A stretch of DNA of 64,000 bases from Taurinivorans muris (GTDB lineage: Bacteria > Desulfobacterota > Desulfovibrionia > Desulfovibrionales > Desulfovibrionaceae). Below the pieces are notes generated by a model that was not told the DNA's origin, ran no database searches, and saw only the letters and a program-made list of their open reading frames with translations. Shown here in pieces: positions 1 to 64,000 of the stretch (the first letter of the stretch is position 1; every line of letters starts with the position of its first letter). The stretch covers positions 1,240,001 to 1,304,000 of the forward strand of contig NZ_CP065938.1 of assembly GCF_025232395.1 (NCBI RefSeq), read 5' to 3'. Position numbers and translations under genes: made by a program.

Positions 1-510
1 ACGCTCCTAAAACTGGCGGCGGAATTGACCAAGCCGACACAAGGCAAAATCATCTGTTCTTTTGAAAAGGAAAAAATCGGATATTTGGGACATCAGACAT
101 TCATTTACCCGCACTTGTCCGCCTATGAGAATTTGCTTTTCTGGACCCAGGCGTTCACCCGAAAAAAATGCTCGGAAAAAGAAATTCTCACACTTCTCAA
201 AAGAGTATTCTTGGAAAAATTCTGTTACGACAAAGCGGGAATTTTTTCACGGGGCATGGCGCAGCGCCTCAATATCGCACGTATCATCCTGCAGGATCCG
301 AGCCTGTTGCTCTTGGACGAACCTTGCACGGGACTCGACAAAGAATCGCAGGAACTTTTTTATGCCGTCATTCAAGAGTTTCAGGCAAAAAACGCGGCTA
401 TTCTTTGGGTCAGCCACAACCCGCAGGAAGATATGCGCTGCGCAAGCCATATGCTGCACATTGAAAAACAGCAGATCGCATTCACTAAAATACAAGGGGC
501 GCTGGCATGA
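1..510 (+). CDS. ccmA: CcmA, heme exporter ATP-binding subunit (5' end outside window)
   Basis: ATPase of the CcmAB complex, which drives release of heme-loaded CcmE during system I cytochrome c maturation at the inner membrane. The open frame runs in from base 1; the first residues, TLLKLAAELTKPTQGKI, are what follows the Walker A lysine in ABC ATPases, so the start and P-loop lie upstream of the window. Visible are the Q-loop region (YLGHQ), the signature FSRGMAQRLNIAR, Walker B LLLLDEPCTGLD and the switch His in WVSHNP. The stop overlaps the ccmB start (ATGA), typical of translational coupling. ccmE and ccmF, expected in such an operon, would have to lie upstream. The family assignment is secure; only the 5' truncation is an artefact of the window. 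Confidence 0.93.
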   Translation, partial: TLLKLAAELTKPTQGKIICSFEKEKIGYLGHQTFIYPHLSAYENLLFWTQAFTRKKCSEKEILTLLKRVFLEKFCYDKAGIFSRGMAQRLNIARIILQDPSLLLLDEPCTGLDKESQELFYAVIQEFQAKNAAILWVSHNPQEDMRCASHMLHIEKQQIAFTKIQGALA

Positions 511-1196
511 TAAAAACAGCCCTCCTCCTTGCCAAAAAAGATTTAACCATTATTTTGGGCAGAAGCGCAGGATTATGCCAAGCCCTCCTTCTCGGCTTAT
601 TGCTCATTTTCCTTTTCAGCCTTTCTCTGCAAAACGGGGAAAGCCTTTCCCCCCATGCGGCATCGACCATGTTTTGGCTTGCTTCCGTATTTTGTCAAGT
701 CCTTATTTTTCAAATGCTCTATGCCGTTGAAGAACAAAACGGGGCAAGAACCGGACTGCAAACCTTGCCTTGCCCCCTGCAAACCATCTGGCTTGGCAAA
801 TTTTCAGCAGGCATTTTTCTTTTACTGGCTTCCCAAGTCCTTTTCATTCCCGCGGTTTTTATTTTTCTCAACCAGCACCCCGGCGAACATTTCCTCTATG
901 CGCTTTTTGGAATTTTTCTTACCGATATAGGAATTTGCACGTGCGGAAGCTTGCTCGGAGCACTCTGTACCGGACAATCAGGCAAAGAATCCTTGCTGAG
1001 CATCATCCTTTTTCCTTTATTGATTCCTCTTTTATTATCTGCTATTTCCTTATGTTCGGCGGGACTTCTGGATTTACATAACCCTCCCGTGCAAACTGCC
1101 CGAATAATCCAATGGATCGGAATTACGCTTGCTTTCGATTTTATTTTCAGCGCTGCAAGCTTGCTCCTTTTCCCTTATCTATATCATGGTGAATGA
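507..1196 (+). CDS. ccmB: CcmB, heme exporter membrane subunit
   Basis: Integral membrane partner of CcmA in the cytochrome c maturation ABC complex. The 229-residue product has about six hydrophobic segments and a length typical of CcmB. Its N-terminus (MIKTALLLAKKDLTIILGR) and the LQTLPCP stretch fit the family. It starts four bases inside the end of ccmA and runs up to or into ccmC, so the three genes form one tightly packed operon. Identification rests on family resemblance, membrane topology and position between ccmA and ccmC. Confidence 0.92.
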   Translation: MIKTALLLAKKDLTIILGRSAGLCQALLLGLLLIFLFSLSLQNGESLSPHAASTMFWLASVFCQVLIFQMLYAVEEQNGARTGLQTLPCPLQTIWLGKFSAGIFLLLASQVLFIPAVFIFLNQHPGEHFLYALFGIFLTDIGICTCGSLLGALCTGQSGKESLLSIILFPLLIPLLLSAISLCSAGLLDLHNPPVQTARIIQWIGITLAFDFIFSAASLLLFPYLYHGE

Positions 1197-1197
1197 A

Positions 1198-1887
1198 ATG
1201 AAACATACCTATCCGGCTTTTCTTGCGGCAAGCGTCGTCATTTGCACCGCCATCGCGCAATACCTCATTTATTTTTATGCCCCCGTAGAACAAACCTTGG
1301 GATACGCCCAAAAAATATTTTATTATCATTTGCCTGTCGCGTGGTGGGCTTTCGTCAGCTTTTCCTTCGCCGCCCTTTTCGCCGTCCTTTATCTTCTGAA
1401 AAAAGAAGAGAATTTCAACATATTAAGCCACGCCAATGCCGAAGTAGGCTTTTTGCTGGCGACTCTCACGCTTATCACAGGCAGCCTTTGGGGAAAACAT
1501 TCTTGGGGAGTTTGGTGGACATGGGATCCGAAACTCACCACAGCCCTTATCTTATGGTTCATTTTCGCGGCGTATTTGGTGATACGCACCATGCCCATGC
1601 CCCGTGAGCAAAAAAACAATATTGCCGCGGTTATCGCCATCATCGGCTTTTTAGATGTTCCCCTCGTCTTTTTCGCAACAAGGCTGTGGCGTTCCATCCA
1701 CCCTGCTGTTTTTCATTCCGAAGGCGGCGGACTTGAACCCGCCATGGCGCACACCGTTGTTTTTTGCGTGCTTTCTTTCGCCTTTATCTGGCTTTGGCTT
1801 GTCAGGTACCGAAAACAACAATTATCCCAAGAACTCAAACTTGAAACATTAAAAACAAAACTTCTGTATCAGGAAGAACAAGAATAA
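1198..1887 (+). CDS. ccmC: CcmC, heme-handling membrane protein
   Basis: CcmC binds heme at the periplasmic face and passes it to CcmE. The protein shows the diagnostic tryptophan-rich WD motif (WGVWWTWDP, near residue 105) and conserved periplasmic His residues (e.g. YYHLPVAWW near residue 42), with about six membrane helices and a charged C-terminal tail. I placed the start at the ATG at 1198, preceded by a weak GGTGA; an in-frame ATG at 1186 (four residues longer) is possible. Either start lies at the end of ccmB. Length, about 229 residues, is normal for CcmC. Confidence 0.94.
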   Translation: MKHTYPAFLAASVVICTAIAQYLIYFYAPVEQTLGYAQKIFYYHLPVAWWAFVSFSFAALFAVLYLLKKEENFNILSHANAEVGFLLATLTLITGSLWGKHSWGVWWTWDPKLTTALILWFIFAAYLVIRTMPMPREQKNNIAAVIAIIGFLDVPLVFFATRLWRSIHPAVFHSEGGGLEPAMAHTVVFCVLSFAFIWLWLVRYRKQQLSQELKLETLKTKLLYQEEQE

Positions 1888-1896
1888 GGATCTGTT

Positions 1897-2037
1897 ATGA
1901 ATGCTGTCACTTCTTTGATTTGTGCGAACATCGGACTTTGGCTCGGTTTTGCCGTTTACTTTTTATTATTGTCCAAAAAACAGCGGCAAATAGAAAAACA
2001 AATCAAAATTCTTTCCGAACAAATGGATATTAACTAA
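1897..2037 (+). CDS. ccmD: CcmD-like small membrane protein
   Basis: A 46-residue ORF. It has a ribosome binding site (AAGGA overlapping the ccmC stop region), one hydrophobic helix (residues 7-25, ANIGLWLGFAVYFLLL) and a basic, helical tail (KKQRQIEKQIK). Size, topology and position directly after ccmC match CcmD, the small protein that retains CcmE on the CcmABC complex and helps its release. CcmD sequences are poorly conserved, so the call rests on synteny and topology. Confidence 0.8.
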   Translation: MNAVTSLICANIGLWLGFAVYFLLLSKKQRQIEKQIKILSEQMDIN

Positions 2038-2054
2038 ACGGAGTTTCCAGAAAT

Positions 2055-2918
2055 ATGAAAAAACTTATCTTAGCCCTTTGCGGTTTCGGCGTTCTCACCA
2101 TGCTTTTCACGTCCATAAATTTTTATATTGAACAAAACAAACATAAGCACCCCGCAAGCGGCAGCCCGCAAACGGCAAGCAATGAAATGAAAAAGGCATT
2201 CGCCCCGAACCAGGGACAAAGCAAAAGCCTCGCTCCCGACACCATGCTTCCCGAAAATATTCCGCCTGCGATGCTTGAAGCCATGGAAAAACAGGGAATC
2301 ACTCTGGAAGATTTGCAAAAAAACAATCCTGACGGCATGCAGAACATGAAGAATATGCCTGACATGCAAGGCATGAAAGGCAAAAAGTTTCCGGAAGAAA
2401 TGTTAAAAGCCATGCAAGAGCAAAACAAAATGCAGAAAAACAACAAATCCGGGGGACAGCAAAACGATCCCCTGAAAAAAGCCGTTGAGCATATCAAGAG
2501 CCACGGCGAACAAAACATGATAAAACATCTCGAACACAGCCTTGCAACGCTTGAGGCAAATCCCGGCGATGAAACCGCCCTTTCCGACGTTACGGAAATT
2601 TTCATAGCCCATGAGGAAACGGAAGCCGCCGAACACCTTCTCAAGCAAGGTATCATGACAGCGCCGAACAGCGCGGTTTTACCCTATCTTTACGGACAAG
2701 CCCTCGCCCATAATTCCCGATACGCGCAAGCCGCCGAACAATGGGAACGGGCTTTATCGCTGCAGGAATCTGCGGAAGTGCATTATTCTTTGGGAATGCT
2801 GTATCGCTATCAATTAAATAAAGAGGATGATGCGAAAAGGCATTTTCAGAAATCGAGCGGGCTTCCCGCCCACGACCCGCGTCTTGCCGAACATTTGAAA
2901 ATCGAATTGACAAAATAG
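2055..2918 (+). CDS. Membrane-anchored Met-rich TPR protein, CcmI/CycH-like
   Basis: A 287-residue protein with one N-terminal membrane helix (about residues 4-25). A low-complexity linker unusually rich in Met, Gln, Lys and Asn (about 45-140) follows, with segments such as MQNMKNMPDMQGMKGKKFP. The C-terminal half contains TPR-like helical repeats (about 150-285; AEHLLKQGIMTAPNS, AAEQWERALSLQES, AKRHFQKSSG). It is the last gene of the ccm cluster, where other bacteria place CcmI/CycH, a TPR protein that presents apocytochrome c for heme attachment; I infer the same role. The Met-rich linker could bind a metal or heme, but that is conjecture. The start at 2055 follows the SD CGGAG. Confidence 0.7.
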   Translation: MKKLILALCGFGVLTMLFTSINFYIEQNKHKHPASGSPQTASNEMKKAFAPNQGQSKSLAPDTMLPENIPPAMLEAMEKQGITLEDLQKNNPDGMQNMKNMPDMQGMKGKKFPEEMLKAMQEQNKMQKNNKSGGQQNDPLKKAVEHIKSHGEQNMIKHLEHSLATLEANPGDETALSDVTEIFIAHEETEAAEHLLKQGIMTAPNSAVLPYLYGQALAHNSRYAQAAEQWERALSLQESAEVHYSLGMLYRYQLNKEDDAKRHFQKSSGLPAHDPRLAEHLKIELTK

Positions 2919-2954
2919 CCGTTCGGCGGAGTTTTCACTGCGCAGGGTACCATA

Positions 2955-4439
2955 ATGCAATTAAAAAACATTTTTTTTGTCTTGGGCTTGCTGGCGATAT
3001 GCCTCGCATTTCTCTTGGTTTTTCCAAGCGTGATTTCTCTTGCGTACGGCGAATACAAAACCCTGACCCTTTTTGCGCAGTGTTTTGCAGGAACGTTTTG
3101 CTTCGGTCTTTTGCTCGCCTTTCTCGCAAGACCGCCCAAAGGGGAGAAAATTCAAATCACAACCCGCGAAGGCGTCGCCATTGTCGGGCTTTGCTGGATT
3201 TCAGCAACATTCATCTGCGCCTTGCCCTATTTTTTCATTACGGACATCTCTTTTCCCAAAAGCCTTTTTGAATCCGCTTCCGGACTGAGCACGACAGGCG
3301 GAACAATTTTTTCCGACGTGGAAATTCTGCCCAAAGGAATTTTGTTTTGGCGCAGTTTCACCCAATGGTTCGGAGGACTTGGCATTATTGTTTTTTCCCT
3401 TGCCCTGCTCCCCATTATCGGGACGGGAGGCATGCAGCTTTATAAAGCTGAAACCCCCGGAATCAACAAAGACAAAGTCGCCCCCAAAATGATTGATACA
3501 GCCCGCTCCTTATGGGGTATCTATTCTGCATTGACGTTCACCCTTGCAATTATTTTATATTTGCAGGGGCTTACATTTTTTGACGCGCTCACCCATGCCC
3601 TTTCCACCTTGTCAACAGGAGGATTTTCAACGAAAAACGCTTCCATTGCGGCTTTCAGCCCTGCCAGCCAATGGACCATCGTTGTTTTCATGTATCTCGG
3701 AAGCGTCAATTTCACCCTGCATTTTCTCTTTTTGCACGAAGGCGTGAAAAAATATCTTCAAAATGAGGAATTTGTTTTTTATACGCTGTATTTGCTGGTC
3801 AGCATAACCCTTATCGCCTTTTGGCTCTATTTTACGGATACGCCCGCACAATATCTCCTGCATGAGGAAAAAACCGCTTATTCCTTTGAAAGGGCGTTCC
3901 GCGACGCCGCCTTTCAGCTCATAAGCCTTATGACCTCGACGGGTTTTTCCACTGCTGATTATATCCAATGGCCCCTTTTCACCCACCTTGTCATTTTATT
4001 GTCCATCGTATGCGGCGGCTGCACAGGTTCGACGGCAGGGGGATTGAAATTTCTGCGTCTGCTTATCATTGTGAAGCTTATAAAAAACGAACTCAAACGC
4101 CTCAGCCACCCGCGCGCTGTCGAACGTATCAAAATCAACGGCACGCCCATTGACGATGTAGCCATAAAAGGCGTACTCATCTTTTTTGCCCTTTATATTT
4201 TAAGTATCGCCCTCGGCACGCTGTTTTTAAGCACGCAAGACCTCAATTTGGAAAGCACGTTTTCGACGACCATAAGCTGCATTTCCAATGTCGGCCCGGC
4301 TTTCGGCAAACTTGGACCAACCAACAACTTCAGCATTTTCAACGACCTTGACCTGACCATACTTTCTTTTTTGATGATTTACGGCCGCCTTGAAATGTTT
4401 ACCATTCTCCTGCTTTTCATGCCGAAATTCTGGCGGTAA
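2955..4439 (+). CDS. trkH: TrkH potassium-uptake membrane subunit
   Basis: Pore subunit of the Trk potassium uptake system in the inner membrane. The 494-residue length and multi-helix topology fit TrkH. Selectivity-filter-like loops are visible (SASGLSTTGGTIF near residue 110; THALSTLSTGGFST near 220; SLMTSTGFSTAD near 325; ISCISNVGPAFG near 440). The conserved GGCTGSTAGG lies near 355. Its cytoplasmic nucleotide-binding partner TrkA is encoded far away at 58360-59799 rather than next to it. It starts 36 bp after the TPR gene and may be read through from the ccm operon. Confidence 0.95.
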   Translation: MQLKNIFFVLGLLAICLAFLLVFPSVISLAYGEYKTLTLFAQCFAGTFCFGLLLAFLARPPKGEKIQITTREGVAIVGLCWISATFICALPYFFITDISFPKSLFESASGLSTTGGTIFSDVEILPKGILFWRSFTQWFGGLGIIVFSLALLPIIGTGGMQLYKAETPGINKDKVAPKMIDTARSLWGIYSALTFTLAIILYLQGLTFFDALTHALSTLSTGGFSTKNASIAAFSPASQWTIVVFMYLGSVNFTLHFLFLHEGVKKYLQNEEFVFYTLYLLVSITLIAFWLYFTDTPAQYLLHEEKTAYSFERAFRDAAFQLISLMTSTGFSTADYIQWPLFTHLVILLSIVCGGCTGSTAGGLKFLRLLIIVKLIKNELKRLSHPRAVERIKINGTPIDDVAIKGVLIFFALYILSIALGTLFLSTQDLNLESTFSTTISCISNVGPAFGKLGPTNNFSIFNDLDLTILSFLMIYGRLEMFTILLLFMPKFWR

Positions 4440-4497
4440 CAATTATATTGCACCATTTCTCAAAAAAGGCTATGAATATAAAAAATAAGGAGCTTTT

Positions 4498-5028
4498 ATG
4501 AAAAAAATAATTCTTCTTTCAAGTTTACTTTTTCTTACGGCATGCGTTTCCGGTTTTAATTCTTCTCCCGAAACTCCCGCTTCAAGCACCGTAAGCAATG
4601 TTTATACAAGCCAATTTCCGGAAGTGCCTATTCCCATGCTTATGAAAACAGACCCTAAAAATACCCTCACCACCGTCAATTCCGCCGGTGAGAAATTGGG
4701 ACGTGAAAACTTTACCGGAAACATGGAAGCAAGCAATCTTGCCGCCCACATGATACAAAACCTGACCTCCCAAAGCTGGTCTTTAATCGGAACCATGCAA
4801 GGCGAAAAGAGTTTGCAGCTCTATCAGAAAGATACCAGATACCTCATTATTTTCATTGAAGCCGGAAGTTTCAATACCAATATGCAGATTTGGGTCGTGA
4901 ACCATATCAATAATTTCTCATTGCCCGCCCAAGGCAACGATCCTTTCAATTTCGGCGATACTCCCGCCTTCCAATCTGCGCCGATCAATGACAATTTTAA
5001 TGACTTCGGGGCTGAATCCGTTTTCTGA
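4498..5028 (+). CDS. Predicted lipoprotein of unknown function
   Basis: A 176-residue protein with a clear lipoprotein signal: MKK, a hydrophobic core, then the lipobox LTAC (Cys 16). The mature part starts Ser/Thr/Pro-rich, as expected for a lipid-anchored tether. It continues into a small folded region (about 65-145) with alternating hydrophobic residues (NFTGNMEASNLAAHMIQNL, LIIFIEAGSFNTNMQIWVV). I recognise no enzyme motif. SD AAGGAG precedes the start. It sits between trkH and coaBC, which gives no functional hint. Outer or inner membrane anchoring cannot be decided with confidence. Confidence 0.8.
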   Translation: MKKIILLSSLLFLTACVSGFNSSPETPASSTVSNVYTSQFPEVPIPMLMKTDPKNTLTTVNSAGEKLGRENFTGNMEASNLAAHMIQNLTSQSWSLIGTMQGEKSLQLYQKDTRYLIIFIEAGSFNTNMQIWVVNHINNFSLPAQGNDPFNFGDTPAFQSAPINDNFNDFGAESVF

Positions 5029-5046
5029 TACGCAAAGGACGCCGCT

Positions 5047-6300
5047 ATGCCTTACGAGCTGCTGCATTACAAAAAACACGCAAAAAAACATATCCATTTA
5101 GGAATTTGCGGATCTGTCGCCGCCTATAAAAGCCTTGAGCTCATGCGTGCGTTTTTAAAATCCAATATCCATGTAAGCGCCACCCTTACGCCCTCTGCTG
5201 AAAAATTCATACAGCCGCTCTGTTTTGAAGCTCTCGGTGCGAATAAAGTTTACGGACAAATGTTTCAGGGGGAATTTCCGTTTGATCATTTGGAGCCAAG
5301 CCAAATAGCCGACGCAATGGTCATTGCGCCCGCCAGCGCGACCACCATCGCAAGGCTCGCCCACGGCTTGGGTGATGAAATGCTTGCCTGCCAAGCTCTC
5401 GCCTTTGACGGTCCAATTCTTCTCGCCCCTGCCATGAACCCTAAAATGTGGGGAAATGCCGCCACCAATGCCAACATTGAAACATTGCTCAACCGCGGTT
5501 TCTTTCTTACGGAACCGGAAAGCGGCGCTGTCGCCTGCAAAGACGAAGGACAAGGCAGGCTCGCCCGGCTTGAAAAGATTTATTATGACTCCTTGGCTCT
5601 TTTGACCGAACAAGACCTGTATGGCAAAAAAATCCTCATCACCTTGGGACCCACCGCCGAAAAATGGGACGCTGTAAGGGTATGGACGAATAATTCCACG
5701 GGAAGCATGGGAACAGCCCTTGCTGTCACCGCATGGCTCAGAGGAGCGGATGTTTATGTTGTCGCCGGTCCGAACAGTCAATACATTCCCCAAGACAGCC
5801 GCTTACAATGCCATTCCGTGACAAGCGCCGATGAAATGTATGAAAAATGCCATGAATTATGGGACGCTATGGATTATGGAATTTTTACGGCAGCCGTGGC
5901 TGATTTCAAACCCCGAGCGGGACTTGCGCACGAAGAAGACACTAGCTCTTTCCATACGGTAAAATTCAAAAAAGAAAATCACGCAGACGGTTTCGATATT
6001 CATTTTACCCCTAACCATGATATTTTGAAAAGTATCGGACAAATCAAAAAGCCCGGGCAAAAACTCATGGGGTTCAGTGCGGAATCAGGTTCACACACGG
6101 ACGAATTGGCAAGAGCCGTCAAACAAAAACTGGTCAATAAAAACTGTGACATCGTCGTGGGCAATTTTATCAGCGAAGCTATGGGCAAAAAAACCAACAA
6201 AGTTTATGTTGCCGACAAGAACGGTATCGAAGAAGCATGGGGAACGATGTCAAAAGCCGATTTGGCATGGGATTTGCTTTCTTATTTGGAAAGTGTCTGA
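5047..6300 (+). CDS. coaBC: Bifunctional phosphopantothenoylcysteine decarboxylase/synthetase CoaBC
   Basis: Carries out two steps of coenzyme A synthesis: joining 4'-phosphopantothenate to cysteine, then decarboxylating the product to 4'-phosphopantetheine. The N-terminal flavoprotein half shows GICGSVAAYKSLELM (residues 18-32), the APA(S/M) motifs (VIAPASATT; LLAPAMNPKMW) and the Cys-containing lid region (AVACKDEGQGRLA). The C-terminal synthetase half begins KKILITLGPTAEKWDAVR and includes TNNSTGSMG and FTAAVADFKP. The 417-residue length is normal. coaX lies about 1.7 kb downstream and a coaE fusion at 42.5 kb. Confidence 0.96.
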   Translation: MPYELLHYKKHAKKHIHLGICGSVAAYKSLELMRAFLKSNIHVSATLTPSAEKFIQPLCFEALGANKVYGQMFQGEFPFDHLEPSQIADAMVIAPASATTIARLAHGLGDEMLACQALAFDGPILLAPAMNPKMWGNAATNANIETLLNRGFFLTEPESGAVACKDEGQGRLARLEKIYYDSLALLTEQDLYGKKILITLGPTAEKWDAVRVWTNNSTGSMGTALAVTAWLRGADVYVVAGPNSQYIPQDSRLQCHSVTSADEMYEKCHELWDAMDYGIFTAAVADFKPRAGLAHEEDTSSFHTVKFKKENHADGFDIHFTPNHDILKSIGQIKKPGQKLMGFSAESGSHTDELARAVKQKLVNKNCDIVVGNFISEAMGKKTNKVYVADKNGIEEAWGTMSKADLAWDLLSYLESV

Positions 6301-6301
6301 T

Positions 6302-7078
6302 ATGAATAACCCGTATTTGCTCCAAAATTTAAAGTCACAAGGATTTCACTATATTCTTTTCGATACTGTCGAACAAAAAAAAGAATACAGCCTCACTGCG
6401 CCCAAAAGCCCCGATATAAAAATTCCTCCCGGTCCTGCCGAACAATTTAAAACAAACAATCCTCAAGCGGCAAGTAATTATAAACAAAAATTTCCTCCGC
6501 TTTTAAAACCCGAAAAACCTAAAAAAGAAAAGCAGGAACTGAGCGTTTTTGAAAAAAATCCCCTCAAACAGCCAATTTTGCCTTTTGACAAATGGCCCGA
6601 AGACTGGAAAAAAATTCAAAGGCAATGCAAATTTCCTCCTGAAAAGCCCAAACATATTTCCCGCCAAATCATTTGGACCTATGCGGGCTTGGAATATGAT
6701 TTGTTTACGGATAACAGCAGCGACAAAAGGCGTCGGCTTATCGGACAAATCATAAAAACCCTTTCTTTTCCGCGGGGAACGCATATATTTTTGCCCTATA
6801 AGCATATCAACGCGCAGGGACAATCGGAACTTGCCAAAGAACAGGACTATTCCTTTTTTTGGTCTGCCGTTGATTTGATCCGTCCGCGCGTCCTTGTTGT
6901 TTTCGGAGAGCAGAGCATTGCGGAACTTGACCTGCCTCCCCTTCTGCCAACGCAAAAACATACGCTCATGCCTGTCACGGTTTTTGCGCTTGACGATATC
7001 ATGCTGTATACGGAAAATGAAAGCGAAAACAATATCATGATCAATTTCCTTTCGGACAACCTTAAAAATTTCGCCTGA
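6302..7078 (+). CDS. Conserved-looking protein of unknown function
   Basis: A 258-residue protein starting at the ATG one base after the coaBC stop (TGATATG), so translation is probably coupled; the open frame extends further 5' but overlaps coaBC. The first half is charged and Pro/Lys-rich, probably disordered. The second half (about 115-258) looks folded, with segments IIWTYAGLEYDLFTD, FPRGTHIFLPYKHI and RPRVLVVFGEQSIAEL. The last is loosely reminiscent of the 'site of action' segment of some uracil-DNA-glycosylase-fold proteins, but key motifs are absent and I do not assign a function. Composition matches its neighbours. Confidence 0.7.
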   Translation: MNNPYLLQNLKSQGFHYILFDTVEQKKEYSLTAPKSPDIKIPPGPAEQFKTNNPQAASNYKQKFPPLLKPEKPKKEKQELSVFEKNPLKQPILPFDKWPEDWKKIQRQCKFPPEKPKHISRQIIWTYAGLEYDLFTDNSSDKRRRLIGQIIKTLSFPRGTHIFLPYKHINAQGQSELAKEQDYSFFWSAVDLIRPRVLVVFGEQSIAELDLPPLLPTQKHTLMPVTVFALDDIMLYTENESENNIMINFLSDNLKNFA

Positions 7079-7208
7079 TTTATTTTTTAAGAACGGAACG
7101 CCGCACGCTGGACAGAAAAATAAAAATAGGCTACTTATAAAACAAATCATTTCATAGGGAAATGCGCTGCATTGCAGTTTTTACGGACCACAACAAAGGA
7201 GTTTTATT

Positions 7209-8045
7209 TTGGACGGTGATTCGCAACGTTCTATGTGGGATAAAATTACCCATTTATTTGGCAAAGCTGAAGATAATTTAGAACAAGCCATAATGGAAGC
7301 GCGTGACGAAGGCGATGTCGAAGCGGAAGAAAGCAATATGCTTTTATCCATTTTGGAACTTGGCGAAAAGCAGGTTCAGGAAATTATGACTCCGCGTACG
7401 GACATCACCTGTCTCGCCAGTGAAACAACCATTCAAGAAGCCGCCCGATGCATTTTGGACAACGGACACTCAAGGATTCCCGTATATAAGGATACCAAAG
7501 ACAATATCATCGGTATCATTTACGCAAAAGACCTGCTCACTTACCTGGTCGGCGATAATCATAATTTTGACGACCATGTCAATAAAATCATGCGTCAGCC
7601 TTTTTTTATTCCCGAAACGAAAATTTCCGCCGAACTCTTGCAGGAATTTCGCTCAAGAAAAAACCATATCGCCATTGTTGTTGACGAATACGGCGGAACA
7701 AGCGGACTTATCACCATTGAAGACCTTTTGGAAGTCATTGTCGGCGATATTGAAGACGAATTCGATGCCCCGAAAGAGGAAGATATTCAAAAAATCACCG
7801 ACGAACAATATCTTTTGCACGGACGCGCCATGCTTGACGATTTGAATGACATCGACATTCCTGTCAGCTCGGACGAAGTGGACACCATAGGCGGTTATCT
7901 GAGCCTGCAAGCCGGGCATGTGCCCCTTGTCAATGAAGAATTCACCGTCGGAGAATGGAAATTCACCGTTATTGAAGCGGATACGAAACAAATCCATAAA
8001 ATTTCCGCTCAAAAAATCGCCGAACAAACTCTTGAAGATGAATAA
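7209..8045 (+). CDS. corC: CBS-domain protein of the CorC/HlyC family
   Basis: A 278-residue soluble protein with two CBS motifs (about 60-185; VQEIMTPRTDITCL, NGHSRIPVYKDTKDNIIGIIYAKDLL, IAIVVDEYGGTSGLITIEDLLEVIVGDI). It ends with the CorC/HlyC transporter-associated domain (about 200-275). It lacks the DUF21 membrane domain of longer relatives and so resembles E. coli CorC in length. Family members are linked to Mg/Co efflux and to ion-transport regulation. The start is a TTG with a strong AAAGGAG eight bases upstream; an ATG eight codons later lacks such a site. Its end overlaps the coaX start by eight bases. Confidence 0.88.
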   Translation: MDGDSQRSMWDKITHLFGKAEDNLEQAIMEARDEGDVEAEESNMLLSILELGEKQVQEIMTPRTDITCLASETTIQEAARCILDNGHSRIPVYKDTKDNIIGIIYAKDLLTYLVGDNHNFDDHVNKIMRQPFFIPETKISAELLQEFRSRKNHIAIVVDEYGGTSGLITIEDLLEVIVGDIEDEFDAPKEEDIQKITDEQYLLHGRAMLDDLNDIDIPVSSDEVDTIGGYLSLQAGHVPLVNEEFTVGEWKFTVIEADTKQIHKISAQKIAEQTLEDE

Positions 8046-8817
8046 ATTCACTTTGCTTGCCGATGTCGGCAATACCACGATGAAACTCGGTATCGCCGAT
8101 GAACACGGAATTGTTCATAGTTTCGGCTTCCCTTCAAAATCCCTTTACACCGCAGACAGCTTAGGGTTTAACATCATTCAGCTGCTTGATTTGTATCATA
8201 TTGAAAAAATCGAAAGCGTTTCCCTTTGCTCCGTTGTGCCTGAACTTGGAAAAATTTTTTGCCAAGCCTGCAAAAAATACCTGCACTGCGCACCCCTAAT
8301 TTTTCCGGAAGATTTCAGTATTCCTCTGAACAATCAATACGCCAATCCGCAGGAAGTGGGTGCGGACAGGCTCATGGGGGCGTATGCCGCCCGCATGCTC
8401 CGCCCTGAAGCCAAAAGCATCATCTGTATCGATTACGGCACGGCAACGACCTTTGACTGCATAACGGGTATGGATTATCTCGGCGGACTCATCTGCCCGG
8501 GACTGTTTTCTTCGCACAACGCCTTGGCGAACGGAACCGCAAAGCTCCCTCATATCACCCTTGATTTCGACCGAAGCATTCCGCTTATCGGCAAAAGCAC
8601 GGTCACAAGCATGAACCACGGCTTTGTTTTCGGCTTTGCCGCAATGACCGACGGGCTTTGCCAAAAACTCGCGGAGCAGCTCCCCGCGCCTTTGCACATT
8701 GTCGCCACCGGCGGCTATGCCGAAGATATTGCAAAACTCAGCAACAAAATCAACACCATACAACAAGATTTAATTTTAGAAGGTTTACGCCTTGCGTCTT
8801 GTTCGCTTTTAGCTTAA
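8038..8817 (+). CDS. coaX: Type III pantothenate kinase CoaX
   Basis: Phosphorylates pantothenate, the first step of coenzyme A synthesis. The 259-residue protein shows the three family signatures: DVGNTTMKLG near the N-terminus (phosphate loop), GADRLMGAYAA around residue 110 with the catalytic Asp, and IDYGTATTFDCI around 130. A glycine-rich ATGGYAEDI follows near 222. I chose the ATG at 8038, which overlaps the end of the corC-like gene as ATGAATAA; the longer open frame upstream is only a shadow of that gene. Type III kinases are insensitive to CoA feedback, a family property. Confidence 0.95.
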   Translation: MNKFTLLADVGNTTMKLGIADEHGIVHSFGFPSKSLYTADSLGFNIIQLLDLYHIEKIESVSLCSVVPELGKIFCQACKKYLHCAPLIFPEDFSIPLNNQYANPQEVGADRLMGAYAARMLRPEAKSIICIDYGTATTFDCITGMDYLGGLICPGLFSSHNALANGTAKLPHITLDFDRSIPLIGKSTVTSMNHGFVFGFAAMTDGLCQKLAEQLPAPLHIVATGGYAEDIAKLSNKINTIQQDLILEGLRLASCSLLA

Positions 8818-8822
8818 AATAA

Positions 8823-10163
<1,341 letters not shown>

Positions 10164-10169
10164 TTTTAC

Positions 10170-10199
10170 GAAGGCTGTCGTTTGGCAGCCTTCTTTTTA
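10170..10199 (+). terminator. Rho-independent terminator after eno
   Basis: GAAGGCTG (10170-10177) pairs with CAGCCTTC (10186-10193) around a short loop, followed by TTTTT. The T-run abuts the lolA ribosome binding site, so lolA either depends on read-through or has a promoter within this short interval. Confidence 0.8.
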
Positions 10200-10207
10200 G
10201 GAATACT

Positions 10208-10852
10208 ATGAAACGATTTCTATTCACCTGTTTTTTTGCCTTCTGCTTGGTTTTTCCCGCACTTGCAGAAACTTCGCTCCTGCATGAAGTGGAACAAGCC
10301 TATCAAAACATGAAAAATTTCAAAGCGGAATTTAAGCAAGAACTGTTTCACCGTGAAAGCAACACCACCCAAACAAGGACGGGGACCCTCGAATTTATGC
10401 CCGAAACATTCATTTTTTGGGAAACAAACGCGCCAAATAGGGAACTTATCGTCTGCAACGACAAAGAAGTATGGAATTACCTGCCCGATGAAGAATTGGC
10501 TTACCACTATTCCCCGAAGGTACTGGATACGTCCCATGCGATTTTAAATGTCATCACAGGTCAAGCCAAACTTGAAGACGGCTTTGAAACCGAATTTCTT
10601 TCTGAAAATACGGAAAAAAACACGCAGCAATTCACCCTTTATCCGTTGGAACCCAATCCGCAGCTGACGGAAATCACATTAACCGTAAATACCAAAACAA
10701 AGCGTATTCAGAAAATTGTTGTGCTTGATTTTTTCGGCAACCTCAACACCATTGAATTTACAAATTTTAACGCAGACATAGCATTAAAAAAGAACCGTTT
10801 TTATTTATCTTTGCCTGATACGGTTGAGATTGAAGACCATTTCGGCGATTAG
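10208..10852 (+). CDS. lolA: Outer-membrane lipoprotein carrier LolA
   Basis: Periplasmic chaperone that ferries lipoproteins from the LolCDE complex to the outer membrane. The 214-residue protein has a clear signal peptide (MKRFLFTCFFAFCLVFPALA). The mature part shows LolA-like strands: YQNMKNFKAEFKQELF, GTLEFMPETFIFWETNAPNRELIVCNDKEVWNYLPDEE, and a final LNTIEFTNFNADIALKKNRFYLSLPDTVEI. Length is normal for the family. It follows eno by 44 bp. Confidence 0.9.
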   Translation: MKRFLFTCFFAFCLVFPALAETSLLHEVEQAYQNMKNFKAEFKQELFHRESNTTQTRTGTLEFMPETFIFWETNAPNRELIVCNDKEVWNYLPDEELAYHYSPKVLDTSHAILNVITGQAKLEDGFETEFLSENTEKNTQQFTLYPLEPNPQLTEITLTVNTKTKRIQKIVVLDFFGNLNTIEFTNFNADIALKKNRFYLSLPDTVEIEDHFGD

Positions 10853-10884
10853 AAAATACGCAGGAGTTCTGATACAATAAAGAC

Positions 10885-10909
10885 CATCGGCTTAGCCGGT
10901 GTTTTTTTT
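10885..10909 (+). terminator. Terminator after lolA
   Basis: CATCGGC (10885-10891) pairs with GCCGGTG (10895-10901), one G-U pair, loop of three, followed by eight Ts. It is one half of a convergent pair with the leftward terminator at 10926-10950. Confidence 0.75.
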
Positions 10910-10925
10910 GCACTCAAGCGACAAA

Positions 10926-10950
10926 CAAAAAAGGGCTTTTCAGCCCCTTT
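10926..10950 (-). terminator. Leftward terminator of the 10951-11385 gene
   Basis: Read on the minus strand, AAAGGGGCT pairs with AGCCCTTTT (nine pairs, one G-U) across a GAAA loop, followed by a T-run. It begins at the base after the stop codon. Confidence 0.75.
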
Positions 10951-11385
10951 TCAATATTTATGCACTATCGCTTCTGAAACTTCTTTCACGATTTTCAGCG
11001 GTAATTTTTCATAATACCATTGATACGCCAAACAATTTTTATCCGTTATACGCGTTTCAAAATCTTTCAGCAAATCAACCTCATCTCCGCCAAGGCTCGC
11101 CAGCCCCAAACGCAGCTGTTTTTCCCTGATCAACATGACGACATCTTCATATAGGGTTACGCAATCATCTGCGGTTATGCAGTCAAAAGGCATTTTCAAA
11201 AATTCTTTGAAATGATTTTTAAAATAATGGTCGCAAGACGGACAATCCTTTCCAATATATTTTTCAAATAATTCCGCCTCATCCGCCAAAACAGAAATAG
11301 CCTTCGCAAGCACTCTATATTCATCCATGGGATACAAACATTCTTTGCACTTATGCATGGAATCCATAATTTTCTTCGTATACAT
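10951..11385 (-). CDS. Small Cys-containing protein of unknown function
   Basis: A 144-residue soluble, mostly helical protein. It has two CxxC-type pairs (HKCKECLYP at 12-18; KDCPSCDHYF near 46-52) and further Cys residues (FDCITADDCVTLYED). This pattern suggests a metal or redox site, but I do not recognise a family. The start ATG at 11385 is preceded by CGGAG on the minus strand. It stands alone between the lolA terminator and the AT-rich flank of the gtr locus. Confidence 0.65.
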   Translation of the reverse strand: MYTKKIMDSMHKCKECLYPMDEYRVLAKAISVLADEAELFEKYIGKDCPSCDHYFKNHFKEFLKMPFDCITADDCVTLYEDVVMLIREKQLRLGLASLGGDEVDLLKDFETRITDKNCLAYQWYYEKLPLKIVKEVSEAIVHKY

Positions 11386-11441
11386 ACCGTTCTCCGTTTT
11401 TTTGGTTAATATAACATTTCAAATAAAAATACCAGCAATTT

Positions 11442-11465
11442 TATCAAAAATTAATTTATTTGATA
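11442..11465. repeat. AT-rich inverted repeat in the gene-free gap before the gtr genes
   Basis: TATCAAA (11442-11448) and TTTGATA (11459-11465) form a perfect seven-base inverted repeat around an AT-only spacer. The whole interval 11386-11588 is very AT-rich and I see no gene in it. It could be an operator or simply AT-rich DNA. Confidence 0.4.
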
Positions 11466-11588
11466 ATTACAATGAAATACCAATAATAATTATCACAACA
11501 AAGTATAAAAACAAGAAATCAAATATTTAATACCACAAAATGCATTGAAACACATTTCTGCATTTTTACGCAGGCAATCTAAAGAAAA

Positions 11589-11990
11589 TCATTTTGAACG
11601 ATTAAAAGCAAAATATTTAAATAAGACGAACGTGCACAATGTTGTTAAAACTATTGCAATCAGTTGCCCGATAAGAACAGGAAAAGCGAAATATTGAACA
11701 ATCAGTTCCAAAGAAAGGGCGTTTATCCCATATCCGACGGACCATGAAATCATGCATTTCACATATTCTTTCAGCCAATTTCCCTTTGTTTGAAAAACAA
11801 TGGTTTTTTGCAGCACAAACGAAATAAAAGAAGAGAAAAACCAGGAAGCAAACAAGCTCGCCTGATAATTCTCTTCTCCTGACACCTTAATGAATAACGT
11901 AAACAATAAAAATGAAATAAGCGTGTTGCATATGCCGACAAACACAAATTTCATAAGCAAACGGCATCTATTTATCAGACTTTTACTCAT
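11589..11990 (-). CDS. gtrA: GtrA-family membrane protein (flippase-like)
   Basis: A 133-residue protein with four membrane helices and the GtrA-family opening (LMKFVFVGICNTLISFLLFTLF), including the conserved GxxNT; it ends with a final helix and a basic tail. GtrA proteins are thought to flip undecaprenyl-phosphate-glucose across the inner membrane. It starts four bases inside the end of the upstream 760-residue gene (ATGA), so the three gtr genes form one leftward operon. The locus is visibly richer in A and T than the flanking genes, which suggests acquisition by transfer. Confidence 0.85.
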   Translation of the reverse strand: MSKSLINRCRLLMKFVFVGICNTLISFLLFTLFIKVSGEENYQASLFASWFFSSFISFVLQKTIVFQTKGNWLKEYVKCMISWSVGYGINALSLELIVQYFAFPVLIGQLIAIVLTTLCTFVLFKYFAFNRSK

Positions 11991-14269
11991 TCATTTTCCA
12001 AGTGTTTTTCTTCCATAATTTTTAAAATCGCTTTCAACACCTCATTATCAAAATTAATAAAAATATACTTGTCCTGAACCAAGACAAAATCATTTTTAGG
12101 CCATTCTTTCATATTCTTCAATAAAGAAAAATACGGAACCAATTCCGTTAATAAGGTATCGACTGCTTTACTATGGGCTATAAAAACTTCTCCATTATAC
12201 GTATAGAGTTTATACGTCTTGTTCACATTTAAATCAGAATGGTAATATTTTGCAACATATGAAAAATGATATTCAAACAAAGGCATAGTCATAAAAGAAG
12301 ACTCATTCCATTTTCTTTTTTCTTTATACCATGTTAAAACATTTGATTCAAAATTTCCTAAAACAATAACTTGATATTCCCGATCATGAATATACAAAGG
12401 TGAATTTTCAATTTTTTCAAACACTGTTTCAAGCACTTTTTGTTCATGCTCAAAAGAAATTTTCCATAACTTTTGTGCATCATACAGCCTATAAATATTC
12501 ATAGGCAAAAGAAAAATTAAAAATACGATTAATATATTCTTTGCCCATACAAATTTACTTTTTAAAATAACAGCAACAAAAAAAGCAAACAAAAAGATAA
12601 CCCCATAAAAACTAACTCTTATCAGCCTCAAATCATTACCTAAAATAAATATTACAGCATTTGCAGCTAAAGGTAATAGGCATACACCAAAAACAGCAAG
12701 AAACAACTGAAAAATTTTTAATGAATGATATCTTATTTGATAAATAAACAACACTAAAAGAGCAAAAATATCGATAATCAATAATACCCATACAACGTTG
12801 CTATCGTAAAAAGGAACTGTATCGCTTAAATGACTGAAACTGCATTCTACAAGTTTCATAAACTGGTCAAGAGATCCGCCCAATAAATTCGTTGAAACGC
12901 TATATTCCAAAGCGTCAGCCCAAACCACTCCCGATACAATCAAAAAATGAATAATCACCTTAACAGTAATCAGGCTCAATACAATACAAAAAAAAGTTCT
13001 TATAACTTTTTTAAACAATAACTGTATGGATTGTTCTTCAAAACAATACATAACTATAATTTTTCCCAAAAACACAATTGCTATTGTATTTATTGCAGGA
13101 GCATATATTCCGAATGCAAAAACAAACAGCAAATAAGCTGAAAAAAAATAAAAATATGATTTTTTCTCTAATAATATCAAAGCAAAAATAACAATTGCCG
13201 GCAGCCATAAATGAGAAATCACATCAACACCGAAATAACACCAATAAATAACCAGCGGATTTAATACGACAACCAAGGAAAGAACCAAATAATTAAAAAA
13301 TGTCTTGGGTACATTCCAATAATATGCCAACAAAATCCCGGTAAACGAAAAACCGAATAACGCAAAAGAAACATTGACAATCGGAAGCAGTCTTCCTCCT
13401 AACAATTGATTGAATAAATAATTTGTATAGCGTCCATTAAACAAGGAACTTTTTCCCCACATGCCATCGATCAAATAAGACCAATCATGGTTTCCCCAAA
13501 GAAAATGCACATTATAATATAAAAACACAAGGTTCAGAATTATGAAAACAGTCCAAAACGTCTTTCTGTATACCCCGTCGATAGCATGATACTTCTTTAT
13601 GATGACAGTATCCCATTCATAATTGTTTATCAAACATTGCATTTTCTTTGGAAGATTTTTTTGAAAGAATTTTTCTGCAAATTTCTCACAGCAAATAAGC
13701 ACTGCTTCAATTTTTTCACGCCAGCAAACGAACAATACTGTTATTGAAAACAATAACGCGGCGATACCTGTTATAAATTCCGGAAGATAAATATTTCTCA
13801 GCATGAATTTTGTCTTATACTGGACAGTGAGGGAAAGACCTTGTTCTTTTTCCGCCGGTACGGAAACCACATACGGGCGTTCGAACCATACGGTCTGTTT
13901 TTTAGCATTATATGATTTTCCGTTTACGGTAATTTTTTTTATATCAACAGAAAATTTAATAACATTGTCACCGTCTTTTTTTTGCCGGCTGTACAATTTT
14001 AACTGGACAGCTTCATTGCCGGTATTTTGAAAATAAACGGTTTTTGTCCGATATAAAAATGTCGAAGGCAGGCTGACAGTAAAACTTCCGTCGTTATTTT
14101 CATCAACGGCAATGCCTTCTTCCTGCTCATCGGCACTTACACGTATCGGATTGTCCGCTGCAATATCCAAAAAAACAGTTTCATTGATATTACTGTGATA
14201 TAATAAAAACAAACCGGCAAGCAATAAAAAAAGAGCGGCAAAAGTTGCTAAAAACTTTTTTTGAAACAT
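11987..14269 (-). CDS. GtrII/GtrC-like membrane glucosyltransferase
   Basis: A 760-residue protein with about ten or more membrane helices. The segment NHDWSYLIDGMWG ... FNGRYTNYLFNQLLGGRLLPI (near 262-300) is the conserved acidic/GR region of the glucosyltransferase GtrII family. These enzymes transfer glucose from the lipid carrier to O-antigen at the periplasmic face. Unusual is a beta-rich, probably periplasmic domain (about 30-160) between the first and second helices. A soluble C-terminal domain (about 620-760) follows the last helix. Its place between gtrB and gtrA supports the role; the acceptor glycan cannot be inferred. Confidence 0.75.
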   Translation of the reverse strand: MFQKKFLATFAALFLLLAGLFLLYHSNINETVFLDIAADNPIRVSADEQEEGIAVDENNDGSFTVSLPSTFLYRTKTVYFQNTGNEAVQLKLYSRQKKDGDNVIKFSVDIKKITVNGKSYNAKKQTVWFERPYVVSVPAEKEQGLSLTVQYKTKFMLRNIYLPEFITGIAALLFSITVLFVCWREKIEAVLICCEKFAEKFFQKNLPKKMQCLINNYEWDTVIIKKYHAIDGVYRKTFWTVFIILNLVFLYYNVHFLWGNHDWSYLIDGMWGKSSLFNGRYTNYLFNQLLGGRLLPIVNVSFALFGFSFTGILLAYYWNVPKTFFNYLVLSLVVVLNPLVIYWCYFGVDVISHLWLPAIVIFALILLEKKSYFYFFSAYLLFVFAFGIYAPAINTIAIVFLGKIIVMYCFEEQSIQLLFKKVIRTFFCIVLSLITVKVIIHFLIVSGVVWADALEYSVSTNLLGGSLDQFMKLVECSFSHLSDTVPFYDSNVVWVLLIIDIFALLVLFIYQIRYHSLKIFQLFLAVFGVCLLPLAANAVIFILGNDLRLIRVSFYGVIFLFAFFVAVILKSKFVWAKNILIVFLIFLLPMNIYRLYDAQKLWKISFEHEQKVLETVFEKIENSPLYIHDREYQVIVLGNFESNVLTWYKEKRKWNESSFMTMPLFEYHFSYVAKYYHSDLNVNKTYKLYTYNGEVFIAHSKAVDTLLTELVPYFSLLKNMKEWPKNDFVLVQDKYIFINFDNEVLKAILKIMEEKHLENE

Positions 14270-14288
14270 AGTTTTTCACCTAAAAATT

Positions 14289-15230
14289 TTATTCGTCAAT
14301 ATTTATCAATTCATCAACAATATAGAGAGGTCTGTTTTTAACTTCTATCATAATCCTGCCGATATATTCCCCCATAATGCCTAAAGCTATGAGCTGAATA
14401 CCCCCGAAAAACAGAAGCAAAATAACCAAAGTCGGAAAACCTTGCACCGGATCGCCCCAAAGAATAGTTTTTATCAAGAAAAACAAGGCAATAACAAAAG
14501 AAACAAAAGCAATCCCCCCGCCTAAATAGGTCCAAACCCGAAGCGGCAGCGTGGAAGAGCCTGTTATTCCGTCCAACGCCAAATTCCATAATTTCCAAAA
14601 ATTGAATTTTGAATTTCCTGCAGCTCTGTCGGCATGGTTATACAATACGGGACAAGATTTATAACCGACCCAATTAAAAATTCCTTTCATGAAAAGATGT
14701 TTTTCCCGGATTCTTAAAACAGCATTGACGACTTTTCTGTCCATCAAACGGAAATCCGCGGCATTATACGGAGCTTTTTGCTCTGAAATCAAATTATAGA
14801 ATTCATAGAATTTTTTAGACAAAAATCTTCTGAGGCGTCCTTCATTTTTTCTGTTTTCCCTTACGCCGTAAACAATATCATAGCCTTCTTCCCATTTGGC
14901 AAGAAACGTTTTTATGGTCATCGGCGGATTTTGCAGGTCAACGTCAATAGGAATCACCGCATCTCCGGAGCTGTATTTCAATCCGGCATATAACGCCCTT
15001 TCCTTGCCGAAATTTCTTGAAAAACTGACAACTTTTATTCTGTTATCTTCTTCAGCATATTTTTTCAATATGTCCAGCGTATTGTCTTTGCTGCCGTCGT
15101 TCACGCAAACAATTTCATATTGATACGGACATTCGGCTAAAAATTTCCTCATTTCAGCGAAAAAAATATCAATAGCAGCCTCTTCGTTATACATCGGGGC
15201 TATGATTGAAATAAGCGCCTCTTCGTGCAT
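14289..15230 (-). CDS. gtrB: GtrB-type undecaprenyl-phosphate glycosyltransferase
   Basis: Family 2 glycosyltransferase that charges undecaprenyl phosphate with glucose (or a related sugar) on the cytoplasmic face. The N-terminal GT-A domain shows ISIIAPMYNEEAAI, VNDGSKDNT (nucleotide-binding DGS), FSRNFGKERALYAGL and IDVDLQNPP (the DxD-like site). Two C-terminal membrane helices (about 235-300) and the GEYIGRIMIEVKNRP ending are typical of GtrB. The 313-residue length is normal. It is the first gene of the gtr operon, and its upstream region contains the TA repeat. Confidence 0.9.
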   Translation of the reverse strand: MHEEALISIIAPMYNEEAAIDIFFAEMRKFLAECPYQYEIVCVNDGSKDNTLDILKKYAEEDNRIKVVSFSRNFGKERALYAGLKYSSGDAVIPIDVDLQNPPMTIKTFLAKWEEGYDIVYGVRENRKNEGRLRRFLSKKFYEFYNLISEQKAPYNAADFRLMDRKVVNAVLRIREKHLFMKGIFNWVGYKSCPVLYNHADRAAGNSKFNFWKLWNLALDGITGSSTLPLRVWTYLGGGIAFVSFVIALFFLIKTILWGDPVQGFPTLVILLLFFGGIQLIALGIMGEYIGRIMIEVKNRPLYIVDELINIDE

Positions 15231-15293
15231 GGTTTTCTCCCCTTTGCAGCAAACTGATTTTATCCGAAAAAATAGATTTGGAGCATAATTTAA

Positions 15294-15325
15294 ATATATA
15301 TATATATATTACGAAGAAAAATCAA
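15294..15325 (-). promoter_or_regulatory. Possible gtrB promoter containing an (AT)8 dinucleotide repeat
   Basis: On the minus strand a TTGATT hexamer (15325-15320) is followed, after 17 bases, by TATATA lying inside an eight-unit AT repeat (15294-15309), about 65-80 bases upstream of the gtrB start. If this is the promoter, slippage of the repeat would change the -35/-10 spacing. The rest of 15231-15440 is AT-rich with no gene. The promoter call is tentative; the repeat itself is plain. Confidence 0.45.
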
Positions 15326-15440
15326 GGATTTTTTTTGAATTGAAAGAATATGAGAAATAGACAACATTTTCTGATTTTGCTAAAAACAAAAAAGAAATAA
15401 AAACATACCGCAATAAAAAAAGGAAAAGATTGTATTTCTT

Positions 15441-16184
15441 ATGAATGAACTGTCAGCTTTTTTATATTTCTTCATAGGGCTTGCCGTAATTTTCGGAGGA
15501 ATTTTAAGAGGCATTTCAGGTTTCGGCTTTTCTCTGACCCTTATTGTCGCTTTAACGTTCTTTCTGCCCCCTTTGCAAGCGACAGCCCTTATTTTCATTT
15601 GGGAAATTTCCGCCAGCATTCTGCACCTGCCCTTTGTTTGGAAACATGTGGACTGGAACGCTTTAAAATGGCTTTGTGCGGGATGTGTTCTCGGTACGCC
15701 CCTCGGCGTTTATTCCCTCATCCTCATTCCGCCAACCCCCATGACAGTGCTTATCAATGCGACAGTTATCGTTTTAAGTATCGTCATGCTCAGAGGCTAT
15801 ACGCTGAAAAGAAACCTCAATGCTTTTGAAATCATAGGAACCGGCACAATTTCCGGGATTATCAACGGTGCGTCCGCAAATGGCGGACCGCCTGTCATTC
15901 TGCTTTTCTTCTCAAGCCCTGCCGGAGCGAATGTAGGACGAGCCTCGCTTATCGCCTATTTTCTCTTTACGGACTGTTTCGCCTCTTCCGTTTTAGCGGC
16001 GCAAGGACTTATGGGCGTTGAAATCCTCATCACGGCGCTTTGCTACATTCCCTGCCTTGCCCTTGGAATTTGGATAGGCACAAAACTCTATCACAAAATA
16101 GACGAACAAAATTTCAAACGTTTTGTAATGCTTTTGCTTATTGTCATTTCCGCCGTGGGCTGTGTCAAAGCGTTGCTGTCATGA
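15441..16184 (+). CDS. TauE/SafE-family membrane transporter
   Basis: A 247-residue protein with about eight membrane helices arranged as two related halves. The conserved first-half GILRGISGFGFSL and second-half ISGIINGASANGGPPVILLFF correspond to the TauE/SafE signature. Members are linked to export of sulfite, sulfoacetate or other sulfur-containing anions. That would suit a sulfur-metabolising organism, but the substrate cannot be read from the sequence. It is divergent from the gtr operon and ends at a bidirectional terminator. Confidence 0.85.
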   Translation: MNELSAFLYFFIGLAVIFGGILRGISGFGFSLTLIVALTFFLPPLQATALIFIWEISASILHLPFVWKHVDWNALKWLCAGCVLGTPLGVYSLILIPPTPMTVLINATVIVLSIVMLRGYTLKRNLNAFEIIGTGTISGIINGASANGGPPVILLFFSSPAGANVGRASLIAYFLFTDCFASSVLAAQGLMGVEILITALCYIPCLALGIWIGTKLYHKIDEQNFKRFVMLLLIVISAVGCVKALLS

Positions 16185-16226
16185 ACACAGCCCGCTGCTT
16201 GGCGTTTTTTTGTGCTCAAGCGTATA

Positions 16227-16255
16227 AAAAAAGGTTTCCTTTCGGAAACCTTTTT
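16227..16255. terminator. Bidirectional terminator between the TauE-like gene and yedF
   Basis: AAAAAGGTTTCC (16227-16238) and GGAAACCTTTTT (16244-16255) are perfectly complementary around a five-base loop, giving a T-run on both strands. It fits the convergent orientation of the flanking genes. Confidence 0.85.
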
Positions 16256-16292
16256 CATTTCGCAAAATGTTCTTTTGCAAAACTTCCTTATT

Positions 16293-16973
16293 TTACGGAC
16301 GGATGACTTTATCCGCCAAATCAAGGGTTGTGACAATATCGAGCATATTGGTCGTTTCGCCTATTTTCTTCTGCTCGACAAGCCCGAAATGGCTTAAGCA
16401 CGTTCCGCAAACATTAATTTTCACGCCCTGCGCCGCAAGATTTTTCAAACTTTCAAGATTTTTTCCCTCCTGCGCAGCCAAACGAACCCCGCCGTTCACC
16501 ATTATGATTTGCCAAATATGCATTTCCGAAAGGGTTGCCAAAAAATTTTCCATAAGCTTGGCTCCGAGTTCATCATCGCCATGTCCGAGCCTATCTGTCG
16601 CAAGAAGGACAACGGTTTTGTTTTTATTGTCATAACTCAGATAATCGGCATAACTTTCACCATTTTTCAAAAACATGGGGTTTTTATTGAAAATTTCCGT
16701 ATCTTTCAAAAAATGGGTCTTTTCAAAACCGGGAACAGGATCAGGCATTGTGCTGTCAACCTGTTCAAGGAACAATTCAAAAAGGCTGTCCCCTTTTTTA
16801 TCCACTTTGGAAACAACATACCCGTTATTGTTCGCATAGCGGGTTATATTTTCAACAGCGGGCTGATTATCCACAATAACGGCAAATTCCGACGGATTTT
16901 GTTTTTCAATCAATTCTCTGGTACGAAGCACAGGTTCCGGACAGGCAAGCCCTTTACAATCTAGTTTCTGCAT
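16293..16973 (-). CDS. yedF: YedF-like TusA/DsrE-domain protein (selenium-linked)
   Basis: A 226-residue protein. The N-terminal TusA-like domain (about 1-75) has the CPxP motif (DCKGLACPEPVLRTRELIE), where the Cys carries sulfur or selenium. The C-terminal DsrE-like domain (about 115-226) contains a Cys-x-x-Cys (NVCGTCLSHFG). This two-domain form matches the family often found near selenium metabolism genes and thought to handle selenium; no other selenium gene is in this window. It lies 25 bp downstream of der in the same direction. Confidence 0.85.
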   Translation of the reverse strand: MQKLDCKGLACPEPVLRTRELIEKQNPSEFAVIVDNQPAVENITRYANNNGYVVSKVDKKGDSLFELFLEQVDSTMPDPVPGFEKTHFLKDTEIFNKNPMFLKNGESYADYLSYDNKNKTVVLLATDRLGHGDDELGAKLMENFLATLSEMHIWQIIMVNGGVRLAAQEGKNLESLKNLAAQGVKINVCGTCLSHFGLVEQKKIGETTNMLDIVTTLDLADKVIRP

Positions 16974-16998
16974 AACAACCTCTTCAAAACTGTTTTTA

Positions 16999-18849
16999 TC
17001 ATTTTTGCTTTTTCAATGCTTTTTTCAAAGAACGGCTTTGCGGCGAATTCGGATTTCGCAAAGCTGCCTTTATTGTCGTTCTTTTGCTCGGCTTCGCTTT
17101 CGCCTTGCCGGCGCCCGCTTTTTCCTGTTTCTCTTCTTTTGGCTCAACAGATTGGGGGTCCGCTTTCAATTCCGGCAAATCATTTTTCTTTTTGGAGCCT
17201 TTCCCGCTGTTTTTGGTATGGGAAGAACGCAAATGCACGCGCATGGGCGCATGCTCGATAGAAAATAAACGGCGGAGCGATTTTTCCAAATACCGCAAAT
17301 ACGATTCCCCGACCCTGTCCGCGTCGTTCACAAAAAAAACAAACGTCGGCGGTTCGCTTTCCGCTTGGGTCAAATAATAAAATTTGGGGCGCACACGCCG
17401 AACCACAGGGGGCTGATGTTTGGTCAAAACAATATCCATAGCCCGGTTGAGCTGTCCGGTGCTTACACGCACGCCGCATTCTTCCTTTATTTGTTCCGCC
17501 ATGGGCAAAAGCATTTTCAAGCCGTAACGGTTTTTAGCGGAAGTCGGCATGACAGGCACATGCTGACAAAACGCCAAGGTTTCGGAAAACTGTTTTTGCA
17601 GCGCTTTCCTCGCAGGAGCAGGCACCAAATCCATCTTATTCAAAATAATGAGAAAAGGCGTTTTACGCTCGTCAAGAAGTTCCACAAGCCTTTTATCCTG
17701 CGCCGTCAAACCTTGCAGGGCGTCAATCACCAAAAATGTCACATCCGCTTTGGTGGTGCTTTTTAAAGATGAATTAACAGAAAAACGCTCCACCGTATCA
17801 AAAATCTTTGAACGACGCCGGACTCCTGCCGTATCCACAAAAACATACTTTTTTCCGTTCCAAAGCAAAGGCACGTCAACGCTGTCCCGAGTCGTTCCCG
17901 CCAAATCGCTCACAATCATACGCTCTTTTCCCACAAAAGCGTTCAAAATAGAGGATTTTCCGGCATTAGGCCTGCCCAGCAGACAAATCTTCAAAGGACC
18001 CTGCTTTTGATTTTTTTCCCTTTGGAGCTGCGGCAAGTCCAAATCAATGTTTTCACTTTCTTCATCTTCGCCGCTCAAAGCAAATTCCTGCTCTGCTTCA
18101 ACATCATTTCCTGACTGCAAAAATTCCGCTTCGGCAAAATCGACAAGATAATCTTCCGGATTTTCATTTTCAAAACCGGTATCCGCATAATCAGTATTTT
18201 CTTCCTGATTTTCGGCATGATTTTCTTCTTTTAATGCCCGTTTATCCGCTTTGTTACCTTTTTTCCGGACAATTTCCTCATCTTCTTCCTGCAAAGCGAT
18301 TTCTTCTTCGTCAAAATCCGGCAATTCGGGAAGCAAATCGACCATCAGACTTTCCAAATACCGAATTTGATTGCCATGTTCGGCGGAAACCGCCACAAGA
18401 GGAAAACCGAGCACATGAAAATCGGAACACATCAGCTCTTCTTTTTCCATGCCGTCCACTTTGTTGACAATAAGCAAAACCGGCTTTCCAAGCTTGCGGA
18501 TATAGGCTGCAATATGCTCGTCAAAAGGCATGAGCCCGTCACGTCCGTCAACCACCAAACAAATCGCACACGCTTCCTGCATGGCTTCTTCAGCCTGCCG
18601 CAAAATTTCCTTTTCAAAACCGCGTATGCCCTCGGGACCCTCCGCCACCTGCGAGTGGCTGTCAAGCGTGATTCCGCCTGTGTCAATCAAAACAAAAGGA
18701 CGGTGGAACTTGCTTTTTACCGTACCTTCCATTCTGTCGCGCGTTATGCCCGCCCTGTCGTGGGTTATGGCGCGGTTGCTCCGGATAAGTCTATTGAAAA
18801 GGGTTGACTTGCCCACATTGGGACGCCCCATTAAGACAATTTTATACAT
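16999..18849 (-). CDS. der: Ribosome-assembly GTPase Der (EngA) with long acidic linker
   Basis: Tandem-GTPase needed for assembly of the large ribosomal subunit. The first G domain begins MGRPNVGKSTLFNRLI and has DTGG and NKVD; the second has LLGRPNAGKSS (about residue 290), DTAGVRRRSK and NKMD. A KH-like domain follows and the tail is highly basic (Lys/Ala-rich, about 555-616). The linker between the G domains (about 180-285) is long and strongly acidic, making the protein 616 residues against roughly 440-490 usually. I chose the ATG at 18849 (GAGG upstream) over a GTG two codons earlier. Confidence 0.93.
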   Translation of the reverse strand: MYKIVLMGRPNVGKSTLFNRLIRSNRAITHDRAGITRDRMEGTVKSKFHRPFVLIDTGGITLDSHSQVAEGPEGIRGFEKEILRQAEEAMQEACAICLVVDGRDGLMPFDEHIAAYIRKLGKPVLLIVNKVDGMEKEELMCSDFHVLGFPLVAVSAEHGNQIRYLESLMVDLLPELPDFDEEEIALQEEDEEIVRKKGNKADKRALKEENHAENQEENTDYADTGFENENPEDYLVDFAEAEFLQSGNDVEAEQEFALSGEDEESENIDLDLPQLQREKNQKQGPLKICLLGRPNAGKSSILNAFVGKERMIVSDLAGTTRDSVDVPLLWNGKKYVFVDTAGVRRRSKIFDTVERFSVNSSLKSTTKADVTFLVIDALQGLTAQDKRLVELLDERKTPFLIILNKMDLVPAPARKALQKQFSETLAFCQHVPVMPTSAKNRYGLKMLLPMAEQIKEECGVRVSTGQLNRAMDIVLTKHQPPVVRRVRPKFYYLTQAESEPPTFVFFVNDADRVGESYLRYLEKSLRRLFSIEHAPMRVHLRSSHTKNSGKGSKKKNDLPELKADPQSVEPKEEKQEKAGAGKAKAKPSKRTTIKAALRNPNSPQSRSLKKALKKQK

Positions 18850-18951
18850 ATACACCTCATCGGGGGTGAAAATTATTTTAATAATAACATTCTGTTTTAG
18901 CTATATCTTTTTTTTATTCTTTTGTCTATTCTTGAAAGAGAGCAAAAATTT

Positions 18952-21147
18952 TCATTCAGCGCCTGGCAGGCTGCCCTGATATTTATCTTTTTGATTATGT
19001 AAAATCAAATACTTGCACGTATAGTAATAATCATCCGAAATCTGCCGCATTCGTTTTGCCAATTCCGGCAATTCCCCTGCCAGATTTTTACCACTGTCTT
19101 CCGACATATCGTAAAGCGCATCGAAATCATGTGTTTTGTCACTTATATCGGAAACATGGGCATATTGATCTTTCAGCAATAAATTCACACCCTCCGATGC
19201 AGCGATATAAACATAATTTCCGAAAGCCTCATCAAGTTTTTGACTGTATTCATACGTATACGCGCCATTTTCTTCAATCGCTTCAAATTCACGGGGAATG
19301 AAAAGACCACCCGGCAATTTTTGCAGCATGGGAGAACCCAGCGTCGTATTCAAAAAGGAAAGCCCCGCAAGCATTGCCGCTGTCGGAAAAATATCCGCTT
19401 GGGAATGCAGGGCTGGATTGATTCCTGCCGGAATATGCTTAGGGCAATGGATAAAAAACGGCGTATGCCAAAACTGGGCGCGCGCAGCCAAATATCCCTT
19501 ATTCATAATGCTGTTGTATTCGATAGTGCCATGGTCGCCGAACAAAATAAAAACAGTGTCTTCATACCAATCGGTTTGTTCAGCCCGTTCAAAAAACTTT
19601 TTCAAAGCATGGTCCGCAAAACGCAAAGCCTGATATTCCGCTTCATTCGTAAACCCCCAGGCATCCAAAACTTCTTTGCCCGGGTTTGGCGCATATTCAA
19701 AACCTTCATTGTCATCGGGAATGGTAAAAGGCCTATGGTACCCTGCCGTCTGAATAAAGGCTATGAACGGCTTTTTGCTTTTATTCAAAACTCCCACGCT
19801 TTCCCGCAACAAAGCCAAATCGGAAACCCCCCACACATCGGAATTGGAAGCTTTCCAATCGCTTTCTTCAAGCAACTGCAAGTCCTCGATATTATTTTGA
19901 AAAATACCGCGGATATTTGCCCAGTTGGCATTTCCGCCAATCATATAATAGCGTTCATACCCTGCAAACTCATCAAAAAGAATATGCTGATCCACCATTT
20001 TCGGATTGCGCGAACTTGTCGAAGCCAAAAAATTCGTATCCGCAATGCCTGTCAGCGTTGAAAAAATACCGCGGGCAGTGGTTCTCGCATTGGCATAAAA
20101 ATTAGGGTAATAAAGGGAAGTCGCCAATAATTTTTCCGTAAAGGGAGTGGGGTCGAGGGCATACTCCGCAGGGTATTCCTTATGGTCGGTGAATCCCGCC
20201 TTAGCACCTGTCCCATGGGGCAAACCGGCTTTAGGCGTTGTCCATGACTCCATCATGACAATAACCACGTTCAAAGGCTTATCCGTTTTGTCACCCGCAT
20301 AATACCGCGAAAAATCAACCGGCTTGTTCCGCTCCGGAAGACGCAGCAATTTTTTCATGCGGGGAAACGCTTCGACAGCGTATTTTTCATCCGGAATGAT
20401 GAAATCGACAGCGTCCCTTGTGTCAAACAGATTTTGCATCGGATTCAACGCAATTAAAGCAATATTCTTGTCCACACTGAAATATGCGTTGCTCCAGCGC
20501 AGGGGAAATAAATTGGAACTGATTTGCCCATACCCCAAAACAAACAGAAAAAGCAAAATGCAGCAACGCAAAAAAACGGCGAAACCTAAAGAAGTTCCGG
20601 CGCGTTTCCCTATGAATACGATATGTTTCTTCCTATGCACGGGCACGGCGGCATGCGTTGCAAAAACCCTGTTCCAAAACCCAAAATAAGCGATTGAAAG
20701 AATAAAAAAAGCGAGGCTTATCCAAAAGACGGGATAGGACTGCCAAATCATGGCGAAACCGATATCGGCTTCTTCAAGCAAATCAAGCAGAGTCAGATCC
20801 ACCCGCTGATTGAGATAAAAATAAACTAAAATATCAATAAGATATACAAGCAAGTAAACAAAAAACACCGCTGTCTGCCAAAAGCAGACGCAATACCTGA
20901 AAAAACGGTTTTCCGCAAGCAGCCGCTCTGAAAAAGGGATGATGAGGCACAAATTTGATAAAAGCGTAAGAAAAACAACATAGCGCATATCAAATTTCAA
21001 ACCGATATAGAGCCCCTCCAGAATGGCGTCATGATCCGTGATTTGAGGATAGGCAAAATAAAATAAAATCAAACGAAAGCAGAAGAAAAGAAAAAGATGC
21101 GTCAGCAATAAAAACGCAATTAAAGGCAAGGGGGAAAATTTCCTCAT
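18952..21147 (-). CDS. LTA-synthase/OpgB-like sulfatase-family membrane enzyme
   Basis: A 731-residue protein with five N-terminal membrane helices (about 1-215) followed by a large periplasmic alkaline-phosphatase-type domain (about 265-640). Visible active-site landmarks are NVVIVMMESWTTPK (metal-binding Glu), ARTTARGIFSTLTG (the nucleophile Thr region) and VFILFGDHGTIEYN (metal-binding Asp-His). The architecture equals LtaS/OpgB-type phosphoglycerol or phosphoethanolamine transferases, so it probably decorates an envelope glycan or lipid; the acceptor is unknown. I chose the ATG at 21147 (AGGA upstream) over a TTG nine codons earlier. Confidence 0.82.
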   Translation of the reverse strand: MRKFSPLPLIAFLLLTHLFLFFCFRLILFYFAYPQITDHDAILEGLYIGLKFDMRYVVFLTLLSNLCLIIPFSERLLAENRFFRYCVCFWQTAVFFVYLLVYLIDILVYFYLNQRVDLTLLDLLEEADIGFAMIWQSYPVFWISLAFFILSIAYFGFWNRVFATHAAVPVHRKKHIVFIGKRAGTSLGFAVFLRCCILLFLFVLGYGQISSNLFPLRWSNAYFSVDKNIALIALNPMQNLFDTRDAVDFIIPDEKYAVEAFPRMKKLLRLPERNKPVDFSRYYAGDKTDKPLNVVIVMMESWTTPKAGLPHGTGAKAGFTDHKEYPAEYALDPTPFTEKLLATSLYYPNFYANARTTARGIFSTLTGIADTNFLASTSSRNPKMVDQHILFDEFAGYERYYMIGGNANWANIRGIFQNNIEDLQLLEESDWKASNSDVWGVSDLALLRESVGVLNKSKKPFIAFIQTAGYHRPFTIPDDNEGFEYAPNPGKEVLDAWGFTNEAEYQALRFADHALKKFFERAEQTDWYEDTVFILFGDHGTIEYNSIMNKGYLAARAQFWHTPFFIHCPKHIPAGINPALHSQADIFPTAAMLAGLSFLNTTLGSPMLQKLPGGLFIPREFEAIEENGAYTYEYSQKLDEAFGNYVYIAASEGVNLLLKDQYAHVSDISDKTHDFDALYDMSEDSGKNLAGELPELAKRMRQISDDYYYTCKYLILHNQKDKYQGSLPGAE

Positions 21148-21198
21148 ATCCGTATTCCTGTATGCAAAACACAAATCTTATTTTTCTGCGTCATCTTC

Positions 21199-21804
21199 TT
21201 ATAATTCCTGTCTGTATTGCAGAGATTGCCGTAATGTTTCCTTATCCATGAACTTCACTTCCGCGCCCAAAGGAATGCCTTGGGCCAAGCGCGTCACTTT
21301 CATTGCCGGAAAACGCGCCGTCACTTTTTCACGCACATAAACGGCAGTCGCCTCAGCTTCCGCGGTAGCGCCCAAAGCAAGCACAAGTTCTTTCACGTCC
21401 CCCCTATCCAGCCTTTGCATAAGCTTATCCATTTCCAAATATTCATGCGAACGGCTGTCCAACGGCGAAAGCAAGCCCCCCAAGATGAAATATTTTCCTT
21501 TATAAAAGCCGCCCTCTTCAAGGGTCAGCATGCTGTCCCATTCCGAAACCAAACAAAGCATATCATCGGAACGCAAAGGGTCGGAGCAAATCGTGCAGGG
21601 GTCGACATCGGACAATGCCCCGCATTCACCGCATAAATGCAGATTTCCCCGCAGCTCGTAAATATTCTTGCCAAGACGCATGGTTTCGGCTTCCGGCCAT
21701 TTCAATAACGTCATGGCGACACGCATGGCGGATTTCGGACCGAGACCGGGAAGTCTGGCTATTTGTTCGACAAGAATTTTCAAAGGTTCTGGGATTCTTT
21801 GCAT
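21199..21804 (-). CDS. recR: Recombination protein RecR
   Basis: RecR helps load RecA at gaps during recombinational repair. The 201-residue protein shows the N-terminal helix-hairpin-helix (ARLPGLGPKSAMRVAM), the four-Cys zinc finger (LCGECGALSDVDPCTIC, about 57-73) and the Toprim domain (LCLVSEWDSMLTLE; GATAEAEATAVYVREK; LAQGIPLGAEVKFMDKETLRQSL at the C-terminus). Length is typical. It is followed by the sulfatase-family gene in the same direction. Confidence 0.96.
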   Translation of the reverse strand: MQRIPEPLKILVEQIARLPGLGPKSAMRVAMTLLKWPEAETMRLGKNIYELRGNLHLCGECGALSDVDPCTICSDPLRSDDMLCLVSEWDSMLTLEEGGFYKGKYFILGGLLSPLDSRSHEYLEMDKLMQRLDRGDVKELVLALGATAEAEATAVYVREKVTARFPAMKVTRLAQGIPLGAEVKFMDKETLRQSLQYRQEL

Positions 21805-21813
21805 ACGACACCT

Positions 21814-23190
21814 TTACTCCAAAGGAGAATATACCGGATTTTCCGGAAGTTCCTGCACATAATTCAAAACAAAGGTTCCTGTGTATTTTGCTCCGCAATA
21901 TACTTCCAAACGATATTGATTTCCTTTCTTATCAAGCGAAAAACGCTTTTGAAAATCTTTTTTATAAATTTTTATTCCGCTTTCGTCACCGCGCGGACCG
22001 TTGCCCACGACAGCTCCGATAGCATTCAGGCGATACCCTTTTTGAGGAAGGATTTTCACATATTCCTCTGCAAAAAGCATATCTCCGAACTTTGCGTCAT
22101 AAACGTTTCCGTCAATTTCTATTTCCATACTTTCAAGCGAAGTGTCGCATTCAAGCCATTCGACTTTAAAATTCGTCAAACGGTTGTTTCCGTAATAAAC
22201 CTGCATCATATTTTTTTCAGCAAGGGCGGTTAATATGGGGCTGTTTCCCTTGACTCCGTAGTTTTTCCGCATGGGAAAAACCCCGATCTGCGAGGTTTTA
22301 ATATCGTCCAGGGGCAAAATAAGCCTGTCATCCATAAATCCAAGGTAAATATCGGTATTCAGCGCCTCGCCGATTCCCTCTATCGTCAAAGAAAAATCAC
22401 GCGAAAATTCAATGCCCGCTTCTTCAAAAAAAGCTTCTATCGCATGCAAATGGTAATAAACCCTTCCTGGCGTGTTCACATTTTTTGTCGCTTCAATGCC
22501 AAAGGCGGGTTTTCCTTGACCGAGGGCGAACCAAGTCAATGACTTTTCCATTTCCTTATCGCCTTTGGCGGTTTCCGTATTTTTCAGATGATAGGAATGC
22601 CCTTTTTCAAGCAAATTTTCATTCACTTTTGCCACGACCCTGCGGCCGATTTCGCCTAAATTGCCAAAAGGAATATCCTTGAACTCCTCTTGGTCGATAA
22701 TGACGGAATTTCCCCAACGTTTGGGATTTTGCATTTCGTTCACGTAGATTGGGCTGTAAAAACCGCTGCCGTCGTGCAAATTTAAAATCAAATCGACTTC
22801 CGGAGAACGGATAAGCTCCTGCACGCGCCTCACTGCGCGGTAATCGGGATCATTCCTGCTGATTTTGGCGAATTTTCTGTTCATGTCTCCGAAAGAACCG
22901 CGATTTCTGTTGACAATGGAAAAAAAATTCAAATTGGGGATAATGGTCACATAACCGTTTTTAAATTCATAATGCGTTCCAAGAAGCGCGGCGGCGGAAA
23001 AGCCTCCGGGTTCATCCCCCTGTATGCCGCCGATAACCAGAATATGGGGAACGCTTTCCATTGTTGAACCAGCACTATGGCAACCCAGCTGCAAAACAGT
23101 GAAATCAAGGGGATGCGCCAAAACTTTTTTATAGGAAAAAGAAAGACAACACACTGCAACCATTAAACAAAGCAAGAACAGTTTCTTCAC
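21814..23190 (-). CDS. M99-type (Csd4/Pgp1-like) zinc carboxypeptidase, cell-shape candidate
   Basis: A secreted 458-residue protein with a signal peptide (residues 1-25). The start is a GTG with AGGA upstream. The catalytic fold begins HILVIGGIQGDEPGGF, where Gln and Glu take the places of the His and Glu of ordinary M14 peptidases. The third metal ligand would be His in ILNLHDGSGFY. This Gln-Glu-His set is known from Csd4 of Helicobacter, a DL-carboxypeptidase that trims peptidoglycan tripeptides and gives helical shape. A catalytic Glu lies in FGIEATKNVNTPG. The C-terminal half (about 265-458) forms beta-rich domains as in Csd4. I infer a role in cell curvature. Confidence 0.75.
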   Translation of the reverse strand: MKKLFLLCLMVAVCCLSFSYKKVLAHPLDFTVLQLGCHSAGSTMESVPHILVIGGIQGDEPGGFSAAALLGTHYEFKNGYVTIIPNLNFFSIVNRNRGSFGDMNRKFAKISRNDPDYRAVRRVQELIRSPEVDLILNLHDGSGFYSPIYVNEMQNPKRWGNSVIIDQEEFKDIPFGNLGEIGRRVVAKVNENLLEKGHSYHLKNTETAKGDKEMEKSLTWFALGQGKPAFGIEATKNVNTPGRVYYHLHAIEAFFEEAGIEFSRDFSLTIEGIGEALNTDIYLGFMDDRLILPLDDIKTSQIGVFPMRKNYGVKGNSPILTALAEKNMMQVYYGNNRLTNFKVEWLECDTSLESMEIEIDGNVYDAKFGDMLFAEEYVKILPQKGYRLNAIGAVVGNGPRGDESGIKIYKKDFQKRFSLDKKGNQYRLEVYCGAKYTGTFVLNYVQELPENPVYSPLE

Positions 23191-23220
23191 AACACATCCT
23201 GAAAGCTGATTTTTTTTATA

Positions 23221-24012
23221 TTATCCTTTAAAATAACAAGGCGCAAGTTTTAGATAACCCCCGAAATAAATTCCGTCTTTTTGCACATCGGCGGCAACCG
23301 CGTATACTTCAACGCCGCAGGCATAGGCTTTTTGCAGTTTTTCGGCGTAGGCGCCGTCGATAAAATCCGCAGGCATGAAACAGGACGCATCGGTCCTTTG
23401 CACCACATAAAACATTAACGCCCTGTCGCCCTGAGCTTTTAACCGCATAAGGGTATCCAAATGTTTTCGCCCCCGTTCGCTCACGGCATCAGGGAAAGCT
23501 GCCGCATCATATTCCGCCATGGAAACATTTTTGCATTCAATCCACAGTTTTTCAGTTTGGTTTTCGGAAAAAAGACAAGCGTCAAGACGGCTTTCACCGT
23601 TTTTCACTTCCATTCTTATTTGCCGGAAACCTCTTGCAAAAGGCAGCAAAGCATAATCATACGACGGATTAAGCTCAAAAAGTTTTTGCAAAAAACGATT
23701 GGGAACAGAAGTATTCACTCCAAGCCACAAAGGCTTTTCATTTTCCTTATTCAAATTAATCGCCTCAAGCGTATAAGCGAGTTTCCGTACGGGATTACGG
23801 GCATGGGAAAGCAAAATGGAACGTCCTTTCCTAATCAGCCCGAGCATGGAACCCGTGTTGTTGGTATGGGCGAATCCGCTTTCATACCGCCCTGCCGCAA
23901 GCTGTTCCAAGCTGGTTTTTTCATCCGCAAATTCAATAAAGAAACGGCGTTCCCTTTGAATGAGCTTCGCCTCGAAAAGTTCCTCTTGGAAGGAAAGAAC
24001 TTTGATCCGCAT
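23221..24012 (-). CDS. sfsA: SfsA family protein
   Basis: A 263-residue protein resembling the sugar fermentation stimulation protein family: FEAKLIQRERRFFIEF, AHTNNTGSMLGLIRKGRSILLSHA and the nuclease-like core LWIECKNVSMAEYDAAAFPDAVSERGRKHLDTLMRL. The last has the spaced acidic and Lys residues of a restriction-endonuclease-like fold. In E. coli SfsA affects maltose gene expression and may bind or cut DNA; the true role is unclear. Its ATG follows the upstream hisC-cmk stop directly, so the two are co-translated. Confidence 0.85.
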   Translation of the reverse strand: MRIKVLSFQEELFEAKLIQRERRFFIEFADEKTSLEQLAAGRYESGFAHTNNTGSMLGLIRKGRSILLSHARNPVRKLAYTLEAINLNKENEKPLWLGVNTSVPNRFLQKLFELNPSYDYALLPFARGFRQIRMEVKNGESRLDACLFSENQTEKLWIECKNVSMAEYDAAAFPDAVSERGRKHLDTLMRLKAQGDRALMFYVVQRTDASCFMPADFIDGAYAEKLQKAYACGVEVYAVAADVQKDGIYFGGYLKLAPCYFKG

Positions 24013-25815
24013 TTATTTGTCTCCGGCGGCAACGATTTGGCAGTGCCTGACGAGTTCCTGAAAAACGCCCTCGATGTCGAGTTCGGACGTATCCACGATA
24101 ATTGCGTTTTCATGCGGAGCCAAAGGGTCGGCAGCCCTGTTTCTATCCTGCTCGTCACGGGCGATGATATTTTGCAGAATATCTTCATATTTTTCTTGCT
24201 GACCTTTACCGGTAAGCTCGTCATAACGGCGTTTCGCCCTCACTTCCGGGCGGGCGTCAAGGAAAAATTTTACGGGTGCGTAAGGAAAAACAACTGTTCC
24301 CATATCTCTGCCTTCCGCCACCAAAGCCGTTTCTTCCCCTATTTCACGCTGAAATTTTTGCAGCGCTTTGCGGACTTCCGGAATTTTCGCCACAACGGAA
24401 GCCAAACGCCCCGCTTTTTCCGTACGGATTTCTTCGCCTATTTTTTTTCCGTTGAAATAAAGCGCATATTGATCATCTTCCTTTTTCAGGGCATAAGAAT
24501 ATGCTGTGAACATTTCGCGCATTTCGGCATCGCTCAAATCCGCAACACCCGCTCCCGCATGCAAAGCCAAACTCCGGTACATCGCCCCGGTATCCAAATA
24601 GGCAATGCCCAAATGCTTCGCCAGCCTTTTGGCCAGCGTGCTTTTTCCCACGCCGGCGGGACCGTCAATGGTCACAATGAAATTTCCTTTTCCCGCAAAT
24701 TCGCGCATTGCCGTTAAAAACATCCTGTTTTCTTCTTCCGTCCCAATAGAAACACGAACATATTCGTCCAAGCCGTAACTGGACAGGGAACGGATAATGA
24801 TGCCCCGCTCCAAAAGCTTTTGACAAAGCGCTTTTGCAGACAAAAACAAAGGTTTGAACATGATGAAATTGGAATGGGACGGATAAACCATGCAGCCGAG
24901 TTCAGCCAAAACCTTCGCCATCTTATGCCGTTCCGACACCGTATGGGCGATGGTTTTTTGCTTGAATTCCTCATCTTCCAAAGCGCAGACAGCCGCTTCC
25001 TGCGCCAAGACATTTATGGAAAAGGGCAAACGGATCCGCCATAAATAATCCGCCACTGTTTCAGGCGCGAAAATATAACCCACGCGCATGCCCGCAAGAC
25101 CATAAACTTTTGAAAACGTACGCATAACCGCCGCATTTTTTAAAGAACCCAATTCAGCAAGTACGGAACAGTCTTCTTCATTTCCCGCAAATTCGACATA
25201 GGCTTCGTCAACCACGAGCAAGCACGTTTCAGGCAGCGATTTTGCAAAAGCAAGCAATTCCTGCCTGTCCGCCAGACGCCCGCTCGGATTGTCCGGGCTT
25301 GTGACAAAAACCAGAGCCGTATTTTCATCAACCAAAGCCCTGAGTCCGGCAAAATCAAAACCGAAATCTTCTTTTAACGGCACCGTGCGGATTTCGCAGT
25401 TCTGCACTTTCGCCTGTGTCGAATAAAGCCCGAAACACGGCTTGAACATCACGGCATTATGCTTGTTCGGAATGGTCAGCACCCTGAAAAGCAAATCAAT
25501 GATTTCATCGGAACCGTTGCCCACAAAAATTTGTTTTTCGGTCAAAAAAGGGTATTTCTTCCGGTAATATGCCGCCAACGCTTTGACAAGCTTGGGATTT
25601 CCAGCCTGGGGATAGCGGAAAGCGTTGTGAACATTTTCCGCCATGCTTTTTTGCGCAAGCTTTGAAGAGCCGAACGGATTTTCATTGCTCGCCATTTTAA
25701 TAACATGTTCCAGTTGATATTTTTCTTTAATTTCATCAATGGACAAGCCTGCGACATAAGGCTCAAAAGATTGGATGTGTTCACAAATCGGTAACGTGCT
25801 TTTCTTGATGTCCAT
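24013..25815 (-). CDS. HisC-Cmk fusion: histidinol-phosphate aminotransferase + cytidylate kinase
   Basis: A single 600-residue open frame joins two enzymes. Residues 1 to about 370 are HisC-type aminotransferase (MASNENPFGSS; FVTSPDNPSGRLADR; VVDEAYVEFAG; TFSKVYGLAGMRVGY with the PLP Lys), acting in histidine synthesis. Residues from about 375 are CMP/dCMP kinase (IVTIDGPAGVGKSTLAKRLA; LDTGAMYRSLAL; AEGRDMGTVVFP; LDARPEVRAKRRYDE). The join, EFAGKGNFIVTIDG, has no linker and no Met. An internal GTG, preceded by AAGGAAATTTCATT, could start a separate Cmk, so the two products may be a fusion or partly overlapping starts. Assignment of both enzyme halves is firm. Confidence 0.9.
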   Translation of the reverse strand: MDIKKSTLPICEHIQSFEPYVAGLSIDEIKEKYQLEHVIKMASNENPFGSSKLAQKSMAENVHNAFRYPQAGNPKLVKALAAYYRKKYPFLTEKQIFVGNGSDEIIDLLFRVLTIPNKHNAVMFKPCFGLYSTQAKVQNCEIRTVPLKEDFGFDFAGLRALVDENTALVFVTSPDNPSGRLADRQELLAFAKSLPETCLLVVDEAYVEFAGNEEDCSVLAELGSLKNAAVMRTFSKVYGLAGMRVGYIFAPETVADYLWRIRLPFSINVLAQEAAVCALEDEEFKQKTIAHTVSERHKMAKVLAELGCMVYPSHSNFIMFKPLFLSAKALCQKLLERGIIIRSLSSYGLDEYVRVSIGTEEENRMFLTAMREFAGKGNFIVTIDGPAGVGKSTLAKRLAKHLGIAYLDTGAMYRSLALHAGAGVADLSDAEMREMFTAYSYALKKEDDQYALYFNGKKIGEEIRTEKAGRLASVVAKIPEVRKALQKFQREIGEETALVAEGRDMGTVVFPYAPVKFFLDARPEVRAKRRYDELTGKGQQEKYEDILQNIIARDEQDRNRAADPLAPHENAIIVDTSELDIEGVFQELVRHCQIVAAGDK

Positions 25816-25882
25816 GAAAATCCCCGCAGAAAGAAAGAGCTTTGACGACTGCCAAAGCCCTTCGAAATTCTGTCTGTATTGT

Positions 25883-26335
25883 TTATTCGGCTGCTGTTGT
25901 CGGACGGATGGTTAAAACCGGAATAGATGAATTTTTAACAACTTTTTCAGCAACAGAGCCGAAAAGCATACGGTCGATACCGGTTCTGCCGTGCGTGCCC
26001 ATAACAATAAGATCCGCATTCTCCCTTTCGGCGCAAGCTAAAATTTCTTCGGCGGCGTAGCCGATGACAACGTCGAAAGTCACATTCACGCCGGCAAAAT
26101 TTTCTTTCACGAATTGTTCCATGGTAACTTTCGCACCGTCGACAATTTCACTGACAAACGTATCAATGGAATTGGGCGGAACATGGAAACCGGTATACTG
26201 CGTCATGGTCGGAGCGACATAAAGAGCCACCACGCTTCCGCCGGAAAGCTGCGCAAGCATGGTTGCATAGGAAGCAACTTCCTTGCTATGCTCCGCCAAA
26301 TCCAAAGCACATACAATTTTATTAAAAGATGCCAT
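25883..26335 (-). CDS. Universal stress protein UspA family
   Basis: A 150-residue single Usp domain with the ATP-binding motif GTHGRTGIDRMLFGSVAEKVVKNSSIPVLTIR near the C-terminus, so the ATP-binding type. The start is the ATG at 26335 with the strong GGAAGGAG upstream; the longer frame to 26353 would put the ribosome site inside the gene. Usp proteins accumulate under stress and starvation. It stands alone between the hisC-cmk fusion and the sigma54-driven gene. Confidence 0.92.
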   Translation of the reverse strand: MASFNKIVCALDLAEHSKEVASYATMLAQLSGGSVVALYVAPTMTQYTGFHVPPNSIDTFVSEIVDGAKVTMEQFVKENFAGVNVTFDVVIGYAAEEILACAERENADLIVMGTHGRTGIDRMLFGSVAEKVVKNSSIPVLTIRPTTAAE

Positions 26336-26383
26336 AACAAAATCTCCTTCCAAGAATTAACGTTCATAAAACTTCTTAAATCC

Positions 26384-26412
26384 ATAATAGGTATTTTTTT
26401 CCGTCTGCACAA
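26384..26412 (-). promoter_or_regulatory. Possible sigma70 promoter of the usp gene
   Basis: On the minus strand TTGTGC (26412-26407), 17 bases, then TATTAT (26389-26384). The -10 box is good, the -35 box poor. It lies about 50 bases upstream of the usp start codon. Confidence 0.35.
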
Positions 26413-26524
26413 GTTATTAATGATACTTTGCAAAAAAATTTTTTTTTAAGGAAATTTTTACTCGTTTTTTTTACTTGCAAAAACGCACGATATAAAAATA
26501 AAAATAACAAAATAAATAGGTTAA

Positions 26525-26542
26525 AAAAAGTCTAGACTTTTT
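26525..26542. promoter_or_regulatory. 18-bp perfect palindrome abutting a sigma54 promoter
   Basis: AAAAAGTCTAGACTTTTT is a perfect palindrome that ends on the first base of the -24 element. Such a position would let a bound protein block or assist the sigma54 polymerase. The binding protein is unknown. Confidence 0.5.
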
Positions 26543-26557
26543 GGCAAGCCTTTTGCA
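26542..26557 (+). promoter_or_regulatory. Sigma54 (RpoN) -24/-12 promoter
   Basis: TGGCAAGCCTTTTGCA matches the sigma54 consensus TGGCAC-N5-TTGCA very closely, with GG (26543-26544) and GC (26555-26556) exactly 12 bases apart. Transcription would start near 26568, about 92 bases before the downstream ATG at 26660. RpoN promoters need an activator ATPase bound upstream; the interval to 26335 leaves room for one. Confidence 0.8.
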
Positions 26558-26579
26558 TAAGGTAAGGAAACCAAAGATT

Positions 26580-26647
26580 AAGACTATACTTTTTGCCTGT
26601 TTCGGCATATGGTCTTGTCTATGGACTGCGTGCGGGGACTATTCCCC
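26580..26647 (+). promoter_or_regulatory. Two hairpins in the 5' leader of the sigma54-driven gene
   Basis: The first hairpin pairs AAGACTAT (26580-26587) with ATGGTCTT (26609-26616), with inner TGCC/GGCA. The second pairs GGGGA (26634-26638) with TTCCCC (26642-26647) and directly abuts the ribosome binding site AAGGAG (26648-26653). Position suggests control of translation or message stability; no ligand or protein can be named. Confidence 0.5.
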
Positions 26648-26659
26648 AAGGAGTGAAGT

Positions 26660-27214
26660 ATGAAGATAAACTCAGAATTAGAAAGAATTCTTCTCGCTCA
26701 ACAACAAGCTCAAACAGCTAAAACGAAGAGTGCAGACAGCTCCGCTGCTTTTGACGACATTTTGCAAAATGCCCTCCAAAAGCCAGACGCAACAAGTCCG
26801 AATGAAGAGATTTCACTGACTTCTCTTGGAATTTCAAATCAGCACATGAACGCCCAAAAGGCGGAAACCGCGCAAAGCGCCCCTATGGGCGGCGCCGCGC
26901 CCATGACGGGAACAAGCGCGGAAGATGAAGAAGAAAATGATGAATATGATGTTCTTTCTCTTATGGCTGACATTGAAAATTCCCTTTCCGGACTTGACGA
27001 ATACACTAAAAACTTGCAAAATCTCAGCTCCGATTCCGATTTAAAGCAAGCATGGAAAGAGCTTTCAGCTTTCAGCCAAAGTGTGAACGGTTTGCGTCAA
27101 AACTATGCAAGTCTTTCTCAAAAAGATTCTTCATTGGACGCCGTGATTAACGATTTGGAAATTATGGCGGTAACAGAAACGTACAAATTTAATCGAGGCG
27201 ATTACAATCTGTAA
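26660..27214 (+). CDS. Sigma54-driven protein of unknown function
   Basis: A 184-residue protein without signal peptide or membrane segment. The first half is low-complexity (Gln/Ala/Ser-rich, then a Met/Gly/Ala stretch and a run of acidic residues near 90-100). The second half is helical (LMADIENSLSGLDEYTKNLQNL; LKQAWKELSAFSQSVNGLRQNYASL) and ends IMAVTETYKFNRGDYNL. I do not recognise it. A sigma54 promoter, common for motility genes in such bacteria, hints at flagellar or surface function, but that is only suggestive. It is a single-gene unit closed by a terminator. Confidence 0.75.
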   Translation: MKINSELERILLAQQQAQTAKTKSADSSAAFDDILQNALQKPDATSPNEEISLTSLGISNQHMNAQKAETAQSAPMGGAAPMTGTSAEDEEENDEYDVLSLMADIENSLSGLDEYTKNLQNLSSDSDLKQAWKELSAFSQSVNGLRQNYASLSQKDSSLDAVINDLEIMAVTETYKFNRGDYNL

Positions 27215-27232
27215 TTTTTCTTAACCAAAAAG

Positions 27233-27264
27233 AAAAAAGGAAGCCGTTTCAAGCTTCCTTTTTT
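27233..27264. terminator. Terminator after the sigma54-driven gene
   Basis: AAAAAAGGAAGC (27233-27244) is perfectly complementary to GCTTCCTTTTTT (27253-27264) across an eight-base loop, with T-runs on both strands. Confidence 0.85.
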
Positions 27265-27353
27265 ATTTTAAGTCCGAAAACTTTTTCCTTTTCAAGAAGA
27301 GCGCTTTATTATACCATAGCAAACGAGATAAAAAAACTTAATGGAAAAAAACA

Positions 27354-28550
27354 ATGGACAGAAGCCTCATCGGAAATTTTACATTGCAAGCGGTCGACAA
27401 CAATGCCAGAGCGGGACTTTTGCATACGGTACACGGGGTAATCGAAACCCCGATTTTTATGCCCGTCGGAACAGTTGGCAGCGTGAAAGCCATTGCTCCC
27501 GATGATTTAAACGCCCTCGGCGCACAGATTATCCTAGGCAATACCTATCATTTGTATCTGCGCCCCAATGACGAACTCATCGCCCGCCGCGGCGGACTGC
27601 ATAAATTTATCGCTTGGGACAAACCTATCCTGACAGACAGCGGCGGTTTTCAGGTTTTCAGTCTCAGTTCCCTGCGGAAAATGACAGACGAATATGTCGA
27701 GTTCCGCTCCCACCTCGACGGCTCAAAACATATTTTTTCACCGGAAAAAGTTATTTCCATACAACGGAATTTAAATTCCGACATCATGATGCAGCTTGAC
27801 GAATGCATAGGTTACGGAGCGCCGGAAAAAGAAGCGCTGAAAGCGGTACAGCGCAGTGCCGCGTGGGCAAAGCGCTGCCGTGATGCCTATCCGCCCCATT
27901 TGGTCAATGAAATTCCTCAAAGCGAAAACGCCGTCGGCGAAAATTCCCGCGGCAATCTTTTATTCGGCATTGTCCAAGGGGAAACCTATCCGGAACTGAG
28001 GGAAATGAGCGCAAAAGCCCTTATGGACATCGGCATGGAGGGATACGCCATAGGCGGTCTTGCCGTGGGCGAACCGAAACATAAGATGGTAAAGATTATC
28101 GCACAGCTCAATCCTCTTCTTCCGCGGACGAAACCCCGCTATCTCATGGGCGTGGGAACGCCTCTCGACATTCTTTACGGCATTGAAAACGGCGTCGACA
28201 TGTTCGACTGCGTCCTGCCCACGCGAAACGCAAGAAACGGCACCCTTTACACCTACAACGGCAAAATCAATATCAAAAGAAAGGAATTTGCGGAAGACGA
28301 AAGCCCGCTTGACGAGCATTGCGACTGTTATACCTGCAGAACATTCAGCAAAGCCTATTTACGGCACCTTTACGCCAGTCAGGAAATTTTGTCTTTCAGG
28401 CTCAATTCCCTGCATAATCTGACATTTTTCCTAAATCTTGTGCGAAATGCGAGAAAAGCTATTTTTGAGGGAAAATATAAAGAATACAAAGCCCATTTTG
28501 AAAAAGCTTATGCTGATGAAAACGAAAAATTTTTGATAGAAGACGAATAA
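27354..28550 (+). CDS. tgt: tRNA-guanine transglycosylase (queuine tRNA-ribosyltransferase)
   Basis: Exchanges guanine 34 of tRNAs with GUN anticodons for preQ1 in queuosine synthesis; the tRNA-Asp(GUC) genes at 63.5 kb would be substrates. The 398-residue protein shows [16 protein letters not shown], the catalytic [39 protein letters not shown], the nucleophile region [17 protein letters not shown] and the zinc site [18 protein letters not shown]. Length is slightly above average. A thioesterase gene follows one base after the stop. Confidence 0.97.
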
Positions 28551-28551
28551 G

Positions 28552-29001
28552 ATGTACGCAATCACAAAAGAAGAAATACAAGACCTCATAGGCGAAAAAG
28601 ACATTATCGGAAATTATTTTCAAATCGAACTTCTTGATTTTTCGGAAAATTTTGCCGAATGTGCCATGCCTTTGACGGACAAACATAAAAATCCCCTTGG
28701 CATCGCCCACGGCGGAGCGATTTTCAGTTTGGCTGACTTATGTTTTGAAGCCGCCTGCCATGCCTGCGGACGGTTTTGCGTCAACAGCCAAAGTTCCCTT
28801 TCTTTTTTGAATAAGGGCATTGGCGATAAACTGTTCGCAAGGGCTGATCTTTTAAAAAACGGTTCAAAAATGGTCGTCTACCAGATCACCATTACGGACC
28901 GGGAAAAAACTGTTGTCGCGCAGGGGCAGATCACAGGATATTGCCTTGGCGGTGTTGAAGAATTAATTTCCAAAAATAAACATATGCAAGACCATGGATA
29001 A
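28552..29001 (+). CDS. PaaI-like hotdog-fold thioesterase
   Basis: A 149-residue single hotdog domain with the family signature NPLGIAHGGAIFSLADLCFEAA (about 43-64), where the His-Gly-Gly motif and the downstream acidic residue form the thioesterase site. A typical beta-strand pattern follows (NSQSSLSFLNKGIGDKLFARADLL; VVYQITITDREKTVVAQGQITGYCL). The substrate is probably an acyl-CoA, unspecified. It lies between tgt and mnmE; its end overlaps the mnmE start by eight bases, indicating a tgt-thioesterase-mnmE operon. Confidence 0.85.
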   Translation: MYAITKEEIQDLIGEKDIIGNYFQIELLDFSENFAECAMPLTDKHKNPLGIAHGGAIFSLADLCFEAACHACGRFCVNSQSSLSFLNKGIGDKLFARADLLKNGSKMVVYQITITDREKTVVAQGQITGYCLGGVEELISKNKHMQDHG

Positions 29002-30550
29002 AATGGATAAAAAAGATACAATCGCAGCCATCGCCACCGGCTCTTCCGCCGGAGGACTTGGAGTTATCAGAATTTCCGGACAAAAAGCGAAAGAGATATT
29101 AACAACGGTTTTCCGCCCGCGCAAAGCAGCGCGGTTCACGCTCAAACCCCGCTACATGCATTATGGCTCTTTTATTCTCAAAAACAAAGGGCAGAAAGAG
29201 CTTTTGGACGAAATACTGGCGGTTTATTTTCCCGCTCCCCATTCCTATACAGGGGAAGACGTTGCGGAAATTCATGCCCATGGAAACAATCTCCTGCTGC
29301 ATGCCATGCTCGATTACATCCTTTCTTTAGGCATACGCCAAGCGGAAGCCGGGGAATTCACCAAACGCGCGTTTTTGAACGGACGCTTGGACCTCTCCCA
29401 AGCGGAAGCCGTGGCTGAAATCATTTCCGCCCCGAGCGTCGAAGGATTGCGCCTTGCGGCGGCGAAACTGCACGGACGCTTAGGACAATGCATTGAAGAC
29501 CTCCGCACGCAAATCGAATACATACGCCGCAGGCTGTGCCTTGCCATTGATTTTCCCGAAGAAGAGGGAGAATGCCTGCCCCATGCGGAATTTCATGCGC
29601 TTGTCGGCAAACTCCAAACGGACATCGAAGCCCTCATCAATGCCTATGACAGGGCAAAGCCTTGGCAGGAAGGAGCCCTGGTTGTGCTCGCGGGACAAGT
29701 CAATGCGGGAAAATCAAGCCTTATGAACGCCCTTTTGGGAAGGGAACGTGCCATTGTCACAGACCAGGCAGGCACAACCCGTGATTATTTGGAAGAAGCG
29801 ACTTCCCTTGCGGGACTTCCCGTCCGGCTGACAGATACGGCAGGGCTTCGCGAAATAGCGTGGATAATGGAAAATTATCAAAACAAAAGCGCGCACTTGG
29901 ACGATGAACGCACAAAAGAAATCATTGCAGGCATAAACGGCAATGCCCTTTCAGGACGAAACGCCCCCATAAACCCCATTGAAGCGGAGGGAATTTGCCG
30001 CAGTCTTTCCTTGATAGAAAAAGCCGACATCGTCTTTCTTGTTTTTGACGGCAATGCGATTTTGAAGCAGTGCCGCAAAGATACAGATGAAATCTATGCC
30101 GCCATGCAGGCGGAACTTTCTTTACTGCCAAGCCATGCCAAAACAATCTGCATTTGGAACAAGGCGGACATCGCCCCTCTCGCGCAGGAAGAACTGCGGG
30201 TTCTTGAAGAAAAAACGGCTTGTCCCGTCCTCAGCCTTTGTGCGCGTGAAAAAAAACAAGGAACATATTTCCACCACTCCATCGACGACTTAGCCCGAAA
30301 AGCACATGAAATGCTCATTGCGGGCAATGAAATAAAAAGCGAAATAGCCCCTAACCGCAGACAGGCGAAACTTCTGCAAAACGCGTATGACGAACTCGCC
30401 CTTTTACAAACCGAGATAGACTTCCTTCCGCCGGACATCACGGCAATCCGTCTTGAAAGCGCCGCACAATTTCTTTCAGCCATTACCGGGCTATGCGGCG
30501 TGGACGAAACCTTTAATGCTATTTTTGAAGAATTTTGCATTGGCAAATAA
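28994..30550 (+). CDS. mnmE: tRNA modification GTPase MnmE, with an insertion in the G domain
   Basis: Acts with MnmG (61474-63390) to install the carboxymethylaminomethyl group at wobble U34 of tRNAs. The N-terminal folate-binding domain (DTIAAIATGSSAGGLGVIRISG; YTGEDVAEIHAHG; AEAGEFTKRAFLNGRLDLSQAEAVAEII), the G domain (LAGQVNAGKSSLMNALLG at about 233; TTRD; DTAGLRE at 281-287) and the C-terminal CIGK are all present. About 42 residues (288-329) are inserted right after DTAGLRE, in the switch II region, giving 518 residues against about 455 usually. The start at 28994 overlaps the thioesterase end. Confidence 0.95.
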   Translation: MDKMDKKDTIAAIATGSSAGGLGVIRISGQKAKEILTTVFRPRKAARFTLKPRYMHYGSFILKNKGQKELLDEILAVYFPAPHSYTGEDVAEIHAHGNNLLLHAMLDYILSLGIRQAEAGEFTKRAFLNGRLDLSQAEAVAEIISAPSVEGLRLAAAKLHGRLGQCIEDLRTQIEYIRRRLCLAIDFPEEEGECLPHAEFHALVGKLQTDIEALINAYDRAKPWQEGALVVLAGQVNAGKSSLMNALLGRERAIVTDQAGTTRDYLEEATSLAGLPVRLTDTAGLREIAWIMENYQNKSAHLDDERTKEIIAGINGNALSGRNAPINPIEAEGICRSLSLIEKADIVFLVFDGNAILKQCRKDTDEIYAAMQAELSLLPSHAKTICIWNKADIAPLAQEELRVLEEKTACPVLSLCAREKKQGTYFHHSIDDLARKAHEMLIAGNEIKSEIAPNRRQAKLLQNAYDELALLQTEIDFLPPDITAIRLESAAQFLSAITGLCGVDETFNAIFEEFCIGK

Positions 30551-30585
30551 GAAAAAACATAAAATTTTTTTTCAATAAAATAACT

Positions 30586-30641
30586 AATGCATTTATAAAA
30601 AAAATGCGTTATAAGTATTTTGATATTGTCAAAATATCAAA
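30586..30641. promoter_or_regulatory. Two AT-rich inverted repeats upstream of yajC-secDF
   Basis: AATGCATTT (30586-30594) can pair with AAATGCGTT (30602-30610), and TTTGATATT (30619-30627) with AATATCAAA (30633-30641, perfect). They lie 50-105 bases before yajC in an otherwise AT-rich, gene-free interval. They may be operators for the export genes or structured leader RNA; neither is followed by a T-run, so they are poor terminators. Confidence 0.4.
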
Positions 30642-30691
30642 CGTGATTATTTTTTTCATACCTTTTGGTAAATTCTATTTTGGAGGCTTAA

Positions 30692-31048
30692 ATGCTTACC
30701 TCAATTGCTTACGCCGCTGCGGGAAATCCCGGAGCAGCCGGTGAAACCGGCGGACTTTTCGCATCCTTCGTACCTCTTATCCTCATGTTTGTTGTGTTCT
30801 ATTTCTTATTGATCCGTCCACAACAAAAAAGAGCGAAACAACACAAAGAAATGCTCAACGCATTGAAAAAAGGCGATTATGTTATCACCTCCGGCGGGCT
30901 GCTCGGCCGTATCGTTGAAATTGACAACGATATTTTCACCATCGACCTTGGCGATTCCAAAGTCCGCACTCCCCGTTCTTATGTAAGCGGAACATACGAC
31001 CCAAAACATTTGGAAAAAGTTTCTGAAGAAAACACTCCGGATAAATAA
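30692..31048 (+). CDS. yajC: YajC, Sec translocase accessory protein
   Basis: Small inner-membrane partner of SecDF. The 118-residue protein has one membrane helix (about 27-46; FVPLILMFVVFYFLLIRP) followed directly by the family signature RPQQKRAKQHKEML and a cytoplasmic domain (LKKGDYVITSGGLLGRIVEI). A strong TGGAGG precedes the ATG. It heads a yajC-secD-secF cluster, the classic order. Confidence 0.95.
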   Translation: MLTSIAYAAAGNPGAAGETGGLFASFVPLILMFVVFYFLLIRPQQKRAKQHKEMLNALKKGDYVITSGGLLGRIVEIDNDIFTIDLGDSKVRTPRSYVSGTYDPKHLEKVSEENTPDK

Positions 31049-31058
31049 GACAAATTCA

Positions 31059-31086
31059 CCTCTCCTTCTCAAGGAGGGGTTTCTTT
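31059..31086 (+). terminator. Attenuator-like hairpin between yajC and secD
   Basis: CCTCTCCTT (31059-31067) pairs with AAGGAGGGG (31071-31079) across a three-base loop (one G-U pair), followed by TTTCTTT. Lying inside the operon, it may lower secDF relative to yajC or end an mRNA decay intermediate. Confidence 0.65.
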
Positions 31087-31119
31087 GTTCAGAAAGCCAA
31101 ACTCAATTCGGGATATTCC

Positions 31120-32700
31120 ATGAAATCAATCAACTTTCGTTTATTTCTGTCCATTCTTGTCCTACTGGCAGGATTATACTATTCCTTACCCAACATTCCT
31201 GCTATCGGAAACAGTTTCATCAGTGACATGCTTCCGAGCCAGCGTATCAATCTCGGGCTTGACCTCAAGGGCGGAATGAATTTAACCCTTGGCGTTGACG
31301 TTGAAAAAGCCATTGAAAGCACTCTTTCCATCACGGGACAAGGCGTTCGTGACCGCATTATTTCCGAAGGGCATACTGTTTTGCGCCCGCGACTGACCGA
31401 CGGCGAGCTGGAAATCATTGTTCCTAAAAAGGGTGATGCCACAGCAATTAAAGAGATTATCCAAAAATGGTATCCCAACTTGCAGCTCGTTTCCGAAAAT
31501 GTTTACAATGCCGGTTCCGCCGAGGGACTGAGCTTGAAATATGTGCTGACCGACATGGCGAGAAAAGAAGCGGAAAGCCTCACCCTTGACCAAGTTGTCC
31601 GCACCATCAGAAACCGTATCGACCAATTCGGCGTTGCTGAACCCGATATCCGCAAACAATCCAATAATCAGGTGCAGGTTCAGCTCCCAGGGCTGACGGA
31701 TACAAGCCGCGCAATCCAAATTGTCGGGCAAACCGCCCATCTGGAATTCAGGCTTGTACGCGACGACATCAACCCGAACAGCATGGTTCTGCCTGCCGGC
31801 ACAAGCCGTTTCCCTCTGCTTGACAAGAAAGGCGGTAAATCGACTGTTATTTTGGATAATGAAGTATTGCTCACAGGTGCCGACATCGCCAATGCCCGCC
31901 CCTCTTTCGACCAATACGGTTCTTCCTATGTTTCATTGAAATTCAGCCCGCAGGGGGCTATCGCCTTTGAAAAAATCACAGGCGAAAATATTAAAAAGCG
32001 CCTCGCCATTGTTCTTGACGGCGAAGTATACTCCGCCCCCGTCATTCAAGACAGGATCGCAGGCGGCGAAGCAAGCATCAACGGCGACTTCACAACCGAA
32101 GAAGCGAACGACTTGGCAGTTGTTCTAAGAGCAGGTTCTTTGCCCGCTCCTGTCAATATTTTGGAAGAGCGCACAGTCGGTCCTTCCCTCGGACAAGAAT
32201 CCATCAGCAGCGGTATAACCGCTTCCGTAATCGGCGCCTTGCTCGTTCTCGGCATGATGCCTTTGTTCTATGGCTTTTCCGGCATTGTTGCCGATATTCT
32301 CTTATGCGGAACACTGACCCTTTTGTTTGCAGGACTTTCCATGTTCGGCGCAACCCTCACCCTTCCGGGAATCGCAGGGGTCGTGCTGACTATCGGCATG
32401 GCTGTTGACGCCAACGTGTTGATTTTTGAAAGAATACGCGAGGAACTGCGTTTGGGCATGAGCACGGCGGAAGCCATTCATGCCGGTTTCAGCCGTGCGA
32501 GCATTTCCATTATCGACTCCAACATCACCACCATTATCGCCGCGATTATCCTTTACCAATTCGGAACAGGTCCGATACGCGGCTTCGCAATTACCCTCAG
32601 TCTCGGAATTGTCGCCTCGATGTTCACTTCTGTTTTTGTCTGCCGTGCATTTTTTGAATGGTGGACAAGCAAAAATCCGGATAAAACGTTGAGCGTGTAG
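31120..32700 (+). CDS. secD: SecD, protein-export membrane subunit
   Basis: RND-type subunit that uses the proton gradient to help release exported proteins at the periplasmic side. The 526-residue protein shows an N-terminal helix, the large periplasmic P1 region (INLGLDLKGGMNLTLGVDVEKA; VRTIRNRIDQFGVAEPDI; QLPGLTD), and five C-terminal helices with the conserved GIAGVVLTIGMAVDANVLIFERIREEL (about 420-446). Ten bases separate it from secF. Confidence 0.97.
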   Translation: MKSINFRLFLSILVLLAGLYYSLPNIPAIGNSFISDMLPSQRINLGLDLKGGMNLTLGVDVEKAIESTLSITGQGVRDRIISEGHTVLRPRLTDGELEIIVPKKGDATAIKEIIQKWYPNLQLVSENVYNAGSAEGLSLKYVLTDMARKEAESLTLDQVVRTIRNRIDQFGVAEPDIRKQSNNQVQVQLPGLTDTSRAIQIVGQTAHLEFRLVRDDINPNSMVLPAGTSRFPLLDKKGGKSTVILDNEVLLTGADIANARPSFDQYGSSYVSLKFSPQGAIAFEKITGENIKKRLAIVLDGEVYSAPVIQDRIAGGEASINGDFTTEEANDLAVVLRAGSLPAPVNILEERTVGPSLGQESISSGITASVIGALLVLGMMPLFYGFSGIVADILLCGTLTLLFAGLSMFGATLTLPGIAGVVLTIGMAVDANVLIFERIREELRLGMSTAEAIHAGFSRASISIIDSNITTIIAAIILYQFGTGPIRGFAITLSLGIVASMFTSVFVCRAFFEWWTSKNPDKTLSV

Positions 32701-32709
32701 GAGAAGCAT

Positions 32710-33843
32710 ATGCCTATTCAACTTATAAAACCTACTGTTAATATTGATTTTGTCGGATATAGGAAAATTGCGTATATCCTTACTTCCCTCGTCATGCTCA
32801 TCGGTATTTTCGCCATTGTCATGAACAAAGGACTAAGCTACGGCGTCGACTTCGCAGGCGGCGTCATGGTGCAGATTGAATTTAAAAATCCGGTCAGCGA
32901 CGATGAAGTGAAATCAGCCCTCAAAGATATTGAAATGCCCGGACTTATCGTGCAAAAAATCGATGATGACAACAATCATTATCTCTTGCGTTTCAGCGCG
33001 TCCGAAAGCGGGCATAAAAACCTCAGACAAGACCTGAATAAGACTTTGCAGGAAAGTTTCAGCGATAACCAAGTTGAAATCACACGCCTTGAAATGGTCG
33101 GTCCCAAAGTCGGCTCCGAACTGCGGGACATGGCTGTCGAAGCTGTTTTCTATTCCATTTTGCTTATCACCGTTTACATTTCCGGACGCTTTGAGCATAA
33201 CTGGTTCACAGCCGCGGGCATTGCCGTGCTTTTATGGGGAATCATCTTTATTTTGGATTTCCTTTCAACGCAATTCAACATTGTTCTTTTCAATAAGATG
33301 TACGCCATTTGCTTCGCCCTTGTGGTCACGCTCATTTTATCGTGGAAGGCGAAACTCAATTATTCATTGGGTGCGCTGCTTTCCCTTATCCACGACGTGC
33401 TTGTGACACTCGGTTTGCTTACGCTTTTCGGCAAAGAAATCGACCTCAATGTCATAGCCGCCCTGCTTACCCTCGTCGGCTATTCCCTCAACGACACCAT
33501 CATTGTTTACGACCGTATCCGTGAAAATATTTCCCTTATCCAAAAACAGGACAAGAAACCGAGCATCGGCGAAGTTATTAATTTAAGCGCTAACCAAACC
33601 TTGGCGCGTACCTTGATGACCTCACTCACGACCCTTGCCGCCTGCCTCAGCCTTTACCTGCTCGGCGGCAGCGTTATCAACGACTTTGCCCTGACCATGC
33701 TTATCGGTATCATTGTCGGCTCCTACTCCTCAATTTTCGTGGCAAGCCCGATTCTTATGGCTTTTGGGGATATTGATTTATATGTCAGCCAACAAACGAA
33801 AGGTGAGGAAATAGAAAAACCCGGCGCACACGGCGTTGTATAG
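32710..33843 (+). CDS. secF: SecF, protein-export membrane subunit
   Basis: Partner of SecD. The 377-residue protein begins with one helix and the signature SYGVDFAGGVMVQIEF. It contains the conserved helix region ALLTLVGYSLNDTIIVYDRIRENI (about 255-280) and TLARTLMTSLTTLAACLSLYLLGG. SD AGGAG precedes the start. The operon ends at two successive terminators. Confidence 0.97.
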   Translation: MPIQLIKPTVNIDFVGYRKIAYILTSLVMLIGIFAIVMNKGLSYGVDFAGGVMVQIEFKNPVSDDEVKSALKDIEMPGLIVQKIDDDNNHYLLRFSASESGHKNLRQDLNKTLQESFSDNQVEITRLEMVGPKVGSELRDMAVEAVFYSILLITVYISGRFEHNWFTAAGIAVLLWGIIFILDFLSTQFNIVLFNKMYAICFALVVTLILSWKAKLNYSLGALLSLIHDVLVTLGLLTLFGKEIDLNVIAALLTLVGYSLNDTIIVYDRIRENISLIQKQDKKPSIGEVINLSANQTLARTLMTSLTTLAACLSLYLLGGSVINDFALTMLIGIIVGSYSSIFVASPILMAFGDIDLYVSQQTKGEEIEKPGAHGVV

Positions 33844-33864
33844 GACAAAGACATATCAATCGTG

Positions 33865-33899
33865 AAAAGCCTTGGCGGGAAGAAAGCCAAGGCTTTTTT
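33865..33899 (+). terminator. Terminator after secF
   Basis: AAAAGCCTTGGC (33865-33876) and GCCAAGGCTTTT (33886-33897) form a perfect 12-bp stem followed by Ts. Confidence 0.9.
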
Positions 33900-33915
33900 A
33901 TCATTTCATGACATC

Positions 33916-33945
33916 AGCGGACTAAGAATTTCCAGTCCGCTTTTT
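33916..33945 (+). terminator. Second rightward terminator after secF
   Basis: AGCGGACT (33916-33923) and AGTCCGCT (33934-33941) form a perfect eight-base stem followed by TTTTGTTT. It backs up the first terminator and shields the leftward nitroreductase gene. Confidence 0.7.
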
Positions 33946-33947
33946 GT

Positions 33948-34475
33948 TTAAAGGTTTTCAAAAGATACGGTTTCGGACAACGGCTTTCTCATTGTGCCGT
34001 GCCGGGTTGCGGGAGGAGCGGGCTGACGTTCCGTGTCCGCATACCCGACAGCAAGTATGTTGACAGGTTCAATATGCGCCGGAAGCCCAAATTCCTTTTT
34101 CAAAACATCGGGCTTGAAATAGCAGACCCAAACACTGCCCAATCCCAAATCGGCTGCCTCCAGCATCATATGGTCAGTGATGATTGCGGCGTCAATGTCT
34201 GTTAATTTTTTACCGTCAAACGGACGTGTCCATGTTTTTTCCGTATCGCAGCAAACAATGACCGCAAGCGGCGCATCATAAACGCGGGCGGCTTTCGCAA
34301 TCTTGTTCAGCCCTTCTTCGCTTTGCACGACAATCAAATGCTGAGGCTGGCAATTTCCGCCTGTCGGGGCGACACGGGCAGCTTCCAAAATCGCGTTTAA
34401 TTTCTCTTCTTCCACTTTTTGTTTTGTGTAAGCCCGCACGCTGTATCTTTTTTTCGCAAGACTTAAAAAATCCAT
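33948..34475 (-). CDS. Nitroreductase-family flavoprotein
   Basis: A 175-residue FMN-dependent oxidoreductase. The N-terminus FLSLAKKRYSVRAYTKQKV (FMN phosphate binding), the VAPTGGNCQPQHLIVVQ segment and the late LGLGSVWVCYF and VNILAVGYAD are typical. Such enzymes reduce nitroaromatics, quinones or other electrophiles with NAD(P)H. I chose the ATG at 34475 with AAAGGAG upstream; the frame is open further but that part overlaps the promoter region. It is divergent from an HxlR-family regulator gene, its likely controller. Confidence 0.9.
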   Translation of the reverse strand: MDFLSLAKKRYSVRAYTKQKVEEEKLNAILEAARVAPTGGNCQPQHLIVVQSEEGLNKIAKAARVYDAPLAVIVCCDTEKTWTRPFDGKKLTDIDAAIITDHMMLEAADLGLGSVWVCYFKPDVLKKEFGLPAHIEPVNILAVGYADTERQPAPPATRHGTMRKPLSETVSFENL

Positions 34476-34524
34476 AACAACTCCTTTCCGGTAATATGAT
34501 TTATGCAGAATATATGCGGAACAG

Positions 34525-34553
34525 TTGACTGAGCAAATATTCGACACTATACT
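34525..34553 (+). promoter_or_regulatory. Sigma70 promoter for the hxlR-type gene
   Basis: TTGACT (34525-34530), a 17-base spacer, and TATACT (34548-34553) are close to consensus. The start point would be near 34560, leaving a leader of about 75 bases that contains the putative operator at 34597-34620. Confidence 0.65.
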
Positions 34554-34596
34554 TTTATCAGTGACAATAAAAAAAGCAAGAACGCACTTTTTTGAT

Positions 34597-34620
34597 ATAG
34601 AGTACCCAAAAAGATACTAT
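34597..34620. promoter_or_regulatory. Imperfect inverted repeat, candidate HxlR operator
   Basis: ATAGAGTA (34597-34604) and ATACTAT (34614-34620) form an imperfect inverted repeat just upstream of the hxlR ribosome binding site. Regulators of this family bind such dyads and often repress themselves and a neighbouring oxidoreductase gene. The assignment is by position only. Confidence 0.4.
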
Positions 34621-34635
34621 TAAGGAGAAAACCCG

Positions 34636-34983
34636 GTGAAATGCCCAAGCACATTCAATTGTCCCGTTGAAGCGACATTGGATTTAATCAGCGGAAAATA
34701 CAAAGCTCTCATTTTATGGCATCTCATTGACACCACATTGCGTTTCAATGAAATAGGAAAACTCATTCCGCAAGCTACGCCAAAAATGCTGACGCAGCTG
34801 CTGCGGGAATTGGAAGCGGATACCTTGATTGTCCGTACTTGTTATCCCGTCGTTCCCCCAAAAGTGGAATACGCTCTCAGCGATTTTGGGAAAAGTATCA
34901 TTCCGATACTGGAAGCCATGTGCAAATGGGGAGAAAATTATCTTGACGCTGTAACCGTAAAATCCGGCTATGATAAGAAATGA
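34636..34983 (+). CDS. HxlR-family winged-helix regulator
   Basis: A 115-residue winged-helix protein. The GTG start is preceded by TAAGGAG. The family pattern is plain: FNCPVEATLDLISGKYKALILWHL, LRFNEIGKLIPQATPKMLTQLLRELEADTLIVR, VPPKVEYALSDFGKSIIPILEAMCKWGENY. The Cys in NCPVE near residue 8 is the conserved Cys used by several members (YodB- and HypR-type) to sense quinones, aldehydes or disulfide stress. Together with the divergent nitroreductase this looks like an electrophile-response pair. Confidence 0.88.
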   Translation: MKCPSTFNCPVEATLDLISGKYKALILWHLIDTTLRFNEIGKLIPQATPKMLTQLLRELEADTLIVRTCYPVVPPKVEYALSDFGKSIIPILEAMCKWGENYLDAVTVKSGYDKK

Positions 34984-35597
34984 ACCGCATGAAATGAGAG
35001 TTTCCGGAATAATCGGCTTTTCCGAGAAACAAGCTGCCTAAAATAAAAACACCGCTCAATGCATGCTTTTCTCCAGCGCTAAAAAAGCTGTGGATTGACT
35101 TACGCCTTGAGGAGTTTTAAGTGTGTCCGCCAAGCACATTTCATTCACAACCTGTTAACGCGGTTTACCACCGCCTCATTTATTCTATCCCTGCAAACGA
35201 TACGTGATATTCTTTGAACAGATACCAGTCGTCTGCCCTATTTTTTTATTTCATTGAGTTTATCAAATTTGCATAGCTATCAAATATCATGAGAAAATTT
35301 TTCTTTTAACTATCCCATAAAAGAAAATACGCCAAGGTTGGTCAACATAAAATACCATACCGGCATAATCACAACCAACTGTTTTTATATAAAAATACTC
35401 TTTCAGTCACAAAATTATCATACCATTTCAGCAATACCATCTTTAATATTGCATATAGTTCCTGACGTCCAAATTTTAGCGCAACAGCCATGCGATATTC
35501 GCAATTCCATATTATTGGGAATAATGCCCATACGGCACTGTCCCCTCTACACATCGAATATACGGTAAAGAAACCTGTATCTGAAGATTTTTCATTC
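34984..35597. other. Gene-poor interval without a recognisable gene
   Basis: About 600 bases in which I find no convincing gene. Only short open frames occur (about 60-76 codons at 35338-35568 and on the minus strand at 35369-35554), without good start sites or familiar protein motifs. Near 35060-35150 a minus-strand stretch stays open (NEMCLADTLKTPQGVSQS) and is followed by a GTGTTTTTATTTT run, as if a decayed gene ended there. A rightward terminator at 35598-35622 closes the interval although no rightward gene precedes it, so an RNA gene or a lost gene is possible. Confidence 0.45.
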
Positions 35598-35622
35598 CAC
35601 CGGCTCAGACGGTGTTTTTTTT
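35598..35622 (+). terminator. Rightward terminator with no obvious upstream gene
   Basis: CACCG (35598-35602) pairs with CGGTG (35610-35614), loop GCTCAGA, followed by eight Ts. The nearest rightward gene ends 615 bases upstream. Confidence 0.6.
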
Positions 35623-35633
35623 ATGAAGCGACA

Positions 35634-35659
35634 AAAAAACGCGGATTGCTCCGCGTTTT
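35634..35659 (-). terminator. Leftward terminator of the 1294-residue gene
   Basis: On the minus strand ACGCGGA pairs with TCCGCGT across GCAA, followed by a T-run. It lies directly after the stop codon. Confidence 0.8.
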
Positions 35660-38600
35660 TCACTTATTTTCGTTTTCGTCGTCTATCGGAAAGAACGAAA
35701 GCTGTATCAATTCTTTTTTATGAAGACGATTTTCTTCTTCCTCTTCGTCATTTTTCTGTTCCCCGCTGTTTCTTGGCGAATAATCAAGCAAAATATCCAA
35801 ACCTGTTTTCTCTTCTTTTTCTTCTTTTCTTTTTCTTGATTTCTTTTTTGCTTTTTCTTCTTTCACATCAACGAGCATATCATGGGATAATTCAAGAACA
35901 GCCTGTTCTTCAACCGTTTCGCCTGAACTGCTCTCTTCATTTCGCGGAATATCCCGCTCTTCCTGCGGACTGTCTTGTTCCTCTCCGCTTTGTTCATCGA
36001 GTTCGGCAGGCTCCGTTTCCTCAATACTTTTCTCCTGCGTATCGTTTTCTGCTGCGGCTTCTGTAAAATCCTCGCCCGCCCTGGTCTGATCGGTTTGTTC
36101 AGCTTCATCGGAGAACATGATAAGCCCTGACTGCACAAAAACAGAATGTTCAGGAATTTCTTCCGGCTGCCCCATATTTTCCAAAGCATTTTGCAAACTC
36201 AAAGGAGGCAGGTCCTCGTCCTGCGCAACTTCATAACTCGTATCGCCCGGCAGAAAACTCAACGTGACTTTTGCTTTTTCATCCGCCTGCGTTTCTTTGG
36301 TCTCACCGCCCGCGGCAGATCGCTCCGTTTCCTGCAAAGATAAAAATTCCATCGGTGCAGACAAGGGATTTTCCTTCGGACCGTTTTCTTCCTGCGTATC
36401 GGAAAATTCCCCGAAAGGTTTCCCAGAAGGTTCTCCAAAAAACTCCAAGGAAGACGCCTGCATTTCCGCACCGCGTTCAAACGGTTCGCTTTCTGCGGTA
36501 TCAATTGAACGTTCTTCAGCTGTTTTCTCATATTCAAAAGAAGAATTTTCATCCTGCAGCAAAGCAATATCTTCTTCTGTTTCAGCAGATTTAAAATCTT
36601 TCTTTTCCAAAGAACCGCTTAAGCCCGCTTCCAATGGCTGAGGCTCACCAACCATGGAGTCAAATTCATCCTCGGCCTTTCCTTCCTGAATATGCGGTTT
36701 TAATTTAAATGACTGCACCAATTTAGAAAATACGCCTGTTTTTTCTTCACGAAAATCAAGGGTATCTTCATAGTTCGCCTTGCCCGCTCTTGCTTGTTCG
36801 TTTCTTTGTTCATACATTTCCGCGTGTTCAGGATATTTCGGTGAAGCAAAGGTGGAAACGGCCCCGTCGACGACCGACCCCACATGCACGACTTCGGTAT
36901 TAAGGCGTTTCTCAACAGCCTTTTTCACTTTCTTATTCACGTTTTTCACAACGGCATGAGGCGCGTCAATATCCGTAATAGGCTGAATATTCCTATCTCC
37001 CAAAATTTCCGCAACCGCCGTGCATAAATCGTCACGCCCGATGTTATCCGGCAGCGTATGATCGCAGCCTGCCAAACGGAGAAATTCCATATCCTTGACA
37101 GATTGATACAAACCGACACAAGGGGCATGTGCAATCCCCAAACTGTCCTCGAGCAAACGGATACCTGCAATCACGGCACTGCACCCGCTCGCCGACAGCG
37201 CACTGTGCACAAGCACCAAGGAAGCGGGCTTTTTCTCATAAAAAGCCAAGGCGCTGTCCACATCAAGGGCTTCCCATGTTTCATACGTATTCAAATAATA
37301 AACAAAGTTCTGCCGCTGTATCGCAAGAGGGGAGATGATTAAAATACTCATTTCCTTTTTGCTGCCGACAAAACTTGGCACATCATCTTCTTCCGCCTCT
37401 TCAAATTCCTGTCCGCTTTCACGGCTAAAGAGAATATTTCCCCCGCTGCGTCCCGCATTTTTCTTATGGTAGCTTGCCTCGCCATGGGAAAGGACAATAT
37501 CGTCAAGGGAAGCATAAGACAAAGGCTTTTCGCCGTTCTGGTCCATTGCGAGGCATTGCATGCTGAAAGAAAAACTCAGCCCGCCGGGCGAAGACCGAAG
37601 CTCCACTTCTCCGTTATAGGCGGAAGAAAGTTCCCAAGCTTTCACCAAGGTTAAAATGCTCCGCTGAACAGGAGGGCGCCCTTTTCCCGAATCGCTGATA
37701 GTGAAAACGATATGCCCGGGGTTCGGGCTGTTCGCACGTCTGACGCGCACACTGATCATGCCTTTTTCCGTGGCGCGGATGGCATCCCGCAAAAGCAGGG
37801 AAAGCACGACTTCCAAACTGGCTTTGTCGCCGCGGTAATGCAGACCGATATTGGGAGCGATATACCAGCCTAAACCCACTTGCCTGTCTTGCGCTTCCGC
37901 ACGGATATTGTCACACGCCTGCGTAATCAAGGTTTTCACATTGAACAGTTCATGCCCTTGGTTATGGCTCGGCTCTTTCCGGGCTAAATCCGTAATGTGC
38001 CCGAGCATGCCGGACAAGTCACGGCAAGCCAAAACCAAGGAAGACGTATGGTCTTGCAGGCGTTTCGCCCGGGAACTGATCTCGTCAACAGCATTAAGAG
38101 CATGCTTTTCAAACCTGTCGCCAAATTCCTTTTCATTGAGCAACGCTAAAGATTCCGCCAATTCTTCTGTTTTTAAGTCAAAATCCAAAAAACAGGTTTC
38201 GCGCATGATTCTGTCAAAAGGATCACGGAGCTTCAGCTCGACCCGATACAGCGCATCGCGCATGATGGAATTATTTTCCGCAAAAGCGCTGACAATATCT
38301 TCATGGGTCAGCTGTTCGTTGAAAATATTTTTTTCTGTTTGGCGCGGAGCGAGAAAAATCGCCACCATCGCCATGAACAGTCCTAAATAATTGAAGAAAT
38401 ACCATTCGGAATTATACCGCAGGGCTAAAGCGCTCAAACAGCCGACGCCAATGGACAGGCAGAAAAAAGCATATAATTTTGCGCCCTTGCGTCCTGAAAG
38501 CACAAAAGGGATAACAAGCACGAACAAAATCAGCGCATACAAGCCCCAAAGCGGTGCGAAACGGATAATATATAAAAATTCAGGAATAGGGACAAATAAA

Positions 38601-39544
38601 ACAATTAAGGGAAAAATGGCGGGAATTGCCAAAAACTGCAACAAACTGTCAAAATGCGGACTTTTCTTTTCCGTAACAAGCAAATGCCTGCCGATATGGG
38701 GCAGAAAGAAAATGGCTAAACACGAGGCGATAACGCCCACCATATCAAGATAATCCAACCTGCCGTGCACATTTTGCGGAACACCCCACGCAAACTGCAC
38801 GAGAACAGCAAGACAAAGCAAGGACGCCCAAATCCGCGCATCCCCCTCTTCCTTTGCGCCGCGCCAAAAAATAAAAATCATCAAAACAAAGAGCGCCAAC
38901 AAAATAAAAGGCGTCAAACGCCTGTCAAGGGTAAGCGGAGCTTTGGCGGGAGATAAAAGCTTCGGTGAAAACCAAATGCTTGGAACGCCCGGAGAATAAA
39001 TCAACAATTCCCCGCCGTCGCGCAGCGAAGTCAAATCATATAAACCGCTGTGGAATATATTGACGCTGTTCTCATCTTCGACATCGAAATTTTCCGCATG
39101 GTTTTTCCGCTCCTTCGTATACACATCTTCTGCCACCTGCCAGCGCTTTGTTCGCTTGGAATAAACCAAAACATGGCTGTTTTTGGGCAAAAAATTTCCC
39201 AAATCCAAATAAGCGGTCGGAATATCCTTATCTTTTATTTCATCGAAAGAAATTAAAAACCAATACGTTCCGAGTTCTTTTTTCAGAGCAAGCACATCAT
39301 AGGGCGAAAATTGACTTCTCTGCGCCAAGGCGCTTTTTGCGTCTTTTGCGTCGAGATTATGCGCATAACGAATATAGGGAGCAAGATAAATAGGCTCTTC
39401 ACCCGCCACAGCCGTAATGGAAGGAGTCTCCGCAGCAGGCAGTTCTATATCGAAATCGGGCTCTGCAAAAGCAGAAGAAACACAAAAAAATATGCTGAAA
39501 ATAAAAATACTCAAAAATTGCGTTCTATATTTGCTCTGCTTCAT
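35660..39544 (-). CDS. Large membrane protein with degenerate 7TM-DISM, histidine-kinase and receiver domains
   Basis: A 1294-residue protein. In order: signal peptide (1-27); an extracytoplasmic region resembling 7TMR-DISMED2 (about 45-185; TYWFLISFDE, YLDLGNFLPKNSHVLVYS); seven or so membrane helices (205-400); a helical dimerisation-like segment (420-545); a GHKL-ATPase-like domain (550-670); a receiver-like fold (755-875; MSILIISPLAIQRQN); and a very acidic, low-complexity tail (880-1294). The phospho-acceptor His is missing (VELKLRDPF where SHELRTPL is expected), the N-box Asn is Asp (LLRDAIRAT) and the second glycine box is absent. The receiver has His in place of the phospho-Asp (LVLVHSAL). 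It is probably a signalling scaffold, not an active kinase. Confidence 0.8.
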   Translation of the reverse strand: MKQSKYRTQFLSIFIFSIFFCVSSAFAEPDFDIELPAAETPSITAVAGEEPIYLAPYIRYAHNLDAKDAKSALAQRSQFSPYDVLALKKELGTYWFLISFDEIKDKDIPTAYLDLGNFLPKNSHVLVYSKRTKRWQVAEDVYTKERKNHAENFDVEDENSVNIFHSGLYDLTSLRDGGELLIYSPGVPSIWFSPKLLSPAKAPLTLDRRLTPFILLALFVLMIFIFWRGAKEEGDARIWASLLCLAVLVQFAWGVPQNVHGRLDYLDMVGVIASCLAIFFLPHIGRHLLVTEKKSPHFDSLLQFLAIPAIFPLIVLFVPIPEFLYIIRFAPLWGLYALILFVLVIPFVLSGRKGAKLYAFFCLSIGVGCLSALALRYNSEWYFFNYLGLFMAMVAIFLAPRQTEKNIFNEQLTHEDIVSAFAENNSIMRDALYRVELKLRDPFDRIMRETCFLDFDLKTEELAESLALLNEKEFGDRFEKHALNAVDEISSRAKRLQDHTSSLVLACRDLSGMLGHITDLARKEPSHNQGHELFNVKTLITQACDNIRAEAQDRQVGLGWYIAPNIGLHYRGDKASLEVVLSLLLRDAIRATEKGMISVRVRRANSPNPGHIVFTISDSGKGRPPVQRSILTLVKAWELSSAYNGEVELRSSPGGLSFSFSMQCLAMDQNGEKPLSYASLDDIVLSHGEASYHKKNAGRSGGNILFSRESGQEFEEAEEDDVPSFVGSKKEMSILIISPLAIQRQNFVYYLNTYETWEALDVDSALAFYEKKPASLVLVHSALSASGCSAVIAGIRLLEDSLGIAHAPCVGLYQSVKDMEFLRLAGCDHTLPDNIGRDDLCTAVAEILGDRNIQPITDIDAPHAVVKNVNKKVKKAVEKRLNTEVVHVGSVVDGAVSTFASPKYPEHAEMYEQRNEQARAGKANYEDTLDFREEKTGVFSKLVQSFKLKPHIQEGKAEDEFDSMVGEPQPLEAGLSGSLEKKDFKSAETEEDIALLQDENSSFEYEKTAEERSIDTAESEPFERGAEMQASSLEFFGEPSGKPFGEFSDTQEENGPKENPLSAPMEFLSLQETERSAAGGETKETQADEKAKVTLSFLPGDTSYEVAQDEDLPPLSLQNALENMGQPEEIPEHSVFVQSGLIMFSDEAEQTDQTRAGEDFTEAAAENDTQEKSIEETEPAELDEQSGEEQDSPQEERDIPRNEESSSGETVEEQAVLELSHDMLVDVKEEKAKKKSRKRKEEKEEKTGLDILLDYSPRNSGEQKNDEEEEENRLHKKELIQLSFFPIDDENENK

Positions 39545-39794
39545 GGACCATTCCTTTGTGATAGGAAGCAGAATATACTATTTCAATACAATGGGCAAGC
39601 TTTTCAAAAGAGCATTTTCACTAAAAAGATAATATAATATCCATTATCTCAATTAGTTATCATAATTTTCATCATCATTTTTTTAAGACCGATCCGCCTT
39701 GAATGCAAAAAGGAAACGGCACTGTCAGGCAGGCAAAACTTCCTATTCGTTTTTTATCCGCTTTTCCGCTTGCAGACACATTAAAACCACGCAG

Positions 39795-41312
39795 TTACCG
39801 CAAACCGTTCAGCCAATTTTCCGCATTAAATTCTTTCACATCCTCTTTCCCCTGCAAAAGCAAATCCAATTTTTGCACAGTCAAGCCGTATTCTTCCATT
39901 TGGTCCGCACGAAGCGGTGCTTTGCTCGGAATGATAATATGATCGGGATTTACGAATTTTCCGCCTTTTTTTATTCTGAAATCAAGGTGCGGACCTGTTG
40001 ACAACCCGGTCGAACCGACATAACCGATCACCTGCCCCTGGCTGACTTTCGCCCCGCTCCTCACGCCCTTCGCGTAGCCGGACAAATGAGCGTATTGGGT
40101 TTCCAAACCGCCCCTGTGTTTTAAAATAATCAAATGCCCGTATCCGCCCGTATAAGCGGCACGGGTGACTGTCCCGTCCCCGACAGCCATGACCGGCGTG
40201 CCCTTGGGCGCCGCGTAATCAATAGCGGGATGGGCGCGGGTTATGCCTAAAATAGGGTGTTTTCTTGCGGAAGTGAAACGGGAACTGATACGCGTAAAAT
40301 GCACGGGGGTTCTTAAGAAGGCTTTTTGCAAGGCTTTTCCGTTTCTATCGAAATAACTCAACTTGCCCTCTTCTTCCGAATCGTAAAATAAAAAGCCCTC
40401 GTAGCTTGCACCGTCATTAATGAAACGTGCGGCGATTATTCTGCCGTATCCGTTAAAATTCCCGTCACGGGATTTCTTTTCCACAAGAGCGTAAAATTTG
40501 TCACCTTCTTTAATTTCCCTTGCGAAGTCGATATCGAACGTGAAAACATCGGCAAGCCTGATGGCAAAAACGGCATTCTCGCCAAGGTCGATGACAGCAT
40601 TATAAAAATTAGAGGTTACCGTACCTTCTATGAACTTAAGTTCGTAATCATAAATGATTTCTTCAAAGGCAACCTTATGCCCGTCCTCCGTTTTCTGAAT
40701 GATAACCTTGTGCGTGTCGTCAAATTCATATTCAAACTTTTGCAGGCTGTTGTCGTCAAGGTCAATCAAAAAGGAACAGGGTCTGCCCGCTTTGAGCGCA
40801 GTCAGGGAATAAACGCTTTTCGATTCCTCGACAAGATTTAAAATCGTGGAAAACGAAATCCAGCCATTGAGCAGGGAACCCAAACTGTCGCCGCTGCCGA
40901 TGCTTGATTTCAGCAACAGCAGATTTTCGCCGACAACATCGATCTTATATTCTTTTTGAGGAACTTGGGGAATAAGGGCGAAAATATATTCATCAAATAA
41001 AAACTGCACGAATTCAGCGTACTTTTCATGGAAACTATCCATGATCATCGTATAATTTTCCTGAATGGTTCCGCCGAGCGTAGCAAAAAAAGTCCGTAAG
41101 CCGGAGCGGGCTTCAAGATCAAAATCTTCCCCATGGGGAAGGATTTCTTCCGCTGTTTCCGATTTCGCCTCGGCTTGAAAATCCATTTCCATTTCCGCAA
41201 TACCGGAATCGGTCTCAGCCGCCGCACGGTCCACCTGCAAAGCCAAGGCAAAAAACAAAAGTAAAAAGCCGGCAAAACAATATCTCTTTATATTCTTTTT
41301 CCATTTAAGCAT
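39795..41312 (-). CDS. Secreted M23-family peptidoglycan endopeptidase
   Basis: A 505-residue protein with an N-terminal signal segment (about 10-32), a long alpha/beta region (about 70-330) that includes SYFDR-type Csd3/MepM-like strands, and a C-terminal M23 LytM domain (about 345-465). The metal motif HPAIDYAAPKGTPV (HxxxD) is present, as are GYGHLIILKHRGGLETQYAHLSGYAKGV and STGPHLDFRIKKGGKFVNP. The last has HLD where most members have HLH, so one zinc ligand is Asp; I believe this variant exists elsewhere in the family. It probably cleaves cross-links to allow wall growth or shape. Confidence 0.87.
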   Translation of the reverse strand: MLKWKKNIKRYCFAGFLLLFFALALQVDRAAAETDSGIAEMEMDFQAEAKSETAEEILPHGEDFDLEARSGLRTFFATLGGTIQENYTMIMDSFHEKYAEFVQFLFDEYIFALIPQVPQKEYKIDVVGENLLLLKSSIGSGDSLGSLLNGWISFSTILNLVEESKSVYSLTALKAGRPCSFLIDLDDNSLQKFEYEFDDTHKVIIQKTEDGHKVAFEEIIYDYELKFIEGTVTSNFYNAVIDLGENAVFAIRLADVFTFDIDFAREIKEGDKFYALVEKKSRDGNFNGYGRIIAARFINDGASYEGFLFYDSEEEGKLSYFDRNGKALQKAFLRTPVHFTRISSRFTSARKHPILGITRAHPAIDYAAPKGTPVMAVGDGTVTRAAYTGGYGHLIILKHRGGLETQYAHLSGYAKGVRSGAKVSQGQVIGYVGSTGLSTGPHLDFRIKKGGKFVNPDHIIIPSKAPLRADQMEEYGLTVQKLDLLLQGKEDVKEFNAENWLNGLR

Positions 41313-41426
41313 GTTTCATGCTAAACCAGCTTTTTAAAAGTGTAAAGAAAAAATTAAAAAGCGGGTACATGGATATTCCTTTATGAAACACATGCCTTCA
41401 GCAATACGGTACGCTTAAAATAATGA

Positions 41427-41452
41427 TGCCCCCCGAAAAAAAGCGGGGGGCA
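41427..41452. other. Strong GC-rich hairpin
   Basis: TGCCCCCCG (41427-41435) is perfectly complementary to CGGGGGGCA (41444-41452) across an eight-base A-rich loop. No T-run follows on either strand, so a normal terminator is unlikely. It could stabilise the 3' end of a small RNA read leftward from the mini-ORF region. Confidence 0.6.
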
Positions 41453-41512
41453 CCACACATAGGCACATATTTGGGGTAATAACATGAATATTCATGTATT
41501 CCAAACACATCT

Positions 41513-41605
41513 TTACACTTCATTAATAAGAATACTGTACACAATGGATAAACCATGTGGACGAAATGCGACCAATATGATAAAACCATCCTTTGTTTTA
41601 CTCAT
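41513..41605 (-). CDS. Putative 30-residue leader or small protein
   Basis: ATG at 41605 to TAA at 41513 encodes a 30-residue peptide (MSKTKDGFIILVAFRPHG at its N-terminus, hydrophobic in the middle). A GGGGTGA Shine-Dalgarno-like site lies five bases upstream and is itself one arm of an alternative stem. I infer translation from the ribosome site only; no homologue is known to me. Confidence 0.35.
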   Translation of the reverse strand: MSKTKDGFIILVAFRPHGLSIVYSILINEV

Positions 41606-41610
41606 ATAAT

Positions 41611-41651
41611 CACCCCGTTGGATTCACCCCGCCTCGCATTCAGACGGGGTG
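41611..41651 (-). promoter_or_regulatory. Alternative-pairing RNA element before the mini-ORF
   Basis: Read leftward: CACCCCG (41651-41645), then CGGGGTG (41631-41625), then an identical CGGGGTG (41617-41611). The first block can pair with the second, leaving the third, which holds the mini-ORF ribosome site, free; or it can pair with the third and hide it. This is the geometry of a translational switch. No sensor domain is recognised. Confidence 0.45.
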
Positions 41652-41706
41652 ATATCTTTCAGTTCTGAGCGCCAACAACAGATCCGAAAGACAGGAGGGG
41701 ATTTGT

Positions 41707-42267
41707 TTATGCCGCAATAAAAGAATACAGGTCTTTTGCGTCTTCGTTATCAGGCAATTCTTTCAAAGCTTCTTCAAGGTGAAGTTTCGCTTCGTCTTTT
41801 CTACCCAAATAAATAAGGCAGCCTGCTAACGTAATTCTGATTTGAGGATCTTTGGTTTCCTCATAAAATTTTTCTACAAATAAAACAGCTTCGTCGACTT
41901 TGTCCAAAGCATAGGCCTCTTGAACCAAGCAACCAAGAGCGACGGTGTTTGTCGCTTTGATTTCAAGAGCGTTTTTGAAATATTCAAAAGCTTCAGCATG
42001 CAATTCTTTGGTCATAGCAACAAGTCCCAAGCCCGTATACGCATTGTCCGATTTTTCAAGTTCAAGCGCTTTTTGATAATGCACGGTCGCTTTGTCATAA
42101 TCGCCGACTTGCACGGCAATGGTTGCCAAGCCCATTTGAGGTGCGGCAAATTCGCTGCCGCTTTCCGCAGCTTTTTCATAATACTCTGTCGCCTTTTCAT
42201 ATTCACCCATAAAAAGGTAACATTCGCCTAATTCTTTGTTAATTTCATAATCTAATAAATCACTCAT
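41707..42267 (-). CDS. TPR-repeat protein
   Basis: A 186-residue soluble protein made almost wholly of tetratricopeptide repeats (GECYLFMGEYEKATEYYEKAAESGSEFAAPQMGLATIAVQVGDYDKATVHYQKALEL style units, about five in a row, residues 10-180). It has no signal peptide, so it is cytoplasmic and probably an adaptor. I chose the ATG at 42267, which has GGAGGGG upstream; the longer frame includes the leader. A sigma54-type promoter lies about 42 bases upstream of a normal leader, suggesting activator-dependent expression. Confidence 0.85.
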   Translation of the reverse strand: MSDLLDYEINKELGECYLFMGEYEKATEYYEKAAESGSEFAAPQMGLATIAVQVGDYDKATVHYQKALELEKSDNAYTGLGLVAMTKELHAEAFEYFKNALEIKATNTVALGCLVQEAYALDKVDEAVLFVEKFYEETKDPQIRITLAGCLIYLGRKDEAKLHLEEALKELPDNEDAKDLYSFIAA

Positions 42268-42319
42268 GGTCTTTTCCCCTCCATGTAATAATTTTGTGCC
42301 TCTTGGCATACCCCTAATA

Positions 42320-42335
42320 AGCATTTAGCATGCCA
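42320..42335 (-). promoter_or_regulatory. Sigma54-like promoter of the TPR gene
   Basis: Read leftward, TGGCATGCTAAATGCT has GG and GC 12 bases apart, with the -24 half TGGCATG and the -12 half ATGCT; two positions differ from consensus. The predicted start near 42309 leaves a 42-base leader with the ribosome site GGAGGGG. It is weaker than the element at 26542. Confidence 0.6.
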
Positions 42336-42509
42336 AAATTATTTTTTTTTATAATTTCAATATGTTATATTTTCAAGATTCTTTTTTTATCCATTTTTGC
42401 CAGACATTTGACAAAAATCAGGAAAATTTTTCCCAACGCTTATCGTCCCTAAAAAAAAACTGTTCAACGCAAAAAAAATACCGTATCCTTTATGCAGAAA
42501 GGGAGAAAT

Positions 42510-44081
42510 ATGAAACAGGAATTTACGGCAGACCGAAACGCGGGCAGGCTGGATAGCTTTTTAAGCGCGGAAACCAAAATATCCCGCTCTAAAATAAAAA
42601 AATATATTGAGAGTAACCTCGTAAGCGTCAATAACGTCCCGTGTGCCGACGCTTCCAGAAAACTGCTTTCAGGAGATTGCGTCCGGCTTGAAATCATTCA
42701 GGAAGAAAATTCCCTGCAGGCGGCGGAAAATGACCTTACCATTTATTATCAAGACAAATACTTAGCCGTTATTGAAAAAAAGCCCGCTCTCACTGTTCAC
42801 CCCTGCCCCTCTTGCCAAGAGGAAACACTTGTCCACCATTTGCTTTATCATTTCCCAAGCCTCAAAAGCATGGAGGGCGAACGCCCCGGAATTGTGCATA
42901 GACTGGATAAGGACACATCAGGGCTTATGCTTGTCGCCCTGACGGAAGAATGCCGGTTGAAACTGGCGGAAGCTTTCAGCAATAAGGAAATAAAAAAAAC
43001 GTATCTCGCCCTTGTGCAGGGCATTTGCCCGAATGGTGAAAGCAGCGAAAGCATAGGACGCCACCCGGCAATCAAAACAAAAATGGCGCTTGTCCCTCTT
43101 TCCAAAGGCGGGCGGGAAGCCTTTTCAAAATGGGAACGCATTTACCCGAAACAGCCCGCAAAACAAAATACGAATGAAAACGCTTTTTCTTTAATGAAAG
43201 TACAAATCCATACAGGCAGAACACATCAAATCCGTGTGCATTTGTCCGCTTCGGGCTATCCCCTTTTGGGAGATGAGGTCTATGCTCCTGCGAATGTCGC
43301 CCAAAAAGCCCCAAGACAAATGCTCCACGCGTATACATTGACATTTCGCCACCCTTTCACCCATGAACCCCTGACCTTCACGTCTTTACCGCCTGCTGAT
43401 TTTTGGGAATGCGCTGAAAATCAAATCGCTTTAAACCAAACGGCGATACCCCTTGTGATCACAGGAAATTCCGGGTCAGGAAAATCAGCACTCATTGAAA
43501 TTGCAAAACGGCAAAATTTGCCTACTTTCAGTGCCGACGAATGTATCAATGAATTATACCAAGTAAATAACGATGCATGGTATTTGCTCAAACAGCAATA
43601 CGGCACGCTTTTTGTTCCGGACGATAAAAAGCCGGTGGATAAAGCCGCCCTTGCGAAGGCGATGCAAGACCCTGCCAAGAAACATGAATTGGAAAATTTG
43701 CTGCACCCTCTCGTTTATTCACGGACGATTGAATTTTTTAATAAAAACAACCGCAAAAGATTCTCTCTTGCGGAAATTCCCCTTTGGTTCGAAAACAAAC
43801 CCAAGAATTTTCCCATCAAACCGCTGACGGTATGTGTCAGCACAAATGCCGAAATCCGTTTAGCCCGCCTCAAAAACCGGGGGTGGACGGAAGAAACCGT
43901 CGCTTCTATGGACGGTTGGCAATTGGAGCAAGAAAAAAAAATAGGGCTTGCCGATTATGAAATTCCAAATAATGCGGACCTGGCAGAATTGGAACAAAAT
44001 TTTCTAAGCCTGCTGGAAAAACTGAAAAAACAAAACAGCATACCGCCCGTATTGGAGCAAATTAAAAAAGAACTCGCCTGA
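42510..44081 (+). CDS. Fusion of RluA-type pseudouridine synthase and dephospho-CoA kinase
   Basis: A 523-residue two-enzyme protein. Residues 1-75 form an S4 RNA-binding domain, 75-305 an RluA/RluD pseudouridine synthase with the catalytic Asp in GIVHRLDKDTSGLML and later VQIHTGRTHQIRVHL. From about 313 a CoaE kinase follows: P-loop VITGNSGSGKSALI, TFSADECINELYQ, LENLLHPLVYS and SLAEIPLWFE. CoaE performs the last step of CoA synthesis. The second ATG (42510), with GGGAG five bases upstream, is preferred over the one at 42492. As far as I know this fusion occurs in Desulfovibrio relatives; it also serves as a lineage marker. A terminator follows. Confidence 0.92.
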   Translation: MKQEFTADRNAGRLDSFLSAETKISRSKIKKYIESNLVSVNNVPCADASRKLLSGDCVRLEIIQEENSLQAAENDLTIYYQDKYLAVIEKKPALTVHPCPSCQEETLVHHLLYHFPSLKSMEGERPGIVHRLDKDTSGLMLVALTEECRLKLAEAFSNKEIKKTYLALVQGICPNGESSESIGRHPAIKTKMALVPLSKGGREAFSKWERIYPKQPAKQNTNENAFSLMKVQIHTGRTHQIRVHLSASGYPLLGDEVYAPANVAQKAPRQMLHAYTLTFRHPFTHEPLTFTSLPPADFWECAENQIALNQTAIPLVITGNSGSGKSALIEIAKRQNLPTFSADECINELYQVNNDAWYLLKQQYGTLFVPDDKKPVDKAALAKAMQDPAKKHELENLLHPLVYSRTIEFFNKNNRKRFSLAEIPLWFENKPKNFPIKPLTVCVSTNAEIRLARLKNRGWTEETVASMDGWQLEQEKKIGLADYEIPNNADLAELEQNFLSLLEKLKKQNSIPPVLEQIKKELA

Positions 44082-44090
44082 AAGCATAAA

Positions 44091-44116
44091 AAAAGCGTAC
44101 CGAAGTACGCTTTTTC
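44091..44116. terminator. Terminator after the rluD-coaE fusion
   Basis: AAAGCGTAC (44092-44100) and GTACGCTTT (44105-44113) pair perfectly across CGAA, with T-runs on both strands. The following 238 bases up to purF hold no gene that I can support. Confidence 0.85.
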
Positions 44117-44353
44117 ATTATTCTTTAATTATCCTTAGTTATCCTTGTGCTTCTTTTTGACGCTCTATCTTTTCCGGTTCATTCCAAAAATTTCGCTTTT
44201 TTCAATTCAGCAAAATGCCCGCATGATACATACCCGACAGGAAACAGAACCGAAACCGGCAATGGGAACACTCACGCCATTTTCAGCAAAGCAAAAAGAC
44301 CGCTTGCAAAAAAAACTTTCTTCAAAAAAATCTTAACCATTAATGAAGTAAAG

Positions 44354-45757
44354 CTAATTCTTTTGCAAATATTCACCGCTCCAACAGCCGGTACAATACT
44401 GCATACCCTCGTCACCAAGGCAAGCCCGCATACCTTCCAAGGACAAATAGCCCAGACTGTCCATATTCAAAATGGAACGTATTTCCTCAATAGTATGCTG
44501 ATAGGCGAGCAATTCTTCATAATGGGGGAAATCGACCCCAAAATAGCAAGGATACTGCACAGGCGGGCAGGCAATTCTCAAATGCACTTCCGTCGCCCCC
44601 GCATCACGGAGTTCTTTGCCAAGAGCCGCCGTCGTTGTTCCGCGGATAAGGGAATCGTCCACAAGGCAGACCCGTTTTCCACGCACGACTTCTTTCACGA
44701 CATTGTGCTTCATGCGCACGGCGGCAGCTCTCGCGCCTTGTCCCGGAGCGATAAAACTGCGTCCTATGTAGTGGTTGCGGATAAGTCCGCGGTCAAGCGT
44801 TATGCCGAGTTCTTCCGCAAAACCCATGGCGGCTGAAAATCCGGAATCGGGAATCGCAACCACGATATCCACATCGACCGGTTTTTCCTTCGCAAGCATA
44901 TGCCCTGTTTGACGGCGGAAAACATGGGGAGTATGCCCGAAAACAGTGCTGTCGGGACGGGCGAAATAGATAAGTTCCAATAAACAGCGCTGCTGGCGGA
45001 CCGTTCTGTCGCCAAAATACGTGGAACGGTAACCGCCCGCCGTAAAGGTCAGCATTTCTCCGGGTTCGACTTCCCGCTCGAAAATCGCCCCGATTTGGTC
45101 AAAAGCGCACGTTTCGGAGGCAACGACATATCCGTCTCCCATGCGCCCGAGCACCAAAGGACGATAGCCCCAAGGATCGCGGGCGGCAATCATTTTATTG
45201 CCGAAAAGCAGAACAACCGCAAAAGCGGCTTCCGCCTGTTCAAAAACACTGGCGATATCTTCATCGGAACTCGCTTGCTTTTGGGCTAACAGCTGCAGGA
45301 AAAATTCACTGTCACTCGTTGTCTGCAAAAAAGCCCCCGAAAGAAGAAGCTTTTCCCGCAATTTTTCCCCGTGGTATAAATTTCCGTTATGAGCAAGAGC
45401 GACCTGCCCTTCGCTGTAATATCCGATAAGGGGCTGGGCGTTGGCTATGGTGCTTGAACCCGCCGTGGAATACCGGACATGCCCGATTGCGGAATTGCCT
45501 GCCATATTGCGGCCTTCTCCATTACCGAACACGCTGGAAACCAAACCCATGCCGCGGTGGATGAATATCTGTCCGTCGCTGGCGCTCGCGACACCGGCGG
45601 ATTCCTGCCCGCGGTGCTGCAAAGCGTGCAAAGCCAATGAAGCATGCTGGGCGGCGTCTTTTACTCCGTAAAGCCCCACAATTCCGCATTCATCATGCGC
45701 CTTGTCATCATACGTCAAGGTATCAGGGATAAAGATGTTTCCAAAAGAATTATTCAT
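44354..45757 (-). CDS. purF: Amidophosphoribosyltransferase PurF
   Basis: Commits PRPP to purine synthesis by forming phosphoribosylamine. The N-terminal glutaminase has its nucleophile Cys in [11 protein letters not shown]; residues before it (about 23) look like a cleavable propeptide. The glutaminase continues [31 protein letters not shown]. The PRPP site is [18 protein letters not shown]. Extra Cys residues ([22 protein letters not shown]) match the 4Fe-4S cluster of the Bacillus-type enzyme. The ATG at 45757 overlaps the carB stop by eight bases; an upstream start at 45784 is less likely. Length about 467. Confidence 0.96.
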
Positions 45758-48700
45758 TTGTTTTTCCTTGAATATATCCTGCATAATAATCCTGCAAAGG
45801 AGCGACTATGCGTTGTTCTTGCCGACGGGCTTCCAAACCTTCGACAGTGGCGCGAAGAGCCGCCAGTGTCGTAATGAGGTTGATACGGCGGGCGAGGGCT
45901 TCCGTCCTTATGGTGTTTGCGTCACGGGCGGAAGTCGGACCGCTTACGGTATTGACAATCATATTCGCCTCACCGTTGCGGATGAAGTCCAAAAGGTGAG
46001 GGCGCTGCTGTCCGATTTTTACAATAAGCTTGCAGTCAATGCCTTTGTTTTCAAGCATGGCTTTTGTTCCGGGAGTTGCGTAAAGCGTAAAGCCAAGGGC
46101 TTTCAGGCGTGCCGCAAGAGGAACAAGAGGTTCTTTGTCTTGGTCCGTTACCGTCAGAATGACATTGCCGGATACCGGAATGGGGACTCTTGTGCCGGCC
46201 TGGGATTTAAGGAAAGCCATGCCGAAGCTCCTGTCAATGCCCATAACTTCGCCAGTGGAACGCATTTCAGGTCCGAGCTGGATTTGCGTTCCGGGGAAAC
46301 GCTCAAAAGGAATGACCGCTTCTTTTACCGCGCTGTACATAAGTTTCGGTTCTTCCGTGAAATTCACATCCTTCAAAGAAAGCCCCGTCATGATTTTTGC
46401 CGCAATGCCCGCGACATTGCGTCCTGTCGCCTTTGAAACGAAAGGCACGGTCCTTGACGCCCGCGGATTTGCTTCAATGACGTACACGCTGCCCTTGTAA
46501 AGAGCCATCTGAATGTTCAGTAAGCCCACAGTATGCAAGGCTTTGCCGAGTTTATCGGTATAAGAACGGATAATACCTTTCACTTCATCGCTCAGCGTAT
46601 GGGTCGGGATAGAGCAGCAGGAATCGCCCGAATGGATGCCCGCTTGTTCGATATGTTCCATAATGGCGGCAATGGTCACCTTATCGCCGTCAACAACGGC
46701 ATCGACATCTATTTCAATGGCTTCTTCAAGGAATTTATCCACCAAAATAGGAGTATTGACGCTCAGATACAAACCGGTTGATTTATCCTCAATATATTCA
46801 ATAAGTTCCTGTTCATTATGAATGATACGCATTGCGCGGCCGCCGAGCACAAAGGACGGACGCACCATGACCGGATACCCGATTGTTTCCGCGAGCCTGC
46901 AGGCAGTTTCAAGGTCGACAGCCATACCGCTGGCGGGCTGCAAAATATCCAAATCCTCAATCAGGGCGCTGAAATCCTCACGGTCTTCCGCAAGAGCGAT
47001 ATCCTGAGGCTTCGTGCCGATAATGGGAACGCCCGCTTCCTGCAATGCCATGGCGATATTGAGCGGAGTCTGTCCGCCGAACTGCACAATCACCCCGTCT
47101 GGCTTTTCAGCGTGGCAGACGGCAAGCACGTCTTCCGTCGTCACCGGCTCGAAATACAAGGTATCCGCCGTATCATAGTCAGTGGAAACCGTTTCGGGGT
47201 TCGAGTTGATCATAATGGTTTTTATACCGAGTTCACGCAGGGAAAAACACGCCTGCACGCAGCAATAGTCAAATTCCAATCCTTGCCCGATACGGTTCGG
47301 ACCGCCGCCGATGATAACGACTTTGCGCGCAAAACCGCGTGTTGCGGCGCCCACATGGGCTGTATGCAGCGGATCGGGAGAAACCGCATCGTACGTTGAA
47401 TAAAAATAAGGCGTATGGGCTTCAAATTCCCCTGCACAGGTATCAACAGTATGAAAAACGGGCTCGACGGCATTAATCTCGCGCAAAGAGCGGATATCCG
47501 TTTCACGCACTGTTTTCGCAAGGCTTTCGGAGCAAAGGTTCGCAATGCGGGCGTCGCTGAAACCTTGCGCTTTATAATGACGCAGTTTCTTTGCGAAAGC
47601 GGCATCGGCGGCTTTGCTGTTCACCGCCTTTTCTATTTCATGGCAAAAATCTTGGCGTATGGAATTTTCATCATCCAAAATACGTTTGATCTGCAGCAGG
47701 AACCAAGGGTCAATGCCGGTAATCTCATTCAGTTCCTCAACTGTCAAACCAAGCTGCATGCCTTCGTAAACAAGCAAAACCCTGTCAGGACGGCGAAGAT
47801 ACAATTTTTCCCGTATCCATTCGCGGCGGGCGGCGGGTTCAATGGGGGCTTCCGCTTCCAATTTGCCGTTTTGCAAGCCTTGCAGCCCTGTTTCAAGTCC
47901 GCGGAAAGCCTTTTGCAAAGCCTCGCGGAAATTGCCGCCAAGAGCCATGGTTTCCCCGACGGAATGCATTTGGAAACCAAGCGTCGTGTCCGCTCCTGTG
48001 AATTTTTCAAAATTGAAGCGGGGAACTTTGACGACACAATAATCGATGGTAGGCTCAAAACAAGCGGAAGTGCCGGTAATATCATTCTTTAATTCATCCA
48101 AACGATAGCCGAGGGCAAGTTTCGCCGCGATACGGGCGATAGGGAAACCGGTCGCCTTGGAAGCCAGGGCGGAAGAACGGGAAACCCGGGGGTTCATTTC
48201 AATAACGACGCGTCTGCCTGTTTTCGGACAAACGGCGAATTGAATATTGCAGCCGCCGGTTTCAACGCCGATAGCCCGCACGACGCGGAATGCGTCCTGA
48301 CGGAGCGCTTGATATTCCGCATCGGAAAGGGTTTGAATAGGAGCGACGGTAATGGAATCGCCCGTATGCACGCCCATAGGGTCAAGGTTTTCAATGCCGC
48401 AAATGACAATGGCGTTGTCCGCCTTATCGCGCACAACTTCCAATTCGATTTCTTTCCAGCCGAGCACGGATTCTTCAATCAAAATTTGGCTGATGGGCGA
48501 TGCTTCGATACCGCCCTTGGCGATTTCCTTAAATTCTTCAATATTGTAAGCGATACCGCCGCCGGTGCCGCCCAAGGTATAGGAAGGACGGATGATGACA
48601 GGGAAGCTGATTTCTTTTATTGCGTCCATGGCTTGTTCAAACGTGGTCGCAAGGGCGCTTTTCGGCAAATCAAGCCCGATGGCTTCCATGGTTTCACGGA

Positions 48701-49094
48701 ATTTTTGGCGGTTTTCCGCAAGTTCGATGGACTTTGGCTGCGCCCCGATAATTTCCACGTTGTATTCTTCCAAAATACCCATATGGTGCAAATCCATGAG
48801 CAAATTGAGAGCCGTCTGCCCTCCCAGTGTGGGCAAAATGGCATCGGGACGTTCCTTTATAATGATTTCAGCCGCCATGAACTTATTCATGGGCTCGATA
48901 TATGTTGCGTCGCTAAAAGCCGTATCTGTCATAACAGTAGCCGGGTTCGAGTTCAGCAAGACAATGCGGCACCCTTCCTCTTTCAGTGCTTTCAACCCTT
49001 GTGTGCCAGAATAATCAAATTCTGCCGCCTGTCCGATCACAATCGGACCGGAACCAAGCACCATAATCGTTTTCAGATCTTCACGCTTCGGCAT
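45750..49094 (-). CDS. carB: Carbamoyl-phosphate synthase large subunit
   Basis: Makes carbamoyl phosphate for arginine and pyrimidines. The 1114-residue protein has the two homologous ATP-grasp halves (first from [21 protein letters not shown]; second from [21 protein letters not shown]) and the oligomerisation region between, then the C-terminal allosteric methylglyoxal-synthase-like domain ([21 protein letters not shown]). I chose the ATG at 49094 with AAGGA upstream. It lies between carA and purF on the same strand, so pyrimidine/arginine and purine entry steps share one operon. Confidence 0.97.
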
Positions 49095-49148
49095 TTCTTT
49101 AAAATCCTTCTTAGTAGATACTACCAATAATTATGGCAAAAGCCACTG

Positions 49149-50315
49149 TTATTTCTTATAAAAATCATCAACCATAGTACGGAAAGCGTCAAACAAACCG
49201 TAAGCGTCCCAAGTTCCCGGAGCGGCTTCCGGATGGAATTGCACGGAAAAGACCGGGGCGTCGGTCAACGCCAAACCCTCGACAGTATTGTCGTTCAAAT
49301 TCCAATGGGTCACTTTCACATTGCCGGGCAGCGTCTGAGGGTCAACACAAAAACCATGGTTCTGACTTGTGATAAGAACCTTTCCTGTCGCCACATCCTT
49401 TACAGGGTGATTAAGCCCATGGTGACCGAAAGGCATTTTGAAGGTTTTCGCACCCATGGCAAGGGCGATAAGCTGATGTCCCAAGCAAATTCCGAAAATA
49501 GGCAATTTTCCGACCAATTCCCGTATTGTTTTTATGGCGTAGCCGCAAGGCTCCGGATCTCCCGGACCGTTCGTCAGCATGACGGCATCGGGCTTGGAAG
49601 CTAAAATTTCTTCTGCTGTCACAGTGGCGGGATATACGGTCGGGTGCATGTTATTATTGAATAAGTGAAGCAAAATCGAACGCTTGGCACCATAATCGAT
49701 AACGGCGACATTGAGCATTTTCTTGGAGGTGTCACGTTTTTTATACGTCAGAACAGTGCCGGGGTCAGTATTGAAGACGAATTTTTCTTTTACAGTCACT
49801 TTTGAAGCAAGATCAAGCCCGGACATTTGAGGAAGCTCTTTCGCCCTTTTCAATAAATAATCGCGGTCCAAATTGGTGCTGATAATGCCGTTTCTCGCCC
49901 CATGCATACGCAAATGCAGCGTCAGAGCGCGGGTATCGATTCCATAAATGCCGCTCAATCCCATTTGCTCCAATTTTTTTTGCAGAGAACTCTCGGCACG
50001 GAAATGCGGAAAATCAATATTTTCCGCATCAACAAACAAATCATGAAAAACAACGCCGCCCGCACCGTATTCCGGCTTCGGTTCGGGACATTCGCTGTCA
50101 AGAGCCGTTGCTCCGTAATTTCCTATATGCGCGGAGGTAAACACTACGATTTGTCCGTAATAGGAAGGATCGGTAATCGTTTCCTGGTATCCGCTCATAC
50201 CTGTTGTGAAAACGACTTCGCCCACAGCCTCCTGACAAGCCCCCAAGGCGTATCCTTCAAAACATGTGCCGTCATCAAGCATCAATAAAGCCGGCATTTT
50301 TGTATTGATAGTCAT
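49149..50315 (-). CDS. carA: Carbamoyl-phosphate synthase small subunit
   Basis: Glutaminase subunit that supplies ammonia to CarB. The 388-residue protein shows the N-terminal domain (LLMLDDGTCFEGYALGA; GEVVFTTGMSGYQETITDPSYYGQI; SGIYGIDTRALTLHLR) and the class I amidotransferase domain with the nucleophile in FGICLGHQLIALAMG and the His/Glu in VQFHPEAAPG. I chose the ATG at 50315; the next in-frame ATG at 50297 is also possible. It starts the carA-carB-purF unit. Confidence 0.96.
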   Translation of the reverse strand: MTINTKMPALLMLDDGTCFEGYALGACQEAVGEVVFTTGMSGYQETITDPSYYGQIVVFTSAHIGNYGATALDSECPEPKPEYGAGGVVFHDLFVDAENIDFPHFRAESSLQKKLEQMGLSGIYGIDTRALTLHLRMHGARNGIISTNLDRDYLLKRAKELPQMSGLDLASKVTVKEKFVFNTDPGTVLTYKKRDTSKKMLNVAVIDYGAKRSILLHLFNNNMHPTVYPATVTAEEILASKPDAVMLTNGPGDPEPCGYAIKTIRELVGKLPIFGICLGHQLIALAMGAKTFKMPFGHHGLNHPVKDVATGKVLITSQNHGFCVDPQTLPGNVKVTHWNLNDNTVEGLALTDAPVFSVQFHPEAAPGTWDAYGLFDAFRTMVDDFYKK

Positions 50316-50359
50316 AATCTTTCCGTTTTTGTTTGATTGTTGATAAAACAAAATAATTT

Positions 50360-50388
50360 TTAATACGCTTTTTTCCGCAAAAAATCAA
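50360..50388 (-). promoter_or_regulatory. Probable sigma70 promoter of carA-carB-purF
   Basis: Read leftward: TTGATT (50388-50383), a 17-base spacer, TATTAA (50365-50360). Transcription would start some 35 bases before the carA ATG. Confidence 0.5.
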
Positions 50389-50523
50389 TACTTTTTTTGG
50401 ATAAAATAACTACTTGATTTCATTCTGAAATTATTACCGATATTCTTAAATTTTTCCTCTTTTCCCCTTGTTCTTTTCCCTAAAAGGCTGTATAGGAAAA
50501 AGACATCATCCTATGAGGTTCCT

Positions 50524-51435
50524 ATGGCTGAATTTGAAAAACGACTGCCTAAACTCGGGCAAGACTATATTGAGAAAATGCGGCTTCCGCAAAAACTCAC
50601 CTTTACGAAAATGGAAGGCATCGGCAATGATTATGTTTATGTTTGGTTTGAAGATTTGGATACTCCTCTCACCGACCCCGCCCCGCTTGCGATTTTCATG
50701 TCCGACAGGAACTACGGGGTTGGCGGAGACGGTCTCGTCCTTATCGGCAAATCAAAAAAAGCCGATTTCAGAATGAGAATGTTCAATAACGACGGTTCCG
50801 AGGGAAACATGTGCGGCAACGCCTCCCGCTGCGTGGGCAAATTTCTTTATGAACACGGACATACCGGCAAAACAAACATCACCCTTGAAACAAAAAGCGG
50901 TATCCGTACCCTTGAGCTGACCCTTGAAAACAACAAGGTCGCAAGCGTCACCGTGGATATGGGCAGACCTATCGTCAAACCTGCCGACATCCCCATGAAA
51001 GCAGACGGCGAAACCTTTATCAATCAAGAAATCCTTGTCAACGGCTCCTGCATAAAAGGCACCGGCGTTTCCATGGGCAATCCTCATTTCGTTGTCACCA
51101 TGCATGATATCGCAAGCCTTGATTTGCCTGCTTTCGGACCTCTTTTTGAATATCATGAACTCTTTCCCGAACGGGTCAATACGGAATTTATCGAAGTGCT
51201 CAGCCGGCAAAAAGTGCGCATGCGTGTTTGGGAGCGCGGCTCAGGTGAAACCCTTGCCTGCGGCACGGGCGCTTGTGCCGTTCTTGTCGCTTGCGTGCTC
51301 AATAATTATACGGACAAAAAAGCGACTATCGAACTTCGGGGCGGAGAACTCGTCATCGAATGGGCCGAAGACGGCATTGTTTATATGACAGGCCCCGCAC
51401 GGGAAGTCTTTTCCGGAGAAATCGAACTTATTTAA
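50524..51435 (+). CDS. dapF: Diaminopimelate epimerase DapF
   Basis: Interconverts LL- and meso-diaminopimelate for lysine and peptidoglycan. The 303-residue protein carries both catalytic Cys motifs, EGNMCGNASRC (about 93-103) and ETLACGTGACA (about 240-250), plus the start TFTKMEGIGNDYVYV. About 25 residues precede this usual start, so an ATG at 50578 is an alternative; the ATG at 50524 has GAGG upstream. A small hairpin (ATAGGA/TCCTAT, 50492-50514) sits just before the ribosome site. Confidence 0.95.
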   Translation: MAEFEKRLPKLGQDYIEKMRLPQKLTFTKMEGIGNDYVYVWFEDLDTPLTDPAPLAIFMSDRNYGVGGDGLVLIGKSKKADFRMRMFNNDGSEGNMCGNASRCVGKFLYEHGHTGKTNITLETKSGIRTLELTLENNKVASVTVDMGRPIVKPADIPMKADGETFINQEILVNGSCIKGTGVSMGNPHFVVTMHDIASLDLPAFGPLFEYHELFPERVNTEFIEVLSRQKVRMRVWERGSGETLACGTGACAVLVACVLNNYTDKKATIELRGGELVIEWAEDGIVYMTGPAREVFSGEIELI

Positions 51436-51458
51436 CAAATATGACAAAGGGAATAATC

Positions 51459-52403
51459 ATGGCGACACCTCTTATCAGCAGTCAGGAATGGATACAAAAA
51501 GTACAAGACACGCCGCGGAAAGCGGAAAATTTTGTCACCGCTTTTTATGAACACAGCATCGGCGCGATCTGTACGGACGCAAGACTGTTGCGCATTCCTT
51601 TGGACGACCACTTGGTACACAGGGGAGACGGCTGTTTCGAATCCTTGACCATTGCCGAAAACAGAGTGCTCGAACTTGACGCCCATATTGCGCGCTTGGA
51701 GCATTCCGCCGCCAAGCTCGGCATACGGGCTCCCCTGCCCTATGCTGAAATCCGTCAGATTGTTTTGGACACCGCAAAAGCGGGCGGTGCTGCCCATGGC
51801 TCCGCCAAATTATTGATGGGACGCGGAGAAGGCGGACTTGGCATCAGCCCGAAAGAATGCCCCGTCGCAAGTTTTTATTGCGTTGCGGCAAAAGGAAACC
51901 CGCCGGACCCAGGTTATTGGGAACAAGGCATTACCGCGTGCAGAAGCGCCATTCCTGCAAAACAGCCTTTTTTAGCCCAAATAAAATCAACAAATTACCT
52001 GCCCAATGTTTTCATGGCGCAGGAAGCGGAAGCGAAAGGCGTCAATGTGAGCATTTCCTTTGACGAAGACGGTTATTTAGCCGAAGCCGCCATTGCGAAC
52101 GTCGGTATTATCGACAAAAACAATATTTTCGTCCTGCCTCATTTCAAACGCGCTTTGGCGGGAACAACCGCCCTTATGGCCAAAAGCATTGCCGAAACCT
52201 ATATGCGGACCGAAACCCGCAATATACGGGAAGAAGAAATTTTTGAAGCGAAAGAATTTCTGCTCTTCGGAACAGGCTCCCAATGCGTTGCCATTACCCA
52301 TTACGAAGGCGAAAAAATTGCTGACGGCGTCCCTATGGAAAACGCCAAAAAACTGCAGAAACTCATTTATCAAAAGCTCATAGAAACAGGAACGCCGTTT
52401 TAA
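51459..52403 (+). CDS. Class IV PLP aminotransferase (IlvE/PabC-like)
   Basis: A 314-residue fold-type IV enzyme: LVHRGDGCFESLTIAENRVLELDAHIARLEHSA at the N-terminal side, the PLP Lys in QIKSTNYLPNVFMAQEA, and LAEAAIANVGIIDKNNIFVLPHF. Family members are branched-chain aminotransferases, D-amino-acid aminotransferases or aminodeoxychorismate lyases; the sequence does not settle which. The ATG at 51459 is preceded by AAAGGG and follows dapF by 23 bases, so the two are co-transcribed. Confidence 0.85.
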   Translation: MATPLISSQEWIQKVQDTPRKAENFVTAFYEHSIGAICTDARLLRIPLDDHLVHRGDGCFESLTIAENRVLELDAHIARLEHSAAKLGIRAPLPYAEIRQIVLDTAKAGGAAHGSAKLLMGRGEGGLGISPKECPVASFYCVAAKGNPPDPGYWEQGITACRSAIPAKQPFLAQIKSTNYLPNVFMAQEAEAKGVNVSISFDEDGYLAEAAIANVGIIDKNNIFVLPHFKRALAGTTALMAKSIAETYMRTETRNIREEEIFEAKEFLLFGTGSQCVAITHYEGEKIADGVPMENAKKLQKLIYQKLIETGTPF

Positions 52404-52434
52404 ATCCATTCCAAAATCCGCACGGACAAAAAGC

Positions 52435-53427
52435 ATGATTATTTTAATTTCCGGAGCTTCCCATACGGGAAAAACCATGTTGGCGCAAAAGCTTCTTGAA
52501 GAGTATCACTATCCGTACCTTTCCATCGACCATTTAAAAATGGGGCTTATCAGAAGCAAACAAACAACGCTTACCCCGGAAGACGATGAAAAGCTTACCC
52601 CCTATCTTTGGGGAATAATTAAAGAAATCATCAAAACAGCCCTTGAAAACAAACAGAATTTAATTATTGAAGGCGCCTATATTCCCTTTACATGGAAAGA
52701 AGACTTTTCAAACGAGGAAGCGGCCCATATCCGCTTTTGCTGCCTTATCATGAGCCAAGACTATATTCTAAATCATTTCATAGAGATACAAAAGTACGCC
52801 TCAATCATAGAAAACAGAAAAAACGATAAAATTCACAAAGAGCTGCTTATTGAAGAAAATCAAAATAATTTGGCGCAATGTAAAGAACACCGGCATTCGT
52901 GCATAGTTATCGATAACACATATCCCGCCGATATTCCTTTATTGGTCCGCAATTTTTTTCATATTCGGGAGAAATCTATACAGCATATCGTATCCCAACA
53001 CCAACGCCCTAAAAAACTTGTGCTGGAACTTGGGGAAGTATGGAAACAATCAGTCGCAAGCACGCATCATTTTTTAACACAGAAAGATAAAGAAAAACTG
53101 TATCCTCTTGTTTTAAACGCAATAAAGAACGTTCCCTTTTTATTGACAGCGCAAAACGAAGAAGACGAATTGCTCGGCTTTATGGGCATTGAAAACGACA
53201 AATTGGAAATGCTCTTCATCCATCCGAAAGCCCAAAAACAAGGACTGGGTAAAAGTTTGGTCGAACACGCGAAAAATGCTTATCGGATTCAATTTGTCGA
53301 TGTGAACGAAGAAAATCCCGATGCTTTCGCTTTTTACCGAAAAATGGGCTTTACCCAATTCGCCCGCAGTGAATACGACGATTTAGGCAATCACTTCCCC
53401 TTGCTGCATTTAAAACTTGAAAAATAG
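52435..53427 (+). CDS. Fusion of a P-loop kinase-like domain and a GNAT acetyltransferase
   Basis: A 330-residue protein. Residues 1 to about 180 form a small P-loop NTPase (IILISGASHTGKTMLAQKLLEE; then LSIDHLKMGLIRS and NLIIEGAYIPF), resembling nucleoside- or sugar-kinase folds. Residues about 195-330 form a GNAT acyltransferase with LEMLFIHPKAQKQGLGKSLVEHAK (acetyl-CoA pyrophosphate loop) and ENPDAFAFYRKMGFTQ. Neither substrate is clear. It follows the aminotransferase by 31 bases on the same strand. Pairing of phosphotransfer and acetyltransfer domains recalls modification enzymes for small molecules, but this is only a thought. Confidence 0.78.
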   Translation: MIILISGASHTGKTMLAQKLLEEYHYPYLSIDHLKMGLIRSKQTTLTPEDDEKLTPYLWGIIKEIIKTALENKQNLIIEGAYIPFTWKEDFSNEEAAHIRFCCLIMSQDYILNHFIEIQKYASIIENRKNDKIHKELLIEENQNNLAQCKEHRHSCIVIDNTYPADIPLLVRNFFHIREKSIQHIVSQHQRPKKLVLELGEVWKQSVASTHHFLTQKDKEKLYPLVLNAIKNVPFLLTAQNEEDELLGFMGIENDKLEMLFIHPKAQKQGLGKSLVEHAKNAYRIQFVDVNEENPDAFAFYRKMGFTQFARSEYDDLGNHFPLLHLKLEK

Positions 53428-53651
53428 ATAAATAACAAGTTGCTATCTTTATATTCCAAAGTATTTCCGTATCATATTCATGTGAATGCATAAAAATAAG
53501 GAGCTATTTTCTTTCTTTGTTTTTTTAATTTTTTCATGCAATAAAAAAAGCTCTTGAAAAAATCACCCTTTTTACCGCTGCAAATCGATTCAAATTCTAT
53601 GACGATAATTCTTAATGTCATGCGAAGACGCTTTAATTTCCCCCAAGCATA

Positions 53652-53686
53652 CCCCGCTTTTCACGCGGTGCGGGGAGGTATTCCCC
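53652..53686. other. Overlapping alternative hairpins
   Basis: CCCCGC (53652-53657) can pair with GCGGGG (53670-53675), while GGGGA (53672-53676) can instead pair with TCCCC (53682-53686). Both lie downstream of the kinase-GNAT gene and just before the leftward hyaD terminator. The rest of 53428-53651 is AT-rich with an unexplained AAGGAG (53499 region) and no supported gene. Confidence 0.4.
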
Positions 53687-53712
53687 ACAAAAAAAGGAGC
53701 TTGCGCTCCTTT
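53683..53712 (-). terminator. Leftward terminator of the hyaD-like gene
   Basis: On the minus strand AAAGGAGC and GCTCCTTT (plus-strand 53693-53700 and 53705-53712) pair across GCAA, followed by a T-run. It ends the 61.3-53.7 kb leftward gene string. Confidence 0.85.
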
Positions 53713-53714
53713 CT

Positions 53715-54191
53715 CTATTTTTTGCTGTATTGGACACCATGTTTTTCCAGTTCTTTCAAAACTTCATGTATCAGTTTTGGCACAGCCTCCTGAATTTTCG
53801 GGCTTAATTCCAAATTCAGGGACGTAAAGTCTTCCGGCTCAACGCCTATGACCACGCAATCGGGTCTATGCCCTATCAAATCGCAATAAATAAGCGTGTC
53901 CACCAAATCGGTCTGGTGCAAGGAATCGGAAAAGCTCATGCTTTTTCGCAAGTCATCGCCGACCAAACGGTATAAGGTTCCCGCTTCATGCCCGCCTTTG
54001 ACCGCATCTATGATGACAGCCAAATCAGCGTCCATCAAACTGTCCATAAGTCCCATACCGAGCGTTCCGCCGTCAAGAAGACGTACATTTTCCGGAAAAC
54101 TGTATTCTTCCTGCATTTTCAGCACAGTTTTCACACCGACGGCCTCATCGCGGTAGAGAACATTTCCAACACCAAGAACTAAGATTTTCAT
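53715..54191 (-). CDS. Hydrogenase maturation protease, HyaD/HybD-type
   Basis: Endopeptidase that clips the C-terminus of a [NiFe]-hydrogenase large subunit after nickel insertion. The 158-residue protein begins ILVLGVGNVLYRDEAVGVKTV. The three nickel-sensing residues of HybD are present: Glu in RDEAVG, Asp in LLDGGTLGMG, and His in SLHQTDLVD. No hydrogenase structural gene is in the window. It starts one base after the cheV stop (TAATATG), so the start at 54191 is favoured by coupling although no clear ribosome site is seen. Confidence 0.9.
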   Translation of the reverse strand: MKILVLGVGNVLYRDEAVGVKTVLKMQEEYSFPENVRLLDGGTLGMGLMDSLMDADLAVIIDAVKGGHEAGTLYRLVGDDLRKSMSFSDSLHQTDLVDTLIYCDLIGHRPDCVVIGVEPEDFTSLNLELSPKIQEAVPKLIHEVLKELEKHGVQYSKK

Positions 54192-54192
54192 A

Positions 54193-55230
54193 TTATTTTG
54201 TTTCTTCTTTAAAAGGCTCCGGAACATAACCGTCGGCATACTGATGGATGAGCTCATGGGCGCGCTGTGCAAGCAGGGTTACACCCGGTTTGGAAATCTG
54301 TTCGTCCGCCCCCACGGATTCCCCTTTATGACGGAGCTTATCCGTAATAAGGGAAGAGAACAAAATAACAGGAATTTTTTTCATATAAGGGTCTTCTTTA
54401 ATGGTTTTGCAAAGCGTATGCCCGTCCATTCTCGGCATTTCGATATCAGAAATGACAACTTGGATATAATCGCTGACATCCTTGCCTTCTTCAATGGCTT
54501 TTTTGCGCAAACTGCAAAGTTCGTCCCAAGCTTCCTGACCATTGGTAAAATCACGCACTTCAAAATTCGCTTCCTGCAAAAGCGTTTTCAGCATGTTTCT
54601 GATAAGGGAAGAGTCGTCACAAACAAATGCGCGGTAATTTTGCGTTTCTTTCCAATTGATTGCAGCATCGAGGCGAAGACCGAGATTAGGATTGAGTTCC
54701 GTCACGATTTTTTCAAGGTCAAGAATGAAAACAATTCTGTCCTCAAGACGGACAACCCCGGTAATGCAGCCTTTGGAGAAGAAAGACATGTAAGAGTTCG
54801 GAGCGTCCACGTCTTCCCAGCTGATACGGTGAATACGGTTTACGCCTGAAACTTTGAACGCTGTCGTCACATTGTTGAATTCCGTCACAACGACCTTAGG
54901 AGGATTATGGTTGAGCAAGCTTTGTTTTTCAAGCCAAATATTCAAATCAACCAAGGGAATGATCTGCGAACGCAAATTAAACGCGCCCAAAACGGAATCA
55001 CTTTGCAATTCCGGCAGCGGAGTCACATGAGGCAATTGGATGATTTCCAAAACTTTAGCAACGTTAACCCCATAATAACCGCGATAAATAGGTTCTTTGC
55101 CCTCTTCTTGAATCAATTTCAAAGCACTGGAAGTGCCTGAATCAAGCTCGGTCACAGGTTCATCAATATAAAATTCCACAATCTCAAGTTCGTTTGTACC
55201 TGCTTCCAATAAAATATTTGTTTGAGACAT
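54193..55230 (-). CDS. cheV: CheV chemotaxis coupling protein
   Basis: A 345-residue protein: N-terminal CheW-like domain (about 15-175; ELEIVEFYI, VLGAFNLRSQIIPLVDLNIWL) linking CheA to receptors, and a C-terminal receiver (about 205-335). The receiver has the acidic pair in AFVCDDSSLIR, the phospho-Asp in VVISDIEMPRMDGH and the Lys in ADEQISKPG. CheV is thought to help adapt or tune the kinase. Strong AGGAGG precedes the start. It follows ispH by 26 bases, so it is transcribed with envelope genes, not with other che genes. Confidence 0.94.
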   Translation of the reverse strand: MSQTNILLEAGTNELEIVEFYIDEPVTELDSGTSSALKLIQEEGKEPIYRGYYGVNVAKVLEIIQLPHVTPLPELQSDSVLGAFNLRSQIIPLVDLNIWLEKQSLLNHNPPKVVVTEFNNVTTAFKVSGVNRIHRISWEDVDAPNSYMSFFSKGCITGVVRLEDRIVFILDLEKIVTELNPNLGLRLDAAINWKETQNYRAFVCDDSSLIRNMLKTLLQEANFEVRDFTNGQEAWDELCSLRKKAIEEGKDVSDYIQVVISDIEMPRMDGHTLCKTIKEDPYMKKIPVILFSSLITDKLRHKGESVGADEQISKPGVTLLAQRAHELIHQYADGYVPEPFKEETK

Positions 55231-55256
55231 ATATTCCTCCTAAAACCGTCTAGCAT

Positions 55257-56180
55257 TCACCATGAAGCCAATAGCCTTTCCGCTTCATCCACCAAGCGTT
55301 TCGGGGTTGATGCTCCTGCGGTCAGACCAACTTTTTTAACGTTTTTAAAAAATTCTCTTTTTAACTCATCGGCACTTTCCACCAAAACTGTAGGGATATT
55401 TTTAGAAAAAACCAATTCCGCCAATCTTTTCGTATTTCCGCTTTCCTTTCCGCCTATGACCACCATAGCCTGCACACGTTCCGCAATAGCCAGCGCCTCA
55501 TCCTGACGGAGTTTCGTCGCATCGCAAATCGTTTCCAAGATAATCGGCTTTGTTGCCGCCACCTCAAGAAGTTCTTTTTTTATCGTGTCGAAAACAGCCC
55601 TGTCCTGTGTCGTTTGAGCGGCTAAAACCATTTCTTCCCGGTTATTTTTCTGCGCATAACCGATCAACTTTTCAGAATCCGGCGAAATGATATATTTTCC
55701 TTTCGCATAGGAAACCAAACCGTCCACTTCCGGGTGGTTTGCGTCGCCAAACAAAAGAAGCGTCCGGGTGCCTTGTCCGCCCTGCGTGGCTTTGCCGATC
55801 GCATTTTGGGCTTCTTTCACCCGCGGACATGTCGCATCCATCAGCTGCACATGGGGCAAATTACGCAAAAAACTCTCCGTACTGTACGGAATGCCGTGGG
55901 CGCGGATTAAAAGATTGAGCTGCAGCTGCCCCTCTTTTCTCTTTTCTTCATCGATTGTTTCCAAAAAAACATAAAAAGGTTCCAGCGCTTCTTTCACCGC
56001 CTGCACGGAACCAAAACAGCGCACCCCTTTCATGGCGTATTCTTCCAGCACAAAAGGATTATGGATGATGGGACCGAACGTGCCCACATGTCCGCCTTTT
56101 TCCACCAATACATCAAGTTTTTTAAGCGCTAAGGCGACCCCCATGCAAAAACCTGCCCGCTCCGAACGGATGACTTCCAT
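55257..56180 (-). CDS. ispH: 4-hydroxy-3-methylbut-2-enyl diphosphate reductase IspH
   Basis: Last enzyme of the MEP isoprenoid pathway, an iron-sulfur protein. The 307-residue product has the three cluster Cys residues: AGFCMGVALA near the N-terminus, MDATCPRVKEA in the middle and ETICDATKLRQ near 215, plus the substrate His in IIHNP, IRAHGIP and GDANHPEV. I chose the ATG at 56180 over a GTG two codons upstream. It starts 7 bases after the murJ stop; both isoprenoid and lipid II flow to the cell wall. Confidence 0.96.
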   Translation of the reverse strand: MEVIRSERAGFCMGVALALKKLDVLVEKGGHVGTFGPIIHNPFVLEEYAMKGVRCFGSVQAVKEALEPFYVFLETIDEEKRKEGQLQLNLLIRAHGIPYSTESFLRNLPHVQLMDATCPRVKEAQNAIGKATQGGQGTRTLLLFGDANHPEVDGLVSYAKGKYIISPDSEKLIGYAQKNNREEMVLAAQTTQDRAVFDTIKKELLEVAATKPIILETICDATKLRQDEALAIAERVQAMVVIGGKESGNTKRLAELVFSKNIPTVLVESADELKREFFKNVKKVGLTAGASTPKRLVDEAERLLASW

Positions 56181-56186
56181 ATGCAC

Positions 56187-57767
56187 CTACCTTTTCAAAC
56201 GCCGCAAAAAAGGCGAAATCAACAAGGTTATATTTTCCGGCATGAAATATTTTGCCACTATCAAATAACTGATCAGATACACTAAACCGGCAAAACCGAT
56301 TTGCGCGAGCTGCACCCACAAAAGCGGGATTTTTCCCTGCAAAAACAATTCGGAACAATACCCTCCCGCAAGGCAAAGGAAAAAAGGTATGCCATTGCAT
56401 AACACATTTTTCAACAAAAGACAAAGTATTCCCCGATAGGCTCTCTGAAAATATTTTCGGCCGGCAAACCATAAAGTTAAGGTATAAGCGATAACGGACG
56501 CGCTGGTCAGAAATGCCACGGAAACAGCTCCGAAACGGGGAGCGCAGTAAAAATAAAAAGGAATGATGAACACCGTTATCATTGAACCGACCAAAGCCGG
56601 AGTCACAGTATTTTCCATGGCATAAAAAGAACGTCCCAAAATTTGCTGAACACACCAAAAAGGCACGGCTATCATCATAATCTGCAAATAAGGGGCTGCG
56701 AGAACGGTTTCTTCCGCGCCGAATTGCCCTCCCTCGAAAATAAGTCCGAGAACGGGTTTTGCCGCAGCTATCATATAAAACGTAACGGGCAGAACCAAAA
56801 TCAAGGTATTTTTTATGGCGCTGTGCATAGTTTGACAAAAACTTTGCATATCGTTTTTTACGAACAAGCTTGCCAAAAAAGGAAAAGAAGCAACCCCCGC
56901 CGCCTGCGCCACAACCCCGACCGGAACCATCATGATTCTTCTGGAATAGCTCAGCAAACTCACCTCGCCCGTGCCTGCCATGCTTCCAAAAATACGGATG
57001 AACTGCTCATCCAAAACAACAATGGACTGTCCCAGCATAAGAGGCACGGCAAGACACAAAAAACGCTTGAAACAACGATGCTTCAAAATCCAATAAAAGC
57101 GAATGCCGTCCGCTTTCGCCGCAAGAAAAGGCAAATGGAAAGAACCTAAAAAAGCGCCCAGCAAAACACCCCAGCAAAACCCCTCCATGCCCTCGGCAAT
57201 GCCTAAATAAGGAAAGAAAACCCCGCACAGCAAAATCATGCCGTTATATATTAAAGGAATGAGAGCAGGCACGGTAAATTTTTTTCTGATATACAGCAAG
57301 GCGGTGAAACAAGCTCCGGGCAAAAAACAAATTTGCGCCGGCAAAATTATGCGTAAAAATTCCGTAAGCCGCACAAACTGCGTTTCGCTAAACCCCGGAG
57401 CGAGAAAAGGGACAAGATAAGGAGCGAAAATCCACAATACTGCCGATAAGACAACGACTATGCCGCTTGCCCAAATAAGAACGCCGCTGAAAAATTTCCA
57501 CGCATCTTCCTCGTCGTTCTCCATAAGTTTGGAAAGAAGAGGAATAAGGGTAATGGAAACATAGCCTCCCGCCAGCAAATAATTTAAAAAATCAGGCAAA
57601 ATGAACGCCGCGAAATATAAATCCGTTTCTCCGCCCGCCCCGAACTGCCAAGAAATAACCTTGTCCCGAAAAAGTCCCATAAAGCGGGAAACAAGGACAC
57701 TGAAGCCCATAATGAGGGCGGCTATTCCCATTTGCTGCTTGGCGTTTATTTTAGCAAACAAAGACAT
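56187..57767 (-). CDS. murJ: Lipid II flippase MurJ
   Basis: Flips the lipid-linked peptidoglycan precursor across the inner membrane. The 526-residue protein has about 14 membrane helices and family motifs: ALIMGFSVLVSRFMGLFRDKVISWQFGAGGETDLYFAAFILPDFLNYLLAGG at the start (helix 1-2 region with the conserved Arg residues) and QILGRSFYAMENTVTPALVGS late. Its start overlaps the rdgB stop by one base (TAATG). Confidence 0.95.
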   Translation of the reverse strand: MSLFAKINAKQQMGIAALIMGFSVLVSRFMGLFRDKVISWQFGAGGETDLYFAAFILPDFLNYLLAGGYVSITLIPLLSKLMENDEEDAWKFFSGVLIWASGIVVVLSAVLWIFAPYLVPFLAPGFSETQFVRLTEFLRIILPAQICFLPGACFTALLYIRKKFTVPALIPLIYNGMILLCGVFFPYLGIAEGMEGFCWGVLLGAFLGSFHLPFLAAKADGIRFYWILKHRCFKRFLCLAVPLMLGQSIVVLDEQFIRIFGSMAGTGEVSLLSYSRRIMMVPVGVVAQAAGVASFPFLASLFVKNDMQSFCQTMHSAIKNTLILVLPVTFYMIAAAKPVLGLIFEGGQFGAEETVLAAPYLQIMMIAVPFWCVQQILGRSFYAMENTVTPALVGSMITVFIIPFYFYCAPRFGAVSVAFLTSASVIAYTLTLWFAGRKYFQRAYRGILCLLLKNVLCNGIPFFLCLAGGYCSELFLQGKIPLLWVQLAQIGFAGLVYLISYLIVAKYFMPENITLLISPFLRRLKR

Positions 57768-58372
57768 TATTTCAAGTTCCCGAAAGCTTCAATCACTGCC
57801 TGCAAAGCTTTAGCCCTATGGGAACGCCCCATTTTGACGCTTTTTTCCATTTCGGCTCCGGTACATTTCAATTCTTCATCAAAAAAAAGCGGGTCATACC
57901 CGAAACCATTTTTTCCGCGTTCTTCAAAGAGCAATCTTCCCTCCCATGTTTCATGGGCTATGATTTCTTTTCCGTCGGGAAAAACCGCCGCCATGGCGCA
58001 ATGGAAAGCGCACCGCCTTTTTTCCATAGGCACGTTTTTCATTTTATCCAATAACTTCCGATTATTTGCCTGGTCTTTTGTTTCTCCCTCAAGCAGCGGA
58101 TAATCATTGGCATACCGGGCGGAAAAAATTCCGGGCTCGCCCTGCAGATAATCCACACAAAGCCCGCTGTCATCCGCAATGGCGATACATTTTAAATCCT
58201 TACAGACGTACCGCGCCTTGATAAGAGCGTTTTCTTCAAAACTTTCGCCGTTTTCCTCTATTTCCGGATAGCCGAAAGGCAAGGTTTCGACACAAAAACC
58301 GAAAGCGTTCAAAGGCTCTTCGAGTTCCGCCAATTTTCCTTTATTTTTTGTTGCAATGATTACTTTTTCCAT
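57767..58372 (-). CDS. rdgB: Non-canonical purine NTP pyrophosphatase (RdgB/HAM1)
   Basis: Hydrolyses dITP, XTP and similar nucleotides to keep them out of DNA. The 201-residue protein shows IIATKNKGKLAELEEPL at the N-terminus, IADDSGLCVDYLQGEPGIFSARYA (catalytic Asp) in the middle, and FGYDPLFFDEE and SHRAKALQA near the end. The start overlaps the trkA end by 13 bases. Confidence 0.96.
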   Translation of the reverse strand: MEKVIIATKNKGKLAELEEPLNAFGFCVETLPFGYPEIEENGESFEENALIKARYVCKDLKCIAIADDSGLCVDYLQGEPGIFSARYANDYPLLEGETKDQANNRKLLDKMKNVPMEKRRCAFHCAMAAVFPDGKEIIAHETWEGRLLFEERGKNGFGYDPLFFDEELKCTGAEMEKSVKMGRSHRAKALQAVIEAFGNLK

Positions 58373-59799
58373 GTGGTCAATATTCTGTTTTTATCATCTT
58401 GTTTAAATGTTTTTTCCCCGATAAGCGCATCAAGTTCATGCATCGCATTTTGCTCGCCCAAAAAAATCACATGATCGCCGGCTAAAAAGACAGTCTGCCC
58501 ATGCGGGATAAAAACCTTTTCGTCGCGCATATAGGCAAGCATGATCACATTTTTTGGAAAAGCAAGCATCATAAGGGGCTTGTTGATAAGCTGCGACGTT
58601 TCCGCAAGATACACCTCCATAACTTCCGCAGCGTCCGAAGCGACAGAAGCGAAAGCCACGACATTCCCTTGCCGGATATAGCTCAGGAACCCGTTCACGG
58701 CGGCAAGCCGCGTGCTTACGCTATGGTCGATTCCGATATGTTTCACAATGGGCAAATATTCCGACTTGTTCACACGTGCGACAGAATCCCTCGCCCCCAT
58801 GCTTTTCGCCAAAAGGCAAGCCAAAATATTGGTTTCTTCGTCCGCCGTGACAGCGACAATGACATCCATTCTGCCCACATTCTCTTCTTTGAGCAAGGTG
58901 GTTTCCGTAGCGTCACCATGCAAAATCAGCGTGCTGTCAAGAAGCGCGGCAAGTTCTTCGCAGCGGGCTTCATCCTTTTCTATTATTTTGACATCCAAGC
59001 CCTTGTCTTCAAAACGCTTTGCAAGCAGATACCCGATTTTTCCGCCGCCGACAATGCAGACAGAATGGAAAAACGCCCTGTTTTTCTTCAAAAACCGCAA
59101 CAAATCCCGTTGGGCGACATCCACATAAGCGAAGTAAACAAGGTCGTTTTCCTGCAGAACAACCTGCCCGTTGGGAATGACCAGCTTGCTGTTCCGGATT
59201 ATGGCGGCGACCATGATATTGTCACTTTTGACAAATTCTTTAAATTCAAAAAGTTTTTTGCCCACAAGTTCCGTATCTGCAATGTTATAGGCGACCATAC
59301 GCAAATGCCCGCCGGCAAATTCCGCATAATCCTGCGACGCCGGCAGGGACAGAAGACGGTCGATACTGCGCACGACTTCGCTTTCGGGGTGGACCATGAG
59401 CTGGATATTCAAACTTGTCCCGCCAAGGACATTGGGATATTCCTCATATTCCTTATTGCTGATACGCGCCAATTTCACAGCCTGCGGGGAAAGGGCGTTG
59501 GCAAAGAGGCAGGCGACCAGATTCACTTCGTCGTCATTGGTGACCGCAATGACATAATGGGCGTCTTCCACATGAGCCAAGGCAAGCGTTTTAGGCGAAG
59601 ACCCCGAACCTAAAATAGTCTGCACGTCCGCAAATTGGGTTATTCGATCCAAGCGGCTTTTGTCCTTATCGATGACAACGACGTTTTTTTCCTCTTGGGT
59701 CAGCCGCTTCGCAAGATGCAACCCCACTTCCCCCGCTCCGATTATCACAACGTTTTCTTTCACGGAAGAAAAAATATCCTGAATTTTTTTAAAAAACAT
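58360..59799 (-). CDS. trkA: TrkA, nucleotide-binding subunit of potassium uptake
   Basis: Peripheral cytoplasmic subunit that gates TrkH according to NAD(H)/nucleotide binding. The 479-residue protein has two RCK units, each with a Rossmann motif (VVIIGAGEVGLHLAKRL near 17; VCIVGGGKIGYLLAKRF near 240) followed by a TrkA-C domain. Length matches the double-unit form. I chose the ATG at 59799; a TTG at 59829 overlapping the waaA end is possible. trkH lies 54 kb away. Confidence 0.95.
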   Translation of the reverse strand: MFFKKIQDIFSSVKENVVIIGAGEVGLHLAKRLTQEEKNVVVIDKDKSRLDRITQFADVQTILGSGSSPKTLALAHVEDAHYVIAVTNDDEVNLVACLFANALSPQAVKLARISNKEYEEYPNVLGGTSLNIQLMVHPESEVVRSIDRLLSLPASQDYAEFAGGHLRMVAYNIADTELVGKKLFEFKEFVKSDNIMVAAIIRNSKLVIPNGQVVLQENDLVYFAYVDVAQRDLLRFLKKNRAFFHSVCIVGGGKIGYLLAKRFEDKGLDVKIIEKDEARCEELAALLDSTLILHGDATETTLLKEENVGRMDVIVAVTADEETNILACLLAKSMGARDSVARVNKSEYLPIVKHIGIDHSVSTRLAAVNGFLSYIRQGNVVAFASVASDAAEVMEVYLAETSQLINKPLMMLAFPKNVIMLAYMRDEKVFIPHGQTVFLAGDHVIFLGEQNAMHELDALIGEKTFKQDDKNRILTTWKK

Positions 59800-59822
59800 A
59801 CGATTTTTCCAATCAGCCTCTT

Positions 59823-61163
59823 CTAACAACGGGAAATATTTTTCAATATTTCTTCCATGACTGTTTTTGTACCACCAATTAATGGTTTAAGCCATATTTT
59901 AAAACGTTCTTGAATTTCAGCATGTTGTGTAAACTTTTTTTCAGGCTGCGCTAAAAGCGCTTTTGCAAGCATAGAAACAGAACTGTGCAGATAAAGCAAA
60001 TTTTCTTCTGCGAGATTTTTTTCCCGCTTCTCGAATACCCATAAGAAATTATGCAGATGCACGCCGCTATGCGGAACAATCCCATACGCAAGGGGCTCTA
60101 AAAAATTCTGCCCGCCCAAAGGAGCGAAGCTTCCCCCCACGACGGCATAATCGGTAAGCGCATAAAGTTTTTTCAAATCGCCAAACCTATCCCAAACAAC
60201 AATGTCTCCGGCTTTTATCTGGTCATTTTCAGCGAAAATATCGGAAACGAACCGCACATTCAGCCCTTTTTCCTGCAAAATCCTTTTCCATTCCGCAAAA
60301 CGCGCCACATGACGGGGAGCTATGCATACCGCGCTCTTTTTCTTTTGCCTGTGCAATGTTTCAACAAGAGGAACAAATTCCCCCTCTTCTTCCCTGCGCA
60401 CAGAGGCAAAAAGATAAATGCATGTCTTTCCGTCAAAAACAGCCTGCAGCGGATTTTCCTTTTTTTCCTGCATGGCAAGCAAAAGTTCATGGTATATGCC
60501 GTCAAATTTCATATTATGCATGAACGCGCATTCGCTCTGCGGAAAAATTTCCTGATAATGCTCCTTATCCTTTTCCCGTGTCGCAAAAATCTTTTTCGGA
60601 TTCACGCCTGAAAAAGCAGCCTTCAGTTTTCTGTATGCCGCATGCGTCTTATCGGTCATGCGGGCATTCACGACATACAATGCGGTCCCGTTCCTTTTGC
60701 ACATGAGCATGAAACAAGGCCAAAGCTCCGTTTCAAGCAAAATGCAGTTTTTCGGTCTTGCGAGTGAAAACGCCTTTTGCATGGACCTCTCATCGTCAAA
60801 AGGAAAATAGCAAAGCGAAATCAAAGGAACGGGAAGCGCATGGGTTTCCTGCCATTTCCGTTCAAAAGCCTGTTTGCCTTTTTGCAAAACGTCCATGCCT
60901 TGTTTGGTCATGCTCGTGCAAAGGATATGCATGCCCGCATGTTCGGCGGAAATATGCTTCAAAAGTTCAAGAGTGAGATACGCCTCTCCCCCGGAAGACG
61001 CCTGTATCCAAAGCGACACGGGATTTTTCCGGGCGAGTTCCAGCCAAGAACCGCCGACAATGCGTTCCCCGTATCCCTCGCTCAGGCGCTTGTGCCTTTT
61101 CAAAAAAGGCTTGACCGCGAACCACAGCAAGCCATATAAAAAAAAGAAAATCCTCTGCGCCAT
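59823..61163 (-). CDS. waaA: Kdo transferase WaaA (KdtA)
   Basis: Transfers Kdo from CMP-Kdo to lipid A precursor at the inner membrane, so the organism makes lipopolysaccharide. The protein of about 446 residues has an N-terminal membrane anchor (RIFFFLYGLLWFAVKPFL) and the GT-B glycosyltransferase pattern: SLWIQASSGGEAYLTLELL, LLETELWPCFMLMCKRNGTALYVVNARMTDK, APRHVARFAEW, and DYAVVGGSFAPLGGQNFLEPLAYG. The ATG at 61163 follows the stop of the small upstream gene by one base (TGATATG), which decides the start. Confidence 0.95.
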   Translation of the reverse strand: MAQRIFFFLYGLLWFAVKPFLKRHKRLSEGYGERIVGGSWLELARKNPVSLWIQASSGGEAYLTLELLKHISAEHAGMHILCTSMTKQGMDVLQKGKQAFERKWQETHALPVPLISLCYFPFDDERSMQKAFSLARPKNCILLETELWPCFMLMCKRNGTALYVVNARMTDKTHAAYRKLKAAFSGVNPKKIFATREKDKEHYQEIFPQSECAFMHNMKFDGIYHELLLAMQEKKENPLQAVFDGKTCIYLFASVRREEEGEFVPLVETLHRQKKKSAVCIAPRHVARFAEWKRILQEKGLNVRFVSDIFAENDQIKAGDIVVWDRFGDLKKLYALTDYAVVGGSFAPLGGQNFLEPLAYGIVPHSGVHLHNFLWVFEKREKNLAEENLLYLHSSVSMLAKALLAQPEKKFTQHAEIQERFKIWLKPLIGGTKTVMEEILKNISRC

Positions 61164-61164
61164 A

Positions 61165-61326
61165 TCATTTTTTCTTGCTTTCACGAATTTTAAAAGTAAT
61201 TCCCGCGCAAATGCCGCCGATTATTCCCAAAAGCACGCTTCTCGGCATATTGTCGGTCACTCCGAAAAGGGCGGCGAAAATTCCCAAGGAAGAACCTATT
61301 AAAAAACCTTTCCAAACAGGTGACAT
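61165..61326 (-). CDS. Small membrane protein, 53 residues, upstream of waaA
   Basis: A 53-residue ORF with a good ribosome site (AAGGA) and start ATG. It has two hydrophobic stretches (KGFLIGSSLGIFAALFGV and SVLLGIIGGICAGITF) joined by a short polar turn (TDNMPR), with a basic C-terminus. Glycine spacing within the helices (GxxxG-like) suggests packing in the membrane. Translation is coupled to waaA. The function is unknown. Confidence 0.8.
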   Translation of the reverse strand: MSPVWKGFLIGSSLGIFAALFGVTDNMPRSVLLGIIGGICAGITFKIRESKKK

Positions 61327-61473
61327 ATCGTATCCTTTATTTTTTCTTTTGGACTATTCTTGCTTTTTAGCAAGTTATGCGGATAATGGCAACGCAAAAT
61401 TTTAGCGCAAAAAATCCTTTTATTTTTTTCAAGTTCCGGATATATTGGACAAACACAATTTATCGGATTTGCT

Positions 61474-63390
61474 ATGAAAGAAGAACGTTTTGACTGTATC
61501 GTCGTAGGCGCGGGGCACGCGGGCTGCGAAGCCGCCATGGCCCTTGCTAAATTGGGACACAAGACCCTGCTTGTTACGGGCAATATCGACAGAATCGGGC
61601 ATTTGTCCTGCAATCCTGCCATCGGCGGACTTGCCAAGGGGCATTTGGTCCGTGAAATCGACGCTCTCGGCGGTTCCATGGGACTTTGGGCGGATGAAGC
61701 CGGTATCCAGTTCAGAATTTTAAACCAAAGCAAAGGTCCCGCCGTACGCTCAAGACGGGCGCAAATGGATAGGGAAGCCTATATAAAAACAGTAAAATCA
61801 GCTATTTTCAAAGAAAAAAACATCACCCTTTGGCAAGATATCGTTGAAGATTTAATTGCGGAAGAAATCCCGGAAAACAACGGGACAACCCATAAAATAC
61901 AAGGTGTTGTCACCGCTGTCGGCAAAAAATTCCATGCCCCGCACATTCTTTTGACCACAGGAACATTCCTTTGCGGGCTTATTCATATCGGCTTGGAACA
62001 TTTGGCAGGAGGCAGGCTTGGCGACGCGCCTAGCATGCATTTGTCCGAAGCGCTCAGACGCTTGGGCATAGAGCTCGGGCGCCTCAAAACAGGCACAACG
62101 CCCAGAATACGCTATGATTCCATTGACTTTGACGCGCTGGAAGAACAGCAAGGCGATTTTCCTCCCCCCACGTTCAGTTTCCACGGCGAAGGAGCGAAAC
62201 TGCCGCAGGTTTCCTGCTACATCACTTGGACCAACGAAAAAACCCACGACATCATCCGCTCAGGAATGGACAGATCCCCGTTGTTCACAGGCGTTATCGA
62301 AGGAACCGGAGCAAGATACTGCCCTTCCGTGGAAGACAAGGTCGCCCGCTTTCCGGAACGTGAGCGCCATCAGGTGTTCATCGAACCGGAAGGGATAAAC
62401 AGCGAAGAATGTTATCCCAACGGCATTTCCACAAGCCTGCCCCTTGACATCCAGGAAGGCATGGTCGCCAGCATCACGGGTTTGGAAAATGCAAAAATCG
62501 TCCGTCCCGGTTACGCTATCGAATACGATTATGCAAATCCCATTCAACTCAAACCCACCCTTGAAACAAAAAAAGTCGAAGGACTATGGTTTGCAGGACA
62601 AATCAACGGAACATCAGGCTATGAAGAAGCCGCCGCCCAAGGCTTATGGGCAGCTTTCAACGTAGCGGCGCGCCTTGAAAACCGCGAACCGTTCCTTTTG
62701 CGGCGTGACCAAGCTTATTTAGCTGTTTTAATTGACGAACTTGTAACAAAAGGCACGGAAGAACCTTTTAGAATGTTCACTTCCCGCGCGGAATACCGCC
62801 TGCTTCTGCGTGAAGACAATGCAGACCAAAGGCTCACTCCTATCGGACGCGAACGCGGACTTGTGAGCGATGAACATTTTGCGCTTTTCACCAAAAAACA
62901 AAAAATTTTGCAGGAAATTTTAACCTTGCTTCAAGAAAATACCATACGGCCTGACGCAAAAACAAAGGCTATCCTCGAGGAAATGAACGAAGCCGCCCCG
63001 ACAAAAGCCATCACGCTGGAAGACCTTTGCCGCCGCCCCAATATGCAGCTGAAAGACATTGCGAAATTCTTGCCGGAACTTGCAAAATATTTAACCGCCT
63101 ATCCGGAAATCTGCGAAACAGCGGAAATCATCACCAAATATTCAGGCTACTTGTCACGGCAGGAAGAAATAGTCCAAAAAACAGCCAATCAGGAAAAAAT
63201 ACTCCTGCCAAAGGATTTGGACTATACGGACATGCCGGGGCTTTCCCGTGAAATCCAAGAAAAACTCAACCGGGTGAAACCGCTCAATTTGGGGCAAGCC
63301 GCCAGAATTTCAGGAGTGACGCCCGCCGCTCTTTCCTGCATTGAAATCGCCCTCAAGAAAAAGGCGATGGAAGAGGAAAAAATAAATTAA
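61474..63390 (+). CDS. mnmG: tRNA uridine modification enzyme MnmG (GidA)
   Basis: FAD-dependent partner of MnmE in wobble-uridine modification. The 638-residue protein shows the dinucleotide fold [79 protein letters not shown] and, later, [18 protein letters not shown] and [17 protein letters not shown]. The C-terminal helical domain is complete. Its partner mnmE is at 28994-30550. The tRNA-Asp genes follow 75 bases downstream. Confidence 0.97.
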
Positions 63391-63407
63391 AAAACAGCAT
63401 TTTTTTA

Positions 63408-63436
63408 TTGACAAACTTTCAACTTCCATATACATA
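63408..63436 (+). promoter_or_regulatory. Possible promoter of the tRNA-Asp genes
   Basis: TTGACA (63408-63413) is a perfect -35 box; 17 bases later stands TACATA (TATACA is an alternative at 15 bases), a weak -10. It lies about 30 bases before the first tRNA. A GTGGC/GCCAC hairpin (63447-63461) sits in the leader. Confidence 0.4.
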
Positions 63437-63465
63437 TTTTTTTCCGGTGGCTTTCAGCCACTTGC

Positions 63466-63542
<77 letters not shown>

Positions 63543-63601
63543 CTAAAAAAAAAAATAATGCTTTGCATTTTTATATATTGAAATACGTTTCAAAACATTA
63601 C

Positions 63602-63678
<77 letters not shown>

Positions 63679-63686
63679 TTTTTTTT

Positions 63687-63738
63687 CATACTCCCCCAGT
63701 ATGATATGAGGTCAATCATAAGATTGACCTTTTCTTTT
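63687..63738 (+). terminator. Hairpin with C-rich loop followed by a rho-independent terminator
   Basis: TCATACT and AGTATGA (63687-63705) form a stem with a CCCCC loop; then AGGTCAATC (63709-63717) and GATTGACCT (63722-63730) form a nine-base stem followed by TTTTCTTTT. The second is the terminator of the tRNA unit. From 63740 to 63943 I see no gene; the DNA is AT-rich. Confidence 0.8.
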
Positions 63739-63943
63739 AACAATTAACCACAAAATTATTTTTTTCATTCCCGCAGCTTCATGATAATAATGCAATGACG
63801 CTCATCATGGGAAAATGCCACGCAGAAAAAACTCTCTCCCTACCCTGCTCTCAAAACTTTTCATAATAATTTTCCTGCAATATTTTGGAAATGCTCCAAA
63901 CACGTTTTAGCAATACCCAAAATTACACAAGAGCAAAACCGTT

Positions 63944-64000
63944 ATGGACAAAACCTATAAAGTTTTTTTTCGTATAGAGGGAAGGGGAATAATTCCCCAA
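63944..64000 (+). CDS. Possible start of a gene cut by the window end
   Basis: An ATG at 63944 opens a frame of 19 codons (MDKTYKVFFRIEGRGIIPQ) that runs off the window. The ribosome site is weak (AAGAG). Codon choice looks plausible, but so little is visible that no function can be given. The last bases also contain the inverted repeat GGGGAAT-A-ATTCCCC. Confidence 0.3.
   Translation, partial: MDKTYKVFFRIEGRGIIPQ

Follow-up and report, generated by a model that had tools for sequence, protein, structure and literature searches.

An (AT)8 tract upstream of gtrB in Taurinivorans muris as a candidate contingency locus within a genome-wide set of AT tracts

The gtr locus and its (AT)8 tract

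The window analysed here (the whole 64 kb stretch of T. muris DNA) holds three reverse-strand genes, gtrB, a GtrII-type glucosyltransferase gene and gtrA, which diverge from a TauE/SafE exporter gene (Table 1). Gene functions, here and below, were taken from Pfam and PHROGs models, and the Pfam matches bear out the identification of a gtr locus in the preliminary description. The gap between gtrB and the GtrII gene is 19 bp and the GtrII and gtrA genes overlap by 4 bp, which indicates that the three genes probably form one operon. Their predicted joint function is the glucosylation of a surface glycan.

Table 1. Features at the gtr locus, in window coordinates.
Feature	Position	Strand	Evidence or remark
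gtrA, flippase-type membrane protein, 133 aa	11589..11990	-	Pfam PF04138, E 3.9e-17
GtrII-type glucosyltransferase, 760 aa	11987..14269	-	Pfam PF14264, E 2.7e-13
gtrB, family 2 glycosyltransferase, 313 aa	14289..15230	-	Pfam PF00535, E 6.8e-35
GGGGAG, likely gtrB ribosome site	15237..15242	-	sequence
TATATT, candidate -10 at downstream tract edge	15293..15298	-	inferred
(AT)8 tract, 16 bp	15294..15309	.	sequence and TRF
TATATA inside tract, -10 implied by the preliminary description	15297..15302	-	17 bp from TTGATT
TTGATT, candidate -35, weak (4/6 match to TTGACA)	15320..15325	-	not above shuffled sequence
CTGACA-16-TACAAT, rival promoter-like site inside TauE gene start	15429..15456	-	score 10.3
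TauE/SafE exporter gene, divergent neighbour, 247 aa	15441..16184	+	Pfam PF01925, E 2e-26

The GC content is 34% in the operon (11589–15230), 24% in the 210 bp intergenic region and 45% in the window. The low value of the operon relative to the window suggests that the operon was acquired. Phage carriage of the locus was considered, and a scan of viral contigs gave no relative of GtrB.

Eight AT units had been described between a TTGATT box and the start of gtrB, and this is exactly what is found. The tract is placed between the start codons of the two divergent genes, 64–79 bp upstream of that of gtrB and 132 bp from that of TauE, and no other AT run in the window exceeds 7 bp. Several other roles for this region were rejected. 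The frame entering gtrB has a stop at the tract and no upstream start codon, which excludes a coding-type switch, as does the good ribosome site of the start at 15230. A structured RNA was dismissed because no Rfam match with an E-value up to 1 was found in 15000–15700. As for an invertible promoter, 15200–15460 contains only arms of 9–15 nt, half of which are the tract's own palindrome.

The same gtr locus is present on a contig of MAG UBA8003 (41,030 bases; best segment 99% identity). PMC10507020 assigns this MAG to T. muris, and its contig is also that of genome G001, so that two T. muris genomes enter the comparison. Among the 50 loci with gtrB relatives that were fetched, a single one, from the same species, has an AT run of at least 10 bp within 300 bp upstream; in the other 49 the tract was not found. 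The stretch around a 47% gtrB relative in another genome of the genus (G004) likewise has no AT run of at least 10 bp. Between the two T. muris genomes, intergenic differences around gtrB amount to two indels (three bases in all) in T runs. Variation of the repeat number among strains had been put forward as a mark of a switch; both genomes carry eight units (16 bp), which counts against it, with n = 2. On contig C192 of the second T. muris genome (G001), a one-base insertion opposite window position ~14969 breaks the gtrB frame, either by inactivation or through an assembly error. Given this broken frame, the gtr locus may be decaying in that genome.

A genome-wide set of AT tracts

The T. 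muris genome (2.17 Mb, single contig) contains 28 AT tracts of 14–18 bp. Their lengths are narrowly distributed, with 19 tracts of 16 bp, four of 17 bp, three of 15 bp and one each of 14 and 18 bp; a genome-wide search found none of 12–13 bp. In a 318 kb sample, the counts fell from 460 runs of 5 bp to two of 9 bp, followed by a gap, with no tracts of 10–11 bp within the sample, and then by the peak. In a sister species (G002), 19 tracts of 14–18 bp were counted, and its 106 kb sample repeats this gap and peak; both length samples were chosen to contain tracts. Runs of at least 15 bp numbered 27 in T. muris, versus 0.0003–0.15 predicted per 2.17 Mb by Markov models of order 1–5 trained on the 64 kb window. 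The (AT)8 tract and the set to which it belongs thus exceed chance.

Other dinucleotides were searched genome-wide (AG) or in the 318 kb sample (AC, GT, CT and CG). Long AG tracts came to one of 16 bp and one 11-mer. The (AG)8 tract, the sole long one genome-wide, lies at genome position 499205–499220, about 4 kb from the ManC gene that is split by an AT tract.

An AT 16-mer is present in 11 of the 149 family genomes drawn. Most hits fall in T. muris (17), the sister species G002 (16) and the second T. muris genome (13), and the other genus genomes have none (G003 and G004) or one (G005). Four genomes from other genera of the family (G011, G104, G119 and G130) carry one or two AT tracts of at least 16 bp each. 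Loss of mismatch repair was rejected, since MutS_I is present in T. muris; it occurs in five of the six genus genomes and is missing only in one that is 80% complete. The presence of MutS counts against switching, as it should damp dinucleotide slippage.

By our reading, half of the 28 tracts lie in coding sequence and half upstream of genes. Seven of the coding tracts are in frame, in the genes for RgpF, two methyltransferases, a radical-SAM protein, a phage-side paralogue and two AT3-SGNH O-acyltransferases. The other seven are out of frame, in the genes for ManC, an amidohydrolase, a radical-SAM protein, an unknown protein, two phage-side paralogues and a GGDEF protein. The upstream tracts precede genes for two autotransporters, PagL, glycosyltransferases, an MBOAT acyltransferase, GtrB, a hybrid histidine kinase, amidohydrolases and others. 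The upstream class includes tracts 665383, 678217 and 1051189, which at first seemed to be coding; here translation probably begins beyond the tract, or the ORF occupies a different frame of an adjacent gene.

Genes with a surface function by Pfam name (surface glycan, lipid A, O-acyl or autotransporter, sorted by hand) make up 11 of the 28 tract genes, the second acyltransferase among them being placed by alignment. In the window baseline, one or two of 43 do so (Fisher p 7e-5 to 4e-4). This baseline comprises the scanned ORFs outside the gtr operon, 43 of the 50 window ORFs, excluding the three gtr genes and the ORFs at 8850–10163, 16999–18855, 45750–49127 and 49149–50351.

The position of the tract differs within the AT3-SGNH acyltransferase family. 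It lies at residues 160 and 172 in T. muris and at residues 268 and 271 in G002, and two close paralogues in G002 have no tract. The differing sites suggest more than one origin, and the tracts of this family probably arose repeatedly. Together with the surface bias of the tract genes and the lack of long AT runs at other gtrB loci, this speaks for selection over drift. Three phage-side paralogues stand in tandem at genome position 743178–744492, near tail-fibre and baseplate genes, each with its tract four codons after the ATG (18 bp and in frame in one, 16 bp and out of frame in two). They are possibly phase-variable phage tail parts; the tract-bearing proteins matched no PHROG, and the paralogue protein was not found in viral contigs. 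Two methyltransferase paralogues of equal length (14495–15214 and 15473–16192 of their stretch) differ in that one has a 16 bp tract where the other has a different sequence of the same length. Their equal length makes the tract there unlike a plain insertion.

Part of the set has a recognisable promoter arrangement. Considering 47 tracts from two species on both strands, an exact TTGACA, from 1 bp of overlap to 7 bp upstream, adjoins 11 of 94 tract sides. Of 2252 control sides, taken at short AT runs from those stretches, 11 have such a box (odds ratio 27, p = 1.2e-10). All 11 of the boxes beside tracts point at a nearby ORF start. At such sites the tract would fill most of the spacer, and slippage would change the hexamer that stands 17 bp from the -35 box. 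For example, the autotransporter tract 55955, now 15 bp long, would give TTGACA-17-TATAAT at 21 bp, and the present 16 bp of tract 254057 give TTGATG-17-TATAAT.

Tract lengths are assembly values, and their comparison covers two T. muris genomes, of which one is a fragmented MAG (80% complete). Seven tracts were comparable: four, including that at gtrB, were equal, and three were longer in the second genome by exactly one AT unit. The flanks of the compared tracts are 95–100% identical, except for the left flank of tract 329694 (68 bp at 91%), where a separate alignment spans the tract (484 bp at 97%). Two pairs were left out of this count: 743839 (16 vs 20 bp), where tandem paralogues blur orthology, and 40138, because of a scaffold gap. 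The second genome yielded no ManC, which is uninformative at 80% completeness, and most of the glycan cluster at 665–681 kb was unmatched there, so that its tracts were not comparable. At the GGDEF gene, a 17 bp tract puts an upstream ATG (after GGAG) out of frame and a 19 bp tract puts it in frame; the two genomes therefore differ in predicted state. In the genome analysed here, the gene may instead start at an ATG that the end of the tract creates.

A 13-mer search of the second genome found 11 whole tracts, all of 16–20 bp, and a twelfth split by a scaffold gap. This gap, an N run, lies inside the AT tract on contig G001:C238 (stretch 330–675), and perhaps reflects reads of differing length that could not be assembled.

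Considering the non-random lengths, the adjacency to TTGACA and the one-unit differences in three of seven tracts, slippage switching is well supported for the tract set as a whole.

Promoter geometry at gtrB and alternative explanations

In contrast to the clear promoter class, no exact TTGACA stands beside the gtrB tract. The TTGATT box of the preliminary description is present 10 bp from the tract, and its role as a promoter box is less secure, given that it matches TTGACA at four of six positions and does not exceed chance. The idea that a -10 box inside the repeat makes the switch is not supported in that form: a wholly internal -10 such as TATATA keeps its 17 bp distance from TTGATT whatever the length of the tract. 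With TATATT at the downstream edge, the spacing is 21 bp at eight units and 17 bp at six. With E. coli promoter frequencies as weights, the best tract-touching promoter scored 7.3. When the intergenic region (210 bp) was shuffled 300 times by mononucleotides, the best scores had a median of 8.8. A tract of six units would bring TTGATT-17-TATATT to 10.9.

We lean, with modest confidence, towards an explanation in which the (AT)8 tract, as a contingency locus of the genome-wide AT set, would switch the gtr genes through promoter or leader geometry. Replication slippage would add or remove AT units, as we infer for gtrB. Where a tract lies inside a gene, a change in unit number would shift the reading frame, and where it lies upstream, it would alter promoter geometry. 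The gtrB tract would accordingly be a promoter- or leader-type switch, acting on/off or by tuning. In the working geometry, TTGATT would serve as -35 and the edge TATATT as -10, with eight units weak or off and six units on. The output would be surface glycosylation by the products of gtrB, the GtrII gene and gtrA, presuming that these are co-transcribed and that tract length affects their expression. The argument for a switch at gtrB comes mainly from the position of the tract and its membership in the set, and the promoter detail is put forward as a hypothesis. For the slippage switch as originally suggested, the set-wide marks and the one-unit variation of three in seven tracts speak in favour, and the equal length of the gtrB tract, the weak promoter match and a better-scoring site upstream speak against it.

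That upstream site, CTGACA-16-TACAAT (15456–15429), could itself drive gtrB, in which case the tract would lie in the 5' leader, about 115–130 nt into the mRNA, with little or no effect of its length. The site matches the consensus at 10 of 12 positions, no site in the consensus scan uses the tract, and its score of 10.3 exceeds the 7.3 of any tract-touching site. However, mononucleotide shuffles (300 bp) put the 90% point at 11.5, above that score, and the scan returned 15 sites versus 9.6 in shuffles. Because this arrangement would also leave the presence of a member of the genome-wide set at this position unexplained, we regard it as unlikely, while giving it real weight. Alternatively, the tract might switch nothing and be either a neutral microsatellite or a fixed-length, AT-rich promoter element of an acquired AT-rich locus. 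The low GC content of the operon and especially of the intergenic region is consistent with this, as is the equal length in both genomes. Yet composition fails to predict such runs, and neutrality does not fit a set with members inside coding sequence and next to TTGACA, in which other tracts vary by whole units; we consider this account quite unlikely.

The target of the tract could also be the divergent TauE gene, with or without gtrB. Its location between two start codons resembles the hifA/hifB layout, as given in an excerpt of the Haemophilus influenzae literature (PMC2651432). However, the best promoters in the intergenic region on the TauE strand (7.2 and 7.0) do without the tract, the tract-using TTGGAG-17-TATATA scores 5.2, and the TauE start is 132 bp away, making a role in TauE expression decidedly improbable. 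We give still less credit to an active process that creates AT tracts, each about eight units long, at new positions and maintains them, the gtr tract being one product. Such a process would explain the empty range of 9–14 bp in the stretches read from two species, the 16 bp peak and the differing acyltransferase sites. Finally, the preliminary description stated rightly that gtr loci of Salmonella are phase-variable by another mechanism; an excerpt of PMC2909390 names OxyR and Dam methylation for Salmonella gtr operons. Variation of the T. muris operon by the same means is barely conceivable, since GATC is absent from the 210 bp intergenic region and from 14.8–15.8 kb of the window.

Relation to known phase-variable systems

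The closest parallel is the hif locus of H. influenzae, where, according to the excerpt cited above, (TA)9–11 lies between hifA and hifB, with a proposed effect on the -35/-10 spacing (PMC2651432). The two loci share a TA tract of comparable length flanked by divergent genes, of which one is related to the cell surface, and the TTGACA-adjoining tracts elsewhere in the T. muris set are a close fit to the hif geometry. At gtrB, by contrast, the genes and phylum are different, the weak -35 is separated from the tract by 10 bp and the tract belongs to a set of 28; spacing of the hif type holds there only if the edge TATATT is the -10. The gtr locus resembles that of Salmonella and phage P22 in that gtrA, gtrB and a specific glucosyltransferase gene occur together by Pfam, and differs from it in the gene order (gtrB, GtrII, gtrA), the lack of GATC and the AT tract found instead.

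Simple-repeat phasomes comprise many repeat-linked loci of coding and promoter types, mostly surface modifiers, as outlined in excerpts of PMC11868660 and PMC2651432. The T. muris set is like those of Neisseria, Campylobacter and H. influenzae in these respects. The repeats described in the excerpts are mainly tetranucleotides in H. influenzae and G/C homopolymers in Campylobacter (PMC8355987), whereas the long dinucleotide tracts of T. muris, a gut bacterium of the Desulfovibrionaceae, are nearly all AT and narrowly of about eight units. Phase variation of a phage receptor-binding protein by repeat slippage has been described by Sorensen et al. (as quoted in an excerpt of PMC11868660). The three tandem tract genes beside a tail fibre gene at 743–744 kb are similar to that case; they lie outside the gtr locus, and their tract-bearing proteins match no PHROG.

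Among the matches listed in a literature search confined to papers outside subscription, there was no report of repeat-driven phase variation in Desulfovibrionaceae. The T. muris set is a candidate simple-repeat phasome whose kind of repeat and host were not met among the matches listed. According to an excerpt of PMC10507020, the complete genome of the isolate T. muris LT0009, almost certainly the strain analysed here, was obtained from Illumina and Nanopore reads; since the isolate can be grown, switching could be tracked in culture.

As a candidate phasome, the set spans many loci, relies on one simple repeat and occurs in a cultured bacterium of the mouse gut that is not known as a pathogen. 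The presence of a diguanylate cyclase and of hybrid histidine kinases among its targets would tie surface variation to signalling.
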